The notes under the pieces were generated by a model that made no database searches, had not been told where the DNA came from, and saw only the letters and a list, made by a program, of their open reading frames with translations. Shown piece after piece: positions 1 to 64,000 of a stretch of DNA of 64,000 bases. How positions within the stretch are numbered: the stretch's first letter is position 1; the number at the start of each line of letters is the position of its first letter. This DNA is from Oscillospiraceae bacterium (GTDB lineage: Bacteria > Bacillota > Clostridia > Oscillospirales > SIG627): assembly GCA_015064635.1 (NCBI GenBank), contig SVRV01000006.1, positions 31,494 through 95,493 of the forward strand. The letters run 5' to 3'. The position numbers were made by a program, and so were the translations under genes.

Positions 1-1
1 T

Positions 2-496
2 GCCGGCGGTGAGCTTATTAGACTTACTCTGGATACCACACTTATCCGTCCTTTTTACAGCCGTGAATTCACTGTAAGAGGAACAAAGGGAATGTGTGAG
101 GAGAGCAAGCAAAACGTTCATACCTACATTCTGGAAGGAATGGAGGAAGGCGTTTTTGACAATAGGGAAGAATTTTATGCAAAATACGACCATCCTCTTC
201 ATAAAGAGTATGCCGAAATGCAGGCAATGGGTGACCATGGCGGAATAGACTGGCTGGTGCTTCGTGCCTTTGTTGAAAGTGTTAAAAATGGTACAAATAC
301 ACCTATTGACGCGTACGACACAGCCGCTTGGCTTGCCATCGGACCTCTTTCCGAAATGTCGATATCGGGCGGCAATGTATCTGTTGCAATTCCCGACTTC
401 ACAAACGGAAAATGGTTCAGGCGTGAAGAACCGAATATGAGCAAATACTCCCTTGATGTCGTGGTTGAAGACCCCACAACACCTATAAAACCGTAA
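2..496 (+). CDS. Gfo/Idh/MocA-family oxidoreductase, C-terminal part (5' end outside window)
   Basis: Open in frame from base 2; C-terminus nearly identical to that of the next gene (DWLVLRAFVESVKNG..PIDAYDTAAWLAIGPLSEMSI). Confidence 0.85.
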   Translation, partial: AGGELIRLTLDTTLIRPFYSREFTVRGTKGMCEESKQNVHTYILEGMEEGVFDNREEFYAKYDHPLHKEYAEMQAMGDHGGIDWLVLRAFVESVKNGTNTPIDAYDTAAWLAIGPLSEMSISGGNVSVAIPDFTNGKWFRREEPNMSKYSLDVVVEDPTTPIKP

Positions 497-499
497 TTA

Positions 500-563
500 T
501 ATGGACAAAACGTTGAACGACAAGTATACTGTCAACGTTTTGTCCATAATTGTTTTGTCCATA
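500..563. promoter_or_regulatory. Inverted/direct repeat cluster of TTTTGTCCATA motif (hairpin, possible terminator or operator)
   Basis: TATGGACAAAACGTTGA...TCAACGTTTTGTCCATA palindrome followed by an extra TTTTGTCCATAA copy; no clean U-tract. Confidence 0.5.
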
Positions 564-640
564 AAAAGTTGTAATTTCCTATTGCATTTTTTGAAAATAC
601 ATATTATACTTTAATCGAATAAATGATAAGGAGAACTATC

Positions 641-1921
641 ATGAAAGAGAAAATTAAAGTAGGTTACATAGGGCTCGGAAGACGTGGCACAGGAATGCTT
701 CGTTACTGTGTTGCGGAAATGAAGGATGTAGAGGTAAAGTATATTTGCGACCTCAATGAAAACAAAATTGAAAAAATACTTGGAATACTCGCGGAAAAAG
801 AGTATCCGACTCCCAAGACAACAACAAATTATAAAGATATACTCGCCGACGATGAAATCGACGCAGTATTTATTATGACAAGCTGGAATTCAAGAGTAAA
901 GCTTGCAATTGATGCTATGAAGGCGGGCAAGTATGCTGCAATAGAAGTAGGCTGTGCTTTTGATATTTCTGAATGTTATGAGCTCGTTAAGACATATGAG
1001 GAAACAAAGGTTCCCGTTATGATGCTTGAAAACTGCTGCTACGGCAGAGACGAAATGATGACCCTTCGTATGATAAAGGAAGGTCTCTTTGGAGAAATAA
1101 TTCAGGCAAACGGTGCGTATCACCATTACCTCAATCCCGTTGAATTTTTCCAGAAGGATGCCGACGGCAACGTTGTAACAGACCACTACCGTCTTGCAGA
1201 GTATCTCAACCGCAACTGTGAAAACTATCCCACTCATGAGCTTGGTCCCATTTCAAAGTGCCTTGGTATTAACCGTGGAAACAAAATGCTCTCTCTTACA
1301 GCTTTCTCCAGCAAGGCAAGAGGCATTGAGACCTACATGAATGACCATGTAACCCCGGACCATCCTTTTGCAGGAATGAAGTTTAACCAGGGCGACATAA
1401 TCACTACAATAATCAAATGCGCAAACGGTGAGATAATCCATTTGACTCTTGATACAACACTTCCCCGTGCTTTTTACAGCCGAGAGTTTACAATTCGAGG
1501 TACAAAGGGCATGTGTGAAGAAAGCGGAATGGGTAAGCATACATATTATCTTGACGGAATGGAAGAAAACAAGCATTTCGATAACAAGGAAGAGTTTTAC
1601 GAGAAGTATGACCACCCTCTTCACAAAGAATATGTTGAATCGGGAGCAAAGGGCGGTCACGGCGGTATAGACTGGCTTGTTCTTCGTGCCTTTGTTGAAA
1701 GTGTTAAAAACGGAGTTGAGCCTCCTATTGATGCATATGACACAGCGGCATGGCTTGCTATCGGACCTCTTTCCGAAATGTCTATTGCAAACGGAAGTAC
1801 AGCAGTTTCAGTTCCCGACTTCACTAACGGCAGATGGTTCAGACGAGAAGAACCCAACATGGGCAAGTATTCACTGGATGTTGTTATAACAGACCCTGAT
1901 ACACCTATCGATCCCGTATAA
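641..1921 (+). CDS. Gfo/Idh/MocA-family oxidoreductase (GH109-like)
   Basis: N-terminal Rossmann motif VGYIGLGRRGTGM; ATG at 641 preceded by AAGGAG, preferred over upstream ATG 623. Confidence 0.85.
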   Translation: MKEKIKVGYIGLGRRGTGMLRYCVAEMKDVEVKYICDLNENKIEKILGILAEKEYPTPKTTTNYKDILADDEIDAVFIMTSWNSRVKLAIDAMKAGKYAAIEVGCAFDISECYELVKTYEETKVPVMMLENCCYGRDEMMTLRMIKEGLFGEIIQANGAYHHYLNPVEFFQKDADGNVVTDHYRLAEYLNRNCENYPTHELGPISKCLGINRGNKMLSLTAFSSKARGIETYMNDHVTPDHPFAGMKFNQGDIITTIIKCANGEIIHLTLDTTLPRAFYSREFTIRGTKGMCEESGMGKHTYYLDGMEENKHFDNKEEFYEKYDHPLHKEYVESGAKGGHGGIDWLVLRAFVESVKNGVEPPIDAYDTAAWLAIGPLSEMSIANGSTAVSVPDFTNGRWFRREEPNMGKYSLDVVITDPDTPIDPV

Positions 1922-1930
1922 GAAACGAAT

Positions 1931-1962
1931 CCGAAGCATGTTACAGTGCTTCGGATTTTTTG
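1931..1962 (+). terminator. Rho-independent terminator
   Basis: CCGAAGCA-loop-TGCTTCGG followed by ATTTTTT. Confidence 0.85.
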
Positions 1963-2023
1963 TGTAAAGTTACAATAAAAAAAGAAATATTTTGTAATAA
2001 ATTATACATCTTTTTTTAAAAGG

Positions 2024-2052
2024 TTGACATTTTGAAAAAAACAATATATAAT
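2024..2052 (+). promoter_or_regulatory. Sigma-A-type promoter for the LRR surface protein
   Basis: TTGACA (2024) - 17 nt - TATAAT (2047). Confidence 0.8.
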
Positions 2053-2108
2053 AACACTATTAAAGTATACACTTCTATAAATTATAAGCAAAAGAAGAGG
2101 TAAAGATT

Positions 2109-5100
2109 ATGACTAAGAGCTTAAAGAAGTTTGCTTGTGGCATTTTGCTTGTTGCTATATTTGCAATGACAGTGCTCACAGCAGTTGCCGATTATTCGGG
2201 AACAGACACAAACATTTCATGGACACTTGATACCTCAAACGGTGTACTTACCATAAGCGGAAGCGGTGCTATGCCCACTTACGCAAAGGGAAGCGCTCCT
2301 TGGTATCAGTACAAGGCAGGTGTAAAGAGCATTGTTGTTCAAAATGGCGTTATAGTAAGCCAAGGTGCTTTTTACGGCATGGAAAATTTGAATAAGATAT
2401 CACTTCCTTATGTAGGTAACGGAAGCACAGCTACATATTTTGGATATGTTTTCGGAGCAGAAAACTATTTCCAGAACGAAACCTATGTTCCCGCAAGCCT
2501 TAAAACAGTTGAGATAACAGGCTCTACTGCAATTGCGGCATATGCGTTTAACAACGTATCAGGTGTTGAAAAGATAGTTATTGCTGACACAGTTACAACT
2601 ATTGGAGAATGTGCATTCAAGGATTGTTCTTCTGCTAAGTATATAGTACTCGGAAGCGGAACAACTTCGGTTGGAAAAAATGCTTTCCAGAGATGCGATT
2701 CAATTGTTTATACTTTCTTCAACGGTACTTCAACCGGTTGGACAAATGTAACAGTTGATGCTACAAACTCTATTTCACCCGTATTCCTTGGTGCAGGTAC
2801 ACTTGCGGTAACTCCCGCAACGAAGACTGCGTATTCACTCAGCGAAAAGCTTGACCTCACCGGAATGAAGGTTACCTTTGCAGAGGTTGACGTAACAGAA
2901 AATGTTGAGGTTATAGCTCCCGATATGACAACTATCGGAACGAAGCTTGTTCAGGTTGTATTCGGAAACAAGAGCGCATATTTTAACATTACAGTTTCAT
3001 CAAACGGCGAGTCGGGTGTTTCCGGTGTACTTACATGGTCTGTTAACGCAGCGGCAGGCACTCTTACCATCAGCGGTAACGGAATGATGGACAACTACAC
3101 ACTTGAGACTATGGCTCCTTGGTATGCATACAGAAATTCCATTACAACCGTAAACGTTTCTGAGGGTGTTACATCCGTTGGTGCGTATGCATTCTACGGA
3201 CTTACAAAGGTAACAGCAATTACACTTCCCGCAACAGTTGAGAGTGTTGATTATGCTGCATTTGAAAACTGTTCAGCACTTTCAAATCTTACCATTGCAA
3301 ATACATCGGCAGTTGTTGACGGCACAGCATTCAGAAATTGTACAGCGCTTTATGCAACTTCTGGAAACGCAACATATGCTAAGGTTTCCGGAAATGCAAA
3401 CTATGCTCTTATAAGCGTAGATAAGACTGCAACTTCATTTACAATCCCCGCTACAACAGTTGTTATTGCAGAGGGTGCATTTGAAAACAGTGTAATTACA
3501 ACAGTTACCGTTCCCGACAGTGTTATTACAGTTGGTGACAGTGCTTTCGCTTCAGCTGCTCTTACTTCTGCTACACTTGGTGCAGGAGTTAAATACATCG
3601 GCAACTACGCTTTCGTAGATTGTGCATCTCTTTCAGAAATCACATTTAATGCTGTTCCGAATTTCGTTGGTGCAGGCGCATTCGCCGCAACCAAGGTTGC
3701 AGGAACCGTTTCAAACGGTGCTGTATATCTCGGCACAGCGGATAACGCATACGCAATTCTTTGGAAGGCAGAAGATACAGAGTGTACAAGCGTAGCTGTT
3801 AATGCTTCCACAAAGGTTATTGCATCACTGGCATTTGCAAATTGCAAGGCGCTCGAAGCTGTCCAGCTTCCCGAAGGACTTCTTCACATAGGAGACAGTG
3901 CATTTAATACTTGTACAGCTCTTTACAGTGTACAGATGCCCTCAACTCTCCTTACGGTTGGAGATGCTGCATTCAAGGGATGTACAGCACTTGCAAACGT
4001 TGATTTCTCAGAATCTCTTGAAATTATCGGAAACAGCGCTTTCAGAGGCACTGCTATTACAACAGCAGTAATCGGTGCAAGCGTTGAAAACGTTGGCTAT
4101 AATGCATTCAGAGATTGTACAGCTCTTAAGACTCTTGTTTACAACGCCGGCGGTATAGGATATAAGACATTTGCTAACTGTACTTCTCTTTCAGAGGTTT
4201 ATCTCGCTGATACAGTTCTTTCACTTGGAGAATATGCATTCAGCGGTTGTGCAGCACTCAAAACAGTTGCGATCCCCGATACCACAGGTACAATTGAGTT
4301 CGGTGCTCTCTACGGATGTGATGCGATTGAAAATATTGCTCTTCCTTACGTTGGAGAAAAGGCTAACGGTACAAATAAGTCATTTGCTTATATATTTGGA
4401 ATGACAGCTCCCAAGAGCCTTAATATGGTACTTATTGGTTCTAACATTCCCGACAATGCATTTGACGGTATTGAATCAATTGAAACTCTTATAATCGATA
4501 AAACAACTACAACTATTGGAACCTCAGCTTTTGATGTAGCTCCCGCAAAGGTTTATTACCTTGGTTCAGCGGAGGAGTGGTCAAGAGTAACAAATTCTGC
4601 TTCACTTTCTAACGTTGAGTTTGCAAATTCGGAGTTCGATCTTGATTCTCTCAAGGAAACCTACGAGCCTGGTGAAGTTCTTGACAGAGTTAACTTCGTG
4701 GCAACACTCGGCACAACCGATGTTACAGCACTTCTCAGATTTGTTTCTAACCCCGTAACAAGTGAAGCCCCTGTACTTCCCGCAAAGCTTGGTTCACTTG
4801 TACAGAACTTCAAAGCACAGATAATCAAGGATGTTGAATTTACAAATTACAGCCTTCTTCTTGAAGGAAGCATCGGTGTTAAGTTCTATGTTAAGCTCAG
4901 CGAGTTTATCATAGACGATATCGACAACACAAAGGCTACAGTTGATTACTACGGTTCAACACACGATGTAGAACTTGTAAAGGCAGAAAACACTGTTGAC
5001 GGTGCTCTTTACACAGTTAAGTTCTATGTTGCCGCAAAGGAAATGAATCAGCCTATCACTCTTATAATAACAACACCCAATGTAACAGAGTCTATTACAA

Positions 5101-5723
5101 GAACTGTTAAGGATTATGTTGATTATGTAAACGAAAATCCCGCTGATTACGCTTCTTGTATCACACTTATCAACGAAATGTACAACTACGGTGAATACTC
5201 AAGAAGCTACTTCGAAAAGGCTGAAATCACTCCCAATCCCGACCTTTCAAACGTTGAAGTAACAATTTCTAATAGCTATACACCTATCAAGAAGGGCAAC
5301 GTGAGCGGTATCACCCTCAATTCATCCAGCTTACTTCTTGAAAGTAATACAACAGTTCGTCACTACTTCAAGCTCGCTGACGGTGCATCAATTTCTGATT
5401 ACACCTTCACAGTAAACGGAGCAAGAGTAACACCTGTTGAAAAGGACGGACTCTACTACATTGAGGTTAATAACATTATTGCAAGATCTCTCGGCAAGCT
5501 TGATAAGACAGTAGTTTCATCTGCAACCGAGTCCATGACAATAACATATTCACCTCTTAGCTACGTAAAGCTTGCTCTTGAAAACCGTGCAGAAAGCGAT
5601 CCCGCTCTTGCAAATCTTGTTAAGGCACTTTACAAGTACTATGTAGCGGCATCTGATTACTTCGCAGATATAACAGACGAAGTAGAACCCAGCGAAGACG
5701 AATCCAAGCCTTCAATCTGGTAA
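2109..5723 (+). CDS. BspA-type leucine-rich-repeat (LRR_5) surface/secreted protein
   Basis: Signal peptide MTKSLKKFACGILLVAIFAMTVL; many repeats of the type I..YAFxxCxxLxxVxIPxxVxxIGxxAF. Confidence 0.9.
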   Translation: MTKSLKKFACGILLVAIFAMTVLTAVADYSGTDTNISWTLDTSNGVLTISGSGAMPTYAKGSAPWYQYKAGVKSIVVQNGVIVSQGAFYGMENLNKISLPYVGNGSTATYFGYVFGAENYFQNETYVPASLKTVEITGSTAIAAYAFNNVSGVEKIVIADTVTTIGECAFKDCSSAKYIVLGSGTTSVGKNAFQRCDSIVYTFFNGTSTGWTNVTVDATNSISPVFLGAGTLAVTPATKTAYSLSEKLDLTGMKVTFAEVDVTENVEVIAPDMTTIGTKLVQVVFGNKSAYFNITVSSNGESGVSGVLTWSVNAAAGTLTISGNGMMDNYTLETMAPWYAYRNSITTVNVSEGVTSVGAYAFYGLTKVTAITLPATVESVDYAAFENCSALSNLTIANTSAVVDGTAFRNCTALYATSGNATYAKVSGNANYALISVDKTATSFTIPATTVVIAEGAFENSVITTVTVPDSVITVGDSAFASAALTSATLGAGVKYIGNYAFVDCASLSEITFNAVPNFVGAGAFAATKVAGTVSNGAVYLGTADNAYAILWKAEDTECTSVAVNASTKVIASLAFANCKALEAVQLPEGLLHIGDSAFNTCTALYSVQMPSTLLTVGDAAFKGCTALANVDFSESLEIIGNSAFRGTAITTAVIGASVENVGYNAFRDCTALKTLVYNAGGIGYKTFANCTSLSEVYLADTVLSLGEYAFSGCAALKTVAIPDTTGTIEFGALYGCDAIENIALPYVGEKANGTNKSFAYIFGMTAPKSLNMVLIGSNIPDNAFDGIESIETLIIDKTTTTIGTSAFDVAPAKVYYLGSAEEWSRVTNSASLSNVEFANSEFDLDSLKETYEPGEVLDRVNFVATLGTTDVTALLRFVSNPVTSEAPVLPAKLGSLVQNFKAQIIKDVEFTNYSLLLEGSIGVKFYVKLSEFIIDDIDNTKATVDYYGSTHDVELVKAENTVDGALYTVKFYVAAKEMNQPITLIITTPNVTESITRTVKDYVDYVNENPADYASCITLINEMYNYGEYSRSYFEKAEITPNPDLSNVEVTISNSYTPIKKGNVSGITLNSSSLLLESNTTVRHYFKLADGASISDYTFTVNGARVTPVEKDGLYYIEVNNIIARSLGKLDKTVVSSATESMTITYSPLSYVKLALENRAESDPALANLVKALYKYYVAASDYFADITDEVEPSEDESKPSIW

Positions 5724-5741
5724 GAATCAAACAGTAAGATT

Positions 5742-5774
5742 TAAAAAACCGGACTTTTTGTCCGGTTTTTTAAT
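5742..5774 (+). terminator. Rho-independent terminator
   Basis: AAAAACCGGACTTTTTGTCCGGTTTTTTAATTTTTTTT. Confidence 0.85.
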
Positions 5775-5849
5775 TTTTTTTGAAGAACCTATTGCATATT
5801 GTCGAAATGTATGTTATAATGCAATGTAAAATTTAATACCCATTGAAGT

Positions 5850-5985
5850 GTGCGGAACGAAAGAACCGTTCACCGAGGGGACTCTGGAGAATCTCATTTA
5901 TTTGAGTGCCGAAGGTGCAAGGTGAAATACCGAATCTCTCAGGCAAAAGGATAGAGTAAAAGCATAAACACTTTTTTGTGTTATG
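5850..5985 (+). ncRNA. Glycine riboswitch (apparently one canonical aptamer, ~5874-5957, plus flanking hairpins)
   Basis: GAGGGGACTCTGGAGAATCTC...GTGCCGAAGGTGCAAGG...AATCTCTCAGGCAAAAGGATAGAG matches the glycine aptamer consensus; sits upstream of an AGCS transporter. Confidence 0.88.
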
Positions 5986-6044
5986 TCATTTTCCGGAGTT
6001 GCTGTTTTACAGTAACTTTATTTTTATTTTAGGAGGTCTTCTAA

Positions 6045-7463
6045 ATGGAAGAAAAACTTTTAGGTATTGTGGCGAAAGCCAATTCCTTTCTTGCGGATTA
6101 TATTCTTATAATCCTTTTGGTAGGAACAGGCTTGTTCTTCACATTCAAAACAAAATTTGTACAGATTCGTTGTTTTGGCGAAGGTATGAAAAAGGTGTTT
6201 GGGAACATAAAGTTATCCGGTGGTAAACAGTCCGGAGGACTCAGCTCCTTCCAGGCACTTGCAACAGCTATTGCAGCTCAGGTAGGTACCGGTAATATCG
6301 TTGGTGCTTCGGGTGCTATTCTTGTTGGTGGTCCCGGTGCGATTTTCTGGATGTGGGTAATCGCATTTCTTGGAATGGCAACTATTTACGCAGAGGCAAC
6401 TCTTGCTCAGGAAACACGTGAAGTGGATGCGAACGGTGAGGTACACGGCGGTCCTGTTTACTACATGAAGAAGGCATTCAAAGGCGGATTTGGCAAATTC
6501 CTTGCTGTATTCTTCTCAATAGCAACAATTCTTGCTCTCGGCTTTATGGGTACCATGGTTCAGTCAAATTCAATTGCTGAATCTTGTAACACTGCTTTCG
6601 GTGTTCCCGGTTGGGTAGTAGGTCTTATCCTTGCAATTGTTTCCGCATTTATTTTCCTTGGCGGTATTCAGAGAATTGCTTCGGTTACAGAGAAGCTTGT
6701 TCCGATAATGGCATGTATATTCCTTCTTGGCGGTTTTGCAGTGCTTGCCGTTAACATTAAGTATGTGCCCACAACCTTCGGACTCATATTCAAATATGCT
6801 TTCACTCCCGATGCTCTTATCGGCGGTGGAATCGGTTATGCGCTTAAAACAGCAATCAGCCAGGGTGCAAAAAGAGGACTTTTCTCCAACGAAGCAGGTA
6901 TGGGTTCAACTCCTCATGCACATGCTCAGGCTAAGGTTGAAAAACCCCACGACCAGGGTGTAGTTGCCATGGTTGGTGTGTTTATTGACACATTTGTTGT
7001 ACTTACTGTGACTGCTCTTGTTGTAATTACTATGCTTTATGCAAAAGACGGTGCTGTCCTCAACGGACTTACAGAGGATGCGTATATTTCCGCAACTTCC
7101 GGTGATGCGGCAATTGTATCCAAAACAAGTGCAATGCAGATGGCGATAGGTTCCGCATTTGGAACAAACTTCGGTAATATCTTTGTAGCTATTTGTTTGC
7201 TTTTCTTTGCATATTCCACTGTTATCGGATGGAACTTCTTTGGTAAAGTAAATGTTCAATATCTTTTCAAGAATTCAAAGATTGCAGTTGCTGTTTACTC
7301 AATAATCGCAATAGTGTTTATTTTCCTTGGTACTCTCGTTTCTAATAATCTTGTTTGGGAAATGACCGACTTCTTTAACTACCTGATGGTTCTTCCTAAC
7401 GTTATAGCACTTATAGCACTTTGGAAGATAGTTGTAAAAAACTCAAAGAGCAATAAGAAATAA
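6045..7463 (+). CDS. Sodium:alanine/glycine symporter (AGCS family, AlsT-like)
   Basis: AGCS hallmarks QVGTGNIVGASGAI..GGPGAIFWMWV and SQGAKRGLFSNEAGMGSTPHAHA; AGGAGG RBS. Confidence 0.93.
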   Translation: MEEKLLGIVAKANSFLADYILIILLVGTGLFFTFKTKFVQIRCFGEGMKKVFGNIKLSGGKQSGGLSSFQALATAIAAQVGTGNIVGASGAILVGGPGAIFWMWVIAFLGMATIYAEATLAQETREVDANGEVHGGPVYYMKKAFKGGFGKFLAVFFSIATILALGFMGTMVQSNSIAESCNTAFGVPGWVVGLILAIVSAFIFLGGIQRIASVTEKLVPIMACIFLLGGFAVLAVNIKYVPTTFGLIFKYAFTPDALIGGGIGYALKTAISQGAKRGLFSNEAGMGSTPHAHAQAKVEKPHDQGVVAMVGVFIDTFVVLTVTALVVITMLYAKDGAVLNGLTEDAYISATSGDAAIVSKTSAMQMAIGSAFGTNFGNIFVAICLLFFAYSTVIGWNFFGKVNVQYLFKNSKIAVAVYSIIAIVFIFLGTLVSNNLVWEMTDFFNYLMVLPNVIALIALWKIVVKNSKSNKK

Positions 7464-7472
7464 ATATAAGCA

Positions 7473-7505
7473 AATATGGAGCCGATTAAGGCTCCATATT
7501 TTTTG
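7473..7505 (+). terminator. Rho-independent terminator
   Basis: ATATGGAGCC GATTAA GGCTCCATAT TTTTT. Confidence 0.9.
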
Positions 7506-7560
7506 AATATGATTGACTTTGAAGGCTTGTGGTATTATAATATAAGAAAGGAGTGATTAT

Positions 7561-8142
7561 TTGAAAAAGCTTACCTTTATCAACGCTTGTGTCAGAGAAG
7601 AAGAATCACGCACGCTCACAATTGCAAAGCCCCTTATGGAAGAGCTGAAAAAGCGCTATGAAATAACCGAAATAAAGCTGTCACGCTCAACGCTTTCTCC
7701 TATTACTTTGCCGCTTTACAAAGAAAGAGGAACAAAAGGATTGTCAGATGAGGATTTAAAGAACGGACGTCTTGTGGCGGAGGCTGACAGAATAGTTATT
7801 GCCGCACCCTTTTGGGATATGGGGATACCTTCAATACTTAAGACCTTCATTGAACATATTTCCGCACCCGACTTGACATTCTGCAATAATACGGACGGAA
7901 GCACAAGAGGAAACTGCAAAGCAGAAAAGTTACTCTATATTACGACAAGAGGCATGGAGATAGAAACAGGTTCTCCTCTTGAGCAAGGCTCTTCCTACCT
8001 TAAGGCACTTTCGTGGCTTTGGGGACTTGGAGACGTTATAACAGTGGCGGTGCAGGGCACGGACGTAAATGATGCCGAAACCACGAATAATCGCATTTCA
8101 GAAGCTATAAAATATGGAATTGAAATTTGCAAGGAGTTTTAA
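7561..8142 (+). CDS. Flavodoxin-fold NAD(P)H-dependent FMN oxidoreductase (azoreductase-like)
   Basis: TTG start with AAGGAG RBS; motif IAAPFWDMGIPSILKTFIEHIS typical of AzoR/NQO family. Confidence 0.85.
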   Translation: MKKLTFINACVREEESRTLTIAKPLMEELKKRYEITEIKLSRSTLSPITLPLYKERGTKGLSDEDLKNGRLVAEADRIVIAAPFWDMGIPSILKTFIEHISAPDLTFCNNTDGSTRGNCKAEKLLYITTRGMEIETGSPLEQGSSYLKALSWLWGLGDVITVAVQGTDVNDAETTNNRISEAIKYGIEICKEF

Positions 8143-8144
8143 AA

Positions 8145-8942
8145 ATGAAATTTGTAATTGACCACGATTTGCACATTCACTCGCAATATTCAAACTGTTC
8201 ATCCGACCCTGAACAGAACAACGAAAGAATACTTAAATATGCAAAGGATAACGGACTTAAGAAAATCTGCCTTACCGACCACCTTTGGGACGAAAACTTA
8301 CCTTGTGATTTTGACGGATATCAGGAATCCTGCTTTAAGAAAATATCAAAAGCACTTCCCATCCCGAAGGATGACGAAGTGGAATTTCTCTTTGGTTGTG
8401 AGACCGAAATGGACTGGCAGAATATGATAGGCTTGTCATACAAGCTGTACGATACCTTTGATTTTATCATCGTCCCTATCAATCATCTTCATCTCACTCC
8501 ATTTACAAGACGTGTCGAGGATGATGAAACGGAGAGAAGAATTGACCTTTTCTACCGTCGCTTTGACAGACTTTTATGCTCTGACTTGCCTTTCGGCAAG
8601 GTCGGTCTTGCACATCCCACGTGCTCGCTTATGGCAAGAGACCTTGAGCAATCAAATGAAATGCTTGAAAAAATGGATAAAAATGTACTTCGAGAGCTTT
8701 ATACGAGAGCACAGAAAAAGAACCTCGGTATAGAAATAAACGAGAGTACCCTCAAATTTGATGACAGACGTCGCGCGCTTTATATTGAACATATGACTGT
8801 TGCAAAGGATTGCGGTTGTAAGTTTTATCTTGGAAGTGATGCTCATCATCCTGTAAGCTTTGATAACAGCATTAAGAATTTTGAAAATGCAATTGAGCTT
8901 CTTGGACTTACAGAGGACGATAAATTTGATTTTGCAAAATAA
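8145..8942 (+). CDS. PHP-domain phosphohydrolase (histidinol-phosphatase-like)
   Basis: DHDLHIHSQYS, CLTDHLW and GSDAHHP metal motifs; ATG 8145 preferred (AAGGAG RBS). Confidence 0.85.
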   Translation: MKFVIDHDLHIHSQYSNCSSDPEQNNERILKYAKDNGLKKICLTDHLWDENLPCDFDGYQESCFKKISKALPIPKDDEVEFLFGCETEMDWQNMIGLSYKLYDTFDFIIVPINHLHLTPFTRRVEDDETERRIDLFYRRFDRLLCSDLPFGKVGLAHPTCSLMARDLEQSNEMLEKMDKNVLRELYTRAQKKNLGIEINESTLKFDDRRRALYIEHMTVAKDCGCKFYLGSDAHHPVSFDNSIKNFENAIELLGLTEDDKFDFAK

Positions 8943-9032
8943 ATAACAATTGTTGACAAATTGATACATGCATGTTAAAATAATATTAACATAATAGTCG
9001 GTACTATTCCGACTTAAAATAGGAGAAAGATT

Positions 9033-10430
9033 ATGGCAAGAGACCGCTTAGGTAGCCGTCTTGGCTTCATTCTGCTCAGTGCGGGATGTGCTATCGGCTG
9101 TGGAAACGTATGGAAATTCCCGTGGATGGCAGGACAGTATGGTGGAGGCGCATTCGTTGTACTTTACCTTATATTCTTGGTTATCCTTGGATTACCCGTT
9201 ATGCTTACAGAATTTGCAGTGGGCAGAGCAAGTCAGCAGAGCCCTGTTAAAGCATATCAAAAGCTCGAAAAGCCCGGACAGAAATGGCACATTCACGGAT
9301 ATGTGTCCCTCGTGGCAAACTTCTTACTTATGATGTTTTATACATCTGTTACAGGATGGATGATCCATTATTTTGTATCCTTTGTAAAGGGCGATATGAC
9401 AGGCATATCCAACGAAGCATCAGCAAGCCTTTTTGGTAATATGCTTTCAAACCCCGCTATAATGGTTGGATTTATGGCAGTTGTTGTTGTGCTTGGATTT
9501 CTTGTTCTTTCATTTGGCGTTCAGAAGGGACTTGAGAGAGTTACAAAGTATATGATGCTTGCTTTGATGGCACTTATCGTTATACTTGCAGTTAACTCAT
9601 TTACACTCAGCGGAGCAAAAGAGGGACTTACCTTCTATCTTAAACCTGATTTTTCTAAGATTGACGGAAATGTTATCGTTGGCGCTATGAACCAGGCTTT
9701 CTTTACTCTTAGCCTTGGTATCGGTTCGATGGCTATTTTCGGAAGCTATCTTGGAAAAGACCGTTCGCTCCTTGGTGAATCTGTAAATATTATCGCACTT
9801 GATACTTTCGTTGCTATATTTGCGGGTCTTATCATTTTCCCCGCTTGCTTCACATTCGATGTTGAACCCGGTGCAGGTCCCAGCCTTCTCTTTGTTGCAA
9901 TGGCGAAGGTTTTCAATAATATGGACGGTGGCAGAATCTGGGGTTCACTCTTCTTCCTCTTTATGACCTTTGCGGCAATGTCAACCATTATCGCAGTATT
10001 TGAAAACATACTCGCGTGTGTTTCAGAGCTTACAGGTTGGTCAAGAAAGAAGACTTGTCTTATTTGCGGTGCAGCGTTGCTTGTACTCTCACTTCCTTGT
10101 GCGCTCGGATTCAATCTCCTTTCGGGATTTGTTCCCTTTAATTCAGGTTCATCATTCCTTGACCTTTGGGATTTCCTCGTGTCCTATTGTGCACTTCCTC
10201 TCGGCTCATTGTGCTACGTTTTGTTTGTTACACGTAAGAAAGGCTGGGGATTTGACAATTTCCTCAATGAGGTTAATGCAGGTAAGGGTATGAAGATTGG
10301 CAAGTGGATTCGTCCTTATATGGCATATGTGCTTCCCTTGATTATCATAGCTCTTTTCCTTGTAGGAATTTCAACATTCCCATTCACAGATAACTTCACT
10401 ATCTGGGGTTGGATTAAAGGATTATTCTAA
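9033..10430 (+). CDS. Sodium-dependent transporter, SNF/NSS family
   Basis: LGSRLGFILLSAGCAIGCGNVWKFPWMAGQYGGGAFVVLYL NSS signature; ~11-12 TM. Confidence 0.92.
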   Translation: MARDRLGSRLGFILLSAGCAIGCGNVWKFPWMAGQYGGGAFVVLYLIFLVILGLPVMLTEFAVGRASQQSPVKAYQKLEKPGQKWHIHGYVSLVANFLLMMFYTSVTGWMIHYFVSFVKGDMTGISNEASASLFGNMLSNPAIMVGFMAVVVVLGFLVLSFGVQKGLERVTKYMMLALMALIVILAVNSFTLSGAKEGLTFYLKPDFSKIDGNVIVGAMNQAFFTLSLGIGSMAIFGSYLGKDRSLLGESVNIIALDTFVAIFAGLIIFPACFTFDVEPGAGPSLLFVAMAKVFNNMDGGRIWGSLFFLFMTFAAMSTIIAVFENILACVSELTGWSRKKTCLICGAALLVLSLPCALGFNLLSGFVPFNSGSSFLDLWDFLVSYCALPLGSLCYVLFVTRKKGWGFDNFLNEVNAGKGMKIGKWIRPYMAYVLPLIIIALFLVGISTFPFTDNFTIWGWIKGLF

Positions 10431-10436
10431 ACAAAT

Positions 10437-10470
10437 AAGGTGTAGCTAAATGCTACACCTTAATTTTTTT
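10437..10470. terminator. Bidirectional terminator between convergent genes
   Basis: AAGGTGTAGC TAAAT GCTACACCTT AATTTTTTT. Confidence 0.85.
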
Positions 10471-10472
10471 GA

Positions 10473-11288
10473 TTAAAGAGAGTTGAAATAATTTGCAAAG
10501 CTTAAAATTTTATTCTTGTTTTTGCAGTTTTTTCTGTAAAACAGCCAAAGCGTTCTTGATACGGGAGGAGATATTGGCAGGATGTTGATTTCATCGGTGC
10601 TGCCTGCAACCGACAGCAAAGGAAGCATTGAAATGCCCATTTCCGCTTTCACCATTTGTATTATCGGTCCGTCATCATGCGAGCTTATCATAATTACATC
10701 GTCAAAAAGCTCTTTTTGAACACTTTCCGCTATTTTGGTTTCGTTTGACATTATAAAGGTTTCGGGATAGTATGTATCGGTTCTGAATTCAGTATAACCT
10801 GTTTTGCTTTTTGGAAATATTGCAACGAAGGGGTCTTCCATAATCTTTATAGCTTCGTATCCCGAAGATGGTATTCTATCACCTATGAGAATATCAGCTC
10901 CGCAATTCATTAAGTCAACCAAGGTGTTTACAACTGTTATGTTTATGTGAGTGTCGGTGGTGTCGGAGCAAAACTTTTTCACCACATCAGGTAAAAGGTA
11001 TTTTGAAACACTGGAAAATGTACCGATTGTAAGCGTTTTGCTTTTTTTAGGCATACCGCATATTTCATTTTTTATATCGCAAATCTGTCTTAATGCATCA
11101 ACTATTTCCGCATCCTTCACTTCAATTCCCGAGTGAGTACGTTTTATAAATTCTGTGCCTATTTCATCTTCCAAGGCATCGGCGATATGTGTAAGTGCTG
11201 ACGGAGTATACGAGTAAATCTCTGCGGCTTTTGAAAAAGAGCCAAGCTCCAAGGCATAAAGTATCATTTCAATTTTTGTTATATCCAT
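10473..11288 (-). CDS. LysR-family transcriptional regulator
   Basis: N-terminal HTH (ALELGSFSKAAEIYSYTPSALTHIADALEDEIGTEFIKRTHSGI) plus substrate-binding domain. Confidence 0.85.
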   Translation of the reverse strand: MDITKIEMILYALELGSFSKAAEIYSYTPSALTHIADALEDEIGTEFIKRTHSGIEVKDAEIVDALRQICDIKNEICGMPKKSKTLTIGTFSSVSKYLLPDVVKKFCSDTTDTHINITVVNTLVDLMNCGADILIGDRIPSSGYEAIKIMEDPFVAIFPKSKTGYTEFRTDTYYPETFIMSNETKIAESVQKELFDDVIMISSHDDGPIIQMVKAEMGISMLPLLSVAGSTDEINILPISPPVSRTLWLFYRKNCKNKNKILSFANYFNSL

Positions 11289-11385
11289 ACTGTCACCTGT
11301 TGAAAAATATTCATATCCATATTATAAAACCGAACTTCACATTTGTCAAGAACTATGCTATAATCCATAACCGAGGTGATTTTTT

Positions 11386-12258
11386 ATGGTAAAAAATAAA
11401 AGGGTGATGGCTTATATAGGGCTGTTTTTCGTGCTCTTTGTCTGGAGCTTATCTCCGCTGTTTACATATGAATTGCAGAAATTTTATTCTCCTACCTTCA
11501 AGCTTGCGTTTGGTGAATTTTTACTGTTTTTTATATACATATCAATGTCCGCAAAGCATTTGAAGGAATTTAACATAAGCTACATAAAGGTTGGTATACC
11601 CACAGGCTTTTTTCTGGCGCTTGCTAACGTATCGCAGAAAATCGGACTTAATTATACAACTCCCGCAAAATATGCTTTTCTCGAGAACCTTTCCTGCGTT
11701 GTAGTGCCTATACTTATGTACTTTATGATTAAAAAGAAAATAAGACCCATAACGGTTATTTCTGCGGTAATGTGTCTTGCGGGCGTTTTCGTCCTTAACG
11801 GTGTAAGGCTGGACGGAGGTTGGGGAATAGGCGAAATACTTTGTGCTCTTGCCGGTGTTTTCTATTCTTTTAATATTGCGGGTACTGCTGTATATGCAAA
11901 TAAGCTGCACGCACCTTTGTTTTTAGCTGTACAGAGCGTTGTAGGCTTTACCTTTAATTTGATTCTCTCCTTTATTTTTAATTTTACGGGTATTGAAAAA
12001 ATAGTGTTCCCGCTTGATTGGAAGCTTATCACGTTAATGGTTCTTGTTGTTGCAATTTCTTCAGGACTTTGTTGGCCTATTCGTACCAATGCCCTGAAGC
12101 ATATATCAGCCTCAACGGTTGCAATAATAATGTCATTTTCCGCTTTTATGACGGCAATTGTGTCTGTCGCATTCGGCACAGATGTTCTTTCTCTTGAAAT
12201 GATAATAGGTGGTATAGCAATAGTTATTGCGATAATTCTATCTTCCTTTGATAAGTAA
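11386..12258 (+). CDS. EamA/DMT-family transporter
   Basis: ~10 TM helices; two EamA-like repeats; divergent from the LysR gene. Confidence 0.85.
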   Translation: MVKNKRVMAYIGLFFVLFVWSLSPLFTYELQKFYSPTFKLAFGEFLLFFIYISMSAKHLKEFNISYIKVGIPTGFFLALANVSQKIGLNYTTPAKYAFLENLSCVVVPILMYFMIKKKIRPITVISAVMCLAGVFVLNGVRLDGGWGIGEILCALAGVFYSFNIAGTAVYANKLHAPLFLAVQSVVGFTFNLILSFIFNFTGIEKIVFPLDWKLITLMVLVVAISSGLCWPIRTNALKHISASTVAIIMSFSAFMTAIVSVAFGTDVLSLEMIIGGIAIVIAIILSSFDK

Positions 12259-12261
12259 ATA

Positions 12262-12300
12262 AAACGCTCAGGACAGCTTTGTGCCGCCCTGAGCGTTTTG
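12262..12300. terminator. Bidirectional terminator
   Basis: AAAACGCTCAGG ... CCTGAGCGTTTT between convergent genes. Confidence 0.88.
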
Positions 12301-12879
12301 TTATCTTTTCAGTTCATCAAGTCCAAGTGATGTGCCTTTATCTGTTTCCACAAAATCAAGCATTTCGTCAATATCGTCAAAGAAGGAGTAAAGGGTGAGA
12401 ACACCTTCTTTGACAAATTCCTTCTTAACTGCAACCTTCATCATGTGCTGAAGCTCATCGAAATATCCGTTAATATTGAATACCGCAATGGGCTTATTGT
12501 GTTGTAAAAGCTGCTTTGATGTGAGTATCTCAAAGAATTCTTCAAAGGTACCGATTCCGCCGGGCACCATAATAAAAGCATCAGCGGAGTCTTCCATTTC
12601 TTGCTTTCTTTCACGCATTGTTTCAGTGTATACAACCTCGTCGCAGTCTTTTGCAACGATTTCCACATCAGCATCGGTGAAGAAGGTCGGGATAACACCT
12701 TTTACGTGTCCTCCGCCTTCCGAAACACCCTTTGCCACAGCGCCCATAAGTCCGGTGCCACCGGCACCGAAAACAAGTCCGTGTCCACGTTTTGCCAGTT
12801 CAAGTCCGAGTTTTTGCGTTTCTTTGATATAAATTTCATCTATTGTGCTACTTGCAGCACCGTATACGCATATAACCAT
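12301..12879 (-). CDS. LOG family / TIGR00730 Rossmann-fold protein
   Basis: GGxGTxxE motif (PGGIGTFEEFFE) and FGAGGTGLMGAVA. Confidence 0.92.
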   Translation of the reverse strand: MVICVYGAASSTIDEIYIKETQKLGLELAKRGHGLVFGAGGTGLMGAVAKGVSEGGGHVKGVIPTFFTDADVEIVAKDCDEVVYTETMRERKQEMEDSADAFIMVPGGIGTFEEFFEILTSKQLLQHNKPIAVFNINGYFDELQHMMKVAVKKEFVKEGVLTLYSFFDDIDEMLDFVETDKGTSLGLDELKR

Positions 12880-12888
12880 AAAATCTCC

Positions 12889-14739
12889 TTATAATCTGCC
12901 CTTTGTAACTGCCATCTGCCATGTGTTACGGCAGAGAGGTCTGTTCTTTTCCCATCCGGGAACTTCGGGAAGTCGTTCTGCTTCAAGCTCCTGAAGCTCT
13001 GTTCTGTCTCCGCTTACATATTCATTTATCATTTCGGCGCTGTGCTCAAGTCGAAGCATCAGACCGCCGAGCCTTGCATCCTGCACCTCAAAGCCGAAGT
13101 CTTTGTTGTCGATTCTCCAACGCTTTGCATGGAGACGTGCAAAATTTCTTATATCCTTTATGATTTCGGGAATAACTTCGTTTGCAAGTCTTGAAAGTTC
13201 CGCTTTGTCTCCCTTGTCATATGCCGCTTTAAGATTAATGCCAAGCTCTGCTTTGTTTGAAAGCGCCTTTGCAAGTACAGAAAGTGGCTCAAAGAGATAA
13301 GACCAGCGAGGGTTCCGCTTTGCACATTCACCGAGTACAACAGAGGCTTTTGCAAAATGCTCGTTTGCACCTGTTGGTACATGCCAATCCCACATACCTT
13401 GCATTGCATCTCCGTAAAGCAGGTATTTGTGCATTACAGCCCAGGGCTCCCACATTGAATCCATTTTGTGGAATAGGTTCATTTCAAGGAAATCGTCGAA
13501 GCTTGCTTCAAATATACTCATCGCACCACGGAGTGATTCGTCACTCAAATCTCCCGTCCATACACCCTCGGCGTATGCCACAACTGTGGGAAGACCTGCA
13601 AATGTGGAGCATTCTGCACCGTTGTCACCCCACATGGTATTGAATATGCTTTCAAGAGGATAATTGGGAAGCACTTTAAATACAGCTCTTACATTGTCAA
13701 GAGAGTAGCACTGCATGGGGGCAAAGCCATACCATGTGGATGAGCCACCTGCATATGATACCTTGCGGTTAAAGAGCATATGCTGGTCAAGCATACCGCG
13801 ATAGAATTCGGGGTCGTCTCTGTAATAATCCCAGAATACAATAGTCATATCTTCTGGTACGGAGTTAAGGACTTCAGGAGTAAACTCCTTAACATCGAAG
13901 TAACCGCCTGTGGGAGAGCAAACTCTGAAGAACATATCCGACCACATCATGGGCTCATAGCCATATTTGTGGCAAAGAGCCATAACCTTTTCAAGATGCT
14001 CCTTCATAATCTCGCTTCTCTTTTTGTAGCCAAACATATCGAGATACTTACCGAGACCGAGCATATGAGCTTCGTCCATTCCCACGTTTATCTGCTTTGA
14101 GCGGAATGCTTTTTTCATAGTAATAAACATTTTCTCGATAAGCTCAAGGGATTTTTCAAGTCCTACATTGAGGATGTTTGCGTTGTCGCGAACGGATGCA
14201 TATTCAGGCCAGTTGAAGATAGCATCAAGGTGAGCAAGAGTCTGAATACAAGGAATAACTTCGATATCGAACCTTGCAGCATAGTCGTCCATTTCGCGAA
14301 GTTCATCAACTGTGTATCTTCCTCGGAGATGTCCGAAATAAGGTTCACCCTCAATTTCGTAGGTATCCTCAGTGTATATTTGAAGCATATTGTAGCCGAG
14401 AAGTGCTGATATTCGGATAAATTGCTTCATCTTTTCAACACGTCTTACGCCGTTACGGGAGCAGTCCACCATAGTGCCAAGCTGACGCACAAGCATTTTC
14501 TGCTCTGTTTCATAGGCGGTTTCGCCCTTGGAAATGATGACACCAATACCTCTGAAAAGAGAGTTGAGTGTAGAATAGTACAGAGTTATATTCTTACCGT
14601 CAGACTTGATTTTTATACCCTCGTCGCATTTGTCAAGGGTTATTGTTACTCCGCCCTCGCCCCATGTACAGCCTGTTTCGGTAAGCAGTTCTTTTATTTC
14701 ATTTTCATATTTATCGGCATTTATTATGTATAATTTCAT
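12889..14739 (-). CDS. GH20-like beta-N-acetylhexosaminidase (copy 3 in transcription order)
   Basis: Conserved MDEAH catalytic-pair motif, IEVIPCIQTLAHLDAI; 616 aa; paralogous to the next two. Confidence 0.78.
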   Translation of the reverse strand: MKLYIINADKYENEIKELLTETGCTWGEGGVTITLDKCDEGIKIKSDGKNITLYYSTLNSLFRGIGVIISKGETAYETEQKMLVRQLGTMVDCSRNGVRRVEKMKQFIRISALLGYNMLQIYTEDTYEIEGEPYFGHLRGRYTVDELREMDDYAARFDIEVIPCIQTLAHLDAIFNWPEYASVRDNANILNVGLEKSLELIEKMFITMKKAFRSKQINVGMDEAHMLGLGKYLDMFGYKKRSEIMKEHLEKVMALCHKYGYEPMMWSDMFFRVCSPTGGYFDVKEFTPEVLNSVPEDMTIVFWDYYRDDPEFYRGMLDQHMLFNRKVSYAGGSSTWYGFAPMQCYSLDNVRAVFKVLPNYPLESIFNTMWGDNGAECSTFAGLPTVVAYAEGVWTGDLSDESLRGAMSIFEASFDDFLEMNLFHKMDSMWEPWAVMHKYLLYGDAMQGMWDWHVPTGANEHFAKASVVLGECAKRNPRWSYLFEPLSVLAKALSNKAELGINLKAAYDKGDKAELSRLANEVIPEIIKDIRNFARLHAKRWRIDNKDFGFEVQDARLGGLMLRLEHSAEMINEYVSGDRTELQELEAERLPEVPGWEKNRPLCRNTWQMAVTKGRL

Positions 14740-14745
14740 TTTATA

Positions 14746-16620
14746 TCACTTCCTTGATTTTGAATAAATTTCACTCCAGATGTACGCATCTGTAAGAGAG
14801 CCTTGCTTTCCGTCGCTACCTTCACCAAGGAGATTGAGTTCAGCACCGCCTTTGTCTGCAAGTCTCGGAGCTTCAAACTCTTCAATTCTGTCAAGCTCAC
14901 CCGCAAGATATGCATTTACGGTTTCGGCTGTTGCTTCAAGTCGTTGAATGAGACCGCCAAGTCTTATGTCCTGCACGTCAAATCCGAAATTCTTGTTGTC
15001 AACTCTCCATCTTCTGCGATGTGCCGAAATGAAGTCCTTTGTTTCTTCAATGAGATAGGGGATTGTTTCGTTTGCAATGATACCAAGCTCGTCCTTATCT
15101 TTATTATCATATGCAGTTTTCAATTTTATGCCAAGCGTTGCCTTTGTTGCAAGCACGCTTGCAAGCTTTTCAAGTGCGTTGAATATATAAGCCCACTTGG
15201 GATTGCGCTGTGCACAGCCCTCAAACACATTTGCGGCGTTTGAGAAAAACTCATTTGCATCCTCGGGAATGTGATAGTCCCAAGTACCGAGCAACGGGTC
15301 ATTGTAAAGCATATACTTGTGTACGATAGACCACATTCTCTTGTAAAGGAGAAGGTCCATTTCAAGGAAGTCACGGTATGATGCTCCGAGTACTGCCATT
15401 TTACTTTCAATGGATTCGTCACTTGTGTCACCGTTCCATCCGCCCTCTGCATAAGCTACAAGAGTTGGCAGGGGAGAGAATGCCGATGCCTCAGCACCAT
15501 TATCGCCCCAAATTGTAACGAGGACCGTGTCAAGGTCGTATTTTTTAAGAGAGGTTGTTGCGTGGCGTGCTACATTTACCGCATATTTCTGTGCAGGTGC
15601 AAAACCGAGCCATGTCCATACACCGCCGGCAAAGGAAACCTTGCGGTTGAATAACATGTGCTTGTCAAGCATATGCTCGTAGTCCTCTGCATTTGTGAAA
15701 TGATAGTTCCAGAATACAAGATTTACTTCCTCGGGTACAGACTTGATTACGTCCTCACTGAGTACAATACTCTTGTCGTAGTAATCGTCTGTGGGAGAGC
15801 AAACTCTGAAGAACATATCCGACCACATCATAGGCTCATAGCCGTGCTTACGGCAAAGCTCCATAACACGAGCAAGATGTTCCTTCATTATTTCGCTCTT
15901 TTTCTTGTAGCCGAACATATCCATGTATTTTCCGCGTCCAAGCTCATGTGCTTCATCCATACCGATGTTTATCTTATTGGTCTTGAATGCTTTCTTTGAG
16001 GCTGCAAGCATCTTGTCGATAAATTCATATGTTTCCTCAAGTCCTACATTGAGGATGGGACCTTTATCTCTTATTTTCTTGTAGCAAGGCCACTCGAAAA
16101 TAGCGTCAAGATGTGCAAGAGTCTGAATACAGGGTACAGCTTCAATTCCGAGGCTTTCGGCATAAGCATCTATTTCCTGCAATTCCGCAACAGTGTATCT
16201 GCCTCTGAGATGACCGAAGTAAGGCTCACTTTCGATTTCATATGTATCCTCGGTATAAAGCTGAATAGTATTGAAGCCGAGAAGTGCTGAAATTTTAAGG
16301 AAACGTTTTACCGATGCCATGTTTAAAACAGCATTTCTTGAACAGTCAACCATGCATCCGAAATGCTTGTAGCTGAGCTTTTCTGTTATTTCATACTCTG
16401 TTTCGCCCTTTGCAATTATAACACCTATACCTCTGAAAAGAGAATTGAGTGTGGAGTAATAAAGGGTTATATCCTTTCCGTCCGAAACGATTCTGATACC
16501 CTCATCGCACTTGTCAAGGGTAACATAAACACCGCCCTCGCCCCATACGGCTGTGGTTTCTGTAAGTACTTCTTTGATAATAGCCTCGTATTTTTTTGCG
16601 TTTGTGAAAATAATGTTCAT
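14746..16620 (-). CDS. GH20-like beta-N-acetylhexosaminidase (copy 2)
   Basis: Same architecture and motifs (NIGMDEAHELGRGKYMDMFGYKK). Confidence 0.78.
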   Translation of the reverse strand: MNIIFTNAKKYEAIIKEVLTETTAVWGEGGVYVTLDKCDEGIRIVSDGKDITLYYSTLNSLFRGIGVIIAKGETEYEITEKLSYKHFGCMVDCSRNAVLNMASVKRFLKISALLGFNTIQLYTEDTYEIESEPYFGHLRGRYTVAELQEIDAYAESLGIEAVPCIQTLAHLDAIFEWPCYKKIRDKGPILNVGLEETYEFIDKMLAASKKAFKTNKINIGMDEAHELGRGKYMDMFGYKKKSEIMKEHLARVMELCRKHGYEPMMWSDMFFRVCSPTDDYYDKSIVLSEDVIKSVPEEVNLVFWNYHFTNAEDYEHMLDKHMLFNRKVSFAGGVWTWLGFAPAQKYAVNVARHATTSLKKYDLDTVLVTIWGDNGAEASAFSPLPTLVAYAEGGWNGDTSDESIESKMAVLGASYRDFLEMDLLLYKRMWSIVHKYMLYNDPLLGTWDYHIPEDANEFFSNAANVFEGCAQRNPKWAYIFNALEKLASVLATKATLGIKLKTAYDNKDKDELGIIANETIPYLIEETKDFISAHRRRWRVDNKNFGFDVQDIRLGGLIQRLEATAETVNAYLAGELDRIEEFEAPRLADKGGAELNLLGEGSDGKQGSLTDAYIWSEIYSKSRK

Positions 16621-16630
16621 ATTCTACTCC

Positions 16631-18481
16631 TTAAAAAATAATAGATGACGATACAGCATCTGCCCATGTTATACTGTAACCGTAGGGGACAGCGGGATGA
16701 TTTTTGTCCATTAACAGCCTTGGAGCTTCAAGCTCCTCGATTTTTTGGATTTTTCCATCAAGTAAATCGTGAATTTTGTCGGATGCTCCCTTGATTCGGT
16801 AGATAAGTCCTCCGATTCGTATCTCTTGCATATCAAATCCGAAGTCTTTGCTGTCGGTTTCCCAACGACGCTTGAATGATTTGAGAAAAGCTTCAATATC
16901 ACTTACAACAGATGGTATAATTATATTTGCAATATTTAAAAGCTCATCATTGTCCCTCTTATCGTATGCAGATTTTAACTTTTTACTCAGCTCGCATTTG
17001 TTTGAAAGAACCTTTGCAAAATCAGCATAGAAGTCAAAAATATAACTCCATTTTGGATTGTTTTTTGCAGCCTCACGCATCACAATTTCTGTTTCTGCGA
17101 AATGTTCATTACAACCGTCGGGAATCTGCATGTCCCATTTACCTTGAAGTATGTCAGAGTAAAGGAGATAGCGTGTTGCATAAGAGAAGGTATTTGTAAC
17201 CTTTGGGATCAGCGAAAATTTGTCGAGATTTTTAAAGTCGTCGTAGTTGGCACTGACACGCTTGGTGCAAAGCTTTAATGACTCGTCACTTGTATCTCCC
17301 GACCATCCTCCCTCGGCGTATATAGCTATAGTGGGTAGAGTAGTGAGGAAGGAAGTCTCGGCACCTCCGTCACCCCACTCGGTACAAAATACTGTATCAA
17401 AAGGATATTCCGCAATCTTTTCAACGGTTCCTTTTGCCGATATTTTTGCAAATTCCTGGAATGGTGCCATGGTTGACCAAGAAGCCGCACCGCCGGCAAA
17501 GGATATCTTATTTTTGAATCTGAAATGCTCACGGCACATTACGTTGTAAAGCTTTTCCTCGTAGTAATATTGCCACATTATGAGGTTGATGCCTTCGGGT
17601 ACGCTGTTTATTACCTCCTCGGTAAGACAAGCGCTTTCCTCAAAGTATCCGCCGTTTGGAGAGCAAATTCTAAAGAACATATCAGACCACATCATAGGCT
17701 GGTATCCGTGCTTTTTGCAAAGGGCAACAACCTTTTCGAGATGCTCACGCATTATCTCTCCACGCTCACGGTATCCAAATTTGTCAAGATATTTCCCTCT
17801 GCCAAGGTTATGCGCCTCGTCCATACCGATGTTTATTTGACGGCTTTTGAGGTTGCCCTTCATGGTAATGAGCATTTTTTCTATTAGCTCATATGTTTTT
17901 TCAAGTCCTACATTCAGTATATTTCCCGTATCAAGCAACGGTTGATATTCTCTCCATCGGAATATTGCATTAAGATGAGCAAGCGTCTGAATACATGGAA
18001 TGACCTCAATACCAAGCTGTGCGGCATAATCGTCTATTTCGTGAAATTCTTCGGCGGTATATCTGCCTCTGAGATGCCCGAAATACGGTTCGCCTTCAAT
18101 CTCGTATGTATCTTCTGTATACAGCTGTAGCATATTAAATCCCATAAGCGCCGATATGCGGCAAAAGCGCTTTACGGTTTCAACTCTGGCTACGGCGTTT
18201 CTTGAACAGTCAACCATGTTTCCAAGCTGTCTGTAACGGAGCTTTTCCGTGATATCATATGGACCTTCTCTTGAAACAACAGTTCCTATACCTCGGAAAA
18301 GAGAGGTCAGGTCGGAGTAGTAAAGAGTGACATTCTTTCCGTCTGATACAACTCTTACACCCTCGTCACATTTATCGAGAGTGACTGTGATATCACCTTC
18401 ACCCCAAGTGGCTTCGGTTTCGATCAGTACTTCTTTTATGAGCGCTTCGTACTTATCCGGATTTTGCACATAAATTTTCAT
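16631..18481 (-). CDS. GH20-like beta-N-acetylhexosaminidase (copy 1)
   Basis: Same architecture and motifs (NIGMDEAHNLGRGKYLDKFGYRE). Confidence 0.78.
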   Translation of the reverse strand: MKIYVQNPDKYEALIKEVLIETEATWGEGDITVTLDKCDEGVRVVSDGKNVTLYYSDLTSLFRGIGTVVSREGPYDITEKLRYRQLGNMVDCSRNAVARVETVKRFCRISALMGFNMLQLYTEDTYEIEGEPYFGHLRGRYTAEEFHEIDDYAAQLGIEVIPCIQTLAHLNAIFRWREYQPLLDTGNILNVGLEKTYELIEKMLITMKGNLKSRQINIGMDEAHNLGRGKYLDKFGYRERGEIMREHLEKVVALCKKHGYQPMMWSDMFFRICSPNGGYFEESACLTEEVINSVPEGINLIMWQYYYEEKLYNVMCREHFRFKNKISFAGGAASWSTMAPFQEFAKISAKGTVEKIAEYPFDTVFCTEWGDGGAETSFLTTLPTIAIYAEGGWSGDTSDESLKLCTKRVSANYDDFKNLDKFSLIPKVTNTFSYATRYLLYSDILQGKWDMQIPDGCNEHFAETEIVMREAAKNNPKWSYIFDFYADFAKVLSNKCELSKKLKSAYDKRDNDELLNIANIIIPSVVSDIEAFLKSFKRRWETDSKDFGFDMQEIRIGGLIYRIKGASDKIHDLLDGKIQKIEELEAPRLLMDKNHPAVPYGYSITWADAVSSSIIF

Positions 18482-18552
18482 GCTGTTTCTCCTTTATAAA
18501 GCCTAAAAATACAATTAAATTTTAACATAAATACAGCTTTTGTCAATGCCTT

Positions 18553-19569
18553 TTAAATCAAATTGACCAATTTTTTAACTGTCTCATAATCGGTGTTTGC
18601 GGTAGCTGCAATTCTGACCGATTTTGTTTCTTCGTTCCAATAATGCAGGTCGAAAACCGTGGTCATTCTATTCAATTGCTCTTCGCTGAATACACCGAAA
18701 AACATATTTGCTTCAACAGGGTAATAGGGAAGTATTCCTTTTTTTGCAAACTCTCTTTCAAGAAGCTTTGCTCCATTGTTTGCCTTTTTTGCATTCTCAA
18801 GCCATAGGTCGTTCTCAAACAGTGCACAAAACTGTGCTCCGATAAATTTTGATTTATCAAAATGCTGGAATGATTGCTTTTGCAGATAGGGAAGAGCATT
18901 TGCAAATTCTTTCCTCCTGAAAACTACCATTTCACCGAACATGGCACCTGATTTTGTACCGCCAACGGTGAAAGCGTCAATATTCGGATATTCTATCATT
19001 TCTGTAAGGGTACATCCAAGGCTTGCGAGTGCGGTGCCTATTCTTGCCCCGTCTACATAAACGTACATTCCAAGGGAATGAACATAGTCACAAAGTGTTT
19101 TTAATTCTTCTATGCTATATACTGTCCCGAATTCTGTCGGCTGTGTAATAACGGCAACCTTTGGATGATATTTGTACTTTTTGTTTTCCTTAAGTATTTT
19201 ATCTATAAGCTTGGGCGTAAGCTTTCCGTCAGGACTTTCAGCAAAAAGTATTTTGTTCCCGAGTGTGTATTCAAATGCCCCTGCTTCATATACGTTGATG
19301 TGTGTTTCGGAGGAACATATAACGGCGGAGTATCTGTCAAGCATTGCTTTTAATGCGATGATATTTGCGCCGGTACCGTTTATAGTGTATGTAACGTATA
19401 TTTTGTCTTTGAAATATCCTTGTATATGTTCAATAGCCTTTAAACTGTAGCTGTCGTTTCCAACACATCCGTCTACCTTTTCAAGGTTGGCTTTGGCTAT
19501 TGCTTCCATTACATACGGGTCAACATTTGTCCATATTTCACCTCTGAAATCCTTTGACATCTCAATCAT
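18553..19569 (-). CDS. Low-specificity threonine aldolase / beta-eliminating lyase family (PLP)
   Basis: YTINGTGANIIALKAML, VYVDGARIGTALASLG and FTVGGTKSGAMFGEMVVF (PLP lysine in GGTKSG). Confidence 0.87.
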   Translation of the reverse strand: MIEMSKDFRGEIWTNVDPYVMEAIAKANLEKVDGCVGNDSYSLKAIEHIQGYFKDKIYVTYTINGTGANIIALKAMLDRYSAVICSSETHINVYEAGAFEYTLGNKILFAESPDGKLTPKLIDKILKENKKYKYHPKVAVITQPTEFGTVYSIEELKTLCDYVHSLGMYVYVDGARIGTALASLGCTLTEMIEYPNIDAFTVGGTKSGAMFGEMVVFRRKEFANALPYLQKQSFQHFDKSKFIGAQFCALFENDLWLENAKKANNGAKLLEREFAKKGILPYYPVEANMFFGVFSEEQLNRMTTVFDLHYWNEETKSVRIAATANTDYETVKKLVNLI

Positions 19570-19719
19570 CTCCTTGTGCGTTTATTATATCATAATCAAA
19601 TGTAGTTATCAATAATTACAAAACATATTTTGTTAATTTTTGAAATTTACACATAAGTAATTGAAAAAAATACGGATTTGTGATAAAATGAAAAAAATAT
19701 AGTGAAAGGAGTGTAGCCT

Positions 19720-21885
19720 ATGCCAATAACAGCCAAAACAATGCGGAAACAATTATCAATGCTGAAGCCGTTTACTGACACTTGCTCTCTTGATATGATA
19801 CGCATGGGACAGAATAAAATAGGCACACTCATGAAGTTTACAAACCGAGGACAGACGGTTATTAAAGAACATTCTTTTGGAAATTTCAATGCATGTTGGA
19901 TTTTGCCCAAGGATGAAACACGACAGGGCGTTTTGCTCTATCTTCACGGCGGCGGATATACAGCCGGTGATTTGGGCTATGTAAAGGGCGCCGGTACAAC
20001 GATTGCGGTGAGGTGCGGAACGAGAGTTTTCGCTCCTGCGTACAGACTTGCTCCCGAGCACCCCTTTCCTGCCGCAATAGATGATGCTTTTGATTCTTAT
20101 AAATATCTCCTTACCAAAGGATATAGCCCCGATAAAATAACATTGATAGGTGAAAGTGCAGGCGGTGGACTTTGCTTTGCACTTTTACAAAAGCTCCGTG
20201 AAGAAGGAGAAGATATGCCCGCCGGTGTTGTTGCTATATCTCCGTGGACAGACCTTGAGGCAAACGGTGAGTCATATGAGAGTAACGCCGACGTTGACTC
20301 GTCTGTTTCCAAAAAGCTTTTAAATTTTTATGCCGATTCTTATACGTCAGACAGAAAGAATCCACTTGTATCACCTGTCAATGCAGACCTTACAGGTATG
20401 CCTGCGACTCTGATTTTTGCAGGTGGAGACGAAATAATGCTGGACGATTCAAGGCGTATCCACGAGTGCTTGAAGGAAGCGGGCTGCGAAAGTACTCTTC
20501 ACATAAAGCCCGAACGTTGGCATGCTTATGTTTTGTATGCGCTTCACGAGGATAGAGATGATTTTCATAAAATTAATTCTTTTCTTGATAAGCACATGTC
20601 AAGAGCAAACAAGCTGCGTTGGATGAAACTTGATAATGCTGCCAAGATATACCCTGCCGCAAGGCGCCAGAATTGGAGCAACGTGTACAGAGTATCCGCT
20701 ACTCTCAAGGAGGATGTAGACAAGGATATTCTTTCGAGCGCACTTGATGTGACTGTACGCAGATTTCCCTCAATTGCCGCAAGACTTCGTAAGGGTTTCT
20801 TCTGGTACTATCTTGAACAGATATCAAAAGCGCCCGAGGTAATGGAGGAAAACAGCTTTCCCTTGACACGAATGTCAAATAAAGAGATTTCAAAGTGTGC
20901 TTTTCGTGTTCTTATATATAAGTCAAGAATTGCCGTTGAGCTTTTTCATTCTCTCACAGACGGTACGGGTGCTTTAATCTTCTTAAAAACTCTCGTTGCC
21001 GAATATATCCAGCAAAAATATAAGATTTTGATTACAAATAAAAACGGAGTACTTCCGCGCCTTGATCCTCCCGATGAGGAGGAGCTTGAAGACAGCTTCC
21101 AAAAATATTCCGGAAAGGTAAGTGCAAGCAGGAGAGAAAGCAATGCATGGCATCTTTCGGGCACGGTTGAAACAGCGGGATTTTTGAATCTTACCTGCTT
21201 TAAAATACCTGTAAAAGAGGCGCTTGATAAGGCTCATGAATACGGAGTTACACTTACTGCATTTATTACGGCGGTAATGATGAGTGCACTGTGTGATTTG
21301 CAAAAGAAAAAGGTTCAAAATCCAAAGCGGCTGAAGCCCGTTAAGGTTTTGGTACCTGTAAACCTTAGAAATATATTTGAAAGCCGCACTATGCGTAATT
21401 TCGCATATTATACTACTCCCGAAATAGATCCAAGACTTGGTGAATACAGCTTTTCGGATATTTGCATGGCGGTTCATCACAGAATGGGACTTGATGTAAC
21501 ACCTCAGGTGATGAGCTCAAAGATTGCCGCTAACGTAAACAGCGAAAAATCTGTTTTTGTGAAAATTATGCCGCTGTTTATAAAGAACCTTGTCATGAAA
21601 GCAGTATTCAATGCAGTGGGTGAGAAAAAGTCATGCATTACGCTTTCTAACTTGGGCAAGGTTTCCGTTCCGGAGGAAATGGAGCCGTATATAGAACGGT
21701 TTGATTTCATTCTCGGAGTTCAGGCAACAGCCCCCAATAATTGCGGTGTGATCTCCTTCGGCGATACGCTTTATATCAATTTTATAAGGAACACATGTGA
21801 GCCGGACGTTGAATACTATTTCTACAAGACACTTGAAAAGCTTGGCTTAAGAGCTGAGGTCGAAAGTAATTCGAGAAACGGTTAA
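19720..21885 (+). CDS. Fusion: alpha/beta-hydrolase (HSL-type) + condensation/alcohol-acetyltransferase-like acyltransferase
   Basis: N-terminal HGGGYTAGD and GESAGG motifs; C-terminal ELFHSLTDGTG (HxxxDG) acyltransferase motif; 721 aa; AAAGGAG RBS. Confidence 0.85.
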   Translation: MPITAKTMRKQLSMLKPFTDTCSLDMIRMGQNKIGTLMKFTNRGQTVIKEHSFGNFNACWILPKDETRQGVLLYLHGGGYTAGDLGYVKGAGTTIAVRCGTRVFAPAYRLAPEHPFPAAIDDAFDSYKYLLTKGYSPDKITLIGESAGGGLCFALLQKLREEGEDMPAGVVAISPWTDLEANGESYESNADVDSSVSKKLLNFYADSYTSDRKNPLVSPVNADLTGMPATLIFAGGDEIMLDDSRRIHECLKEAGCESTLHIKPERWHAYVLYALHEDRDDFHKINSFLDKHMSRANKLRWMKLDNAAKIYPAARRQNWSNVYRVSATLKEDVDKDILSSALDVTVRRFPSIAARLRKGFFWYYLEQISKAPEVMEENSFPLTRMSNKEISKCAFRVLIYKSRIAVELFHSLTDGTGALIFLKTLVAEYIQQKYKILITNKNGVLPRLDPPDEEELEDSFQKYSGKVSASRRESNAWHLSGTVETAGFLNLTCFKIPVKEALDKAHEYGVTLTAFITAVMMSALCDLQKKKVQNPKRLKPVKVLVPVNLRNIFESRTMRNFAYYTTPEIDPRLGEYSFSDICMAVHHRMGLDVTPQVMSSKIAANVNSEKSVFVKIMPLFIKNLVMKAVFNAVGEKKSCITLSNLGKVSVPEEMEPYIERFDFILGVQATAPNNCGVISFGDTLYINFIRNTCEPDVEYYFYKTLEKLGLRAEVESNSRNG

Positions 21886-21897
21886 AGGAAAATAAAT

Positions 21898-22593
21898 ATG
21901 TATTGTATTAATTGCGGAGTAAAACTCTCCGATACCGAAAAAAGCTGTCCGCTTTGCGGTACGGTTCCGTATCATCCTGATTTGGTACGTACCGAAGCCG
22001 ATAGCCTTTACCCCAAGAATAAATATCCGAAAACAAAAAAAGTGAGCCGCATCGGAATAATGATGGCAATGAGTATACTGTCGCTTATTGCGGCAATCGT
22101 TCCAATGCTCTGCGATTTTGGTATAAACTCTTCCATGACTTGGTCTGCATTTGTGGTTGGTGCGGTAGTTATGGGATATCCTGCCTTTGTTTTGCCTTTC
22201 TGGTTTAAAAAACCGAATCCTGCAATTTTTACCGCAGTATTCTTTGTATGCTCGGCACTTTATCTTTTGTTCATTAATATTATAACAAGCGGAGATTGGT
22301 TTTTGTCATTTGTATTTCCAACAGTTGGCGTTATAGGACTTACGATAACAGCCGTTGTTACGCTTACATATTATTTAAAGAACGGAAAGCTTTTTGTATT
22401 CGGTGGGGCATTTCTTGCTATCGGTGGATATATGCCGCTAATGGAGCTTTTTCTTTCAATAACCTTTGGGTATGATTTTATCTGGTGGTCTCTTTATCCC
22501 ATGGTTCCTCTTATGGCATTTGGACTTATTCTTATCTTTTTTGGTGCAACCCCTTCGGCACGAGAGGGCGTTGAAAGAAGGTTTTTCTTATAA
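21898..22593 (+). CDS. Zinc-ribbon membrane protein (DUF6320-like)
   Basis: N-terminal YCINCGVKLSDTEKSCPLCG zinc ribbon followed by ~6 TM segments; 12 nt after the previous gene. Confidence 0.65.
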   Translation: MYCINCGVKLSDTEKSCPLCGTVPYHPDLVRTEADSLYPKNKYPKTKKVSRIGIMMAMSILSLIAAIVPMLCDFGINSSMTWSAFVVGAVVMGYPAFVLPFWFKKPNPAIFTAVFFVCSALYLLFINIITSGDWFLSFVFPTVGVIGLTITAVVTLTYYLKNGKLFVFGGAFLAIGGYMPLMELFLSITFGYDFIWWSLYPMVPLMAFGLILIFFGATPSAREGVERRFFL

Positions 22594-22627
22594 ATACAAA
22601 AAAATAAAAATATTTTTAAAAAAGTAG

Positions 22628-22656
22628 TTGACAAACTCAAACTCTTGTGTTATAAT
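22628..22656 (+). promoter_or_regulatory. Sigma-A promoter of the tRNA-Thr/tRNA-Tyr operon
   Basis: TTGACA - 17 nt - TATAAT, ~35 nt upstream of tRNA-Thr. Confidence 0.85.
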
Positions 22657-22690
22657 CTATCCGTTGTCTGGAAAGACAAAACACAAAAGT

Positions 22691-22765
22691 GCTGGTGTGG
22701 CTCAACGGTAGAGCAGCTGATTTGTAATCAGCAGGTTGGGGGTTCGATTCCCTTCACCAGCTCCA
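22691..22765 (+). tRNA. tRNA-Thr(TGT), with encoded CCA
   Basis: Cloverleaf: GCTGGTG acceptor, anticodon loop TTTGTAA, GGTTCGATTCC T-arm, CACCAGC-T-CCA. Confidence 0.96.
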
Positions 22766-22771
22766 TAAGAT

Positions 22772-22856
22772 GGGAGCGTTCCCGAGTGGCCAAAGGGGGC
22801 AGACTGTAAATCTGTTGTCAGTGACTTCGGTGGTCCGAATCCACCCGCTCCCACCA
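22772..22856 (+). tRNA. tRNA-Tyr(GTA), class II, with encoded CCA
   Basis: GGGAGCG acceptor, anticodon loop CTGTAAA, long variable arm, CGCTCCC-A-CCA. Confidence 0.96.
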
Positions 22857-22858
22857 GA

Positions 22859-22896
22859 AAAAAGCATCAATCTTGATACAAGATTGATGCTTTTTT
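22859..22896 (+). terminator. Terminator of the tRNA operon
   Basis: AAAAAGCATCAATCTTGATACAAGATTGATGCTTTTTT. Confidence 0.9.
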
Positions 22897-22897
22897 C

Positions 22898-23066
22898 AAC
22901 TAAATCCGTCTTTGCAGACGGAATAAATCAATCTTCGATTGATGATATCTGCTACGCAGATGAAATCGCCTGCGGCGAATTAAAGACGGATTTAATTTCA
23001 TCGAAGCCGCAAGGCTTTGATTTCATCCAAACTTGTTTGGATTTCATCGTGCTGTGCACGATTTCA
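22898..23066 (+). repeat. Multi-hairpin structured repeat, copy 1 (downstream of tRNA-Tyr)
   Basis: AACTAAATCCGTCTTT ... AAAGACGGATTTAATTTCATC..., chain of ATC-stem-loop-GAT hairpins; second copy (inverted) at 58648-58812. Confidence 0.85.
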
Positions 23067-23117
23067 TTATTGAAATATTTTAGGCTTGTGGTATAATGTC
23101 ATAAAGAGGTGTTTTAA

Positions 23118-23253
23118 ATGGCAGAAAATAAGTTAGCAGAATTATCTATGGATTTTGCAGTTTGATGTTTCTTCACTTATACATAATTGTGGTGTAATCC
23201 GCAAAATGCTCATCTCCTCCATCAATACCGCCAAGCAAAATATGGAAAATTAA
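23118..23253 (+). pseudogene. Remnant of four-helix-bundle protein (S23/IVP-like)
   Basis: MAENKLAELSMDFAV N-terminus then, in another frame, ...IHNCGVIRKMLISSINTAKQNMEN* C-terminus; middle deleted. Confidence 0.6.
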
Positions 23254-23294
23254 AATAACATTATTATTCACCGTCACAAAAAGTGGCGGTTTCT

Positions 23295-23500
23295 TTTATT
23301 ATATAGGAAATTGCATCGCAATTTGCATATAACAAACAAAGTCTACCTATAAAATTTGTGAGCGTTAGCGAACATCAGTTGCCGAAGGCGACTTTTTTAT
23401 TATATAGGAAATTGCATCGCAATTTGCATATAACAAACAAAGTCTACCTATGAAATTTGTGAGCGTTAGCGAACATCAGTTGCCGAAGGCGACTTTTTTA
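23295..23500. repeat. Two tandem ~101-bp direct repeats with internal mini-hairpins
   Basis: TATATAGGAAATTGCATCGCAATTTGCATATAACAAACAAAGTCTACCTAT(A/G)AAATTTGTGAGCGTTAGCGAACATCAGTTGCCGAAGGCGACTTTTTTA occurs twice (offset 101). Confidence 0.95.
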
Positions 23501-23618
23501 TTTTTGGATAAGATAGGGTTATTACCAAAAAAGACAAGGTATTTATTATTTGGAACTTTTACACAAAAATTAAACCGTATATTTGGATGGTGGTTGAGTG
23601 AAAAATAAAGAAAACATA

Positions 23619-23657
23619 TTGACAAATGATAAGTTATAATGTATACTGTACATGTAC
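23619..23657 (+). promoter_or_regulatory. Promoter with overlapping palindrome (candidate TetR auto-operator)
   Basis: TTGACA - 17 nt - TATACT; perfect palindrome GTACATGTAC immediately downstream (23648-23657). Confidence 0.65.
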
Positions 23658-23684
23658 TAAATAACAATAGAGAGGTAATAGTGA

Positions 23685-24392
23685 ATGCTTAGAAGAATTA
23701 TAGAGCGCCACAGTAAAATAGATCCTCTGTCAGATACTGAAATTCAAATCATCAGAGGGGCGACAAAGCTCTTTTTACAGCAAGGCTTTTCTAAAACCAC
23801 AATCAGAGAGATATCAAAGGAAACGGGAATAGGGCTTGGAACCATAACCTATTACTACCGTACAAAAGAAGATTTATTGAAGCTCCTTATTGAAGAATTG
23901 ATGGAGTTCCATTTTGATATAATCGAGGAAGCCATTGAAAAAACAAATGATAATATTTTTTCATGTGCTTTTGAGGTTGCGGTGCAGATAGCACTTTGCG
24001 AAAATGACAGCAAAGCATGGGATTTATATTATTCGGCATATTCTCATCCGTCGATTTTTGAATTCATTAAAGATTGGGCGGCAAAAAAGAATTATCATTT
24101 ATTGAAGGATAATTTCCCTGATATGACCGAAGACGATTTCAGGAGAATTGAAAACGTATCCAGCGGTATAGAACTTGCAGCTTTTCTCTCTCCTTGCTCC
24201 AGATATTTCACTTTGGATGAAAAAATCAGTTTGTTTTTGGAATCAATAATGAAGATTTTTAACGTTCAGGAAGACAAGCGCAGAGAAATAGTGGATAAAG
24301 TATTAGCACTTGACTATCAAAAGACAGCCGGTGAAATTTTTGAGAGATTTATAAATAAAGTTTATTCTTCATTCAAAAATACAAGCGTTTGA
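23685..24392 (+). CDS. TetR/AcrR-family transcriptional regulator
   Basis: IIRGATKLFLQQGFSKTTIREISKETGIGLGTITYYYRTKEDLLKLL HTH. Confidence 0.92.
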   Translation: MLRRIIERHSKIDPLSDTEIQIIRGATKLFLQQGFSKTTIREISKETGIGLGTITYYYRTKEDLLKLLIEELMEFHFDIIEEAIEKTNDNIFSCAFEVAVQIALCENDSKAWDLYYSAYSHPSIFEFIKDWAAKKNYHLLKDNFPDMTEDDFRRIENVSSGIELAAFLSPCSRYFTLDEKISLFLESIMKIFNVQEDKRREIVDKVLALDYQKTAGEIFERFINKVYSSFKNTSV

Positions 24393-24501
24393 TGTGAAAT
24401 CATTGGATGTTTTAAAATCCTGAGAATAGAGGAGTATCCTCTTTGAAATAAAGTACACAAAACGTGTTGAACGAACCTTTTAATTAAAAATGGAGGCAAT
24501 T

Positions 24502-27500
24502 ATGAAAACAAAACGGATTATATCTTGGTTCTTGATTCTTACCATGATGATAACATTTATTCCGAGCTTTGGGATAACAGGTACTAAAGTAGGTGCAGCA
24601 TCACAGACTGCTCCTTTAGCTTTGACAGGACCTGAGATTCTCCAAAGCGACACAAAAGAAAACGTAAACCAGTCGGGCGGTATAATTTATACCAAGACAT
24701 CTGAGGCAAAATCCGACGGCACTGTTGATATTACTCTTACCGCGCATACAACAGGCGTGGTTAAGCCGGTTAATATTATAACTCCCACCGACATAGTGCT
24801 GGTGCTTGATATGTCAGGCTCAATGAAAGAAAGCTTTACAACAACTACCAGCGAATATGTAAAGGAAATCGGTTCTGAATATACATATTGGAGCGGTTTG
24901 CGCAGACGCACAGGCTATGGATTTGATGATGACAAATATAATGATTTTTACATCAATCTCGGAACTAACAGCGAGCCTGTATATGCAGAGGTAAGCTATA
25001 CCGGTCAAAGAGATGCAAACGGCTTTGAGATATACAGATATACCGAAGGCACTACTACAATGAATATCTATCCTGTTCTCAGTGGAACATTGGATGTAGA
25101 AAGAGTTAATGCGGAATATCCTATAATTCAGTTCTATTCACTCGAAGTGACAAGAACATCTCAGAACAAGCTTACAGCCCTAAAGGATGCGGTTAAAACT
25201 TTCATTGATACAACTTATCAGATGAATAGCACAATTGAAGATACGAGCTCCATACACAGTATTTCAATTGTTAAGTTTGCAGGTCCTCATTATTCCAATA
25301 ACACCACAGATACTCCAACAATTGTAACCGGTAACGGTACCTACACGTACAGCGGTGAAAGAGGCGTAAATTACTCTCAGGTGGTAAAGGGCTTGACACC
25401 GGTAGACGATGACGGTGCTGCAGAGCTTAAGAGCGCGGTTGATTCTTTGAATGCGGCAGGATCAACCGCGGTTGACAAGGGTCTTGCCCTCGCAGAGGCA
25501 GTACTGAAGAATCGTGCTCTGACAGACTCGGGAAATGCTGCAAACCGCAATCAGGCAGTTATCGTATTTACAGATGGTGACCCCAATCATCAAACAGGCT
25601 TTAGCACAAGTGTTGCAAATGATGCAATTTCAATTGCAAGCAGGCTTGAGAACACTGCAGATGTTACAATATACGGTGTATGTATTGCAACCAATGCTGA
25701 TGAAAATGATACAAGTGCAAATATCAACAAGTTCATGCACTACATGAGCTCAAATTATCCCAATGCAACAAGCATGACATCTCCCGGTGAAGGCGGAAGC
25801 AGCGCTAACGGTTATTATAAAACTCCGGATGATTCACATTCTCTTTCGATGATATTTGATGCAATCATCCACGACATTGACCATCCCACAGTTTCACTAG
25901 GTGAGGAAGCAACTGTTGTTGATACTCTTTCTCCTTACTTCAGCTTTGTAAACGGAAATGCGACCAACATTACTCTGATGACCAGCGCAAGAAAAGCCGA
26001 CGGTACATGGGCAGCCCCTGTTGACGATGCAAATCTTACATATAAGATAGAGGAAGACAGACTCACTGTTGACGGTTTCGATTTTGATGCAAATTTTGTT
26101 TCCGAAACAGGCAGAGGCACAAACGGAGATTTTTACGGTAAGCGTCTTGTCATCACCTTTACTGTAGTTCCCAACTATGATAAGATCGACGAGGATTCGG
26201 CTATTCTTATCAATGGTGATATTCCCACAAACGAGAGCTTCGCAACGATCAATGACAGTGACGAGTTTGAAGTAGCTCAGGTCGTTACTCCCGAACTTGA
26301 AGCGTTTCAGGTCGTTTACGAGGTAGACGGCGAGGAGCATGTATCTTATAACAGATTTACAGGCTCATCTGTTATCGTGGATGATGCCCCGATTAAGGAA
26401 GGCTATACCTTCAGCGGATGGGAGTATCCCAACGGTCTTGCCGTTTCCGGCGGAAGCTTTACAATGCCGCAAAGTGACGTGAAGGTAGTGGGTAAATTCA
26501 CAGTAAATACTCACAACGTTTCGTATGTTTACAGCACTACGCCTCCCTCTGGCGCATCGGCTCTTCCCACAGCCCAAAACCATGACTACGGTACAACAGT
26601 TACAGTTGCACCCCATGCCACAGCACCCGGCTACATATTCAGTGGCTGGACCCCTCAGCAGACAGATGTAAACGTTGTAAACGGCGAATTTACAATGCCT
26701 GATAAGAATGTGGTTTTGATTGGACATTTTATACCATCAACCGCAACTCCTTATAAGGTAGAACATTATCTTGAAACTCTCACAGACGGAGTGTATGAAG
26801 AAAATCCCGAGATTACAGAGCCATTTTCCGGAACAACGGGACACACGGTTTCAGCAACTCCTCTTAACAGATTTTCGGGCTTTACCTATAACGATACAAA
26901 GAGTGCCGCAACCAAGAGCGGTACAATCACAGGCGACGGAAACCTTGTACTCAAGCTTTACTATGACAGAAATGAATACAAGGTAGAATACGGCTATGAA
27001 GGTGACACCGAAATAGCAGGTCTTCCCGCACTTCCCGCAGGAGGCACATTCAAATACGGCGAGACTGTTACAGTAGCATCAGCTGCAATTCCACCTGCAG
27101 GATATTCCTTCACAGGCTGGTACAGAGGAACAGTAAGCAATCCCGTTTCGGGAACCTTTGAAATGCCCGCATACGATGTTCATCTGCTTGGATATTTTGA
27201 AGCCAATACAGGTACAAAATATACCGTCGAGCATTACCTTATGAACACAGACGGAACTTATCCGTCAGCTCCCGAGGACTTCGAAACCTTCTATGGAACA
27301 ACAGGACACACAGTTTTGGCAACTCCTCTTGTAAAGTATCAGGGCTTTACTTATGATGACGCAAAGAGTGCTGCGACCAAGAGTGGCGAAATCGCAGGAG
27401 ACGGAAGTCTCGTACTTAAGCTATATTATTCAAGAAACAAGTATAATGTAGTATATCAGTACGAAAGAACGATTCCCGACAATCCTCCCGCAAAGCCTGT

Positions 27501-30500
27501 TACAAAATTGTATTATTACGGTGTAACAGTTGACCTTGAGGACAACGTATCACTTGAAGGTTATACCTTCTCCGGATGGCATACACATGACACTGAAGGT
27601 GTGGTTGTTATAGAAAACGGAAGCTTTGAAATGCCTATGAGAGATGTTAATATCTACGGCTATTTCACAGCGAATACTAATACAAAGTACACAGTTGAGC
27701 ATTATCTCGAAACAATGACAGACGGGGTTTATGAATTAGGTCCTTACAAAACTCAGGAATTCGAGGGCACAACCGGTACAGAAATAACAGCAATAGCAAC
27801 AGCAGTAGACGGATTTACTTACAACGATGCAAAGAGTGCCGCAACCAAGAGCGGTATAATCACAGGTGACGGTGAACTTGTACTCAAGCTTTACTATGAC
27901 AGAAACGAATATAAGGTAGAGTATGGTTATGAAGGCGATACTTCAATAACAGGCATTCCTGCACTTCCCGCAAGTAGCACATATAAATACGGTGAAACCG
28001 TTACGGTAGAACCCGTGGCAACTGCTCCCGACGGATATACATTTGTTGGATGGTACAGAGGTACATCGGCAAATATTGTTGTAGGAACCTTTGAAATGCC
28101 TGCACACGATATAACACTTCTCGGATATTTCATGCCAAACACGGCTACCGAGTACACAGTTGAGCACTATCTCATGGATATTGACGGTACGTACCCCTCA
28201 ACTCCCGAGGACAGTGAAACTCTGTACGCAACAACAGGACACACTGTTGAAGCGAAGCCCGGAACCGAATACGTAGGCTTTACTTACGACGATGCAAAGA
28301 GTGCTGCAACCAAGAGCGGTGTAGTACTTGGTGACGGAAGTCTTGTACTCAAGCTTTACTACGCGAGAAACAAATACGAGGTTTCTTATGAGTATCGTAG
28401 AAACATTCCCACCGGTGCACCCACTCTTCCCGCAACAAAGTCGTACTATTACGGAGAAGATGTAAGCATTGCTCCGAACCCCACACTTGCAGGTTATACC
28501 TTCTCGAAGTGGCATGTGCACGATTCAGAGGGTAGTGTAAGTGTTAACAACAATGCTTTTGAAATGCCCGCAAGAGACGTGGTACTTTACGGATATTTTG
28601 AAGCAAATACAGATACAGCGTATAGAATTGAGCATTACATAGCAAATGCAGATAATACAGGCTATAACACAACTCCGTACAGATACCAGAATTTTAGCGG
28701 AGTAACAGGCGAGTCTGTAACAGGTATCCCTCTTACAATTGAAGGCTTTACTTATAACGACGCTGACAGTGCCGCAACAAAGAGCGGAACCATAGCAGGT
28801 GACGGAAGCCTTGTATTGAAGCTTTATTATTCAAGAAACAAGTATAAGGTAACATACAAGTATGAGGGTGACCTTGGCGGATTTACACCTCCCGCACTTC
28901 CTGCAGAAAAAGAATATTACTACGGTCAGATAGTAACTGCAGAAGCGAAGCCTTTTGTTACAGGATATACTTTCCATGGCTGGTATAAGGGCACAGTTAG
29001 TAACACAGTTATTGAGCCCTTTGAGATGCCCGCAAGAGATGTAGAGCTTCTCGGAAACTTCCAGCCGGGTGAAAATACACCTTATGAAGTTCATCATTAT
29101 CTTGAAACCTTGACAGACGGTGTGTATGAAACTACTCCTGCGGTAAACGAAAGACTTACAGCTACAACAGGTCACACTGTAAGAGCTACTGTACTCAACC
29201 GATTCATCGGCTTCACTTACAATGATAATGCACCCGGCAAAAAGGCTGAAGGTGTTGTAACAGCTGACGGCAAGCTTGTTCTCAAGCTGTATTACGACAG
29301 AAATGAATACAATGTAACCTATGGCTATGATGGTGACATTCCTGCAAGTGCAAGCGCACTTCCCGTAGGAGGTAAATACAAATACGGCGAAAAGGTAACA
29401 GTAGCAGCCAAAGCAACTGCTTCGGGATATATTTTCCATGGATGGTACAGAGGAACCCCCGATAATCTCGTTAGTGCAAGCTTTGATATGCCGGCATACG
29501 ATGTTCACATTCTTGGTAACTTTACAGCTTCAACAAACACACCCTATGCGGTAGAGCACTATCTTGAAAAGCTTGGCGGCGGATACGAGCTTGACACAAG
29601 TGACAAGAGATATGCAACAACAGGTGATGTTGTAAGTGCTATTAACAAGGAATATGTTGGATTTACTTACAACGAAGGAATAAGCACGCCGAGAGGTACA
29701 GTCAGAGGCGACGGTAAATTGGTTCTCGCGTTCTACTACGACAGAAACAAGTATAACGTAAGTTATGTATATGAAGTAGCACCCCCTGCAGGCGCACCTG
29801 CGCTTCCTGCTCCTCAAAACAATATAGCTTACGGAAAAACAGTAAACATTGCAGCTAAAGCAAAGCTTGCCGGCTATACCTTCAACGGTTGGACAACAGA
29901 AGACGTCAGCGTTTTGGGCAACAGCTTTGAAATGCCCTCAAAGAATGTAGTATTTAAGGGTAGCTTTACAGCAAATACCGTGGAATACAAGGTAAATTAC
30001 TGGTTCCAGAAGGTAAATGCAGGCAATAGCTTCAATAAGGCTGATTACGAACTTGATTCTGCTAATTCGTATACCGATACAGCAAAGGTAGGAGCACATG
30101 TAGAAGCCAAGGCGTTAAGCCATACAGGATTCTATGTTAACGCAGCAAACAGCAATCCCTACGGACACGTTACAGTTGATTCAAACGGCAACGGAAATCT
30201 TGTGCTTAATGTCTACTTTGACAGGCATACCTACAATGTAAGCTATGTTTACTACGGTAATCAGCCTGCGGCTGCACCCGATGTATCCGTAAACAACAAG
30301 ACAAACGTTCGCTACGGAACAAAGCTTACAGTAGCAGCTGACCCCACTCTTCAGGATTATGTATTTGACGGTTGGTACACACATACTGCAAATGTAGCAA
30401 ACGGTGAATACACAATGCCCGCACACAATGTTGAATTCATAGGAATGTTTGTACGTCAGTACAGTGTTGAATATGACCTCAACGGAGGAACAGGAGCTGT

Positions 30501-31608
30501 AGGCGTTGATTACAGCAGTAAGAAGGTAGATACAGGAACAGTAATTACAGTAAATCCCGCACCAAACCGTGACGGATATGTATTCAAAGGTTGGGTTGAG
30601 GGTAAGAACAGCTTTAATCCCGGTGATGACGTGACAGTTGACAGAAACATTGTTTTTGTTGCAAAATGGTCACCCGTTGGCGGCAATACAGTAAGATATA
30701 AGCTTACCTATGTTACAAATGGCGGTAACTATATCCCCAGCGAAAAATATCCCAGCGGAAGAAACGTTACACTTGTTAAGGTGCCTGTAAGAAACGGATA
30801 TGCATTTGAAGGTTGGTATCTTGACGAGGCTCTTACCGAGTCTGTTACCGCGGTCAAGATGACCAAGGATATTACCGTATACGCAAAATGGGTTGACGAT
30901 AACGGAGGCGCAGGCCACGGTCATACAACTCCCGAAGATCTGAACGGTGATGAGCACTTCGCATATGTTGTAGGCTATGAGGATGGCACAGTAAGACCCG
31001 GAAGCTATATTACACGAGCTGAGGTTACAACTATTTTCTTCAGACTTCTCAAGGAAGAAATAAGAGATAAAAACCTTACGTCCGAAAACACGTTCAGTGA
31101 CGTTCCCAAGTCTAAGTGGTATAATATTTCTATATCTACAATGGCGAAGCTTGGTGTTGTAAACGGAAAATATCTCAACCTGTTTGCTCCCGATGAATTT
31201 ATCACAAGAGCAGAATTCGCAGTTATTTGCGCAAGATTCGATAACTCTGAATTTGAAGTTGATGATAACTTTGTTGATGTAAAGGGACATTGGGCAGAAG
31301 CTGAAATTCATGAAGCTGCTGCACACGGATGGATAAGAGGATATGATGATAACACCTTTAAGCCTGATGCGCTTATTACACGTGCAGAAGCCATGACAAT
31401 GATAAACAGAGTTCTCAACCGCGTCCCCGAAACAAAAGAGGATCTGCTTGAAGGTATGATTGAATGGCCTGACAATTCCGATAAATCAGCTTGGTACTAT
31501 CTCATTGTACAGGAAGCTACCAACTCTCACAAATATGATATGAAGAATCATATTTATGAAAAATGGACAGTTCTTCAGCCTGTTGCAGATTGGGCTAAAT
31601 ATCAATAA
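24502..31608 (+). CDS. Giant cell-surface protein: signal peptide, VWA domain, ~8 MucBP/InlB-type repeat units, Listeria-Bacteroides-type repeats, SLH domains
   Basis: DIVLVLDMSGSMKES MIDAS motif; repeated VEHYL..DG.Y....TTGHTV...GFTY.DAKSAATKSG..GDG.LVLKLYY.RN; C-terminal SLH motifs (YVVGYEDGTVRPGSYITRAEV; GWIRGYDDNTFKPDALITRAEA). Confidence 0.93.
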   Translation: MKTKRIISWFLILTMMITFIPSFGITGTKVGAASQTAPLALTGPEILQSDTKENVNQSGGIIYTKTSEAKSDGTVDITLTAHTTGVVKPVNIITPTDIVLVLDMSGSMKESFTTTTSEYVKEIGSEYTYWSGLRRRTGYGFDDDKYNDFYINLGTNSEPVYAEVSYTGQRDANGFEIYRYTEGTTTMNIYPVLSGTLDVERVNAEYPIIQFYSLEVTRTSQNKLTALKDAVKTFIDTTYQMNSTIEDTSSIHSISIVKFAGPHYSNNTTDTPTIVTGNGTYTYSGERGVNYSQVVKGLTPVDDDGAAELKSAVDSLNAAGSTAVDKGLALAEAVLKNRALTDSGNAANRNQAVIVFTDGDPNHQTGFSTSVANDAISIASRLENTADVTIYGVCIATNADENDTSANINKFMHYMSSNYPNATSMTSPGEGGSSANGYYKTPDDSHSLSMIFDAIIHDIDHPTVSLGEEATVVDTLSPYFSFVNGNATNITLMTSARKADGTWAAPVDDANLTYKIEEDRLTVDGFDFDANFVSETGRGTNGDFYGKRLVITFTVVPNYDKIDEDSAILINGDIPTNESFATINDSDEFEVAQVVTPELEAFQVVYEVDGEEHVSYNRFTGSSVIVDDAPIKEGYTFSGWEYPNGLAVSGGSFTMPQSDVKVVGKFTVNTHNVSYVYSTTPPSGASALPTAQNHDYGTTVTVAPHATAPGYIFSGWTPQQTDVNVVNGEFTMPDKNVVLIGHFIPSTATPYKVEHYLETLTDGVYEENPEITEPFSGTTGHTVSATPLNRFSGFTYNDTKSAATKSGTITGDGNLVLKLYYDRNEYKVEYGYEGDTEIAGLPALPAGGTFKYGETVTVASAAIPPAGYSFTGWYRGTVSNPVSGTFEMPAYDVHLLGYFEANTGTKYTVEHYLMNTDGTYPSAPEDFETFYGTTGHTVLATPLVKYQGFTYDDAKSAATKSGEIAGDGSLVLKLYYSRNKYNVVYQYERTIPDNPPAKPVTKLYYYGVTVDLEDNVSLEGYTFSGWHTHDTEGVVVIENGSFEMPMRDVNIYGYFTANTNTKYTVEHYLETMTDGVYELGPYKTQEFEGTTGTEITAIATAVDGFTYNDAKSAATKSGIITGDGELVLKLYYDRNEYKVEYGYEGDTSITGIPALPASSTYKYGETVTVEPVATAPDGYTFVGWYRGTSANIVVGTFEMPAHDITLLGYFMPNTATEYTVEHYLMDIDGTYPSTPEDSETLYATTGHTVEAKPGTEYVGFTYDDAKSAATKSGVVLGDGSLVLKLYYARNKYEVSYEYRRNIPTGAPTLPATKSYYYGEDVSIAPNPTLAGYTFSKWHVHDSEGSVSVNNNAFEMPARDVVLYGYFEANTDTAYRIEHYIANADNTGYNTTPYRYQNFSGVTGESVTGIPLTIEGFTYNDADSAATKSGTIAGDGSLVLKLYYSRNKYKVTYKYEGDLGGFTPPALPAEKEYYYGQIVTAEAKPFVTGYTFHGWYKGTVSNTVIEPFEMPARDVELLGNFQPGENTPYEVHHYLETLTDGVYETTPAVNERLTATTGHTVRATVLNRFIGFTYNDNAPGKKAEGVVTADGKLVLKLYYDRNEYNVTYGYDGDIPASASALPVGGKYKYGEKVTVAAKATASGYIFHGWYRGTPDNLVSASFDMPAYDVHILGNFTASTNTPYAVEHYLEKLGGGYELDTSDKRYATTGDVVSAINKEYVGFTYNEGISTPRGTVRGDGKLVLAFYYDRNKYNVSYVYEVAPPAGAPALPAPQNNIAYGKTVNIAAKAKLAGYTFNGWTTEDVSVLGNSFEMPSKNVVFKGSFTANTVEYKVNYWFQKVNAGNSFNKADYELDSANSYTDTAKVGAHVEAKALSHTGFYVNAANSNPYGHVTVDSNGNGNLVLNVYFDRHTYNVSYVYYGNQPAAAPDVSVNNKTNVRYGTKLTVAADPTLQDYVFDGWYTHTANVANGEYTMPAHNVEFIGMFVRQYSVEYDLNGGTGAVGVDYSSKKVDTGTVITVNPAPNRDGYVFKGWVEGKNSFNPGDDVTVDRNIVFVAKWSPVGGNTVRYKLTYVTNGGNYIPSEKYPSGRNVTLVKVPVRNGYAFEGWYLDEALTESVTAVKMTKDITVYAKWVDDNGGAGHGHTTPEDLNGDEHFAYVVGYEDGTVRPGSYITRAEVTTIFFRLLKEEIRDKNLTSENTFSDVPKSKWYNISISTMAKLGVVNGKYLNLFAPDEFITRAEFAVICARFDNSEFEVDDNFVDVKGHWAEAEIHEAAAHGWIRGYDDNTFKPDALITRAEAMTMINRVLNRVPETKEDLLEGMIEWPDNSDKSAWYYLIVQEATNSHKYDMKNHIYEKWTVLQPVADWAKYQ

Positions 31609-31633
31609 ACTAACAAAGTAAAAGTTAAAATGA

Positions 31634-31668
31634 GCCTGTCGTGGAATTACGGCAGGCTTGTTTTGTCA
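31634..31668 (+). terminator. Probable terminator
   Basis: GAGCCTGTCGTGGAATTACGGCAGGCTTGTTTT. Confidence 0.65.
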
Positions 31669-31812
31669 TAAAATGTATCAAAATGTAATTTTTGTACATC
31701 AAAATGTAATTTTTGCCCCTTGTAAAAATATAATATACATTGTATAATAGTTACAACAAGGAAAGGCGAGTTTTTTAAAAGAAAAAATTCGCTGCATGAC
31801 AGGAGAGATTAT

Positions 31813-32280
31813 ATGAAATATTGTTCAAGATGCGGCGCACAGAATCAGGACCATGCCGCAATTTGCCATTGTTGCGGCAGAAAATTACCGCCTCCCGGTT
31901 CAGGGGCATTTTATCCTCGGGGATATCAACCACCCACAGATCCCAGACCCAACCACAAACCGCAACATCATTATAACGGGAATATCAATTATTATCAGAC
32001 ACCACAGAGGCAGCCGTCATCAAGTCTTTCGCTCGGTGTGGCAAAGGGATTTGCCATAGCATCTATGTCTTGCGGAATACTCTCACTTTTAACAATCGGT
32101 ATTTTCGCCATAGTGCTTGGAATATGCGGATTGGTTTTCGGAGCACTTGTTAAAAATGCAGGGTACAGCAAAGGATACATAAGCGGTATGTCAATAGCAG
32201 GGCTTGTTTGCGGAATCATCGGAGTTGCATTTTCTCTGATTTGGATATTTTCTGTCGGTTCGTTCTGGCTTTGGTTCTGA
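31813..32280 (+). CDS. Zinc-ribbon + DUF4190-like two-TM membrane protein
   Basis: MKYCSRCGAQNQDHAAICHCCGRKL, then Pro/Asn/Gln-rich linker and 2 TM helices. Confidence 0.8.
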   Translation: MKYCSRCGAQNQDHAAICHCCGRKLPPPGSGAFYPRGYQPPTDPRPNHKPQHHYNGNINYYQTPQRQPSSSLSLGVAKGFAIASMSCGILSLLTIGIFAIVLGICGLVFGALVKNAGYSKGYISGMSIAGLVCGIIGVAFSLIWIFSVGSFWLWF

Positions 32281-32334
32281 TGATTATAAATCAAATAAAA
32301 ATGACATTTAAAGTTATTTCGGAAGGAGAAAAAT

Positions 32335-32445
32335 ATGAGAATAAAATCATTGGTTATATTTGCAATTCTTGTACTTGCGCTCGTTAAGGCATTCAGATTT
32401 ATCAAAAAAAGACCTTTAAAAAACAAAGCGTTTAAAGTTAATTAA
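32335..32445 (+). CDS. Small membrane protein (36 aa), absent from supplied ORF track
   Basis: MRIKSLVIFAILVLALVKAFRFIKKRPLKNKAFKVN; strong GGAAGGAG RBS 6-8 nt upstream of ATG; hydrophobic helix then basic tail. Confidence 0.55.
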   Translation: MRIKSLVIFAILVLALVKAFRFIKKRPLKNKAFKVN

Positions 32446-32507
32446 AAGAGTTTAATTATTTATTTGATAAATGTACAAAAAATCGTAACATTTTTTTTAA
32501 AATAATA

Positions 32508-32536
32508 TTGACAAATCTTGTCATATTATGTATAAT
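32508..32536 (+). promoter_or_regulatory. Sigma-A promoter
   Basis: TTGACA - 17 nt - TATAAT. Confidence 0.8.
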
Positions 32537-32574
32537 TAGCTTGCATTAATTTTAATTATATGGAGGTAGTTCTA

Positions 32575-32946
32575 ATGAAGGTATGTTCAAGATGCGGAGC
32601 ACAGAACCAGGACCAGGCAGCAGTTTGCTATGCTTGTGGTACACAGTTTGCTCCTCCCCAGGCAAATCCCTATCAGCAGCCCATGTACAATCCCATGGTT
32701 CCTGCTAAGGTTCCCGGAAAGGGCTTTGCGATAGCTGCGCTTGTTTGCGGTATCGTTTCTTTCTTCTTCTACGGAATCATTCTTGGTATTTTGGCTGTTA
32801 TATTCGGTGCAGTTGCTAAGAATAAGGGTTACAGAGGCGGCATGGCTACAGCCGGTATCGTGCTTGGTGTTGTCGGACTTGCATTGTACGTAGTTATGTG
32901 GATTGCTTGTCAGGGCATGTGGTCAGCATTTGCATTGTCATTGTAA
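32575..32946 (+). CDS. Zinc-ribbon + DUF4190-like membrane protein (paralog of 31813 gene)
   Basis: MKVCSRCGAQNQDQAAVCYACG; GFAIAALVCGIVSFF; GGAGG RBS favours ATG at 32575. Confidence 0.82.
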   Translation: MKVCSRCGAQNQDQAAVCYACGTQFAPPQANPYQQPMYNPMVPAKVPGKGFAIAALVCGIVSFFFYGIILGILAVIFGAVAKNKGYRGGMATAGIVLGVVGLALYVVMWIACQGMWSAFALSL

Positions 32947-32954
32947 AAAATAAA

Positions 32955-32983
32955 CTGAGTCGAAAGACTCAGTTATTTTTTTG
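32955..32983 (+). terminator. Rho-independent terminator
   Basis: AACTGAGTC GAAA GACTCAGTT ATTTTTTT. Confidence 0.88.
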
Positions 32984-33014
32984 TTTTTTGTTATTACATA
33001 CACATCTTGCGCTT

Positions 33015-33599
33015 TTATAACAAGCTTGTAATAAATATTTCAAGACCGATTGCAATGAGAATTATACCACCGAAAATATTTGCTTTTCCCGAGAAAATTG
33101 TACCGGTTTTCTTTCCGATGATTATGCCGAAAAAGCAGATGATGAACGTTATAACTGCGATAACGAGAGCAGATATAAGAGCCTGAAGAACAGTGTATTC
33201 GGCAATTTCCAAACCTACCGAGAGGGCATCAATTGATGTAGCAATTCCTTGTATAAGAAGAGCTGAAAGAGTGAGCTTGTGGAGCTTGCATTCTTCACCT
33301 ACGCAGTTTTTTCCTTCTATTATCATCTTTATGCCTATGTATCCGAGAAGGATGAGAGCAATAACGGGAATGAATTTTTCAAACGATTTAAAAAGCTCAA
33401 GGACGGTGTGTACAAGAACCCATCCAATCATTGGCATAAGTGCCTGAAAGAAGGCGAAAACTCCTGCAACCCCGCACATTTTTCTCTTTCTCATGCCGGG
33501 TTCGCTGAGACCCGAAACAAGGGATACAGAAAATGCATCCATTGCAAGACCTATTCCAAGTAATGCACTTGTAATAAAAAATGAGAGTGTTAAATCCAT
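33015..33599 (-). CDS. mntP: Manganese efflux pump MntP family
   Basis: LLGIGLAMDAFSVSLVSGL and GIATSIDALSVGLE motifs; yybP-ykoY riboswitch upstream; start at 33599 with AGGAGG RBS. Confidence 0.9.
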   Translation of the reverse strand: MDLTLSFFITSALLGIGLAMDAFSVSLVSGLSEPGMRKRKMCGVAGVFAFFQALMPMIGWVLVHTVLELFKSFEKFIPVIALILLGYIGIKMIIEGKNCVGEECKLHKLTLSALLIQGIATSIDALSVGLEIAEYTVLQALISALVIAVITFIICFFGIIIGKKTGTIFSGKANIFGGIILIAIGLEIFITSLL

Positions 33600-33617
33600 G
33601 TATTCCTCCTGAAAAGA

Positions 33618-33645
33618 AAAAGTATGGCAAGTGCCATACAAAAAG
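33618..33645 (-). terminator. Riboswitch expression-platform terminator
   Basis: On minus strand GTATGGC ACTT GCCATAC TTTTTCTTTT. Confidence 0.8.
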
Positions 33646-33654
33646 AGAGAAATA

Positions 33655-33766
33655 TCCCATGTACGGCAAACGCTTTCCATGAGTCTCGCATATTAAAGTA
33701 AGCCAGACCGAAAGGTCAGTATGTTGACTTACTGCGGCAATACCGCTTGCTACTCCCTCAACTTTT
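33655..33766 (-). ncRNA. yybP-ykoY manganese riboswitch
   Basis: Minus-strand GAGGGAGTAGCAAGCGG...AAGTCAACATACTGACCTTTCGGTCTGGCTTACTTTAATATGCGAGACTCATGGAAAGCG matches consensus; precedes mntP. Confidence 0.9.
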
Positions 33767-33798
33767 GTATTTTATCATAGTTTACATAATTTGTCAAG

Positions 33799-33827
33799 TT
33801 GACAAGTCGAAAAAAAGGTATTATAAT
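33799..33827 (+). promoter_or_regulatory. Sigma-A promoter
   Basis: TTGACA - 17 nt - TATAAT. Confidence 0.8.
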
Positions 33828-33855
33828 TTACAAAATAAGTATATCAGGAGGAATT

Positions 33856-34962
33856 ATGAACACAATTAAGGTTATAGATTCACATATTCATATTTCAAAT
33901 TGGACTGATGCGATAGATTTGAATCACGAGGACTATAAGCAGTTTATAACACCGTTTAAAGAAATAGAGAAATTCGGATGGAGTGATGCTACCGTCACAC
34001 ATAACTATAAAGAATCTGTGAATGCTTTTATCAATTCCCGAAATTACGATTACGTAAACGTGGCGTGCATTCCATACGTCAGCGGCAGAGATGCTTCCCA
34101 GAATATTATGGCGGCATTGCTGAAGATGGATAATAAAAGGGTTTTTGCTCACGGCGGTTTTGTATATCCCGACCAACCTGTAACTTTTCCGTTCAAAGAA
34201 GGTTTTGAGCCTCACACACAGCTTGAAGAATTGATAAAAATCGGCTTTGACGGAGTGAAAATGCTTGAAACTCATCCAAAGGCAAAAAAAGTCTTGAAGA
34301 CCGATTTCACTGCAAAGGGCTTTGAATTGCTGTTCAAAAAGCTTGAAGAAGAGCAGATACATATTCTGTGGCACGTAAACGATCCGATTGAATATTGGGA
34401 TGACCCTGCAAATTCCGATCATCCCGACAGAGAAGCGGTTTACGGTGAGGTGTACGAAATATTGAGACGGCATCCGAAGCTCAAGGTAACCTTCGCTCAT
34501 ATGTGTTATATGACGACACAGAAGGAACGTCTTGAAAAGCTTCTTGACGATTATCCCAACGTGTTTATAGATATTACACCCGGTCCGAGCAATTTCCGCA
34601 ATATGAGCGAAAATGTAAAGGCTTGGAGAGAGTTTTTCATCAAATATTCTGACAGAATAATGTTTGGCTCAGATTTTTCAACACGAGGGGGCGGTTATTC
34701 GATTCCTAATGTTTACAGGTTTCTTGTGACAGATGATTCTTTCAAAATGGCAGGAATGGACGTAAAAGGCATTGCACTTGACAAAGATACACTTGATAAA
34801 ATTTTGTATAGGAATTTTTTGAAACGTGTGGGAGAAAAGCCTCGTGAAATAGATACAGAAGCACTTTCAGCCTACATAAGAAAATATGAGCACCTGCTGA
34901 CCAACGAAACAAACCGAATACCGATGCTTAACGATTGCAGGAAAAAAGGCTTGTATATATAA
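33856..34962 (+). CDS. Amidohydrolase-family (TIM-barrel) metal-dependent hydrolase
   Basis: IDSHIHIS, KVTFAHMCY, RIMFGSDFS motifs; AGGAGGA RBS before ATG 33856. Confidence 0.85.
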   Translation: MNTIKVIDSHIHISNWTDAIDLNHEDYKQFITPFKEIEKFGWSDATVTHNYKESVNAFINSRNYDYVNVACIPYVSGRDASQNIMAALLKMDNKRVFAHGGFVYPDQPVTFPFKEGFEPHTQLEELIKIGFDGVKMLETHPKAKKVLKTDFTAKGFELLFKKLEEEQIHILWHVNDPIEYWDDPANSDHPDREAVYGEVYEILRRHPKLKVTFAHMCYMTTQKERLEKLLDDYPNVFIDITPGPSNFRNMSENVKAWREFFIKYSDRIMFGSDFSTRGGGYSIPNVYRFLVTDDSFKMAGMDVKGIALDKDTLDKILYRNFLKRVGEKPREIDTEALSAYIRKYEHLLTNETNRIPMLNDCRKKGLYI

Positions 34963-34965
34963 AAT

Positions 34966-35110
34966 ATTCCCAGCAAGTTTTCTTGAGAGTGGTGTGGGGA
35001 GAGAGTTCTGAGAACTCTCTCCCCACAAAAAACGTCCCCCATCAACAAGCTTTTCTTGAGGGGGTGCAGGGGGAGTATTCTTTTGACTTCAAAAGAATAC
35101 TCCCCCTGCA
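34966..35110. repeat. Two related long perfect hairpins between convergent genes
   Basis: GTGGGGAGAGAGTTCTGAGAACTCTCTCCCCAC and GCAGGGGGAGTATTCTTTTGACTTCAAAAGAATACTCCCCCTGC, each preceded by CAAG(T/C)TTTTCTTGAG. Confidence 0.9.
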
Positions 35111-35125
35111 AAATGTTTTAAGCTA

Positions 35126-36187
35126 TTAAAGCTTGTATGTCCAGTTGAACTTGTCCTCAATCTTGCCCCACTGAATACCTGTAAGAGTATCATAGAGGTG
35201 CTGAGTAACTTCACCAATCTTGCCTTCGTTGATAATGAACTTCTTACCCTTGTAGGAGAGCTCGCCGATAGGAGATACAACTGCCGCTGTACCTGTACCC
35301 CAAGCCTCTTCAAGAGTACCGTTTTCAAGAGCCTCAGCAAGCTCATCAACGCTGAGAAGTCTCTCACTTACCTTGTAGCCTTCTGACTTGAGAACTTCGA
35401 TACAAGACTTTCTTGTAATACCGGGAAGGATAGAGCCTGAAAGCATAGGTGTAACAATTTCGCCGTTGATCTTGAACATAACGTTCATAGCGCCAACTTC
35501 TTCGATATATTTTCTTTCAACACCGTCAAGCCAAAGAACCTGAGCATATCCTTGAGATTCAGCCTTCTGACCTGCTCTGTTACTTGCCGCATAGTTACCG
35601 CCGCACTTGGTGTAACCTGTACCGCCTCTTACGGCTCTTACGTCGTCAGCTTCAATCATGATCTTAACAGGGTTGATACCTTCCTTGTAGTAGCTTCCTA
35701 CAGGAGAGAGAATAATCATGAAGGTTGCGTTGTGAACTGCGTGAACACCGAGAGTCTCGTCGTTTCCGAAAAGGAAGGGACGGATATAAAGTGATGTTCC
35801 GGGGGCTGAGGGAGTCCAGTCCTTTTCAAAGTCAACGAACTTTGTGAGAACTTCAAGAGCAAGGTCCTCGGGAATTTCAGGAAGACAGAGACGCTCTGCG
35901 GAGCTGTTCAAACGGCGGATGTTTTCCATGGGTCTGAAAAGCTGAACCGATCCGTCGGCTGTGCGATACGCCTTGAGACCTTCGAAGATTTCCGAACCGT
36001 AGTGAAGAACAGTTGATGCGGGATGAATAGGGAAGGGACCGAAGGGAACGATTCTTGCATCATGCCAGCCCTTTTCCTGAGAATAATCCATAATGAACAT
36101 ATGGTCGGTGAATACCTTACCAAAGCCAAGTGTTGAGCTGTCGGGCTTTGCCTTGAGCTCTGCTGCGCGAGTGATTGAAATTTCCAT
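35126..36187 (-). CDS. ilvE: Branched-chain amino acid aminotransferase
   Basis: GYTKCGGNYAASNRAGQKAESQGYAQVLWLDGVERKYIEEVGAMNVMF; FEGLKAYR. Confidence 0.94.
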   Translation of the reverse strand: MEISITRAAELKAKPDSSTLGFGKVFTDHMFIMDYSQEKGWHDARIVPFGPFPIHPASTVLHYGSEIFEGLKAYRTADGSVQLFRPMENIRRLNSSAERLCLPEIPEDLALEVLTKFVDFEKDWTPSAPGTSLYIRPFLFGNDETLGVHAVHNATFMIILSPVGSYYKEGINPVKIMIEADDVRAVRGGTGYTKCGGNYAASNRAGQKAESQGYAQVLWLDGVERKYIEEVGAMNVMFKINGEIVTPMLSGSILPGITRKSCIEVLKSEGYKVSERLLSVDELAEALENGTLEEAWGTGTAAVVSPIGELSYKGKKFIINEGKIGEVTQHLYDTLTGIQWGKIEDKFNWTYKL

Positions 36188-36203
36188 TTAATTTCGCCTC
36201 CAA

Positions 36204-36734
36204 TTAATAATCGCGTCCGAGTTTCATTGCGTTAAGGTTTACGTCAAGCATATCTGCACGCTTTGCGGAAATAACCTTCTTGAGTGCTGCAACTACACCT
36301 TCATCGGTGAATTCGCCGGTTTCGCCAAGTACCTTGCCCATGATTATCATGTTTGCAAGTGTGGGAGTACCGTTTTCGTCTGCAAGCTTTGTTGCAGGAA
36401 TGGGAAATACCTTTACATCGTCTCTTTTAACTTCTCTTTCGATGAGAGATGAATCGTAGAATATCATACCGCCTGCCTTAACGGTGTTTTCGTACTTGTC
36501 AAGGGAGGGAAGATTCATTGCGATGAGAATATCGGGGTTTGATACGATGGGTGAGCCAACGGGAGTTTCGCTGATAATAACAGAACAGCTTGCTGTACCG
36601 CCTCTCATTTCGGGACCGTATGAGGGAAGCCATGATACCTGCTTGTCCTCTGTCAGACCTTTATATGCAAGAAGCTTACCTGCAAAAAGGATACCCTGAC
36701 CGCCGAAACCTGCAAAAACATACTGATGTGCCAT
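36204..36734 (-). CDS. 2-oxoacid:ferredoxin oxidoreductase, gamma subunit (VorC/KorC-like)
   Basis: [36 protein letters not shown]. Confidence 0.9.
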
Positions 36735-37495
36735 TATTTATCCCCCTTTACAATTCCCGCTGTTCTATCCTTATATACACCGAGAGGATAGTAGGGGATC
36801 ATTTTTTCTTCAACCCATTCAAGTGCCTTCTGAGGAGTCATACCCCAGTTTGTAGGACAGCTTGAAACAACTTCGATAAGAGAAAATCCCTTATTGTTTA
36901 TCTGGTTTTCAAAAGCTTTCTTGATAGCCTTCTTGGCAGCCTTAACGTTCTTTACGTTGTTTACGGCAACTCTTTCGAGGTATTCGGGACCGTCAAGTTC
37001 GGAAAGCATTTCGCAAACCTTGATGGGGAAACCGCAATGAGCGGTGTCTCTTCCGTAGGGAGATGTCTGCGTTACCTGACCGGGAAGGGAGGTGGGAGCC
37101 ATCTGACCGCCTGTCATACCGTAAATAGCATTATTTACGAAAATAACGGTTATGTTTTCGTTACGTGCCGCAGCGTGAACTGTTTCAGCCATACCGATTG
37201 AGGCAAGGTCGCCGTCACCCTGATATGTAAATACAATGTGATTTTCGGGGTCAGCACGCTTAACACCCGTAGCAATAGCGGGAGCACGTCCGTGAGCCGC
37301 TTCAATCATATCACAGTTAAAATAATTATATGCCATAACCGAGCAACCAACGGGTGCGATACCGATGGTTCTTCCTTCAATACCAAGCTCGTCAAGACAC
37401 TCAGCTACAAGACGGTGAATAATACCGTGTGTACAGCCGGGGCAGTAGTGCATGGGAAGGTCGGCAAGTGCATGGGGTTTATCAAATACTACCAT
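36734..37495 (-). CDS. 2-oxoacid:ferredoxin oxidoreductase, beta (TPP) subunit (VorA/KorB-like)
   Basis: YCPGCTHGIIHRL; HGRAPAIATGVKRADPENHIVFTYQGDGDLASIG (GDGD TPP motif). Confidence 0.9.
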   Translation of the reverse strand: MVVFDKPHALADLPMHYCPGCTHGIIHRLVAECLDELGIEGRTIGIAPVGCSVMAYNYFNCDMIEAAHGRAPAIATGVKRADPENHIVFTYQGDGDLASIGMAETVHAAARNENITVIFVNNAIYGMTGGQMAPTSLPGQVTQTSPYGRDTAHCGFPIKVCEMLSELDGPEYLERVAVNNVKNVKAAKKAIKKAFENQINNKGFSLIEVVSSCPTNWGMTPQKALEWVEEKMIPYYPLGVYKDRTAGIVKGDK

Positions 37496-38562
37496 TATTT
37501 TGCACCTCCGTTTTTGTGAGCTGTTTTTATTGCTTCAAGAATCTGTTCGGGTGTGGGAATCATACCGCCTGCACGGTTTACGAGAGTTACAGGACGGCGG
37601 CACTCTGTTGCAAGACGAACGTCCTCTATCATCTGTCCCATTGAAAGCTCAACGGAAATAAATGAATGTACCTTTTCGGTAGCCTTGAGGAAGGGAGCCT
37701 TGGGGAAGGGCCAGAGTGTGATGGGACGGATAAGTCCTACCTTTATACCCTGCGCACGTGCTTCTACGATAGCATTTTTTGCTACACGGGAAGCGATACC
37801 GAATGCTGCAATACAAATTTCAGCATCCTCCATCATATATTCCTCATACATAACTTCGTTCTTTTCGATTTCGGCATAACGCTCGAATCTCTTGAAGTTG
37901 AGCTGTTCAAGTTCTTCGGGAACGAGAGAGAGTGAGTTTGTAATGTTGTGGAAACGTTCAAGCTTTGTTCCGACAGTTGCCCAAGGCTTTTCGGGCATGG
38001 GCTTTACTTCAAGGTCAAGGGATACAGGCTCCATCATCTGACCCATTGTACCGTCGGCAAGAATCATGGATGTTACACGGTACTTGTCTGCTACGTCAAA
38101 GCCGTGAACTGTGAGGTCTGCCATTTCCTGAACGGAAGCGGGAGCGAAAACAACCATATGGAAGTCACCGTGTGCACCGCCCTTTGTTGCCTGGAAATAA
38201 TCTGACTGTGAGGGCTGAATACCACCGAGACCGGGGCCGCCTCTCTGTACGTTAACTACAAGTGCGGGAAGGTCTGCACCTGCAAGGTAAGAAAGTCCTT
38301 CACCCTTAAGTGAGATTCCGGGGCTTGAAGAGGAAGTCATAACACGCTTACCGCATGAAGCAACGCCGTATACCATATTGATAGCGGCAATTTCACTTTC
38401 TGCCTGAAGGAAGCAACCGCCGATTTTAGGCATTCTTTTAGCCATGTAAGCGGCAATTTCAGTTTGGGGAGTAATGGGATAACCGAAGTAATGGCGACAG
38501 CCTGCAACGATAGCGGCTTCAGCAATGGCTTCGTTACCCTTCATCAATACTTTATCTGCCAT
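37495..38562 (-). CDS. vorB: 2-oxoacid:ferredoxin oxidoreductase, alpha subunit (VorB-like)
   Basis: GYPITPQTEIAAYMAKRMPKIGG; TSSSSPGISLKGEGLSYLAGADLPALVVNVQRGGPGLGGIQPSQSDYFQATKGG. Confidence 0.9.
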   Translation of the reverse strand: MADKVLMKGNEAIAEAAIVAGCRHYFGYPITPQTEIAAYMAKRMPKIGGCFLQAESEIAAINMVYGVASCGKRVMTSSSSPGISLKGEGLSYLAGADLPALVVNVQRGGPGLGGIQPSQSDYFQATKGGAHGDFHMVVFAPASVQEMADLTVHGFDVADKYRVTSMILADGTMGQMMEPVSLDLEVKPMPEKPWATVGTKLERFHNITNSLSLVPEELEQLNFKRFERYAEIEKNEVMYEEYMMEDAEICIAAFGIASRVAKNAIVEARAQGIKVGLIRPITLWPFPKAPFLKATEKVHSFISVELSMGQMIEDVRLATECRRPVTLVNRAGGMIPTPEQILEAIKTAHKNGGAK

Positions 38563-38577
38563 TTTTTCACGACCTTT

Positions 38578-38784
38578 CTATTTCTCAATCTTGATTATAC
38601 AGTCGGGACACATAGTAGCACAGAAGGTGCAACCGATACAAGCATCCTCTTTCACCGCTTCAACAGGGTGATGACCTTTTTTGTTGATTTTTTCTTTTGC
38701 AATTGCAAGTACGCCCTTGGGACAAGCATCAACGCAAAGTCCACAGCCCTTACAATTGTCTGTTTTAAAAGTAAGTTTTGGCAT
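38578..38784 (-). CDS. 2x[4Fe-4S] ferredoxin subunit of the oxidoreductase (VorD/KorD-like)
   Basis: CKGCGLCVDACP and CIGCTFCATMCPD. Confidence 0.92.
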   Translation of the reverse strand: MPKLTFKTDNCKGCGLCVDACPKGVLAIAKEKINKKGHHPVEAVKEDACIGCTFCATMCPDCIIKIEK

Positions 38785-38796
38785 TTTTTACACTCC

Positions 38797-39459
38797 TTAC
38801 ATTATTTTGTTTTGAAGTTTTAATGGGAATAGATTTGGTATTTTATTTTCAAGGGAGGGAAATATCTTCGAGTGAACCGAGGTCATAACGAGGGGAATTC
38901 CCGCTTTTTCACTCAGTTCATTTGCTTTTTCAAGTGACGATAAAACAATCTCGGGTGTTGTTTCTTCTCCGATGTTTGAGTTGTTTATGATACCCGTAAA
39001 AGGTATTTTTCCTGCCCATTCAATTTCGCGCATTACCTCAAGTGCCGAATCGGCATCCGGGGTAAGAGGACGGCAGGCATTAAAGACGAAAAGCATTTCG
39101 TAATTGTTTTCCTCTTTTATTTGCGATGCATATCTTCCAAGCACCAATGCACCTCTTTCATCTCCTCCTATGTCAAGTATGGCGTGAGACGATTTATCAT
39201 CGGTCAGTGCATACATTTCCTGAGGAAGTGACGGTAAGTCAACGTTTGAGCCTGCAAAGGCGGAAGCAATAAGCTTTATACCCGCTTCTTCAAACTCCTT
39301 TTGACTGTCCTTGGTACGGAAGTAGGGGTTTACTATATCCATGTCGGCAACAACTACGTTATCGGTAAGCTTTTTCAGTTCAAAAGCCATGTTTACGGCG
39401 ATGTTTGTCTTACCGCTTCCGTAATGTCCCGAAAGGAGGGTTATTCTTTTGTATTTCAT
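38797..39459 (-). CDS. MinD/ParA-like P-loop ATPase
   Basis: LLSGHYGSGKTNIAVNMAFELKK; DMDIVNPYFRTKD; ILDIGGDERGA. Confidence 0.82.
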   Translation of the reverse strand: MKYKRITLLSGHYGSGKTNIAVNMAFELKKLTDNVVVADMDIVNPYFRTKDSQKEFEEAGIKLIASAFAGSNVDLPSLPQEMYALTDDKSSHAILDIGGDERGALVLGRYASQIKEENNYEMLFVFNACRPLTPDADSALEVMREIEWAGKIPFTGIINNSNIGEETTPEIVLSSLEKANELSEKAGIPLVMTSVHSKIFPSLENKIPNLFPLKLQNKIM

Positions 39460-41741
39460 TATAATTTGTTCCTTTGTATCTTGCCGCTGACGGTCTTGGG
39501 AAGAGAATCCTTAAATACTACAATTCTGGGATACTTGTAAGGAGCCGTTCTGCTCTTAACGTAATCCTGAATCTCTTTCTTGAGTGCGTCGGTGGGTTCG
39601 GTTCCCTTGACAAGCACGATACTTGCCTTAACAACCTGACCTCTCACCTCATCGGGTGCCGCAGAAACGCCACATTCGAGAACGTAAGGAAGTTCCATGA
39701 TAACGCTTTCGATTTCGAATGGACCGATACGGTATCCGGATGACTTGATAACGTCATCAACACGGCTGACATACCAGAAGAATCCGTCCTCGTCACGCCA
39801 AGCAACGTCGCCGGTGTGATAGTAACCGTCATGCCATACCTCACGGGTCTTTTCTTCGTTGAGGTAGTATCCGGTAAAGAGTCCGCAGGGAGCACCGTTC
39901 TTGACGTTAACACAGATTTCTCCGTTTTCACCGTCCTTAACGGGATTTCCGTCCGCATCAAGGAGCTCGACATCATATATAGGTGCGGGTTTACCCATTG
40001 AACCTACCTTGTGAGATGTTCCAACAAGGTTGCCTATTATCATAGTGCTTTCTGTTTGACCGAAGCCCTCAAGTATCTGAAGACCGGTGAGTTTTTCAAA
40101 CTGATTGTAAACCTCGGGATTAAGTGCTTCTCCCGCTGTTGTCATATGCTTGACTGACGAAAGGTCATATTTTGAAATATCTTCCTTAATCATCATACGA
40201 AGCATTGTGGGGGGAGCACAGAAGGTTGTTATGTGATATTTTGCAAACATTGGCAGAATATCCGAAGCATCGAAACGATCGAAGTCATAAACGAAGGTTG
40301 CCGCCTCACATACCCACTGACCGTAGAATTTACCCCACATGGATTTTGCCCATCCGGTGTCCGAAATTGTGAAGTGAAGTCCGTTGGGGTCAACCGTGTG
40401 CCAATATTTAGCTGTATGGAAATGACCGAGTGCATATTTGCAGGAGTGTGCCGCAATCTTGGGATATCCTGTTGTACCCGATGTAAAGAACATAAGCATA
40501 AGGTCATCTCCGCAGGGAGATTCTTCCGTTCTGTTGAAGTGTGTGGAGAAGAGGGCACGCTCTTCGTCAAAATTACGCCATCCGTCTCTGTCACGTCCAA
40601 CAATTATCTTTGTCTGAACTGTGGGAGACTTTTCTATGGCAAGCTCTACCTGGTGAGCTGTGTCACCGTCCGCAGTACAGATAACGGTTGAAATGCCCGC
40701 CGCATTAAAGCGGTATTCGAAATCGTGCTCCTGAAGCTGGTTTGTTGCAAGAATTGCAATGGCACCAAGCTTGTGAAGACCGAGCATCGCTATCCAGAAC
40801 TGATAATGACGCTTGAGAACCAGCATTACTCTGTCACCCTTTTTGATACCAAGTGACTTAAAGTAGTTTGCCGCCTGAGCGGAATACTTCTTCATATCCT
40901 TGAAGGTGAAGCGACGTTCTGTCTTGTTCACATCGATGTGAAGCATAGCAAGCTTATCGGGTTTCTTGTCCGCAATAGCATCAACAATGTCAAAAGCAAA
41001 GTTGAACTTGTCTGTGTTTTTAAATGTAATTGATGTGGGAGTTCCGTTTTCATCTTCAACAGTATCAATGAAGTTACGGTATACTCTGTCCTCAGTATCA
41101 CGGGGGATCTGTCTTTCGGTTGTGACAGTGGGATGGGGAAGGAGCTCGGGAATTGATTCTCCGGTGGGATTAAGAACTATTGCGTAGAAAAGACAATCTC
41201 TGTCATTTACCGCAATCATTCCGTGTGGCTCCGAGCTGTTATAATAAATACTGTCGCCGGGGCCGAGTACCTCGGTATGCTCTCCCACCTGAACCTTAAG
41301 GTGACCTTCTATGATAATGTCACATTCTTGTCCTGCGTGTGTGGTGAGTTCAATATCGTCAGCCTTGTCTTTGTAGGTAGCTCTTACATACAGCGGCTCA
41401 GCTATTCTGTTTTTGAACTCGGAGGCAAGGCTGTAATACGTCATGCCGTGTGCCTGCTCAATTTTCTGACCGAGACCGTTTCTTGTTACAGTGTAGGTTT
41501 TAAGCTTAGGGCTGTGTCCCTCGATGATATCGGTTACGTCTACGTTAAGCGCAAGAGCACATCTGTAGATAAAAGCAAAGGCAAGGTCACTGTTACCGTT
41601 TTCACAGTTTATGTATTCATCAACAGATACATCTGTTTTCTTTGCCATATCTTCAACCGAGATACCCATGATTTCACGCAATTCGCGTATTCGTCCTGCC
41701 ATTTCCTTGATTTTAAAATCAAGACCTGTAATTTGTTGCAT
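39459..41741 (-). CDS. HTH(XRE)-cupin-AMP-dependent acyl-CoA synthetase fusion, paralog 1
   Basis: N-term IRELREIMGISVEDMAKKTDVSVDEYINCENG HTH; cupin ECDIIIEGHLKVQVGEHTEVLGPGDSIYYNSSEPHGM; AMP-binding MFFTSGTTGYPKIAAHS; C-term PKTVSGKIQRNKL. GGAGG RBS supports start at 41741. Confidence 0.9.
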   Translation of the reverse strand: MQQITGLDFKIKEMAGRIRELREIMGISVEDMAKKTDVSVDEYINCENGNSDLAFAFIYRCALALNVDVTDIIEGHSPKLKTYTVTRNGLGQKIEQAHGMTYYSLASEFKNRIAEPLYVRATYKDKADDIELTTHAGQECDIIIEGHLKVQVGEHTEVLGPGDSIYYNSSEPHGMIAVNDRDCLFYAIVLNPTGESIPELLPHPTVTTERQIPRDTEDRVYRNFIDTVEDENGTPTSITFKNTDKFNFAFDIVDAIADKKPDKLAMLHIDVNKTERRFTFKDMKKYSAQAANYFKSLGIKKGDRVMLVLKRHYQFWIAMLGLHKLGAIAILATNQLQEHDFEYRFNAAGISTVICTADGDTAHQVELAIEKSPTVQTKIIVGRDRDGWRNFDEERALFSTHFNRTEESPCGDDLMLMFFTSGTTGYPKIAAHSCKYALGHFHTAKYWHTVDPNGLHFTISDTGWAKSMWGKFYGQWVCEAATFVYDFDRFDASDILPMFAKYHITTFCAPPTMLRMMIKEDISKYDLSSVKHMTTAGEALNPEVYNQFEKLTGLQILEGFGQTESTMIIGNLVGTSHKVGSMGKPAPIYDVELLDADGNPVKDGENGEICVNVKNGAPCGLFTGYYLNEEKTREVWHDGYYHTGDVAWRDEDGFFWYVSRVDDVIKSSGYRIGPFEIESVIMELPYVLECGVSAAPDEVRGQVVKASIVLVKGTEPTDALKKEIQDYVKSRTAPYKYPRIVVFKDSLPKTVSGKIQRNKL

Positions 41742-41763
41742 ATTTTCCTCCATGTCGGGACAA

Positions 41764-42045
41764 TAAAAGCTCGTCCCAAAGATATGATCCTTGAGACGAG
41801 CATAATAAACAACGCCCGCGGTACCACTCAAGTTGCGGACTCGCCGCCTCTCTTGGAATCAATCAATTCCTATGCATTTACGCAGCAATCACGGAGAGGG
41901 TCTACTCACAAATGCTTTCTTCCTCTCGGCTCGGAAGCTACAAATACCGATATCTATCTGCGACTCTCACCAAACGTCGCTTCTCTTTGCATAAATAATT
42001 CGGTATACTCTTCGTCAAAGCCTTTCCTTGAATATAAGAAGTATA
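41764..42045 (-). ncRNA. T-box leader (probable Val specifier GTA at 41939-41941)
   Basis: Minus-strand T-box GAGTGGTACCGCGGGCG, terminator GCTCGTCTCAAGGATCATATCTTTGGGACGAGCTTTT, stem I with AGTA loop-E motif and GGTG apical element. Confidence 0.88.
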
Positions 42046-42082
42046 TCACATCATTTGAGCTTTGTCAATATTTTTTTAAAAA

Positions 42083-44347
42083 TTACAGTTTATTTCTTTG
42101 AATTTTGCCGCTTATTGTCTTGGGAAGCTCATCACGGAACACTACAATTCTGGGATACTTGTAAGGAGCTGTGTGTTTTTTTACATAATCTTGGATTTCT
42201 TTCTTGAGCTCTTCTGTGGGCTCGGTTCCCTTGACAAGTACGATACTTGCCTTAACAACCTGACCTCTTACCTCGTCGGGAGCGGCAGATACACCGCATT
42301 CAAGAACGTAGGGAAGCTCCATGATTACACTTTCTATTTCAAACGGACCGATACGGTAGCCGGATGACTTGATAACGTCGTCTGTTCTGCCCACATACCA
42401 GAAGAATCCGTCCTCATCGCGCCATGCAACATCTCCTGTATGATAATAGCCGTCGTGAAGAACTTCGTCTGTCTTTTCTTGGTTTCCGTAATATCCAAGG
42501 AAGAGACCGCAAGGAACCTTATCACTTACCTTAACACAGATTTCACCGTTTTCACCGTTAGGTACGGGATTTCCGTCGGGGTCGAGAATCTGTACGTCAT
42601 AAAGCGGAACGGGACGTCCCATTGAGCCTACCTTGTGATCCTGACCTACAAGGTTTGCGATAGCAAGAGTGAGCTCGGTCTGACCAAAGCCTTCCATTAT
42701 CTGAAGACCTGTGAGCTTTTCAAATTGATAGTATACCTCGGGATTAAGCGCTTCACCTGCAGTTGTCATATGCTTAACTGATGAGAGATCATATTTTGAG
42801 ATATCCTCTTTTATCATCATACGAAGCATTGTGGGAGGTGCACAGAAGGTCTTGATTCCGTATTTTGCAAACATTGGAAGAATTTCCGATGCATCAAATT
42901 TGTCGAAATCGTATGTGAATACCGCGCCCTCGCACAGCCATTGACCGTAGAGCTTACCCCAGAGAGCCTTACCCCAACCGGTATCGGATATGGTGAAATG
43001 AAGTCCGTCGGGCTCTACCATATGCCAATATTTTGCTGTGGGGTAGTGACCGAGTGCATATTTGTAGGAATGAGCCGCTATCTTGGGATATCCTGTTGTG
43101 CCCGATGTAAAGAACATGAGCATCATATCGTTACCGCAAGCGGTTTCTTCTGTTCTGTAGTAGTGAGTTGAGAAGAGAGCGTATTCTTCGTCAAAGTCGT
43201 GCCAACCGTCACGCTTACCGCCCACAAGTATTTTTGTCTTGAGAGTGGGACTTGAGCTTTGTGCAAGGTCAACCTGCTCTGCTATCTGTCCGTCTGCACT
43301 GCAAACAATCGCCGAAACTCCTGCGGCATTGAAACGGTAATCGAAATCATGTGCCACAAGAAGATTTGTTGCGGGAATAGCAACCGCTCCGAGCTTATGA
43401 AGCGCAAGTATCGAGAACCAGAACTGATAATGACGCTTGAGCACCAGCATTACTCTGTCGCCCTTCTTGATGCCGAGGGATTTAAAGTAGTTTGCCGCCT
43501 GCGCTGAATGACGCTTCATATCGTTGAAGGTGAACTTTCTTTCAACCTTATTCTTGTCAATGTGAATCATTGCAAGCTTTGCGGGGTCTTTCTTTGCGAT
43601 GGCATCAACTACATCAAAAGCAAAATTGAATTTATCTTCGTTTTCAAAATCAATGGAAACAAGCGACCCGTTTTCGTCTTCAACACATTTGATGAACTTC
43701 TCACTTACCAAGCCTGCCTTTGCAGTGGAGGCAGTGATGGTCTTTCTTACGGTGGTTTCCTCTGTTGCCTCGCCCGGAAGTACCACAGCTACGAAGAGAC
43801 ATTCCTTACCGTCAACAGCAATCATACCGTGAGGCTCTGAGCTGTTGTAATAGATACTGTCGCCCTCACTGAGATATTCAATGTTGTCGCCAACCTGAAT
43901 TTTAAGTCTGCCGCTTACAACGTAATCGAATTCCTGACCTGAGTGAGTTGTAAGATTTATAGGCTTGTCCTGAAGCTCTGCATCATATTCATATTTTACC
44001 CAATAGGGCTCAGCAATTTTGTCCTTGAACTTGGGCGCAAGACTTTGAATCTGGATTCCGTTTTCTTTGGCTGTGTCCTGACCTTCTCCCTTACGTGTAA
44101 TTGTATAAGAACGGAGGTTTGCACTCTTTCCCTCGAGAATATCTGTTATTTCTATATCAAATACCAATGAGCACTTATGTATGAAAGAGAAGGGGAAATC
44201 TGCATTTCCTGCTTCATATTCGAGATAATTTTCGACAGAAACTTCTGTCTTTTCTGCCATTTCTTCAATGCTGATTCCTTCTATTTCACGCATTTCACGA
44301 ATTCGGCGCGCTACCTCCAGAAGTTTTGTTTTTGAAGTTGTTGACAT
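42083..44347 (-). CDS. HTH(XRE)-cupin-AMP-dependent acyl-CoA synthetase fusion, paralog 2
   Basis: Same architecture as 39459-41741; GGAGG RBS before ATG at 44347. Confidence 0.9.
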   Translation of the reverse strand: MSTTSKTKLLEVARRIREMREIEGISIEEMAEKTEVSVENYLEYEAGNADFPFSFIHKCSLVFDIEITDILEGKSANLRSYTITRKGEGQDTAKENGIQIQSLAPKFKDKIAEPYWVKYEYDAELQDKPINLTTHSGQEFDYVVSGRLKIQVGDNIEYLSEGDSIYYNSSEPHGMIAVDGKECLFVAVVLPGEATEETTVRKTITASTAKAGLVSEKFIKCVEDENGSLVSIDFENEDKFNFAFDVVDAIAKKDPAKLAMIHIDKNKVERKFTFNDMKRHSAQAANYFKSLGIKKGDRVMLVLKRHYQFWFSILALHKLGAVAIPATNLLVAHDFDYRFNAAGVSAIVCSADGQIAEQVDLAQSSSPTLKTKILVGGKRDGWHDFDEEYALFSTHYYRTEETACGNDMMLMFFTSGTTGYPKIAAHSYKYALGHYPTAKYWHMVEPDGLHFTISDTGWGKALWGKLYGQWLCEGAVFTYDFDKFDASEILPMFAKYGIKTFCAPPTMLRMMIKEDISKYDLSSVKHMTTAGEALNPEVYYQFEKLTGLQIMEGFGQTELTLAIANLVGQDHKVGSMGRPVPLYDVQILDPDGNPVPNGENGEICVKVSDKVPCGLFLGYYGNQEKTDEVLHDGYYHTGDVAWRDEDGFFWYVGRTDDVIKSSGYRIGPFEIESVIMELPYVLECGVSAAPDEVRGQVVKASIVLVKGTEPTEELKKEIQDYVKKHTAPYKYPRIVVFRDELPKTISGKIQRNKL

Positions 44348-44373
44348 TTTCTGTTCCTCCTTAGAAAAATATA

Positions 44374-44640
44374 AAACCCGTCTCAAAGATTTTTCTTTGA
44401 GACGGGTGAAATTAACTCATCCGCGGTACCACTCAAATTGCAGGAGACCTGCCACTCTTGGAATCAATCAATTCCTATGCATTTACGCAGCAATCACGGG
44501 AACACTTACTTGAGAACTTTCAGCATTCCGGCTCGGAAGTGATAGGATACTTTGTCGATTAGTTACTGACTCGCACCAAACGTCAGCTCTCTGGAAACAA
44601 CCTTCAAAACCGTCTTCGTCACAGCCTTTAAATATTTCGG
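44374..44640 (-). ncRNA. T-box leader (probable Ile specifier ATC at 44541-44543)
   Basis: Minus-strand TTTGAGTGGTACCGCGG, terminator ACCCGTCTCAAAGAAAAATCTTTGAGACGGGTTTT. Confidence 0.88.
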
Positions 44641-44693
44641 TGAATACACTATATCACTGTTTTTTGATTTTGTCAATAGTTTTTTTGAAAAAA

Positions 44694-46535
44694 TTATTTA
44701 ATTTTTAACCATGCGGCACAACGGGATTCCTCTGACCAGGTTTTTCCTGCTGATGCGTAGTCGATGAGACGTACCTTTTTACCGTTTACATCGTTGAATT
44801 CAAGGCACAGCTTGGCATCACGTATTTCGGGACAGTACACCTTCACGGCACTGTCACATACAAGGTCAATTACACTGTCCGGATCGGTGATTCTCTTGTC
44901 AGCCGAAAGAACTATAGGACCGTAGGTGTAGGCTGCAAAGATATCAGCGTTCACTGCGCTCTCGGGAGGAAGAATACGTTTAACTTTCATCGGAAGGTCA
45001 AGCACTATGATATCTCCCGATTTCCAATGTCGGCTGAGTGTCACATATCCCTTGTGGCAAGGAGTTGTTTCTCCGTTTATTGTAACACTCGCTTTATCAC
45101 ACCATGCGGGAATTCTGAGGCTTATGTCGAATGCTTTTTCTGCCGTGTCAAGAGTTATCGTAACACTTCCGTCGTAGGGGTATTCGGTGTCAAGTGTCAG
45201 TTTTACACCGTTAATTTCGGTAACACACTTTTCGTAATAATTTATAACAATACCGTTTGCGGAATTCATAATGGCGATTTCGGGTATAACCCCTGCACCC
45301 GCACCTCCGATACAAGCACAACAGCCGTAAAATGTTCCGTCGGGGAAATAGTTAAATCCGCCTGTGGCACGACCTCTTGTGTCGGATACCAATGGGGAAT
45401 AAGAGTCAAACGGCATCACCTGAGGTAAAATATTCCTTCTGCCTTCTTTATGGTATTGAATCGACGGAACTCTATTGGTATTAAATGAACCTAAATAAGC
45501 ATTATAGAAGGATTGCTCTATATGGTCTGCATAGCTTGAATCACCCGAAAGCTCCAGTACTGCCGCCGCAAATTTCATCCAGGTTACCGTAACACAGGTC
45601 TCCTGAATAACACCCGTGTAGTCTGTCTGTGTCTGTCTTACGGCGGTATGGTCGAAAAGCTCGTGAGTACATCCGCTGCAACCAATGATACTGATTTCAC
45701 CGTTGATAATTCTTTTTCCGAAGTTAAGAACGGCTGTTTTGTATTTTTCAATACCGGTAACATAGTAGAACTGCAGAAGTCCTTCAAAGCATGACATCAT
45801 TTCATAAGCCTTTACAACGGGATACTCGTGAGGTGATACCTTGTCTTCATATGCCAATTCAATGATATTTGCCGACTGTATAAAGCCCGTTGAAATAATA
45901 TATTCCGCAAATTCAAAATATTTTTTATTTCCTGTGAGCTTGTACAGTCTTACAATAGGCTCAAGGATAGAGCAGGAATTGAGACCTTCCCAGTTTGCGG
46001 TGCATTCACGTATGTCAAGCTTACCCGGGCCTACATGCTCTATTATGTAATCTGCCTGACGGCACATTGATTTAGTCATATCACGTGCGAGTTCTTCATC
46101 ACGGCATATTTCCATGAAATACATCATTCCGAGCATTACATATTTTCTGCCCCATAAGTCCCAACGTGTAAATTCTTCTTCCACGGAATAACCCGAAATT
46201 CTGCCGTGCTCATCTTCTGTGGTAATTATATCGCGTACTGCATTTTCGAGAATTTTATACATTCCGTCATCATTGGTATATTTTACTACCATAGACGAGC
46301 CGCGCATCATTTTGCCCCAGTATTCGCTTCTCCAGCTTACCCAGGGGTCACCACAGCCGTCCTTATGCCAACGGAAAACATTTACGAATCTCTGCCAAAG
46401 TCCTACATCACATATCTGATTTCTTTCGATAAAGCTTACGGCTTCCGAAAGCTCACCCTCAAGCTTTATTTTAAGGTCATTGTCCCTTGTGAGTACGTGG
46501 ACGTCGTTTATTTCGTTTATAACGTTTTTTATCAT
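44694..46535 (-). CDS. GH127/DUF1680-like beta-L-arabinofuranosidase-type glycoside hydrolase
   Basis: ANWEGLNSCSILEPIVRLYKLTGNKKYFEFAEYI, late Cys-Cys (YGCCACIGGAGAG), C-terminal beta domain SLRIPAWCDKASVTING. Confidence 0.8.
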   Translation of the reverse strand: MIKNVINEINDVHVLTRDNDLKIKLEGELSEAVSFIERNQICDVGLWQRFVNVFRWHKDGCGDPWVSWRSEYWGKMMRGSSMVVKYTNDDGMYKILENAVRDIITTEDEHGRISGYSVEEEFTRWDLWGRKYVMLGMMYFMEICRDEELARDMTKSMCRQADYIIEHVGPGKLDIRECTANWEGLNSCSILEPIVRLYKLTGNKKYFEFAEYIISTGFIQSANIIELAYEDKVSPHEYPVVKAYEMMSCFEGLLQFYYVTGIEKYKTAVLNFGKRIINGEISIIGCSGCTHELFDHTAVRQTQTDYTGVIQETCVTVTWMKFAAAVLELSGDSSYADHIEQSFYNAYLGSFNTNRVPSIQYHKEGRRNILPQVMPFDSYSPLVSDTRGRATGGFNYFPDGTFYGCCACIGGAGAGVIPEIAIMNSANGIVINYYEKCVTEINGVKLTLDTEYPYDGSVTITLDTAEKAFDISLRIPAWCDKASVTINGETTPCHKGYVTLSRHWKSGDIIVLDLPMKVKRILPPESAVNADIFAAYTYGPIVLSADKRITDPDSVIDLVCDSAVKVYCPEIRDAKLCLEFNDVNGKKVRLIDYASAGKTWSEESRCAAWLKIK

Positions 46536-46681
46536 ATAAAATCCACTCCCTTCACCGATAATAGTAACAAAAACGGCTTTATATGTCTATTGCATTACAG
46601 ATACAAAATATTGCATTTTCGATTTTTTTAATGCGGGGTTGATTTTTTTCGGAAACAGTAGTATATTATATGCGGGAGTTG

Positions 46682-47566
46682 ATGATTTTGAAAAGAGAAA
46701 ACGTTAATATAATATACGAAAGAGTACGCGCCCTTGAAAAGAATTTTTACTGGGTCACCCTTTATCCTATGCCCGTCAGCGAGTTCAAGGTCCTTCACTA
46801 TCACGAGGCGTTTGAGCTTGGCGTCTGCCTCAGCGGTAGCGGTAAATGTATGACAGACAGCGATGAGATGCCCTTTTCCGCAGGCGACGTACAGCTTATA
46901 TTGCCCTTTCAGCCCCATTACAATATCACGGACAGGGAGGGGGCGGTGTGGATTTTTATCACCGTCGACCTTCTGAAAATGTCATCTCCTCACTTGAATA
47001 TAGACGTAGCGTACTTTGCCGAGATTGCACGTAAAATCGATATAAGCGGAGTCTTTACAAAGGAGGGCAACCCCGAAATCCACCGCCTTATAACCGATAT
47101 AGCTCGGATTTTTCAAGGTGAAGCAAGGGAAAATATTGCACTTTCGGATATTCTCACCTTGAAATTTACAGAATTGCTCATACTCCTCTCACACAACAAA
47201 GCCCACTCGGTTGACAGCTACGGCGGACAGAAAAAGGACCGTAGCGTACTACCCGCAATGAATTACGTTTCCACCTCTCTCGACAACGGCAGACGCCCCA
47301 CGGTAGCGGGAATGGCGGAGGCTTGCTTTATGAGTGAGTCCTATTTCAGAAAGCTTTTCAAGGCTTCAACGGGAGAGTCACCCAAAAGCTATATTCTTCG
47401 TATACAAACAGGTGCGGCGGCTACAATGCTGGCGTCAACAAACCTTTCCACCTCGGAAATTTACACACGTTGCGGCTTTGAGGATTATTCCACCTTCTAC
47501 CGAAGCTTTTTACAGGTGTATCAAGCCTCACCCGCCGAATACAGAAAAAAATGCAGGCAGGACTAA
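46682..47566 (+). CDS. AraC-family regulator with N-terminal cupin
   Basis: Cupin N-term (HYHEAFELGVCLSGSGKCM); AraC HTH VAGMAEACFMSESYFRKLFKASTGESPKSYILRIQ; divergent from the GH127-like gene. Confidence 0.88.
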   Translation: MILKRENVNIIYERVRALEKNFYWVTLYPMPVSEFKVLHYHEAFELGVCLSGSGKCMTDSDEMPFSAGDVQLILPFQPHYNITDREGAVWIFITVDLLKMSSPHLNIDVAYFAEIARKIDISGVFTKEGNPEIHRLITDIARIFQGEARENIALSDILTLKFTELLILLSHNKAHSVDSYGGQKKDRSVLPAMNYVSTSLDNGRRPTVAGMAEACFMSESYFRKLFKASTGESPKSYILRIQTGAAATMLASTNLSTSEIYTRCGFEDYSTFYRSFLQVYQASPAEYRKKCRQD

Positions 47567-47584
47567 AATGTCCTGCCTGAAACT

Positions 47585-50179
47585 TTATTTGATAGTCTTG
47601 CCTTTAAATCCAAAGGTTACATATGCACCGGGGATAAGTCTGTTAAGCGAACGTCCTGTAAGCTTAGCCTTGAAATTGCCCTTGGGGACTGTTAACTCTC
47701 CACTGAACCATACAGGCTTTTCGTTGCCGTGACGGTCGATGACAACCGCTTTTTCCCCGTCAAATTCAATGAATTCGGCACTGGGAACTTCGCATTCGAA
47801 CATAATGCTCTGTCCGTTTACTTCAACGGTGGGATTTTTGATAACGTCGTATACTGCGGGAACAGCGTATATATCAGAGATAACAACTCCTTCGGTATCG
47901 CCTGCAAGCTGAAGACCGACGGTGTGTGTTTCCTTTGCCACATATCCGTTTGCGTATATGAGTCTCCAATGCTCATTTGCGTTGAGGTTCAGCTCATCTC
48001 TTTCAATGGAGTTGTCCTCAACCATTATAAACTCTCTCCAGCCTTCGAAATTTGTGTCGATTATATATTTTGCAACACCGCCCTCACCGCTGGCTCTGCC
48101 CCACATTCTTATGATAATATGACCGTTCTTGCCGTTACCCTTTACTCTGACATATCTTCCTTCATATTCCGAAAGGTCAAGAGGAGTTTCGTACTTTGTT
48201 TCGCACTCAACAAGTTCTTTACCTGTCTTTTCGTTTCCTGCGAGAAGGAAGAAGCGCTCTTCTTTATCCGCACCCATTGCCATTTCAATTCTGATGAAAG
48301 GCTTCTGCTTTGAGAAGGGATTGGTGAAGGTTGCGGTGTTCATAGCCTCATCCGACATATTACGGATTCGCTTACCGCAGTAGTTTCTTTCCTGAAGCCA
48401 GAATTTACCTTTTTCCTCTGTGAGTGCATATTCACAGTTATTTGTGTCGATTTTTGCAAGATATTCGGGTGAAAAATAGTCACTCTTTCTCAAGTCATCA
48501 TATTCTTTATAAATAGCAAGATTTCTGCGCATACCCGCAACTCTGTCAAAATCGGTGGTTGTTCTTGACTGGAACGCTGTACTGAAGTTATTGACAAGTG
48601 CAATGGTACCCATGTGATCCATCACATCTCTGTGCTGATAGCGTGTTACCGTGTTGTTGCCTGCATCACTGTAATAGTTGTACCAGCCAAGAGTGCAGGC
48701 TGCATATCTGTCAAGGAATTGACGGTTTGATTTCTCGTGGGATTTGTTGAACTGCTTATATCCCACTGTACATGAATCCCATGCACCAAGTCTTCCTCGT
48801 CCTGCCCAGAATGCGGGATTCATGAACGAAAACTCGATAATAGGAGGCTTTTCGCAGTACTGAAGAATTTCCTTAATGAATGCCGCAGCGTAGTAAACGT
48901 GCTCTTCACGGATATCAATGTTCTTCCATACACCGTCAAGGGCATCAAGATATATCATTTCAAAGCCGCCCTTGTTGTAACGTTCAGCGGTATTCCTTGC
49001 TATCTGGTAGTATAGGTTCGAACCAAGCTCGGGAGCAAGTCCGTTGTAATAGCCTTCAATGTGCTTTACCACAGCGCCCTTCTTGTGGGCTACAGCCTTT
49101 GTGCCCGCCGCACCTCTTTGTACTACCTTGAATCCGTTATCTGTGTTATTAAATCGAATAATCTCTTCGTCAATGAGAATAAAGGGTGAGCTCTTTGAGA
49201 AGAAGGTGTAACCCACCGTTACAACATTGCTGGGTTCGTCTGTATTGATGAGTGTACATTCCGCATCAATATCTTCGGTAAGAGTCAGTGTGTGCATTAT
49301 ACGAAGATCTTTTTGATATTCGGGCTTTGAAAGAATTGTGTCACAACCGTAGTCCACATAGAATGAGTATGTATGGAGTGAAACGCTGATACCTTTTTCC
49401 GCAAGGGGATCACCTACATACTTTCTGAACTCTGCATCGTCTTCATATCCCATGTATTTCATATCACCTTGACGGAAGGTGTTATATCCCTGATGAATAT
49501 CAAGCTGGTCTATTCCTATTGCAGCATACTTGTCAAGATTCTGAGCCATAGCATCTCGACGAGTATTTGTAGCAATCATGTAATTGCTGTAATTTATTTT
49601 ATTTTCCTGGGCAAACACGCCTCCGAGAGGGTTGAAAATACCTTTTGTCCTATCTATTTGTAAGCATATTTCCTTGAGCAGGTCACGGTGAAGGTCAAGA
49701 GGTGCAATAAGAAGTGCACACTTTGCACCTTCGTCACCAAGACGGCGTGTTGTATAGCAAAGAGTCTCACAGCTCTTTCCGTCGGGATAGAAATTGGGAA
49801 TTGAGCCTACTGTCATTGCAACATTTACCGCAACAGGCTCGGTGTATTTTGCATGTCCCACATAAACCTTGTATATCGGCTCGCAGAGTGCCGAAACGAT
49901 TTCAAGGAAGAAATAGTCATCGCCTTCGACCTTTACATCGAATGAGCCAAGGTCATTTTTAACTGTGATTACGTTTCCTTTAAGCGTCAGCGAGTCGGGG
50001 AAGGATTCATCTGTTGTATCTTTGAAAAAGGAGAAGAAATGAACCTTTTCATCGGATACTATCTCCTTATTTTCGGGAAGATACTTTACGCTTGTAACTA
50101 TGGAATCTTTTTTTGAAATTGTAATTACTGCATACTTGCTTTCAAGAATAATTTCGCTTTTTGTTTCTCTGATTGCCAT
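47585..50179 (-). CDS. Uncharacterised 864-aa putative glycoside hydrolase-like TIM-barrel protein
   Basis: Central barrel-like segment (IGIDQLDIHQGYNTFRQGD ... GGFEMIYLDALDG), N- and C-terminal beta-rich regions; no family recognised with certainty. Confidence 0.5.
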   Translation of the reverse strand: MAIRETKSEIILESKYAVITISKKDSIVTSVKYLPENKEIVSDEKVHFFSFFKDTTDESFPDSLTLKGNVITVKNDLGSFDVKVEGDDYFFLEIVSALCEPIYKVYVGHAKYTEPVAVNVAMTVGSIPNFYPDGKSCETLCYTTRRLGDEGAKCALLIAPLDLHRDLLKEICLQIDRTKGIFNPLGGVFAQENKINYSNYMIATNTRRDAMAQNLDKYAAIGIDQLDIHQGYNTFRQGDMKYMGYEDDAEFRKYVGDPLAEKGISVSLHTYSFYVDYGCDTILSKPEYQKDLRIMHTLTLTEDIDAECTLINTDEPSNVVTVGYTFFSKSSPFILIDEEIIRFNNTDNGFKVVQRGAAGTKAVAHKKGAVVKHIEGYYNGLAPELGSNLYYQIARNTAERYNKGGFEMIYLDALDGVWKNIDIREEHVYYAAAFIKEILQYCEKPPIIEFSFMNPAFWAGRGRLGAWDSCTVGYKQFNKSHEKSNRQFLDRYAACTLGWYNYYSDAGNNTVTRYQHRDVMDHMGTIALVNNFSTAFQSRTTTDFDRVAGMRRNLAIYKEYDDLRKSDYFSPEYLAKIDTNNCEYALTEEKGKFWLQERNYCGKRIRNMSDEAMNTATFTNPFSKQKPFIRIEMAMGADKEERFFLLAGNEKTGKELVECETKYETPLDLSEYEGRYVRVKGNGKNGHIIIRMWGRASGEGGVAKYIIDTNFEGWREFIMVEDNSIERDELNLNANEHWRLIYANGYVAKETHTVGLQLAGDTEGVVISDIYAVPAVYDVIKNPTVEVNGQSIMFECEVPSAEFIEFDGEKAVVIDRHGNEKPVWFSGELTVPKGNFKAKLTGRSLNRLIPGAYVTFGFKGKTIK

Positions 50180-50197
50180 TTTCAGTCACCTCGTTTT

Positions 50198-52138
50198 TTA
50201 AAATATTGCGTTAACCACAGAGATAAGTCTCCAGGTGTCGAATACCTTGTGAGTTCTTTCTTCCAACGCATAAGCGGTATTTTTGAAAATTTCTCTTGCT
50301 TCATTAACGGTTTCTTCGTTTGCCGCGGAAATTCTGAGATGCTTTAAGTAGCATGCCTGACTTGCAAGCTCACAGTGATAAGCAAGATATTCCCATGACT
50401 TTTTCTGCGCCTTGTCCATGTCAGCTGCATTTTCAAGCACCTTCGCAACTGTGTCCTTGAAGCTGTTGCAAAGCTCTGCGGCGGCTTTTGCCATTTCAGC
50501 CTTTTTCTCAGCGTTGAGAGAGGCATATTCATCGCGGTTTAACAGCATATCGGGAACAATGAGTGATGATAGCTTTTCAAGATATTCCTTTGCTGTCTTA
50601 TATTCCTTGCCGAAGGTGTCGGAATAGAATTTTTCAGCCATCGCATCATAGTCGCACTTTTTGTTCCAGAGCGCTTCTGCCATTGCGTGCATGGGCAGGT
50701 TTGTGGGGAAGCAGGTTCTCTGAAGCTGGCAGCTTACCATTCCGTTAAGTCCCAGCTTGTCAAGGGTTGCCATATCCTTGAAAAGTATTTTTGATATTCC
50801 CGCATATCCCGGGTCATGGAGATGAGCTGTCCAAAGATGATAGTCAAAGTCAAAGGAGTCATTTACGGGAGTTTGCTTACTCCATTCATTGAACATTGAC
50901 ATGAGAGTTGCAACAGATGTGGGATATTTAACCGCACGGAGGTCAAGCTCGGGAATGGGGTCGGGATTCGACATGTCAACCGATGCAAAGGTCTGTGAAT
51001 ATGAACGGCAGATGGGGGCAAACATCATTACAAATCTGTCCATGTTTTTGATTGATGCATATTCGGGTGCCCAAAGGAGCTCGTGATACACAAGAAATAC
51101 CACTTTTGTCGTGAGTCCTTTTTCTGTCATAACTTCATCAAGACGGTTGAGCATCTCAACATAGAGATCGGAGGGGCGCTTACCTGCGCAGTTCTCACAC
51201 TGACAGTGGTTGTTGTGTGAGTCTGATAGCCAGGTGTGAATATGGGTTACGTCGGGATGCTTTGTGCAATAATCAACTACCGCATTTATGTATGCATCCT
51301 GCGCCTTCAAGTTCGAGTAACAAAGCTCGGTGAATTCAGGTCTTCCGAGCCATATATCACGCTTTCCGTCAACAAGTGCCAGGAACTCACTTTCTTCCTC
51401 TGTAAGCTTTCTTGTGCATGGTTCAAAGGATACTCTGTCTCCAAGTCCGAGATACATCGCAGTCCAGCCGTGTCCCACTCCGTGATACATAAGCGAACGC
51501 TCGGAAATATCTTCTTCAAGCTTTGCCTTTATCTGATATCCGTCAATGTCATATGTTTCTGTTTCACCAAGTGTTGGATTATTGATATGTCTTGTCCATC
51601 TTTCAAAGAAATGAATGGGATTTGCAAACTGGATGAAATATCCGTTCATACCCATTTTGGGTATCCAATCTATCATATTATATACGTGCTCGTAGCTTAC
51701 AGCGCCCTCAATGCAAATGCATCTGTGACGGTAAGAGGGAGCTTCGGAGAGCTTTACCTCACAGCTTTCAAGCTTGAATTCGGGGATAACTTCACCGTCT
51801 CCCGTAGGTCTGATGAAAGCAACGCCAAGCTCGCGGAGAAATCTGTATACCGCAATAAGAACAGCTCTTTCGTTTACACCCGAAATTACACCGATATAGT
51901 CCTTTACATCAATACATATTGCATCGTCGAGATTCTTGTCTGCAACCTCGGGAAATTCAGCGGGTAACTCCGATTCTGTACCTACCCATATATAAGGGCG
52001 AGTGGCATCGTACTTATCACAAAGTCGCTCTTCAACAACGATATCACTGTCTATAAGTCTTAGATATTTTGCAAGCTCTCTTGTCGCAAATTTTAATGTT
52101 TTTGAAGCAGAAAGTCTTGCTATTATGAGTGTTTTCAT
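50198..52138 (-). CDS. DUF4838-domain protein (GH20/GH67-like fold predicted)
   Basis: N-term TLIIARLSASKTLKFATRELAKYL...PYIWVGTESE; CQCENCAGKRPSDLYVEMLNRL. Confidence 0.8.
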   Translation of the reverse strand: MKTLIIARLSASKTLKFATRELAKYLRLIDSDIVVEERLCDKYDATRPYIWVGTESELPAEFPEVADKNLDDAICIDVKDYIGVISGVNERAVLIAVYRFLRELGVAFIRPTGDGEVIPEFKLESCEVKLSEAPSYRHRCICIEGAVSYEHVYNMIDWIPKMGMNGYFIQFANPIHFFERWTRHINNPTLGETETYDIDGYQIKAKLEEDISERSLMYHGVGHGWTAMYLGLGDRVSFEPCTRKLTEEESEFLALVDGKRDIWLGRPEFTELCYSNLKAQDAYINAVVDYCTKHPDVTHIHTWLSDSHNNHCQCENCAGKRPSDLYVEMLNRLDEVMTEKGLTTKVVFLVYHELLWAPEYASIKNMDRFVMMFAPICRSYSQTFASVDMSNPDPIPELDLRAVKYPTSVATLMSMFNEWSKQTPVNDSFDFDYHLWTAHLHDPGYAGISKILFKDMATLDKLGLNGMVSCQLQRTCFPTNLPMHAMAEALWNKKCDYDAMAEKFYSDTFGKEYKTAKEYLEKLSSLIVPDMLLNRDEYASLNAEKKAEMAKAAAELCNSFKDTVAKVLENAADMDKAQKKSWEYLAYHCELASQACYLKHLRISAANEETVNEAREIFKNTAYALEERTHKVFDTWRLISVVNAIF

Positions 52139-52222
52139 CTTTACTTCTCCTTAATAAAAGTGGTCAATTATAGTTTAGCATTTATTTTGAAAAAATCAAT
52201 AGAAAAGTAAAAAAAGAAATAC

Positions 52223-53503
52223 TTATTTTTGTTTACTGCGTGAAAATGCACCTTTTGTGCCTATTAGTGCAAGTAGTGCGCATGGCAAAAGCCAACCGAA
52301 GCCCATGTGAGAAAGAGGAAGGTATTTAAGAAATGCTACCCGTATGCCAAATCCGGAAATTGCTTCTGCTATTCCGTAGACCAGTGCTCCGCCAACAGAA
52401 AGCCGCCATGAAAGCGGAGTAAGATATTTTCCCAAAAAGCCGAGGAGTACTATTACAAGCACCGGAGGATATATTACAGTCAGCACGGGAGATGCCAGCG
52501 CAACAATCTTTTCTACTCCCATTACAGACAGCACTGCGCTGAAAATGCATATTGCCGTAACGAATACTTTGTAGCTTATCTTGCCTTTTGTAAGTCCCGA
52601 AAAATACTTTGCCGCCGCACCTGTAAGAGATACCGAGGTTGTAAGACAGGCAAGTCCTGCGATTATTCCAAACACCGTAACGCCGAATGTTCCCGGGACA
52701 ATGATTGATACTGCATTTGTCAATAGCTCTGTACGTGGAATACTTACATCGTATAGTGACGATGCTGTTGCGCCCATATACGTTAACCCAAGATATATTA
52801 CAAAAAGTCCGACAGCCGCAAATCCGCAAGCTCCCGATATTACGGCTCTTTTTGCCCGTTTGCTTGAGTGTCCTCTCCTTGAGGCGCTTTCAATGAGCAG
52901 AGTGTCAATTACTGCCATACCGAGAATATCCATAGACTGATATCCCGCACTCAATCCCGATGAAAGGGGAGACAGAATAGCTTTCTCTTTTATTTGGTCG
53001 GAGATAGGGAAGAGTGCTGCTTTTGTTACAAGAAAAAGGAGCCCTATAACCAATACGGGAGTGAGAATTTTACCTACAATGTCAATAACCTTTGTTTCGT
53101 TGAATGCAAGAAGCAAAGTTATAATAAAAAACACTGCACTGAAAAGTGCGGAGGGAATTCTGTCCGAAAGAGGGAGTATGGCAAGCTCAAATGTGGTGGC
53201 ACAGGTTCTTGGTACACTTATCAGCGGCCCGAGGCAAAGTACTATCACGAAGGTAAGAAGAAGTCTTGCTTTATTGCCGATGGGAGATGCGAGAGCCTTA
53301 AACGAGCCTTGATTTACTATGCTGATTAGTGCCAATATCGCAAGTCCTACGTCAGCAATGTAAAAGCCTGTGAATCCCAAAAACCAGTCCGTACCCGATT
53401 CAAGACCGAGGTGAGGTGGAAATATCATATTCCCCGCACCGAAAAGAGTGGAGAATAGTGCCGCACCGATAATGAGTGAATCTGTTATATTTTTCTTTTT
53501 CAT
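52223..53503 (-). CDS. brnQ: Branched-chain amino acid:cation symporter BrnQ (LIVCS)
   Basis: ALFSTLFGAGNMIFPPHLGLESGTDWFLGFTGF signature; ~12 TM. Confidence 0.92.
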   Translation of the reverse strand: MKKKNITDSLIIGAALFSTLFGAGNMIFPPHLGLESGTDWFLGFTGFYIADVGLAILALISIVNQGSFKALASPIGNKARLLLTFVIVLCLGPLISVPRTCATTFELAILPLSDRIPSALFSAVFFIITLLLAFNETKVIDIVGKILTPVLVIGLLFLVTKAALFPISDQIKEKAILSPLSSGLSAGYQSMDILGMAVIDTLLIESASRRGHSSKRAKRAVISGACGFAAVGLFVIYLGLTYMGATASSLYDVSIPRTELLTNAVSIIVPGTFGVTVFGIIAGLACLTTSVSLTGAAAKYFSGLTKGKISYKVFVTAICIFSAVLSVMGVEKIVALASPVLTVIYPPVLVIVLLGFLGKYLTPLSWRLSVGGALVYGIAEAISGFGIRVAFLKYLPLSHMGFGWLLPCALLALIGTKGAFSRSKQK

Positions 53504-53531
53504 AGTTACACCAACCTTTTATGTTAGTGTA

Positions 53532-53562
53532 AACAAAAAACGGCGGAAAATCCGCCGTTTTT
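53532..53562 (-). terminator. Terminator
   Basis: AAAACGGCGGATTTTCCGCCGTTTTTT on minus strand, immediately upstream of brnQ and downstream of the GH4 gene. Confidence 0.85.
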
Positions 53563-53566
53563 AAAA

Positions 53567-54958
53567 TTAGATGTTGTACATCTTGAGGTATTCCTTTGTG
53601 TTTTCAATCATCTCGTCGAAGAGCTTTCTTGCATCCTCTGTGTTGATTGTAACGAGCTGGTCATTTGTGAAGGCAGTGAATGCCTTTTCAAGGTCTCTTT
53701 CAAATGCCGCTTCAATTATCATTTCCTGCTGACCGCATACTCTTGAAATGAGAGGATAAATTGACTTGGGAAGGGGACCTGCACAAATGGGCTTAACACT
53801 GTTGTTTGTGAATGCCGCATTTGTTTCAACTACCGCACCCATGGGAAGGTTGGGGATCTGACCCATGTTGGGAAGGTTTACGTTTGTAACAAGGTCGTGA
53901 AGACCGAGAATGGCTCTCATCTGGTTTACGCCTTCTTCGCCTGTGTTGTTAAGCTTGATAGGCTCCTCGCCGCTTCTGAGCTTTTCGCTCTTTTCAAGAC
54001 GCTCCTTGAGGTTTTCCTTTCTCCACGAAACGGGTGTGAGACCGAAGCCCCATTCCTTTACCTTTTCGGGAGATTCAAGATACCACTTGCCCTCACAGTC
54101 CTCTGCAAGGTGTCTGTCACCTGCAGCTGCAATATATCCAAAGCGGTTGAAGAGGTCGAACTTAACCTTGTTTGAACAGTCAAATACATTGTTCATCCAG
54201 TTATCATCCTTGCCCTTGAGGTAGCCTGTTTCGGCATACTTCTTAGCAAATTCCTTATAATCCTCGAAAACGTCGATGTCACGGTATTTAGCCTTTGTTA
54301 TCCATGTGAAGTGGTTGAGACCTGTTACCTCTACCTTTATTTCTTCTCTGCGAGGCTTTTCGATGCCGTGCATTTCGGTTATCATCTGAGCAAGAAGTCC
54401 CTGAGTACCGAATACTTCATGGCAGCATCCGAATGCCTTGATTTCGGGGAACGCCTTGTAAAGCGCTCTTGTACAGATTGTCATGGGGTTGGTGTAGTTG
54501 ATTACCCAAGCATTGGGACAGTACTTCTTTACGTTAAGTGCTATTTCCTCAAACATAGGAATTGTACGGAGTGCACGAATAAGACCACCGGGGCCTACTG
54601 TGTCACCTACAGCCTGATAAATTCCATACTTTTCGGGAGTATGTACGTCGCTTTCCATTTCGTCGAATGTACCGGGAAGGATAGAGATTATAACAAAGTC
54701 AGCACCTGTGAGTGCTTCGCCTGCTGTCTCGTATGCCTTGTAGTCCCAATGTGATTTTGCACCCTCGGCATCATTGTATTTGTTGCCGATTATTTCGTTG
54801 TGCTTTGCCGCTTCAAAGTCGATGTCGTAAAGTGCTACTTCGCCGTTCATATCGTCAGCTGAAGCAAGGTCGCTCATAAGCCCCCATGCCCAGCCTCTTG
54901 AACCACCGCCGACGTAAGCGATTTTTACGCCTTCAACACCCTTATCTGTGTATTTCAT
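53567..54958 (-). CDS. Glycoside hydrolase family 4 (alpha-glucosidase/alpha-galactosidase type)
   Basis: VKIAYVGGGSRGWAWGLMSDLA NAD-binding; NYTNPMTICTRALYKAFPEIKAFGCCHE; start moved to 54958 (AAGGAG RBS). Confidence 0.92.
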   Translation of the reverse strand: MKYTDKGVEGVKIAYVGGGSRGWAWGLMSDLASADDMNGEVALYDIDFEAAKHNEIIGNKYNDAEGAKSHWDYKAYETAGEALTGADFVIISILPGTFDEMESDVHTPEKYGIYQAVGDTVGPGGLIRALRTIPMFEEIALNVKKYCPNAWVINYTNPMTICTRALYKAFPEIKAFGCCHEVFGTQGLLAQMITEMHGIEKPRREEIKVEVTGLNHFTWITKAKYRDIDVFEDYKEFAKKYAETGYLKGKDDNWMNNVFDCSNKVKFDLFNRFGYIAAAGDRHLAEDCEGKWYLESPEKVKEWGFGLTPVSWRKENLKERLEKSEKLRSGEEPIKLNNTGEEGVNQMRAILGLHDLVTNVNLPNMGQIPNLPMGAVVETNAAFTNNSVKPICAGPLPKSIYPLISRVCGQQEMIIEAAFERDLEKAFTAFTNDQLVTINTEDARKLFDEMIENTKEYLKMYNI

Positions 54959-55100
54959 GATATTTTCTCCTTTTATTTTTTGTTTGACAGTATTATACAT
55001 CAATTTATTAAAAAAATCCTTAGTATTTTTGACGAATTTATTTTAAAATCTTGATTTTTTTGATGTTTTAATGTATTATTTTAAGTAAGGAGGTAAGAAA

Positions 55101-55934
55101 ATGATACCGACAATAAAATTCTTGGACGGGAAAGAGTTTTTTTATGAGTACCGTGATACCGATGTTTCGCCTGCTCCGATCATGGGCACACATCACTACC
55201 ACAGGTGGTATGAAATATATTATTTCATTAAGGGCGAATGCAATTACTTCATTGATGGGTGTACATTCACACTTATCCCCGGAGATTTGATTCTTATCCC
55301 TGAAAATGTTATTCACAGGACTCTTTACACTGCGAGCTATGAAAGAAGACTTTTGAATTTCACTCCCCACTTCATTCCCGAAGCACTGATAGGAAACTTG
55401 GACAGCCTGCCGTATCTGTTCAGGAATCCCACTATTTCAAAAGAGGTAAGTCGTATTTTTGACAGTATTGAAAAAGAGTACAACCAATTGGATGAATACT
55501 CCGAAGAAATGCTTACAAGCCTTGTAAAGTTATTGTTTGTTTTGATTGCAAGAAGTGAGAACAAAGCAAATCAAAAAGGTGGAAATTCGGCATTTGTTGC
55601 AGAGACCGTAAAACGCATTTCGAAAGAATTTCAAACCGACATAACGCTCAGTAATGTATCCGCCGATTTTTCTGTGAGTCCCGAGCATCTTTCACGCACC
55701 TTCAAAAAGGAAACAGGATTTGGATTTAACGAATACCTGACACTTGTCAGACTTCAGAATGCTGAAAAGCTTTTGGAAGAAGGGAAGCTTAAGACTGTTT
55801 CCGAAATAGCATATGCCTGCGGATTCAATGACAGCAACTATTTTTCGGACAGGTTCAAAAAGATACACGGCATGTCCCCCTTGAAATTCAGACAAAAATG
55901 CAGAAAAACTATTGAAAAAAGCAAAAATGTGTGA
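55101..55934 (+). CDS. AraC-family regulator with N-terminal cupin
   Basis: HHYHRWYEIYYFIKGECNYFIDG cupin; LSNVSADFSVSPEHLSRTFKKETGFGFNEYL HTH. Confidence 0.9.
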   Translation: MIPTIKFLDGKEFFYEYRDTDVSPAPIMGTHHYHRWYEIYYFIKGECNYFIDGCTFTLIPGDLILIPENVIHRTLYTASYERRLLNFTPHFIPEALIGNLDSLPYLFRNPTISKEVSRIFDSIEKEYNQLDEYSEEMLTSLVKLLFVLIARSENKANQKGGNSAFVAETVKRISKEFQTDITLSNVSADFSVSPEHLSRTFKKETGFGFNEYLTLVRLQNAEKLLEEGKLKTVSEIAYACGFNDSNYFSDRFKKIHGMSPLKFRQKCRKTIEKSKNV

Positions 55935-55970
55935 TAGAATCAAAATACCAAATATACGGAGGAAAGTATA

Positions 55971-56819
55971 ATGAAAATAGGTGTATCAAGTTACAGCTTT
56001 GGAAAATACATAAGAGAAACAGGCTGTGATTATTTTAAGGTTTGCGATATTGCAAAGGAAATAGGCTTTGACGGTATCGAATTTACAGGGCTTGAAGGTT
56101 ATACTACACGCACTGACCTTATTGAGCTTGCAGGAGAAATAAAAGAATATTGTGCGAAAATAGGACTTGAAATAGCCGCGTATACAGTTGGCGCTAACTT
56201 CCTTGCAGAAGATATTGAGGCAGAGGTTGCAAAGGTTTGTAAGTGTGTTGACATTGCCGCAGCACTCGGAGCTCCCGTAATGCGTCACGATGTATGCTAT
56301 GCACTTCCCAAGAAGCATCTTTATTCATACAGAGATGCTATAAAGGATATGGCACCCTATATCAGACGAGTAACAGAATATGCAAAGGAAAAGGGCATTA
56401 AGACCTGTACAGAAAACCACGGATACATATTCCAGAAGCCCGAAAGAGTTGAAGAGCTTATCCTTGCAGTTGGAAGCGATAACTATGGTTGGCTTTGTGA
56501 TATGGGCAACTTCCTTTGTGCTGATACAGATCCCGTACTTGCAGTAGGAATTGCCGCTCCCTATACGTTCCATGTCCATGCAAAGGACTTCCTTTTCAAG
56601 GCAGGAAATGTTGACTGTCCTTCAGGATTCTTTACAACACTTTGCGGTAACCACATCAGAGGAACTGTTGTAGGTCATGGTATTGTTCCCGTTAAGAATT
56701 GCCTTGCTGCTCTTAAGCGTGTAGGCTACGACGGATACGTTTCAATTGAATTTGAAGGCATGGAGGATTGCGTACCCGCAATTCGCGCCGGCTTTGATTA
56801 TCTTAAGAAGAACATATAA
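55971..56819 (+). CDS. Sugar phosphate isomerase/epimerase (AP endonuclease 2-like TIM barrel)
   Basis: IGFDGIEFTGLEGY, CTENHGYIFQKPERVEEL, WLCDMGNFLCAD, GYDGYVSIEFEGMED. Confidence 0.9.
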   Translation: MKIGVSSYSFGKYIRETGCDYFKVCDIAKEIGFDGIEFTGLEGYTTRTDLIELAGEIKEYCAKIGLEIAAYTVGANFLAEDIEAEVAKVCKCVDIAAALGAPVMRHDVCYALPKKHLYSYRDAIKDMAPYIRRVTEYAKEKGIKTCTENHGYIFQKPERVEELILAVGSDNYGWLCDMGNFLCADTDPVLAVGIAAPYTFHVHAKDFLFKAGNVDCPSGFFTTLCGNHIRGTVVGHGIVPVKNCLAALKRVGYDGYVSIEFEGMEDCVPAIRAGFDYLKKNI

Positions 56820-56832
56820 TTGATACAATAAA

Positions 56833-56883
56833 TGAAGGGCTGTAAAAACTCTGTTCGAGTATTTACAGTCCTTCCATTTTTTG
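56833..56883 (+). terminator. Terminator after the sugar isomerase
   Basis: GAAGGGCTGTAAAAACTCTGTTCGAGTATTTACAGTCCTTCCATTTTTT. Confidence 0.8.
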
Positions 56884-56889
56884 TACAAA

Positions 56890-57203
56890 ACAAAAAAGAA
56901 CACACAAGGTGTTCTCAGACTGTCGAAAAACACTACATAGCCAAAAAAATGCACAAAAAGCCTTCTCCTGTGGGAGAAGGGGGACCACGAAGTGGTGGAT
57001 GAGGAGTACATTCACTTTATCTAAAAATAGAAAAACAATGTTGTAAAGCGGATATAACACCTCATCCGTCAGCCTTCGGCTGCCACCTTCCCCCACTGGG
57101 GAAGGCTAACAAGAAACCCATCTTTGTTCAATTTGCTGAATTTTCAATTTTACAATTGACTTTATCTACACGCTGAGAACACACAAGGTGTTCTTTTTTT
57201 CTT
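56890..57203. mobile_element. MITE-like palindromic element with nested inverted repeats
   Basis: Flanks both carry GAACACACAAGGTGTTCT (56899, 57179); internal IR AAAGCCTTCTCC-tgt-GGGAGAAGGGGG...GGATGAGGAGT / ACACCTCATCC...CCACCTTCCCCCACTGGGGAAGGCT. Confidence 0.65.
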
Positions 57204-57226
57204 TGGGGAATGACTGCAATTTTAAT

Positions 57227-57300
57227 AAAAGGTTCGCACCTATGCTTTTTGCACCCCCTTTAGAAATGGGTATGAACCTTTTTATAAAGGGGGTGCATTT
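57227..57300. terminator. Bidirectional terminator region with two interleaved stems
   Basis: AAAAGGTTC..GAACCTTTT and GCACCCCCTTTA..TAAAGGGGGTGC, arms interleaved. Confidence 0.65.
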
Positions 57301-57301
57301 T

Positions 57302-58291
57302 TCAATTCAATTCGAAAAATGCCACTCTGTTTTCATTTTCAACATCACCAAAATTGATTGAAAACTTGATGATTTGCCCATATTCCATTTCTATTTCTGT
57401 GATTGGTTGAGTATATGTGGTGGATTCCTTTCTGACACATCTGTGGCTAAATCTGAAGTTTTTTATTGTATTGCCAACAACTCCCTCAAAAAAATCCGAA
57501 ACGTCAACAAGCTCGCTTTCGTCAGGTATTGCATCTACCCAAAAATCGGCAAATTGTGTTGTTCGCAACACTCCGCCATCATATACAAAATACAAATCCG
57601 ATATAAAACAGTTTTCTTTCTTAAAAGTTGGTAAATTCATAGAATAAAAGATAGTTGGATTATCATTGTTAGGAGATGCAAAAACTCTAATTATCTTTTT
57701 GCCAACAGCACACTCGTATGAGTCGATACAGTCGTAAGAGTCCCCTTTGTCAGCTGCCTCATAAATTTTATAAAGTGCCTCATATATATTTCCTAAAGAA
57801 TGGTCTCCTTCGCAACAATCCAAATAACTCTGCTCTGCTCCAACATGATCCCAAGGGGTTTCGTCTTCATCCGCTTTGTCGGAAATTGTGCGGTTTTTTG
57901 CCCCGATATCAAAGAGATGCTTTGTTACTTTAATCATATATCTGTCATGTGTCATAAAGGATAAAGCGTAGAGACATTGGGCACCAAGACATCCACCAAA
58001 TCCATTAATATCAAATCCGTGAGAAACGAAAAAATCAATAATCTCACACATTACGTTTGCTTTGTTTTCTAAAGAAGAACTTTCGTATGGTTTGTTTCTT
58101 ATAGAAAAATAAAATGAATCGTATGCTCTCAGGCTTTCGGAAAGTAGATTTTCATCACGATAGTCATTTAAGGTATTAATATCAATTCCCGAAGCAACTA
58201 TCTTTTTCGCTTCATTCATATCGGGTGAATCCGAATGAAAGACTTCTATCAGGCTGTTTCCAAGAGTGCCAAATCCGTAATCAATTACCAT
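57302..58291 (-). CDS. Hypothetical protein, ankyrin-repeat-like N-terminal part
   Basis: Complete 329-aa ORF; MNEAKKIVASGIDINTLNDYRDENLL and FFVSHGFDINGFG resemble ankyrin units; no clear family. Confidence 0.6.
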   Translation of the reverse strand: MVIDYGFGTLGNSLIEVFHSDSPDMNEAKKIVASGIDINTLNDYRDENLLSESLRAYDSFYFSIRNKPYESSSLENKANVMCEIIDFFVSHGFDINGFGGCLGAQCLYALSFMTHDRYMIKVTKHLFDIGAKNRTISDKADEDETPWDHVGAEQSYLDCCEGDHSLGNIYEALYKIYEAADKGDSYDCIDSYECAVGKKIIRVFASPNNDNPTIFYSMNLPTFKKENCFISDLYFVYDGGVLRTTQFADFWVDAIPDESELVDVSDFFEGVVGNTIKNFRFSHRCVRKESTTYTQPITEIEMEYGQIIKFSINFGDVENENRVAFFELN

Positions 58292-58319
58292 ATTATCACT
58301 CCTTTTATTTGCTTAAATG

Positions 58320-58540
58320 AAAAAAGTGAAGTTAGGGTAAATAGCTTACGAGACCTTCAAAAATTCAAATAAGCAGTATTTTGTGGCTTTTAAGGAGTGT
58401 GCACTACTCCTCAAAGCCGAAATTTAATATATTTCACTGTCGTTTAGGCATAGCAAAACAGACAGATTGAAACCTCGTTTTGTCAAAGTGAACGCAACCT
58501 GCCTTGAAAATCCGAACTTCACTTTGGCAATTTAGATTAT
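58320..58540. repeat. Structured intergenic element with terminal inverted repeat (possible MITE)
   Basis: AAGTGAAGTT (~58326) / AACTTCACTT (~58527) with inner hairpin GGCTTTTAAGGAGTGTGCACTACTCCTCAAAGCC. Confidence 0.45.
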
Positions 58541-58647
58541 ATCATTGTATATTATATCACATTATCTGTCCCATAAAAAGGACAGCAAATTGACACGCCC
58601 CCTGTCATGCATCCAACTTTTTATCAAGGTTAAATTTATCAATTTAG

Positions 58648-58812
58648 TGAAATCGTGCAAAGCACGATGAAATCCAAACAAGTTTGGATGAAATCCTCGC
58701 TCGGCTCGGATGAAATTAAATCCGTCTTTATATCCTTGCGAAGCAAGATTTCATCACGAAGTGATTTCATCCTCCGAATGAGGATTTATCCCGTCGCAAG
58801 ACGGATTTAGTT
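58648..58812 (-). repeat. Multi-hairpin structured repeat, copy 2 (downstream of tRNA-Val on minus strand)
   Basis: Reverse complement shares AACTAAATCCGTCTT... AAAGACGGATTTAATTTCATC ... ATCCAAACTTGTTTGGATTTCATCGTGCTTTGCACGATTTCA with 22898-23066. Confidence 0.85.
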
Positions 58813-58813
58813 A

Positions 58814-58853
58814 AAAAAGACCTTAACTTTTTATCAAAGTTAAGGTCTTTTTC
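58814..58853 (-). terminator. Terminator of tRNA-Val
   Basis: Minus strand AAAAAGACCTTAACTTTGATAAAAAGTTAAGGTCTTTTTT. Confidence 0.9.
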
Positions 58854-58929
58854 TGGTGGGGACTACAGGGCTCGAACCTGTGACCCTCTGCTTGTAAGGC
58901 AGATGCTCTCCCAGCTGAGCTAAACCCCC
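58854..58929 (-). tRNA. tRNA-Val(TAC), with encoded CCA
   Basis: Minus strand GGGGGTTTAGCTCAGCTGGGAGAGCATCTGCCTTACAAGCAGAGGGTCACAGGTTCGAGCCCTGTAGTCCCCACCA; loop CTTACAA. Confidence 0.96.
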
Positions 58930-59020
58930 GACGCTGAATATGATATCACAAAGCAAATGAAAAGTCAATACCTTTTTTGAAAAAAATCAAAAAAATTATA
59001 TCACTTGTTTTTCACATATT

Positions 59021-60151
59021 TTATTCTTCGCCTTTTATATCAATGACAACATATTCTGCAGGTGAAGCGGTTTTTATCGGGTAACTCCATCCCGCAAGAC
59101 CGGATGTTACTATTGCATCTGTATCTTCGTCTATTTCTATGTGACCGTAGATTCCATCGTTTATATTGAATATCTCAAACGCATAGTTTGCAGGCCAGAT
59201 TTGTCCGCCGTGAGTGTGCCCCGAAAGCACGAGGTCACTTCCTGCTTTTCCGTTTTCTGCATATTCCATAGGCTGATGGTCAAGGGTAAGTATATATTGG
59301 CTTCTGTCAACTCCCGAAAGTAGCTGGTCGATGCTTTTTCTTCCTGTTTCTCCGACAATATATCCTCTGTCCTCACGTCCCACAAGAGTAAGATTTTCAT
59401 CAATGCTTATCACATCGTCTTGCAGAATACGGATTCCGCTTTGCTTTATTGCTTCTTCAAGCTCTTTGGCAGAGAATGTTCCGCCGTCTCTGTAAGGTCT
59501 GTCATGATTTCCGTAAACGTAGAACACTCCGTGACGGCTTTTTGTGCTTCCGAGAATCTCGAATACCGATTTCATTTCCTCGTGAGTTGTGTTGTTGTCT
59601 ACAATGTCACCGCACAGTATTACCATGTCGGCATTAAGAGTGCCAATTTCGTCGCTGGTTTCTTTAAGCTTGTCATCGTCTATTGATACACCGTAATGAA
59701 CGTCTGCTATCAGAACAACACGATATCCGTCGCCCACGTCTTTTTCGGTGTAAACTGTGTAATCGGTACGCACGATATTGTGCATGTTACAATATCCAAC
59801 GATTAGGAAAACTGCCGTAATTAACAAGGGTAAAGCTCCGCATCCGTAAATCTTTTTCCATAAAGTACAATCTTTTTTGATAAGCTTTTTTACCAAAAAA
59901 TTGATAAGTACAAATAAAGCATCAAGAACGAAAATATGTAGAATTACAATAGCAGTGATATGGAACATATCTATTGATAAAACACCAAAGCATATCGCAA
60001 GAATCCAAACAGTTAACTTGACTGCTTTTTTTGACGTGTCAAAACTAAATGTCTTTGCAATTCTGTTAAAGAAGAACTTAAAATAAAAAACCATCCCCAC
60101 AACTATGGGCAACAGCAAAAGCAGCATTTTATGCACGAGTGACACCTCCAT
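59021..60151 (-). CDS. Membrane-anchored calcineurin-like metallophosphoesterase
   Basis: IADVHYG, CGDIVDN, YGNHDRPY, LSGHTHGGQIWP motifs after ~4 TM helices. Confidence 0.92.
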   Translation of the reverse strand: MEVSLVHKMLLLLLPIVVGMVFYFKFFFNRIAKTFSFDTSKKAVKLTVWILAICFGVLSIDMFHITAIVILHIFVLDALFVLINFLVKKLIKKDCTLWKKIYGCGALPLLITAVFLIVGYCNMHNIVRTDYTVYTEKDVGDGYRVVLIADVHYGVSIDDDKLKETSDEIGTLNADMVILCGDIVDNNTTHEEMKSVFEILGSTKSRHGVFYVYGNHDRPYRDGGTFSAKELEEAIKQSGIRILQDDVISIDENLTLVGREDRGYIVGETGRKSIDQLLSGVDRSQYILTLDHQPMEYAENGKAGSDLVLSGHTHGGQIWPANYAFEIFNINDGIYGHIEIDEDTDAIVTSGLAGWSYPIKTASPAEYVVIDIKGEE

Positions 60152-60204
60152 TACACGTAAAGTATACATATAACGGAATGTGTTGTCAATATAATGCCGT
60201 GATT

Positions 60205-60260
60205 TTTACAAAACAGACACAGTTTGTTACCTTGTTGGTAAAACTGTGTCTGCTGTTTTT
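60205..60260. terminator. Intergenic terminator hairpin
   Basis: AAAACAGACACAGTTT...AAACTGTGTCTGCTGTTTTTT. Confidence 0.8.
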
Positions 60261-60304
60261 TAAAACTAATTAACAGATTCTGTAAGTGTTTGCTTTTCTC
60301 AGTG

Positions 60305-61120
60305 TTATCCGTTATTTCTGTTTTGTGCACAGGTACTCGGATAGAATTCCTCAATGGGGAAGGGAGTAGAGCAGAACATTGAGCAAGGGTCTGTAACCGA
60401 AACGGGTGTTTTGTCTGCATCGGGAATACAGTATTCACATGCGGGAATTATGAGCTGTGAAGGACGCTCTATTCTCACAAGAGCAAATATTCCTACCGTC
60501 AGGCAAACTGCAATGGTATTGCAGGGATTCAAGTCAAGGCCACCCTCAAAAAGGTTAATTATCTGCTGAGGTATATTGTCGTATTCGGGAGGCAAGGGGA
60601 TACCGTTGCAGTTTTCCACTATGCTTACCGAAAGGGGAATGGGCGTTGCCACCTCAAGAACTACCTTGGGACGGTTTGTGCCGGGGATAACATTGTTAAG
60701 ATTCGGAGTGTAACAAGGGTCGGAATCTGTATCCGATTTAAAAATACTTACATTACCTTCACCACCGTAGAGAACGACCGTTTTCTCACTGATGGCGAGA
60801 CCTTCGATATCCTGGCTCACACCGTTGACACAGCAGGTAAGTACAACGTAAAAGTAATAACGTATATTTACCTGATAATAACCGCTGTTAAAAGGAAGCT
60901 CGTCTGTGTTTATCTGTGACCAAAGCACACGAACTTCTTTTGCCCTCGGACTGCGGCAATTCTGAAGCACCTGCATACCGGCAGGTGTAAGAACAACTCT
61001 GAGTCCTTCAATACAATCCTGAGTTCTGCTTGTATCATATATTCTGCAGGTGTCAATGCAACAGATGTCATCATTACAGGTACAGCTGCAGTTGTCATTT
61101 GTACAATTGTTCTGGTTCAT
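60305..61120 (-). CDS. Cys-rich protein, possible spore-surface/sporulation-associated protein
   Basis: N-terminal Cys cluster NNCTNDNCSCTCNDDICCIDTCRIYDTSRTQDCIEGLRV; strong GGAGGAAC RBS; family assignment uncertain. Confidence 0.6.
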   Translation of the reverse strand: MNQNNCTNDNCSCTCNDDICCIDTCRIYDTSRTQDCIEGLRVVLTPAGMQVLQNCRSPRAKEVRVLWSQINTDELPFNSGYYQVNIRYYFYVVLTCCVNGVSQDIEGLAISEKTVVLYGGEGNVSIFKSDTDSDPCYTPNLNNVIPGTNRPKVVLEVATPIPLSVSIVENCNGIPLPPEYDNIPQQIINLFEGGLDLNPCNTIAVCLTVGIFALVRIERPSQLIIPACEYCIPDADKTPVSVTDPCSMFCSTPFPIEEFYPSTCAQNRNNG

Positions 61121-61249
61121 GTTTTGTTCCTCCTGTTCAAATTATTCGGTCACTGTATAATATGCAGGAAAGAAAATTTGGATAATATTTTGACAAATGC
61201 ATTTTATTGTGATACAATACAAATTTGATGAAAAGAGGTAAAAAGAAAA

Positions 61250-62620
61250 ATGTCTGCATTATTTATAAAAGATAAAGAATTTTATAAAAGCGTTGCAAAA
61301 ATTGCAATTCCGGTTGCTCTTCAGGGACTTATAACCACAGGCGTAAATGTTATGGATACCGTCATGGTGGGGATGGTAGGGGAAACACAGCTTTCTGCCG
61401 TTTCACTTGCAAATCAGTTTATAAATATTTTTCACATATTTTGTATGGGAATCGGAATGGGAGCATCCGTACTTGTTGCAAGATATTACGGCATGAACGA
61501 TAAACCCGCACTCAAGAAAACCCTTTCTATAATGTTCAGGCTTTGTCTTGTAATGTCAACTCTTTTTGCGGTAGCAACAGCTGTTGCGCCTAAGCTGATA
61601 ATGAAAATATACACGAATGATTCAAGTATCATAAGTTACGGCGTAGAATATCTCAATTATTCCATAGTTACATATTTCTTGCTGGGACTGGCATTGACAT
61701 CAACTATTGTACTCAGAAACGTAGGTCAGGTAAGGATACCTCTTTACACGTCTGTTGCGGCTTTTTTTGTAAATGTCGGAGCCAATTATATCTTCATTTT
61801 CGGCAAATTCGGAGCGCCTGAGATGGGAGTCGCAGGTGCAGCGGTCGGCACACTTATTTCACGTATATTTGAATTCGCAGTCATTTGCGGTTATCTTTTC
61901 TTCAAGGATAAAGAGATAGGATTCAGAATCAGACATCTGTTTGAGCCTGTCGGAAAGCTTTGGAAAGAGTATATCAGAATGAGCATTCCTGTGCTCGTCA
62001 GCGACGGTATTCTGGCACTTGGCAACAATTCGGTTGCTATGGTAATAGGACGGCTTGGAGAAAGCTTTGTTGCGGCAAACGCCGTTACCACTGTAACCCA
62101 ACAGCTCAGCTCGGTGTTTATTCAAGGCTTTTCGCAATCGGGTGCTATTGTTACGGGTCGAACTCTCGGAGAGGGAGAAAAGGAAAAAGCTTTTCGGCAA
62201 GGCTATGCCTTCCTCGGGCTTGGTATAGTTTTTGGAGCAATAGCAGCTATAATAGCCTTTGTTATCAGTGAGCCTATGATATTGGCATATGATTTGTCGG
62301 AAGAAACACGTGACCTGGCACGACAGCTAATGCTTGCCATATGTGTTATAATATTCTTCCAGGCAACCAACAGCATAATGACAAAGGGTGTTTTAAGAGG
62401 CGGCGGAGATACTAAAATGCTGATGCTCGCCGATAATATCTTTTTGTGGATAGCATCTGTACCGCTTGGAATTCTTGCGGGCTTTGTTTTGCACCTTCCT
62501 GCTTTTTGGATATATTTCTTCCTTAAGGTTGACCAGGTGCTCAAGGCTATATGGTGTCTTGTGAGATTGAAAAGCGGAAAATGGATAAAAAAGATTAAAT
62601 CCTCCAAGGAGTTATCATGA
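61250..62620 (+). CDS. MATE-family efflux transporter
   Basis: MVGMVGETQLSAVSLANQ; 12 TM; internal two-fold repeat. Confidence 0.93.
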   Translation: MSALFIKDKEFYKSVAKIAIPVALQGLITTGVNVMDTVMVGMVGETQLSAVSLANQFINIFHIFCMGIGMGASVLVARYYGMNDKPALKKTLSIMFRLCLVMSTLFAVATAVAPKLIMKIYTNDSSIISYGVEYLNYSIVTYFLLGLALTSTIVLRNVGQVRIPLYTSVAAFFVNVGANYIFIFGKFGAPEMGVAGAAVGTLISRIFEFAVICGYLFFKDKEIGFRIRHLFEPVGKLWKEYIRMSIPVLVSDGILALGNNSVAMVIGRLGESFVAANAVTTVTQQLSSVFIQGFSQSGAIVTGRTLGEGEKEKAFRQGYAFLGLGIVFGAIAAIIAFVISEPMILAYDLSEETRDLARQLMLAICVIIFFQATNSIMTKGVLRGGGDTKMLMLADNIFLWIASVPLGILAGFVLHLPAFWIYFFLKVDQVLKAIWCLVRLKSGKWIKKIKSSKELS

Positions 62621-63855
62621 AAAATTTTACTTATACAAAATATGCTTGCTATGTTTCTGGCGTGTCGATGGCAATCATCATTGTAGTTCCCGCCATTTTG
62701 TTTGAAACGTTTCGAGAGCTTTACGGAATATCATATACTTTGCTGGGCACGCTTGTTGTTATTAACTTTGTGACACAGCTTGGGATGGATTTGCTCTTTA
62801 CCTTCTTTCCTAAAGCATTTAACGTTAAACTTGCAGTAAAGCTTACGCCGTTTTTGACCGCATCCGGCTTTTTGATTTACTCTCTTATGCCACTTGCCTG
62901 TCCGTCTGTTGCGTATTTGTGGATGTCAATCGGAACGGTTATTTTTTCTGCTTCGGGTGGACTTTGTGAGGTGCTTCTCAGTCCTATAATCGCTGCGATC
63001 CCTTCAAAAAATCCCGAGCGTGATATGTCCAAGCTTCATTCCTGCTATGCTTGGGGTGCGGTTGGAATCGTAATATTCAGCACACTTTTCTTAAAGCTTG
63101 TTGGCGGACAGCTTTGGTTCTTTCTCCCTATAACAATGTGTATTATACCCATTATTGCAATGCTTTTGTTTATGAAATCGGAATTTCCCGAAATGAATAT
63201 GGAAAGTGAAAAGAGCGGAAACTCCGGACTTTTCTCAAAGGGAATACTTCTTTGCTTCTTCTGCATTTTTGTGGGTGGTGCAACAGAGAGCGTTATGACG
63301 CAGTGGGCGTCGAGCTACCTTGAATCGGCTGTCAGAATTCCAAAGGTAGCAGGAGATATAATGGGCACCGCTTTCTTTGCGGCAACCTTGGGACTCGGAA
63401 GAACTCTTTATGCAAAGTACGGAAAAAACATAACCAACGTAATGCTTGCAATTGCCTCGGGCGCTATCGTTACATATACGGTTGCCGCACTTTCATTAAG
63501 TCCTGCCGTGTCTCTTATTGCTTGCGGTCTGACGGGTATTTGCGTATCGATGTTGTGGCCGGGAACGCTTATTATAGTTGGTGAAAAGTATCCGGGTGCA
63601 AGTGTTGCCGTGTATGCGATGATGGCGGCGGGCGGAGACCTTGGTACTGCTCTTGCTCCTCAGGTTGTGGGTGTTATTGCAGATAAAGCGGCTGTAACCG
63701 ATACTGCGCACAGTATTGCCGAAAGATTCTCAATCACCTCCGAGCAGGTAGCGATGAGAGCAGGACTTCTTTCTGCGGCTGTTTTTGCTCTTCTCACTGT
63801 AATTGCCATAGTTGGTATAAAGGTCTATTTTTCAAAAAGAAAAGAAGTGAAATAA
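62617..63855 (+). CDS. MFS-type transporter
   Basis: 12 TM; FxxxYGISYTLLGTLVVINFVTQLGMDLL; overlaps MATE stop by 4 nt. Confidence 0.85.
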   Translation: MKNFTYTKYACYVSGVSMAIIIVVPAILFETFRELYGISYTLLGTLVVINFVTQLGMDLLFTFFPKAFNVKLAVKLTPFLTASGFLIYSLMPLACPSVAYLWMSIGTVIFSASGGLCEVLLSPIIAAIPSKNPERDMSKLHSCYAWGAVGIVIFSTLFLKLVGGQLWFFLPITMCIIPIIAMLLFMKSEFPEMNMESEKSGNSGLFSKGILLCFFCIFVGGATESVMTQWASSYLESAVRIPKVAGDIMGTAFFAATLGLGRTLYAKYGKNITNVMLAIASGAIVTYTVAALSLSPAVSLIACGLTGICVSMLWPGTLIIVGEKYPGASVAVYAMMAAGGDLGTALAPQVVGVIADKAAVTDTAHSIAERFSITSEQVAMRAGLLSAAVFALLTVIAIVGIKVYFSKRKEVK

Positions 63856-63857
63856 AT

Positions 63858-64000
63858 CAGAGTGTCTCAAAACTTGCACAAGTCCGTTAAAAACGGACAA
63901 TTGAAAAAAAGAGCCTCCTATGGTAGAATAGATATATCTACCATAGGAGGAATTTTTTATGCCCAGAGGATATCGACACATACAGAATTATGAAAAAGAA
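63858..64000 (+). mobile_element. Left end of an insertion sequence; transposase ORF starts at 63960 (truncated by window)
   Basis: MPRGYRHIQNYEKE... resembles the N-terminus of an IS3-type OrfA; preceded by a long palindrome and candidate terminal sequence. Confidence 0.6.

Follow-up and report, generated by a model that had tools for sequence, protein, structure and literature searches.

Human-gut metagenomes yielded the Gut-1 RNA (RF01706), published in 2010 as a probable non-coding RNA without a cultured host and listed by Rfam as an sRNA (PMC2864571). Within the window (the whole stretch of 64,000 nucleotides of Oscillospiraceae DNA analyzed here), positions 22897-22971 match its model with 60.3 bits against a family cut-off of 50 and, as with the family itself, relatives are found in gut bacteria. 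The match covers only the 5' half of a longer hairpin array; the Gut-1 family description consulted mentions neither the array as a whole nor its inverted 3' half, its position at a tRNA end or the neighboring gene for a small four-helix-bundle (4HB) protein.

The only family matched by the 4HB protein is PF05635, whose profile is that of the "23S rRNA-intervening sequence protein," and its sequence matches relatives with solved five-chain structures (2RLD and 2GSC). PF05635 proteins are related by fold to Avd of the diversity-generating retroelements (PMC10053308). With the intervening sequences (IVS/IVP) of 23S rRNA, the locus shares a PF05635 protein, short complementary repeated words and a location within or beside genes for structural RNAs. 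The structural RNA hosts of intervening sequences are 23S rRNA and RNase P RNA, whereas units of the present kind follow the ends of tRNA genes or ORFs, that of the window lying behind tRNA-Tyr rather than within a ribosomal RNA gene. Its PF05635 gene is decayed; intact ones are present on contig C15 and at seven other loci of the same genome (G000). Complementarity is seen in the words and in the outer arms, but instead of enclosing the gene both sets precede it, and the words alternate with hairpins.

Diversity-generating retroelements are comparable in that a structured RNA stands beside the gene of the Avd-like protein, but a profile search of the window genome G000 (90% complete) found no RVT_1. 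The REP/BIME sequences and their RAYT transposases offer dispersed extragenic hairpins, inverted pairs and constant short words; in contrast, G000 has no Y1 transposase (one was found in G007), and window-type units follow CCA ends or terminators, often with a 4HB gene. Cyanobacterial STRRs are heptanucleotide direct repeats. Repeats of this length (TAACTGA and others) have been described in intergenic DNA (PMC4679880) and resemble the tandem 7-nt words around 4HB genes of other Bacillota; unlike the arrays, they have no hairpins between the words, and a text search of PMC4679880 found no link to 4HB proteins or IVS. No paper connecting the arrays to PF05635 was found among the open-access papers searched.

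Anatomy of the Hairpin Array

The features of the locus, and of its relative within the window, are as follows.

22691-22765, plus strand: tRNA-Thr(TGT), host gene (ARAGORN; Rfam)
22772-22856, plus strand: tRNA-Tyr(GTA) with encoded CCA end, the putative docking site (ARAGORN; Rfam)
22857-22897, plus strand: perfect terminator hairpin, from the first base after the tRNA-Tyr CCA onward (sequence; relatives)
22897-22971, plus strand: Gut-1 match (Rfam RF01706)
22898-23066, plus strand: hairpin array, with outer arm, hp0, six hairpins, and linker words in the 5' half that are matched by their reverse complement in the 3' half
22901-22911, plus strand: arm a (TAAATCCGTCT), an outer arm, pairing with a' (in hp0) or a'' (at the center) (covariation of a/a'/a'')
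22906-22921, plus strand: hp0
22917-22921, plus strand: a' (GACGG), local partner of arm a (covariation)
22927-22943, 22947-22961 and 22966-22978, plus strand: hairpins h1, h2 and h3
22984-22994, plus strand: a'' (AGACGGATTTA), the other outer arm and long-range partner of arm a (covariation)
23000-23062, plus strand: 3' half, comprising h4 (23000-23021), h5 (23025-23042) and h6 (23046-23062) with TTC/ATTTCAT words between (sequence)
23070-23097, plus strand: sigma-70-type promoter TTGAAA-N16-TATAAT, directly 3' of the array
23118-23253, plus strand: 4HB (PF05635) pseudogene (tblastn; family profile)
23270-23290, plus strand: 4HB gene terminator, with a similar one in the C15 copy
58645-58812, minus strand: second array, of the same subfamily
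58813-58853, minus strand: terminator hairpin separating tRNA-Val from the second array
58854-58929, minus strand: tRNA-Val(TAC), the gene hosting the second array (ARAGORN)

As an earlier sequence-only reading had proposed, a chain of seven hairpins stands directly 3' of the tRNA-Tyr terminator, with the coordinates and sequence it gave; as RNA, the array folds at -61.2 kcal/mol (z = -6.0 versus dinucleotide shuffles). The relative that it placed at 58648-58812 was recovered at 58645-58812 on the minus strand (z = -5.4 in the same comparison), where it scores 46.4 bits with the Gut-1 model, below the cut-off of 50. Among relatives of the window array, the terminator travels together with the array. 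Full arrays are approximately 170 nt long and maintain a common order across loci: arm a, hp0 (a:a'), word-hairpin repeats, a'', and then hairpin-word' repeats, a word being a 6-8-nt linker between hairpins and word' its reverse complement. The GAA noticed before the center and the TTC after it were borne out and generalize to this 6-8-nt word with its reverse complement on the 3' side. The last two hairpins, thought to be nearly invariant, are so within the subfamily (both window copies and, in part, those of C15 and G010) but not in the wider family. The Gut-1 identity of the 5' half, the promoter with its decayed 4HB gene and the locus-specific complementary words formed no part of that reading.

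Copies, Linker Words and Selection on Structure

A third full copy follows tRNA-Ser in the same genome (G000:C15:31500-31678), and G000 holds 34-35 partial Gut-1-type matches, some of which represent both halves of one array; the Gut-1 model often matches both strands of a single array because the 3' half is the same design inverted. Of the 22 genomes of the window's family, 20 contain Gut-1 matches, with a maximum of 46 in one genome; in a class-wide sample of 291 genomes, 33 contain them. The control genomes gave none over the cut-off. Named records with the full terminator and array are Clostridia and Oscillospiraceae MAGs. Most of the genomes are incomplete MAGs and arrays break assemblies, with many copies at contig ends, which biases both the copy numbers and the flanks.

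The linker words are of 14 kinds (including GTGAAAT, ATGAAAT, GTGAAGT, ATGAAGC, GTGATAT, GTGATGT, GCGATAT, AGCTAAAT, TGAATT, and ATGGAAT) that differ between loci and match within a locus. At 34 of 51 loci, two or more copies of a 6-mer are followed by two or more of its reverse complement (at least five in total), a pattern with a mean near zero in shuffles at most loci. When segments were bounded by the words alone, with pairing unused, 75% of the 147 obtained folded below -2 kcal/mol, compared to 21% of chimeras that joined halves of separate loci and 17% of shuffles; the segments are hairpins of unrelated sequence, and the arms thus differ and yet stay paired, as had been claimed. The outer arm is 98% paired across 14 sequences, with double changes between G-C and A-U and between U-A and C-G, and the arms a, a', and a'' change together, indicating that two mutually exclusive helices are both maintained. 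Selection on structure is supported by these three lines of evidence. The sequence-only reading had named as counting against it a family of just two copies, a lack of covariation and random placement; what was found are many copies, arms that change together and a preference for tRNA ends.

In many arrays, one hairpin carries a 5'-GA/GA-3' tandem mismatch, of which 17 were found on the sense strand versus 0.9 expected, some of the 17 being homologous copies; in the second array of the window it is h4. These mismatches suggest that the single-stranded sense sequence matters. A strand test by the count of G-T versus A-C pairs in the clean set gave 6 to 2 (p = 0.29, not significant).

The Associated Four-Helix-Bundle Gene

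In the window pseudogene, the first 15 codons (93% identity to the C15 copy) are joined to the last ~26-30 (88%), with ~70 middle codons deleted, and because of this internal deletion the window copy is considered a relic. Promoters similar to that of the window precede 28 of 51 4HB genes, compared to 35% in shuffles; lying 3' of the array, the promoter leaves the array outside the 4HB mRNA. A 4HB gene was also looked for behind the second array, and none was found. Directly after the decayed unit, positions 23294-23495 hold two tandem copies, 99% identical, of a 101-bp sequence made up of short hairpins (GAAATTGC-ATC-GCAATTT and others).

Across the 22 genomes of the window's family, 45 of 51 4HB genes have an array or word set upstream (defined as four or more hairpins or a word score of 5 or more), compared to 33 of 150 control genes drawn from the window and from loci that are themselves mostly array-bearing (p = 2.7e-17). 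Seven of the eight PF05635 genes of G000 lie directly behind an array. Moreover, the kind of word, as assigned by eye, tracks the identity of the 4HB protein (Mantel p = 5e-4; 68% identity with the same word versus 47%). The small Avd-like protein is thereby a first candidate partner for Gut-1, a long-unexplained RNA family.

Several of the loci that lack hairpin arrays (L221, L227, L230, L241, and L255) have tandem 7-nt words in their stead. In other Bacillota, 4HB genes are situated inside 23S rRNA, inside RNase P RNA, or after ORF stops; upstream of them, a sharp repeat signal appears at lag 7, frequently matched by a complementary signal downstream. This suggests that hairpin arrays may be word repeats with hairpins inserted between the words. 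In two such loci of other Bacillota (L289 and L291), the gene for RNase P class A RNA measures ~775 bp for a 367-position model and is split by an insert containing a PF05635 gene between complementary 7-nt repeats.

Position After tRNA Ends and Units Shared Between Loci

The units sit directly after tRNA 3' ends (CCA) or ORF stop codons. A same-strand tRNA is directly upstream of at least 26 of the 51 4HB loci (27 with L218, where the tRNA stands behind a triple array), and roughly nine of about 21 visible tRNA units of G000, as read by eye, carry an array, in support of an enrichment of copies 3' of tRNA genes. Shorter arrays without a protein gene lie close behind ORF stop codons, several of them as near-identical copies.

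Near-identical units of terminator and array are found behind different tRNAs (Leu, Tyr, and others) and in different genera, and their identity begins exactly after the CCA; in the closest pairs, 95-99 of 100 positions are identical to the right of the CCA and 11-16 of 30 to its left. Other pairs have the terminator in common and the hairpins only in part. A given tRNA slot also holds different elements in different genomes, as between Met and Glu (L225 and L248) and at Gln (L231, L234, and L269). Units could have become common to several loci through gene conversion between existing arrays. An empty site with a target duplication was sought and no clean one was found, the orthologous contig of G010 ending inside the array; likewise, no mobility enzyme was found near arrays and no array match in phage and plasmid collections. 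For arrays that follow 3' fragments of tRNAs (L198 and L200), a 5' truncation of the retro type was weighed as an explanation, but on viral contig L391 such a fragment follows an integrase-like end (by eye), making prophage att sites the simpler cause; a match in L392 was attributed to chance.

Between tRNA-Pro and the 4HB gene of L218/L205 (G000:C1:88600-89180), three tandem arrays follow one another with a period of ~202 bp, their junctions at a repeated terminator piece. L223 has direct repeats of the terminator and first ~20 array bases at positions 1223 and 2098 (reverse strand numbering), 875 bp apart on either side of the array and 4HB gene. Together with ~85 bp from a gene's 3' end, the same array and 4HB unit occurs in both L203 and L204; in L203, where the 4HB gene is degenerate, the unit immediately follows the stop codon of what, by eye, is a RelE-like gene.

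Nature of the Unit

The array is read here, with a probability of about 0.6, as the non-coding half of a dispersing unit composed of terminator, hairpin array, promoter and 4HB gene. This unit is probably best regarded as related to the rRNA intervening sequences and as spreading horizontally in gut Clostridia. The array is proposed to act as a single-stranded, sense-strand structure, either as RNA from read-through of the tRNA terminator, by which any transcription of the array would have to occur, or as ssDNA. Given that arm a has alternative partners (a' or a'') and that the words are complementary, two folds are possible: the hairpins may form independently, one after another, or they may branch off a trunk built of word-word helices. 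A pentamer of the 4HB protein would recognize the array through its word and hairpin repeats, and the array would then serve as a cis-acting handle for copying or moving the unit. With the second array, which has no 4HB gene, any movement would need the protein in trans. An RNA released at the CCA would start at the left end of the unit, which would explain the junction, although array-free tRNAs in G000 often also have terminators starting at the CCA.

Alternatively, the arrays may be a non-mobile regulatory or stability RNA, a 3' trailer of tRNA operons or mRNAs for protection, processing or termination, with the 4HB protein as its chaperone. The location after tRNA and ORF ends with terminators, the strong folding of both window arrays and the classification of Gut-1 as an sRNA (PMC2864571) all agree with such a role. 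It is nevertheless judged unlikely, as near-identical multi-copy units at unrelated sites and in unrelated genera, the varied occupants of a single tRNA slot and the decay of the 4HB gene while the array stays each fit an element better.

Less probable still is a palindrome acting at the DNA level, similar to REP/BIME or to MITE-like ends, in which the inverted halves would bind a transposase or architectural protein and the hairpins would form in cruciforms or during ssDNA transposition. Inverted halves with repeated words, the character of the arrays as short, dispersed extragenic palindromes and the match of the Gut-1 model to both strands are all features expected of one, but Y1_Tnp is absent from G000, the guide tetranucleotide of REP sequences does not occur as such and the tandem G-A motif is conspicuous on the sense strand. 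A toxin-antitoxin-like or defense unit of type III layout, with a repeat RNA neutralizing the 4HB protein, is very improbable: a repeat array does precede a small protein gene and its words track that protein, but in place of a ToxN-like endoribonuclease and a terminator between repeats and toxin, there is a protein that matches no endoribonuclease family and a promoter, and most Gut-1 matches in G000 have no adjoining 4HB gene. Chance or assembly artefact, suggested by the copies at contig ends and the mirror-image misassembly of contig L199, can be dismissed given the shuffle and chimera controls and the copies well inside contigs of many genomes.

The dispersing unit invites a broader proposal, advanced tentatively and at well below even odds: it may represent a mobile element of an undescribed type, in which a single-stranded array of hairpins and words, equipped with an Avd-like pentamer of its own, docks at mature tRNA CCA ends and at ORF ends; the rRNA intervening sequences, the RNase P insertions and Gut-1 RNA would then be different faces of this one type. 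This would link the orphan Gut-1, the PF05635/Avd-like protein of rRNA intervening sequences and the intergenic heptanucleotide repeats. If true, the predicted ligand of the 4HB protein is its own word array, the mobility of intervening sequences becomes testable and tRNA 3' ends serve for the docking of units much smaller than phages or ICEs.

Other Repeats

A second tRNA-end element, of ~180 bp, was observed at the G000 tRNAs C33:9854, C36:104874, C37:22507, C32:30226, C50:52807, C22:136475, and C22:136048; its loci are L362, L357, L361, L367, L368, L377, and L378, the last with a tandem. When compared to Rfam at E up to 0.5, it matched no family beyond likely chance matches. The element begins with an inverted copy of the host tRNA T-arm, continues with a hairpin (AAAACAGTCC-TGT-GGACTGTTTT) within a GGGACAAAGC/GCTTTGTGTCC stem, and ends with a repeat of the 3' end of the tRNA, CCA included, which a terminator usually follows. 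Elsewhere in the window, 41816-41894 and 44421-44499, both between long ORFs, are 89% similar; the former has no gathering-level T-box match, and the latter lies at a T-box leader (44395-44631).

Follow-up and report, generated by a model that had tools for sequence, protein, structure and literature searches.

Why should a gene for an acyl-CoA synthetase be preceded by a regulatory RNA that appears to read valine? The locus that raises this question lies in a window of 64,000 nucleotides (the whole stretch of DNA that we analyzed) from an Oscillospiraceae bacterium, whose genome assembly comprises 2.47 Mb in 57 contigs and is 90% complete. The window contains an operon in which an isoleucine T-box precedes the gene for ligase-2 and a valine T-box precedes the gene for ligase-1, followed by genes for a P-loop protein, the three subunits of a 2-oxoacid:ferredoxin oxidoreductase, and IlvE (Table 1). 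This gene order is conserved in related loci. The surroundings suggest why a ligase gene would answer to valine: together they would make a route from a branched-chain acid to this amino acid. We consider it very probable that the valine T-box drives a set of genes for converting isobutyrate to valine, and that the isoleucine T-box adds a ligase for converting 2-methylbutyrate to isoleucine.

Table 1. Features of the valine and isoleucine units and the presumed tRNA ligand (window coordinates).
Feature	Position	Strand	Basis
Promoter of Ile unit, TTGACA-17-TATAGT	44648..44676	(-)	consensus match
Sister T-box leader, Ile	44395..44631	(-)	Rfam, 96.8 bits, over gathering score
Specifier codon AUC (Ile)	44541..44543	(-)	Rfam alignment, register reading
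Terminator of Ile leader, 14 pairs	44376..44407	(-)	
Ligase-2: XRE HTH + cupin + acyl-CoA synthetase	42083..44347	(-)	predicted 2-methylbutyryl-CoA synthetase
Promoter of Val unit, TTGACA-17-TATACT	42040..42068	(-)	consensus match at 11/12 positions, TG before second hexamer
T-box leader, Val	41789..42027	(-)	Rfam RF00230, full-length match
Specifier codon GUA (Val), then purine G41938 and lower stem CUUC	41939..41941	(-)	sequence, conserved register
Antiterminator UGGU, able to pair with tRNA 3' end A73-CCA	41823..41826	(-)	sequence and Rfam alignment
Intrinsic terminator, 15 pairs then T-run	41769..41801	(-)	fold -28.6 kcal/mol, z -3.4
Ligase-1: XRE HTH + cupin + acyl-CoA synthetase (MacS-like), 760 aa	39459..41741	(-)	Pfam
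P-loop protein, CbiA/MinD type, 220 aa, conserved between ligase-1 and VorB	38797..39459	(-)	Pfam
VorB, alpha subunit of 2-oxoacid:ferredoxin oxidoreductase	37495..38562	(-)	NF005507, 534.6 bits (cut-off 399)
Oxidoreductase beta subunit (TPP)	36734..37495	(-)	PF02775; TIGR02177 below cut-off
Oxidoreductase gamma subunit	36204..36734	(-)	PF01558
IlvE, branched-chain amino acid aminotransferase	35126..36187	(-)	NF009897, 481.6 bits (cut-off 307); TIGR01123 over cut-off
tRNA-Val(UAC), presumed ligand	58854..58929	(-)	only Val tRNA detected in genome

T-boxes switch genes on when the cognate amino acid is short. The leader before ligase-1 aligns with positions 1-219 of the 219 in the Rfam T-box model RF00230 (E 1.1e-17, 85.4 bits). 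Since this score lies below the curated cut of 93 bits, the default whole-window scan lists only the sister element before ligase-2. The valine leader also contains a stem I with the distal AGAGA/GGUG motifs and a stem II; the UGGN bulge of its antiterminator lies within GUGGUACCGCG (41827-41817), and U41823 matches the discriminator A of tRNA-Val. The promoter of the valine unit sits ahead of the leader, between the genes for ligase-2 and ligase-1. A promoter scan returned 24 matches, compared with 14.8 expected in shuffles, and the promoters of the valine and isoleucine units were the two best. With its own promoter before the leader and a terminator after it, the valine unit should be transcribable on its own. 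At the level of sequence, these observations confirm the element as a complete T-box leader with the specifier GUA.

The preliminary description had paired GAAG-AGTA-TACCGA with TCGGTA-TTT-GTA-G-CTTC and proposed the GTA in the latter strand, followed by a purine next to the basal stem, as the specifier. All of these letters occur on the minus strand as quoted, with GAAG at 42013-42010, AGTA at 42009-42006, TACCGA at 42005-42000, GTA at 41941-41939, G at 41938 and CTTC at 41937-41934. The tRNA-Val(TAC) invoked as its reader is likewise encoded where that description had located it, on the minus strand. Folding stem I from this sequence alone left the specifier loop ill-defined, and orthologs were compared instead. 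A scan that took one genome per species yielded 80 loci encoding relatives of ligase-1 over its full length; almost all are named as Clostridia from herbivore guts. In 73 of these loci a T-box core lies roughly 100 bases ahead of ligase-1. No T-box is recognizable directly before ligase-1 in the other seven; in five, ligase-1 directly follows ligase-2. At L077:9550-10000, the region before ligase-1 holds a degenerate-looking T-box with the core GCGGGACCGCGGGCG and a strong terminator that has been retained.

Read at a fixed register, all 72 readable ligase-1 leaders specify valine (GTA 65, GTC 6, GTG 1). Seventy of them were read by script and two, L050 and L076, by eye (both GTA); in the L076 leader a GAG is changed to CAG. 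Mapped onto the ligase tree, positions 1 and 2 of the specifier show zero changes and position 3 shows five, all silent, compared with 14 to 31 changes at each of the flanking positions -8 to -2 on the same tree. The four-pair lower stem adjoining the codon is fully paired in 69 of 70 orthologs, and its variants covary (GAAG/CTTC, GGAG/CTCC, GAAA/TTTC, AAAG/CTTT, GGGG/CCCT). The base following the specifier is a purine in all 70 script-read orthologs (G 60, A 10). Since dozens of species keep the register and the codon varies only synonymously, the valine specifier is not a matter of chance, and the comparison supports valine specificity of this leader.

The argument from AGTA as a loop-E motif is weak, as the motif is not conserved. 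This tetranucleotide occurs at the 5' side of the specifier loop in only 7 of 70 orthologs; AGGG, AGGA and AGTG are found there more often, and UUU (TTT here) predominates on the 3' side in place of the loop-E partner GAA. An S-turn (loop E) is usual in T-box specifier loops, but it is not universal. This unusual loop could be taken to mean that the specifier is another triplet, such as UGU or UUG reached by a shift, and that the leader is not specific for valine; at many loci our regular expression also picked up TGT-A, shifted upstream by one base. The covarying lower stem fixes the register, however, and the GTC and GTG variants preserve valine in the chosen register while they break a constant reading in the shifted ones. 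Moreover, the Rfam alignment, which had been named as a check, places GUA and no other triplet at the consensus specifier. We regard a different specifier as extremely improbable.

The GUA reading also agrees with the behavior of the other T-boxes in the same genome. Ten were read by taking the triplet that precedes one further base and the lower stem, with control gene identities assigned by eye from translations, except for the leuA-like gene. The expected amino acid stands at this register in five controls (trpB TGG, pheS TTC, thrS ACC, cysE TGC, leuA-like CTC), which bears out the valine-specific GTA proposed at the outset. Of the other T-boxes, three belong to ligase genes and read ATC, ATC and GTA; the one before aspS reads AAC, and the one before a sodium symporter gene reads TAC. 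An Asn codon before the aspS-like gene (L001, contig C34) plausibly fits the supply of Asn-tRNA through a non-discriminating AspRS. One further T-box candidate, L011, was rejected: it scores E 0.089 and lies within a coding frame.

The sister leader reads ATC in all 44 orthologous leaders before ligase-2. In 23 of these 44 isoleucine leaders the base after ATC is C, not the usual purine. Ligase-2 is 71% identical to ligase-1, and we take its start to be the ATG at 44347; the TTG start of the open reading frame falls within the isoleucine terminator. A third XRE-cupin-ligase paralog (L006; L012:4350-6650, minus strand, contig C33) has its own T-box with the specifier AUC (Ile) and carries Gly465; it is followed by a 478-residue protein with ACT and metallo-beta-lactamase domains.

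The enzymes encoded downstream of the valine leader can be assigned with differing precision. For ligase-1 the best match in the Protein Data Bank is 3etc (E 1e-185), and the nearest NCBIfam model is MbcS (NF047394), reached with 430.2 bits compared with a cut-off of 850. Because this cut-off is missed, we call the ligase MacS-like and not MbcS. From its sequence and context ligase-1 is predicted to be an isobutyryl-CoA synthetase, and ligase-2 a 2-methylbutyryl-CoA synthetase. The oxidoreductase can be classed by sequence as VOR-type: its alpha subunit scores over the curated cut-off, and alpha, beta and gamma subunits are encoded together. A separate ferredoxin subunit was not found among the operon genes. 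A sequence search for solved relatives of the P-loop protein found none. Both ligases begin with an XRE-cupin region (41007-41741 in ligase-1 and 43631-44347 in ligase-2, both on the minus strand), for which the only solved relative by sequence is the stand-alone HTH_3 regulator 1y9q. The fused ligases may act as transcription regulators too.

The proposed route would take the place of genes that we could not find. Models for ilvB, ilvC and ilvD gave no match in the 90%-complete source genome and matched in 14 of 14 control genomes; given the completeness of the assembly, this absence is strong but not absolute. If the three genes are missing, the organism would without the proposed route need all branched-chain amino acids from outside. 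Within its family the ligase fusion occurs in 20 of 22 genomes, and ilvC scores over cut-off in 3. Among 297 near-complete genomes of the order, ilvC is lacking in 69 of the 93 with the ligase fusion and in 52 of the 204 without it (odds ratio 0.12, Fisher p 3e-15, with genomes counted raw and shared ancestry ignored). Of 28 genomes with two fusion copies, 26 lack ilvC. Nonetheless, 24 of the 93 fusion genomes also carry ilvC, which counts against the proposed route.

Combining these observations, we infer the following sequence of events. The T-box would read uncharged tRNA-Val(UAC) through the specifier GUA, so that, when valine is short, transcription from the unit's own promoter would pass the terminator into the genes from ligase-1 through IlvE. 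Ligase-1 would then convert isobutyrate, ATP and CoA to isobutyryl-CoA, the oxidoreductase would carboxylate this thioester reductively with CO2 and reduced ferredoxin to 2-oxoisovalerate, and IlvE would transaminate the latter to valine. Induction of the upstream isoleucine T-box would add ligase-2, and the resulting 2-methylbutyryl-CoA could enter the same later enzymes to yield isoleucine.

The same types of enzyme run oxidatively in amino-acid fermenters, and the cluster could accordingly gain energy by oxidizing branched-chain amino acids to the branched acids, the T-box being incidental. Acid formation with a gain of ATP is described for archaeal NDP-forming synthetases (PMC3942289). The ligases of the present operon are AMP-forming enzymes of the MacS type, which cost ATP, and T-boxes induce on amino acid shortage. 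These two features argue for synthesis rather than breakdown, as does the absence of ilvB, ilvC and ilvD with the dependence on external supply that it would otherwise entail. Hence, we take biosynthesis to be the most likely direction of these enzymes, and we judge a catabolic role very improbable.

MbcS supplies branched acyl-CoA in Staphylococcus. As this family provides the nearest NCBIfam model, the ligases could also be thought to make mainly branched acyl-CoA primers for branched membrane fatty acids, and the same acyl-CoAs could serve both uses. Yet ligase-1 falls short of the MbcS cut-off, and co-transcription with a 2-oxoacid oxidoreductase and IlvE under the control of Val and Ile tRNAs points to amino acids. 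A principal function in lipid priming is no more probable to us than breakdown, and amino acid synthesis remains the preferred reading.

In the proposed route the two ligases would activate different acids. On a tree of 123 ligases, all 72 with a valine T-box stand apart from all 37 with an isoleucine T-box, with a support of 1.0 and no exceptions. Over the 516-residue catalytic part a single position is fixed differently: residue 465 is Ala in 72 of 72 ligases under valine control, including ligase-1, and Gly in 37 of 37 under isoleucine control, including ligase-2, although these counts are not independent because the Ala/Gly exchange represents one split on the tree. Where a ligase has no readable T-box, its residue 465 is that of its own clade. 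Residue 465 follows directly after the conserved Trp464 and aligns with a Gly in the Macs protein of Methanosarcina acetivorans (3etc), for which 2-methylbutyrate is the preferred substrate (PMC10455477). It also aligns with Ile266 of human ACSM2A, reported as the pocket wall (PMC6122825). Size would lead one to expect the larger side chain in the clade whose presumed substrate has one carbon less.

Among solved structures Macs lies closest to the ligase domain (E 1e-185), and it shares with the isoleucine-controlled ligase the Gly after the SGW motif, where the valine-controlled clade has Ala; unlike Macs, the ligases described here carry an N-terminal XRE-cupin extension of about 240 residues. 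The leader itself resembles the transcriptional T-boxes of RF00230 in its promoter, stem I with specifier, AGAGA/GGUG motifs, stem II, UGGN antiterminator and terminator. It differs in the specifier loop (5' AGNN / 3' UUU instead of AGUA/GAA) and in controlling genes for an acyl-CoA ligase and a 2-oxoacid:ferredoxin oxidoreductase. Two surveys of T-boxes (PMC2494555, PMC12452182) do not mention acyl-CoA ligase or oxidoreductase targets, or matched Ile and Val salvage pairs. Like the ilv/leu T-box operons of Bacillota, in which branched-chain amino acid synthesis is induced via uncharged tRNA (PMC2494555, PMC12452182), the present system would respond to amino acid shortage; those operons drive AHAS-IlvC-IlvD, whose genes were not found here, and the Ile, Val and Leu units here each have their own T-box. 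Searches of the open-access literature for T-boxes combined with carboxylation or acyl-CoA synthetase returned nothing on point, and in the same literature we found no paper that assigns regulated genes for branched-acid carboxylation in gut Clostridia. The T-box itself is an ordinary member of a known family.

For many rumen microbes, branched-chain fatty acids serve as growth factors. The carboxylation and amination of isobutyrate to valine and of 2-methylbutyrate to isoleucine in the rumen goes back to Allison, Robinson and Peel, as cited in PMC7356843. That classical work (1960s-80s) relied on growth and label; what we propose, from sequence, is a gene set together with its regulation. As late as 2020 the ferredoxin-oxidoreductase route to branched-chain amino acids was called theoretical for Prevotella bryantii (PMC7709123). 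The genes present, the classical genes that are missing, the three matching specifiers and a residue in the pocket now point to one operon, so that a single assay of the enzyme and another of the tRNA could put the question to the test. The answer bears on why isoacid feed additives aid ruminant fibre digestion, and a riboswitch specifier can yield substrate predictions for poorly annotated ligases.

We lean slightly toward a still wider reading, in which Ile, Val and Leu T-boxes would control branched-chain fatty-acid salvage in gut Clostridia devoid of ilvBCD. The specifier would then predict the ligase substrate, Ala465 (Val, isobutyrate) versus Gly465 (Ile, 2-methylbutyrate) would carry the difference, and the XRE-cupin region may constitute a second, protein-level sensor. 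In many loci a Leu T-box unit follows the operon; in this genome it lies on another contig (C16; L013:7915-11788, minus strand), where a T-box reading CTC precedes the leuA-like gene. Across loci the leuA-like leaders read CTC in 13 cases and CTG in one. The second gene of this unit encodes a protein of 817 residues in which, according to Pfam, a TIM-barrel (AP_endonuc_2) is joined to an AMP-binding ligase, and not LeuCD. Only one gene of the aconitase family was found in the genome.

Some further elements of the window deserve mention. A BrnQ-type branched-chain amino acid transporter is encoded at 52223-53503 on the minus strand, about 8 kb from the operon; the default scan of the window gave no T-box match for it. 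On the plus strand we located a glycine riboswitch aptamer (5874-5964) and a Gut-1 RNA (22897-22971), the latter directly after the genes for tRNA-Thr and tRNA-Tyr.

Follow-up and report, generated by a model that had tools for sequence, protein, structure and literature searches.

That bacteria of the rumen and hindgut require or use branched volatile fatty acids for making isoleucine, valine and leucine has been known since the 1960s. The conversions of 2-methylbutyrate to isoleucine and of isobutyrate to valine are classical routes in rumen bacteria (PMC7356843 and references there). The work of Allison, Robinson and others on the reductive carboxylation of these acids (cited in PMC7356843) was biochemical, whereas the locus described here, with the same pairs of acid and amino acid, offers candidate genes together with regulation specific to each amino acid. 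Both 2-methylbutyrate and isobutyrate are substrates of MbcS from Staphylococcus aureus, whose role is branched-chain fatty acid synthesis (PMC10026030). MacsMa of Methanosarcina acetivorans prefers 2-methylbutyrate (PMC10455477). In T-box leaders, the specifier lies 2-4 bases before the end of the bulge according to the rule used in TBDB, where AUC makes up 99% of the Ile specifiers (PMC7778990). The open literature searched contained no account of acyl-CoA synthetases under T-box control; the surveys of Vitreschak et al. and Gutierrez-Preciado et al. (2008, 2009) were outside the scope of that search.

The DNA analysed, here called the window, is a stretch of 64,000 nucleotides from the draft genome of a gut bacterium of the Oscillospiraceae. 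It carries two paralogous acyl-CoA synthetases, A and B, each behind a T-box leader (Table 1). Their substrates are likely those of MbcS. However, MbcS is a single promiscuous enzyme without an HTH-cupin part that feeds lipid synthesis, while A and B are HTH-cupin paralogs.

Table 1. Features of the synthetase locus, with window coordinates
Feature	Position	Strand	Basis
Promoter of leader A, sigma-70-type, TTGACA-17-TATAGT, TG-extended	44648..44676	-
Ile T-box leader A, approximate transcription start to end of terminator tail	44365..44640	-	RF00230; Stem I covariation
Specifier AUC (Ile), then A	44541..44543	-	invariant, 81/81 parsed orthologous leaders
44-nt identity with leader B, covering Stem II (3' part), the IIA/B region and Stem III	44455..44498	-
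T-box sequence AGUGGUACCGCG with UGGU bulge	44422..44433	-	RF00230 match; leader alignment
Intrinsic terminator of leader A, 14-bp stem and U tail	44365..44406	-
Acyl-CoA synthetase A: XRE HTH + cupin + AMP-binding, 754 aa, pocket Gly459	42083..44347	-
Promoter of leader B, TTGACA-17-TATACT	42040..42068	-
Val T-box leader B	41765..42030	-	RF00230, 85.4 bits, E 2e-18
Specifier GUA (Val), then G	41939..41941	-	GTA 64 + GTC 1, n=65 parsed leaders
Acyl-CoA synthetase B: XRE HTH + cupin + AMP-binding, 760 aa, pocket Ala465	39459..41741	-
P-loop NTPase, CobQ/MinD type	38797..39459	-
2-oxoacid:ferredoxin oxidoreductase delta subunit, 2x[4Fe-4S]	38578..38784	-
Alpha subunit, VorB-type (3-methyl-2-oxobutanoate dehydrogenase VorB)	37495..38562	-	NF005507
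Oxidoreductase beta subunit, TPP-binding	36734..37495	-
Oxidoreductase gamma subunit	36204..36734	-
Branched-chain aminotransferase IlvE	35126..36187	-	NF009897, TIGR01123 over cut-off
tRNA-Val(UAC)	58854-58929

T-box leaders of the two synthetases

Leader A is confirmed as a member of the T-box family RF00230. The Rfam covariance model matches it at 44395-44631 on the minus strand with 96.8 bits, against a gathering score of 93 (E 5e-20). It shares with the RF00230 class of full Stem I and transcription terminator the kink region, the apical AG-bulge/GGUG motifs, Stem II, IIA/B, Stem III, the UGGU T-box, the terminator and an AUC specifier. The T-box sequence AGUGGUACCGCG is invariant in the aligned leaders, and the UGGN bulge of the antiterminator is accompanied by a competing 14-bp terminator (z -3.7). 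Direct pair counting against the known T-box Stem I showed that the Stem I helices of A-type leaders covary, with 97.4% of cells paired and nine pairs with double changes (0/500 shuffles). An RNAalifold fold of leader A alone was set aside, its long-range pairs being partly wrong. The range given in the preliminary description, 44374-44640, covers the leader; the terminator extends to 44365, and the coding ATG is at 44347. The best reading of leader A is a transcription-terminating T-box that would respond to uncharged tRNA-Ile.

Leader B matches the same model at 41789-42027 on the minus strand, at a score under the gathering score but with an E value of 2e-18 in a local search. Each leader is preceded by its own TTGACA-17-TATA(G/C)T promoter and ends in a strong terminator, and a Shine-Dalgarno sequence precedes each start codon (ATG 44347 for synthetase A, ATG 41741 for synthetase B).

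The specifiers stand in a common register, codon-N-CTTCC-GAGC. Once the leaders are aligned on CTTCCGAGCC, they read ATC-A in A and GTA-G in B, just as first described. The Ile specifier holds on rigorous alignment and follows its paralog across species. To the window we added 80 related Clostridia loci, a few of which are near-duplicates, so that the counts are not all independent: AUC is read in 81/81 A-type leaders and a Val codon in 65/65 B-type leaders, where the single GUC is a synonymous change. Among 27 diverse orthologous A leaders, whose mean column identity is 66%, the ATC columns never vary, whereas the base after them can be A, C or G; this excludes chance for the AUC specifier. 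Its position in leader A also agrees with the TBDB rule. Orthologous A/B pairs without a recognisable T-box exist (L078, L081, L088, L089 and L090), and the A and B genes nearly overlap in some of them.

The acyl pocket

The nearest solved homologue is MacsMa (PDB 3ETC; phmmer E 1e-183). Meng et al. reportedly described its pocket in 2010 as Trp237, Trp254, Lys256, Trp259, Cys298 and Gly351. Trp259 and the residue numbering agree with a later account (PMC10455477). Synthetases A and B belong to the same fold family and, in the alignment to 3ETC, are identical at all six positions, but unlike MacsMa they have an additional N-terminal HTH-cupin module. An AlphaFold model of synthetase A was rejected in favour of this alignment (mean pLDDT 62.5 from a 14-row alignment, with pocket residues 455-461 below 50).

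The sole completely fixed difference between the paralogs in the catalytic domain is Gly459 (88/88 A-type) versus Ala465 (64/64 B-type). The site aligns between MacsMa pocket residues 254 and 256; A shares Gly255 with MacsMa, whereas B has Ala there. Gly is also found in 7/7 synthetases of the C type, a third paralog discussed below. The second most discriminating catalytic-domain position, Leu versus Met/Ala, adjoins Trp259, and both positions lie at most three residues from pocket residues (2/2, p 0.004). The extra methyl group that Ala may bring into the pocket of B fits the smaller acid, isobutyrate. Strongly discriminating positions number 31/249 in the N-terminus versus 7/518 in the catalytic part. 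This greater divergence of the N-terminus suggests that the HTH-cupin module has probably specialised too.

It had been proposed from the two tRNA specificities that the enzymes prefer different acids, 2-methylbutyrate for A and isobutyrate for B. The Gly/Ala difference in the acyl pocket, together with the rest of an acid-to-amino-acid route in the operon, supports different preferences indirectly; they may not be exclusive, given that the related MbcS takes either acid (PMC10026030). One can imagine that A and B both take 2-methylbutyrate and isobutyrate, as MbcS does, and that the two T-boxes serve only to raise this common activity when one or the other amino acid runs short; Wels et al. 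argued likewise for transporters of BCAA that are controlled by amino-acid-specific T-boxes (PMC2494555). The identity of all six reported pocket residues would suit such sharing. However, the pocket segment holds a Gly/Ala difference that is fixed and follows the specifier, and the two most discriminating positions crowd around the pocket, so we consider shared activity possible but the less likely case. Different preferences remain the reading adopted here.

In two loci with a synthetase beside a separate HTH-cupin frame (L130, L133), Leu occupies the Gly/Ala position (TGWLK), as if this site, with Leu, Gly or Ala, tuned acid size. In distant relatives (L129, L131 and others), stop codons separate the HTH-cupin part from the synthetase, from which the fusion seems to have arisen from neighbouring genes.

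A putative route from branched acids to isoleucine and valine

Synthetase B is followed, with no real gaps, by genes for the P-loop protein, the delta, alpha, beta and gamma subunits of the oxidoreductase and IlvE, an order kept in relatives. All four oxidoreductase subunits are encoded. VorB scores 534.6 bits with NF005507, against a cut-off of 399, and the beta, gamma and delta subunits adjoin it, each under its own curated cut-off. IlvE exceeds the cut-offs of both NF009897 (481.6 vs 307 bits) and TIGR01123 (402.5 vs 250 bits).

Neither ilvC nor ilvD was detected in the window's genome, and both were detected in all 14 control genomes; as the genome is a draft of about 90% completeness, the two genes may lie in sequence that the assembly lacks. 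In a comparison of 147 genomes of the order, ilvC occurs in 9 of the 51 with the fused synthetase and in 67 of the 96 others (p about 1e-9, with no correction for kinship). The fusion and ilvC thus tend towards mutual exclusion, with few genomes carrying both. A search for leuC returned an aconitase-like open frame under the cut-off as its sole match. Judging from its gene content, the bacterium appears unable to make branched amino acids de novo.

From the T-boxes, the specifiers, their conservation, the gene order, the apparent absence of ilvC and ilvD and the Gly/Ala difference fixed in the pocket, we infer the tRNA response, the direction of the pathway and the acid preferences as follows. 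In isoleucine shortage, the AUC specifier would pair with the anticodon of tRNA-Ile, whose free acceptor end would pair with the UGGU bulge. Binding of the uncharged tRNA would let the antiterminator form, and synthetase A would be made and activate 2-methylbutyrate. The VOR-type 2-oxoacid:ferredoxin oxidoreductase would then convert the activated acid by reductive carboxylation to 3-methyl-2-oxopentanoate, which IlvE would aminate to isoleucine. Synthetase B, under the Val T-box and presumably co-transcribed with the oxidoreductase and IlvE genes, would lead isobutyrate to valine by the same route. Because the oxidoreductase stands only behind the Val T-box, isoleucine shortage alone would not obviously raise it. 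We consider it quite probable that the locus serves T-box-controlled synthesis of isoleucine and valine from 2-methylbutyrate and isobutyrate by reductive carboxylation. Most of the loci compared come from ruminant and other herbivore gut metagenomes. The locus would supply candidate genes for the whole branched-acid route along with its likely control, one T-box per amino acid.

The synthetases might instead supply branched acyl-CoA starters for membrane lipids rather than amino acids. MbcS (NF047394), with its role in branched-chain fatty acid synthesis (PMC10026030), is the closest named NCBIfam model for both, but the scores of 434.7 bits (A) and 430.0 bits (B) miss its equivalog cut-off of 850. 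Regulation through T-boxes for Ile and Val suits amino acid synthesis, as do the neighbouring oxidoreductase and IlvE genes, and a lipid role is unlikely. A catabolic cluster, in which BCAA-derived 2-oxoacids would be oxidised to branched acids, is less likely still. VOR enzymes are reversible, as is well known from amino acid fermentation, but the ATP-consuming, AMP-forming synthetase and the predicted induction on amino acid shortage indicate synthesis, and ilvC and ilvD were not found in the genome.

Among the tRNAs found in the draft contigs, tRNA-Ile is absent; its gene probably sits in unassembled rRNA operons. The window does hold a gene for tRNA-Val(UAC). Elsewhere in the genome, a Leu T-box reading CUC (L003) lies upstream of a LeuA-like protein (G000:C16; L104 4915-8788, minus strand). 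Leu T-boxes with a LeuA-like protein also occur at L040 17513, L041 1827, L044 3760 and L056 3684, the last reading CUG. The second gene after the Leu T-box encodes a xylose-isomerase-barrel/acyl-CoA synthetase fusion in the window's genome, L041 and L044. In many relatives the Leu T-box locus adjoins the Ile/Val cluster, suggesting a third, leucine branch.

A compact specifier loop in the isoleucine leaders

The canonical loop-E motif (AGUA/GAA) is not found in the specifier loop of A-type leaders in the alignment of 27. A three-pair GGN/N'CC helix lies directly above the specifier and a GAAG/CUUC stem directly below, leaving a loop of 5' AC opposite 3' YAUCN. The N-N' pair appears as U-A, C-G, A-U, G-C and U-G and is formed in 26/27 sequences; leader A of the window has a U-U mismatch there. 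In B-type leaders the 5' strand (AGNNC) has stayed longer, and the 3' side reads UUUGUAG in most of them. A-type leaders thus differ from the RF00230 class in the compact loop, in the GGN/N'CC helix that replaces the loop-E motif, in tolerating C after the specifier, and in regulating an acyl-CoA synthetase. As the loop-E motif is common but not needed for detection, leader A is kept in the family and filed as a variant.

With so unusual a loop, and with C after the codon in 30/81 A leaders where a purine is usual, the true specifier could be sought in another frame (e.g. UAU, UCA or CAU), leaving leader A without Ile specificity, but this is extremely improbable, given that the AUC columns alone are invariant between variable neighbours on both sides, that the loop is bounded by the GAAG/CUUC stem and the covarying helix, and that AUC recurs in the leader of the older paralog C.

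Probable duplication, specifier switch and recombination

The window's genome has a third HTH-cupin synthetase paralog (G000:C33; L105 3351-5651, minus strand), whose own T-box (L006) reads AUC-A. A tree built from 131 synthetases places the B clade (support 100) as sister to the A clade (97), with this C-type paralog branching before the A/B split. Older branches, the third paralog included, carry AUC leaders too; the Ile specifier is therefore likely ancestral and the Val specifier derived, by one amino acid switch. A duplication followed by specifier change, as the preliminary description had it, is supported by the gene tree, but the change belongs to leader B and not to the Ile leader. 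A 'GTA' label on the A gene of L085 in this tree is a script artefact; that gene is truncated by the contig start.

The 44-nt identity between the leaders is real (44455-44498 equals 41850-41893, and the longest shared run is 45 nt). Its interpretation as a trace of the duplication fails, however: it combines the T-box core, which is conserved, with a segment of Stem III that was homogenised later. In a sliding comparison over 49 genomes, the excess similarity of A and B within a genome (+0.11 to +0.19) is confined to leader positions ~141-180, which comprise the Stem III hairpin and the next hairpin, with a highly conserved block on either side. Over this segment the A and B leaders of a genome resemble each other more (0.63-0.70) than A leaders do between species (0.52-0.66). 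No such excess is seen in Stem I or the terminator in these 49 genomes, and a whole-segment permutation for within-genome A-B leader similarity gave 0/2000. The simplest explanation is repeated gene conversion, which would have homogenised Stem III and spared the part that sets specificity. On one contig, JAFUKG010000032.1, the cluster is present twice in opposite orientation and apparently identical (L012, L013), either a recent duplication or an assembly error.

We lean, with some reserve, towards a wider picture in which T-boxes divide the scavenging of branched acids among paralogs. AUC/Gly and GUA/Ala would be matched pairs in which the codon reports the enzyme's acid, the Ile leaders would form a conserved subtype whose specifier loop is compact and lacks loop E, and recombination would keep Stem III alike and Stem I specificity apart. 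The T-box codon would then become a prediction of enzyme substrate, testable by a single residue swap.

Two other RNA elements were found in the window. A Gut-1 RNA lies at 22897-22971 on the plus strand (60.3 bits), just past tRNA-Thr and tRNA-Tyr. A glycine riboswitch aptamer at 5874-5964 on the plus strand (62.2 bits) lies upstream of the open frame 6045-7463.

Follow-up and report, generated by a model that had tools for sequence, protein, structure and literature searches.

Two hairpin arrays behind tRNA genes

What is the multi-hairpin repeat that lies just behind the tRNA-Val terminator, and why does a second copy occupy the same place at the tRNA-Thr/Tyr locus of the same window (the whole 64,000-nucleotide stretch of Oscillospiraceae DNA analyzed here)? 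The copy that an initial annotation had placed behind tRNA-Val was confirmed from the sequence by 15-mer counts and folds, and the same order is found at tRNA-Thr/Tyr (Table 1). The array 15-mer occurs five times in the window, allowing up to two mismatches, against 0.24 expected, and the Val and Tyr copies are 80% identical across about 174 nt. In shuffle-controlled RNA folds both copies are far more stable than their controls (z = -8.84 and -8.76). Elsewhere the window contains a T-box leader (44395-44631, minus strand) and a glycine riboswitch aptamer (5874-5964, plus strand).

Table 1. Features of the Tyr copy (copy 1) and the Val copy in the window.
Feature	Position	Strand	Remarks and basis
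tRNA-Thr (tgt)	22691..22765	+	5' of copy 1; ARAGORN
tRNA-Tyr (gta)	22772..22856	+	CCA end; host site of copy 1; ARAGORN
Terminator palindrome, copy 1	22857..22896	+	Sequence, RNA fold
Hairpin array, copy 1	22897..23068	+	Left half 22897-22971 is Rfam Gut-1; RNA fold
Probable IVP promoter, TTGAAA ... TATAAT	23071..23099	+	Sequence; intact IVP genes have the same layout 5'
IVP (S23 four-helix-bundle) pseudogene	23118..23253	+	Compared with the intact IVP of the tRNA-Ser copy
Degenerate terminator repeat TTAACCTTGATAAAAAGTT	58615..58633	-	Sequence; cf. downstream terminator repeat at the tRNA-Ser copy
Val array, right half: three hairpins, reverse-complement linker GATTTCATC	58646..58713	-	Sequence and Gut-1 match; array ends at about 58646
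Val array, left half: stem P1 and enclosed hairpins with GATGAAATC-type linkers	58714..58812	-	
Terminator-type palindrome GAAAAAGACCTTAACTTTGATAAAAAGTTAAGGTCTTTTTT, 41 nt	58813..58853	-	Sequence, RNA fold; related terminators travel with arrays
tRNA-Val (tac)	58854..58929	-	Encoded CCA at end; ARAGORN and Rfam tRNA

At the Val locus, the terminator palindrome is the first hairpin of the unit and begins right after the CCA. P1 is a long-range stem in which AACTAAATCCGTCTT (58812-58798) pairs with the inverted AAGACGGATTTAATT (58728-58714, both on the minus strand), and P1 and hairpin 1 compete for one 5' arm. The element extends past the hairpins at both loci, into a broken gene of the S23/IVP family (hereafter IVP) at Tyr and a degenerate second terminator at Val. 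The Tyr pseudogene retains an N-terminus, MAENKLAELSMDFAV followed by a stop, and a C-terminus, ...IHNCGVIRKMLISSINTAKQNMEN followed by a stop, with the middle absent. A further copy in the host genome, behind tRNA-Ser (L068), has an intact IVP and a downstream terminator repeat (L068 1148-1200), and is enclosed by a repeat that comprises the terminator and 16 bp of array. Judged by its sequence, the repeat at 58633-58615 is probably a right-end remnant left after loss of the IVP gene. The Tyr copy thus keeps a broken IVP, and the Val copy is an IVP-less relic of the cassette.

Relation to the Gut-1 RNA

Gut-1 (RF01706) was published by Weinberg 2010 as a candidate ncRNA from human-gut sequence only (PMC2864571), and in the literature, searched without most subscription papers and preprints, we found it solely in that role. 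With membership defined as a covariance-model score of at least the gathering threshold of 50 bits, the left half of the Tyr copy belongs to the family (60.3 bits), while the Val copy, at 46.4 bits on the tRNA strand, is a relative only; the right half of the Val copy scores 42.4 bits in the opposite orientation. Because the model matches both strands, the Val copy consists of two mirror-image halves. The 2.47-Mb draft host genome contains 36 matches, and 26 of 38 relatives also have them, many at contig ends. Gut-1 represents one sub-type within a family of dispersed arrays; it usually makes up one half of an inverted array, often with a tRNA terminator and an IVP gene attached. We dropped an early reading of Gut-1 as a plain transposon terminal repeat, since its copies lie inside inverted arrays.

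Two further loci may be recorded. The 6.4-kb contig G014:C165 carries inverted Gut-1 copies at both ends, which had suggested the terminal-repeat reading, but those ends may be mere assembly breaks, a second reason for dropping it. On G000:C5, two Gut-1-type arrays (L040 and L041) lie between genes resembling purine-biosynthesis genes, and several copies like them, about 95% identical, occur genome-wide.

The initial annotation had set a majority of copies unlinked to tRNA genes against its proposal of tRNA targeting. For the wider Gut-1 family this distribution is what we find, most copies in the host genome sitting behind protein genes, but it does not extend to close relatives of the Val copy: three of its four DNA-similarity matches lie behind tRNAs (Val, Ser and Tyr), and the fourth is near a contig start.

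IVP genes and their linkage to tRNAs

IVP genes were assigned to the four-helix-bundle family PF05635 / TIGR02436 at curated cut-offs. PF05635 matches exceed the cut-off, TIGR02436 is matched by 12 of 12 aligned members, and the structural relatives are PDB 2rld (E 2.7e-44) and 2gsc. Each of the eight IVP genes of the host genome is directly preceded by an array, or at the least by a single hairpin, and the family is present in 58 of the 117 genomes of the order.

Two locus sets were examined for neighboring tRNAs. Among the IVP loci of those 117 genomes with enough upstream sequence (set 1), a same-strand tRNA, drawn from 14 isotypes, ends 135-456 nt upstream in 40 of 89; none lies upstream on the opposite strand, and a tRNA lies downstream in 3 of 92. 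Set 2 was drawn from named GTDB genomes, for the most part animal-gut MAGs of Clostridia and Oscillospiraceae. Its loci were picked for their similarity to aligned IVPs that are mainly tRNA-linked, and two of them also belong to set 1; a same-strand tRNA lies upstream in 40 of 71, none lies on the opposite strand, and no downstream tRNA occurs in any of 74. In the non-redundant union, 80 of 158 loci have a same-strand tRNA within 500 nt upstream and none has one on the opposite strand, against a background expectation of about 0.5%. tmRNA genes also serve as sites. About half of the IVP loci are not behind tRNAs, the notable alternative being the 3' ends of protein genes. Reading individual loci of the host genome, and considering only tRNA-unit ends followed by sufficient sequence, we counted an array in 9 of about 21 cases. 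Together with the union of IVP-linked arrays, this count strongly supports the targeting of tRNA 3' regions that the initial annotation had proposed.

In the wider phylum, none of 29 IVP loci (30 examined) has an upstream tRNA, and most lack arrays, a few having strongly repeated words. Since this is so, the tRNA-array arrangement is a trait of the gut Clostridia group and not general for IVP. One other member of the phylum carries four tandem IVP genes at about 1.3-1.6-kb spacing (G407:C150:4002-8790). IVP is rare in viral and plasmid collections, where only a few distant matches were found and no vehicle is visible; a phage, plasmid or viral-contig vehicle was rejected for this reason. Two phage records from human faeces, MT835590.1 and MT835815.1, encode IVP homologues 68% and 52% identical to the host tRNA-Ser IVP.

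A second, different element also occurs at tRNA 3' ends of the host genome (L340, L331, L320, L324, L325, L329, L330 and L335), behind Leu, Pro, Arg, His, Gln and Met tRNAs. It consists of a T-arm reverse complement, a core of about 150 nt (GGGACAAAGCGTGAAGAAAACAGTCC...) and then a copy of its own tRNA's 3' end, which carries CCA and terminator; it has no Rfam family match. A hairpin array follows it at Arg C37, Gln C32 and a C3 locus, the first two being among the nine array-bearing tRNA-unit ends counted above, and at L065 it lies between a tRNA-like end and the array.

Anatomy of the array

The loci share a common order of tRNA-CCA, terminator, hairpin array, promoter, IVP and a variable cargo gene. 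The array body opens with hairpin 1 and a further two to four hairpins, linked by a constant word, and leads to a center complementary to the 5' arm of hairpin 1; past the center come two to four hairpins with the reverse-complement word, followed by the promoter and the start of IVP. The hairpins are perfect in pairing and variable in sequence, whereas the linker word is constant and flips its orientation at the center. Words differ by class (GATGAAATC, GTGAAGT, AATGAAG, TGATATA, GTATATCATCA, AGCTAAA, TTCACT and others). Hairpin density upstream of IVP is 8.4 and 8.9 per 400 nt in the two locus sets, against 4.0-4.3 in shuffled sequence, and 5.4-6.2 downstream of IVP. Over 77 loci, the long-range complement averages 11.5 bp, and only 6.2 bp when the sequences are shuffled.

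Among 16 arrays of the GATGAAATC class, the variable 5' arm finds a partner in the center in 13 and a local one in 12, whereas mismatched array pairs match in 12 of 208. Because the arm pairs with both, hairpin 1 and P1 compete. At a tRNA-Pro locus (L058 1080-1690, G000:C1), three tandem copies of about 202 bp, each comprising the array and the terminator's 3' arm, precede one intact IVP.

Co-inheritance and movement between tRNAs

On a tree of tRNA-linked IVP loci, the linker word requires 17 changes, close to the minimum of 15 set by its 16 states, against a shuffled mean of 44.9 and a shuffled minimum of 40. The tRNA isotype requires 59 changes, against 61.6 when shuffled. The linkage of word and IVP was also examined in a pairwise version. 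Since the word follows the IVP tree and the isotype does not, array and IVP are inherited together and the tRNA is not inherited with them.

The initial annotation had called the stems of the two terminators in the window unrelated, and indeed the stem sequences differ, but the GAAAAA...TTTTTT flanks and the TTGATA loop core are common to both (CTTTGATAAAAAG / CTTGATACAAG), and the terminator of the host tRNA-Ser copy, AACTTTGATACAAAGTT, is intermediate between them. One terminator recurs, unchanged over about 36 nt, in four genomes at Leu, tmRNA, Leu and Thr-region sites, and identical terminators are also shared by Pro and Trp and by Gln and Leu. Such sharing between different tRNAs makes the terminator a part of the unit. 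The argument from differing terminators against block duplication therefore fails in detail, since the terminator moves along with the array.

Comparisons of sister sites, made between species and on draft MAGs, revealed variable occupancy. Within the genus, the tRNA-Val site is empty in two genomes (G001, G002) and holds an array with a different word in G004. In G004 the tRNA-Tyr site has a class-1 array; its counterpart in G003 holds a different one, accompanied by a passenger gene but lacking IVP. An intergenic site 3' of a gene ending in GKE and a stop is empty in four sister genomes and holds two different arrays in two others. Neither a target-site duplication nor a strain-level insertion polymorphism was seen in these between-species comparisons.

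These observations bear on a non-mobile alternative, in which the array is a 3' element of tRNA operons: a Gut-1 read-through RNA whose hairpin 1/P1 switch tunes termination, tRNA processing or IVP expression. In its favor are the invariable orientation along the tRNA (none opposite), very stable folds, a long-range stem in nearly all loci, the mutual exclusion of hairpin 1 and P1 in most GATGAAATC-class arrays, and an ATTCAC-word class whose center is complementary to the terminator's own 5' arm. However, the linker word tracks IVP and not the tRNA, the array is absent at the same tRNA in sister genomes, many copies lie behind protein genes, and an RNA switch has no need of mirror-image halves. 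We consider this alternative improbable, although functional selection at tRNA ends, without active mobility, could be the source of some patterns.

At L265/L270 (G002) and at L055 and L056 (host genome), the first hairpin is complementary to the last codons of the host gene. In the G002 example, GTAAAGAATAGAAC-TTTT-GTTCTATTCTTTAC, the match is perfect over 14 bp and the intergenic site is empty in sister genomes. Such complementarity suggests that the first hairpin may be formed on the target as template. L056 (G000:C24) also contains a duplicate of roughly 100 bp from the 3' end of the gene preceding the L055 (G000:C19) array; the duplicated segment, the array and a truncated IVP lie together behind another gene's stop codon.

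The gene fragment duplicated in the C24 copy would fit a retroelement, with an Avd-like IVP and array RNA copied in trans by a reverse transcriptase. Weak PF05635 matches beside reverse transcriptases in two genomes (G083:C1:528864-530447 and G069:C25:79239-80694), which are probably DGR Avd genes, are consistent with this idea. The host genome, however, has no match to the reverse transcriptase family PF00078 despite its eight IVP genes and over 30 Gut-1 matches, and across the 117 genomes reverse transcriptases are independent of IVP (17/58 versus 16/59, P = 0.84). Reverse transcription, which we hold to be very unlikely, was rejected on these two grounds. Still more implausible is the mobilization of REP/BIME-like elements by a RAYT (Y1) transposase, the kind of mobilizer the initial annotation had in mind. 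BIMEs, as generally known, do look similar, with inverted pairs and a constant word flanking the hairpins, but the co-inherited gene here is IVP, and Y1_Tnp (PF01797) has no match in the host genome, so this candidate too was rejected.

Passenger genes

An ORF of at least 40 codons overlaps the IVP stop by ATGA in 25 of 84 tRNA-linked loci versus 5 of 89 other loci, and the 3' end of IVP, in the codons for TAKEN, supplies AAGGAGAA as ribosome-binding site. The passengers include a histidine phosphatase, an AAA-type kinase, MazG-like proteins, a pyrophosphatase, a deaminase, HAD, GNAT and TetR proteins, and unknown families. One pair of loci clearly points, in its sequence, to an exchange of passengers between otherwise dissimilar IVP/array types: the host tRNA-Pro locus (L063) and a tRNA-Gly locus of a goat MAG (L173) have different words and IVPs only 60% identical, and their DNA identity, about 60% at first, climbs to nearly 100% just short of the IVP stop and remains there through the cargo gene.

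That this exchange occurs at a short conserved stretch would also suit a tyrosine recombinase integrating a larger element at tRNA 3' ends, with the array att-like and the passengers swapped by homologous recombination. tRNA 3' ends are the classic attB, and the tRNA-Ser copy is flanked by terminator and 16 bp array repeats. Nevertheless, no recombinase gene was noticed in the units examined, which stop after one or two small genes; the arrays themselves lack an attached tRNA 3' duplication; and one IVP clade uses many tRNA isotypes. We regard such integration as unlikely, slightly more so than the RNA switch.

The variety of passengers, one of them with an immunity-protein match (WapI), could also indicate a type III toxin-antitoxin-like or defense module, in which a repeat RNA precedes a small protein gene near tRNAs; the succession of repeat array and small gene, as in ToxIN, and the tRNA-adjacent position agree with it. 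IVP-less arrays are common, however, and the passengers are mostly housekeeping-like enzymes, which leaves this explanation little probability. The defense assignment itself was rejected, as no PADLOC anti-phage model matched any of 12 IVPs.

A proposed mobile cassette

On the whole, we judge it probable that the repeat makes up the 5' part of a mobile gene cassette, one of a family that is related to 23S rRNA IVS/S23 elements and targets tRNA 3' ends. The anatomy, the association, the co-inheritance of word and IVP, the absence of inheritance by isotype, the empty or differently occupied sites and one cargo exchange were observed directly. An intact unit would comprise its own terminator at the CCA, the array, a promoter, the S23/IVP gene and often a passenger gene. 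Such units would settle directly behind a tRNA or tmRNA gene and would invariably point the way the tRNA is transcribed, with array and IVP traveling together from tRNA to tRNA and passengers being swapped at the IVP 3' end.

IVP is the only shared gene, and an IVP oligomer may bind its cognate linker/hairpin array as read-through RNA or single-stranded DNA, and this recognition may drive the maintenance or movement of the unit. Co-orientation with tRNA transcription, together with the fold, suggests that the array acts as read-through RNA, and the mirror-image halves suggest that recognition also works at the DNA level. A role of IVP in maintenance or movement was proposed long ago for IVS elements (PMC4990558).

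A stronger reading, which we advance only tentatively and consider doubtful, is that of a new cassette system in which IVP and its cognate, word-matched array propagate themselves, home to tRNA 3' ends, carry a terminator and promoter, and capture and exchange passengers without a known transposase, integrase or reverse transcriptase, the first hairpin perhaps being copied from the target. S23/IVP proteins, known since 1993, have to our knowledge been annotated only as "four helix bundle protein." No published account of IVP genes accompanied by tRNA-linked hairpin arrays came to light in the literature, most subscription papers and preprints lying outside the search. Since each IVP clade has a linker word of its own, binding can be tested directly and cheaply. 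The results also reassign an Rfam "gut-only ncRNA" to a dispersed element family, explain a widespread repeat of gut Clostridia, many copies of which lie at contig breaks, and mark tRNA 3' ends as a place where cassettes sit although no recombinase is evident.

Comparison with known systems

The DGR accessory protein Avd is an RNA-binding member of the same four-helix-bundle superfamily as IVP, but reverse transcriptases are neither linked to the present loci nor co-occurring with them. REP/BIME elements with RAYT share the dispersed palindromes, constant flanking word and inverted arrangement; here, in contrast, the host genome has no RAYT, the arrays are much longer, and they are linked to IVP and tRNA 3' ends. 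Integron cassettes are similar in their single-gene passengers of mixed enzymatic function, fixed expression platform and structured sites; they differ in that the present passengers abut IVP by an ATGA overlap and the site is the tRNA 3' end, and attC/IntI were not noticed in the loci read.

The closest comparison is with the 23S rRNA IVS elements that carry an S23/IVP ORF in Leptospira and Coxiella (PMC4990558). The 23S elements are characterized by excision through RNase III without ligation. The likeness includes a PF05635 four-helix-bundle ORF inside or beside a stable-RNA transcription unit, long complementary stems and a scattered distribution suggesting horizontal transfer. As a family, the present elements likewise encode S23/IVP, broken in the Tyr copy and absent from the Val copy; their sites are not 23S rRNA helices but the 3' ends of tRNA/tmRNA or protein genes. 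Unlike the 23S elements, the tRNA-linked units add a multi-hairpin array with linker words, a terminator and promoter of their own, and passengers.
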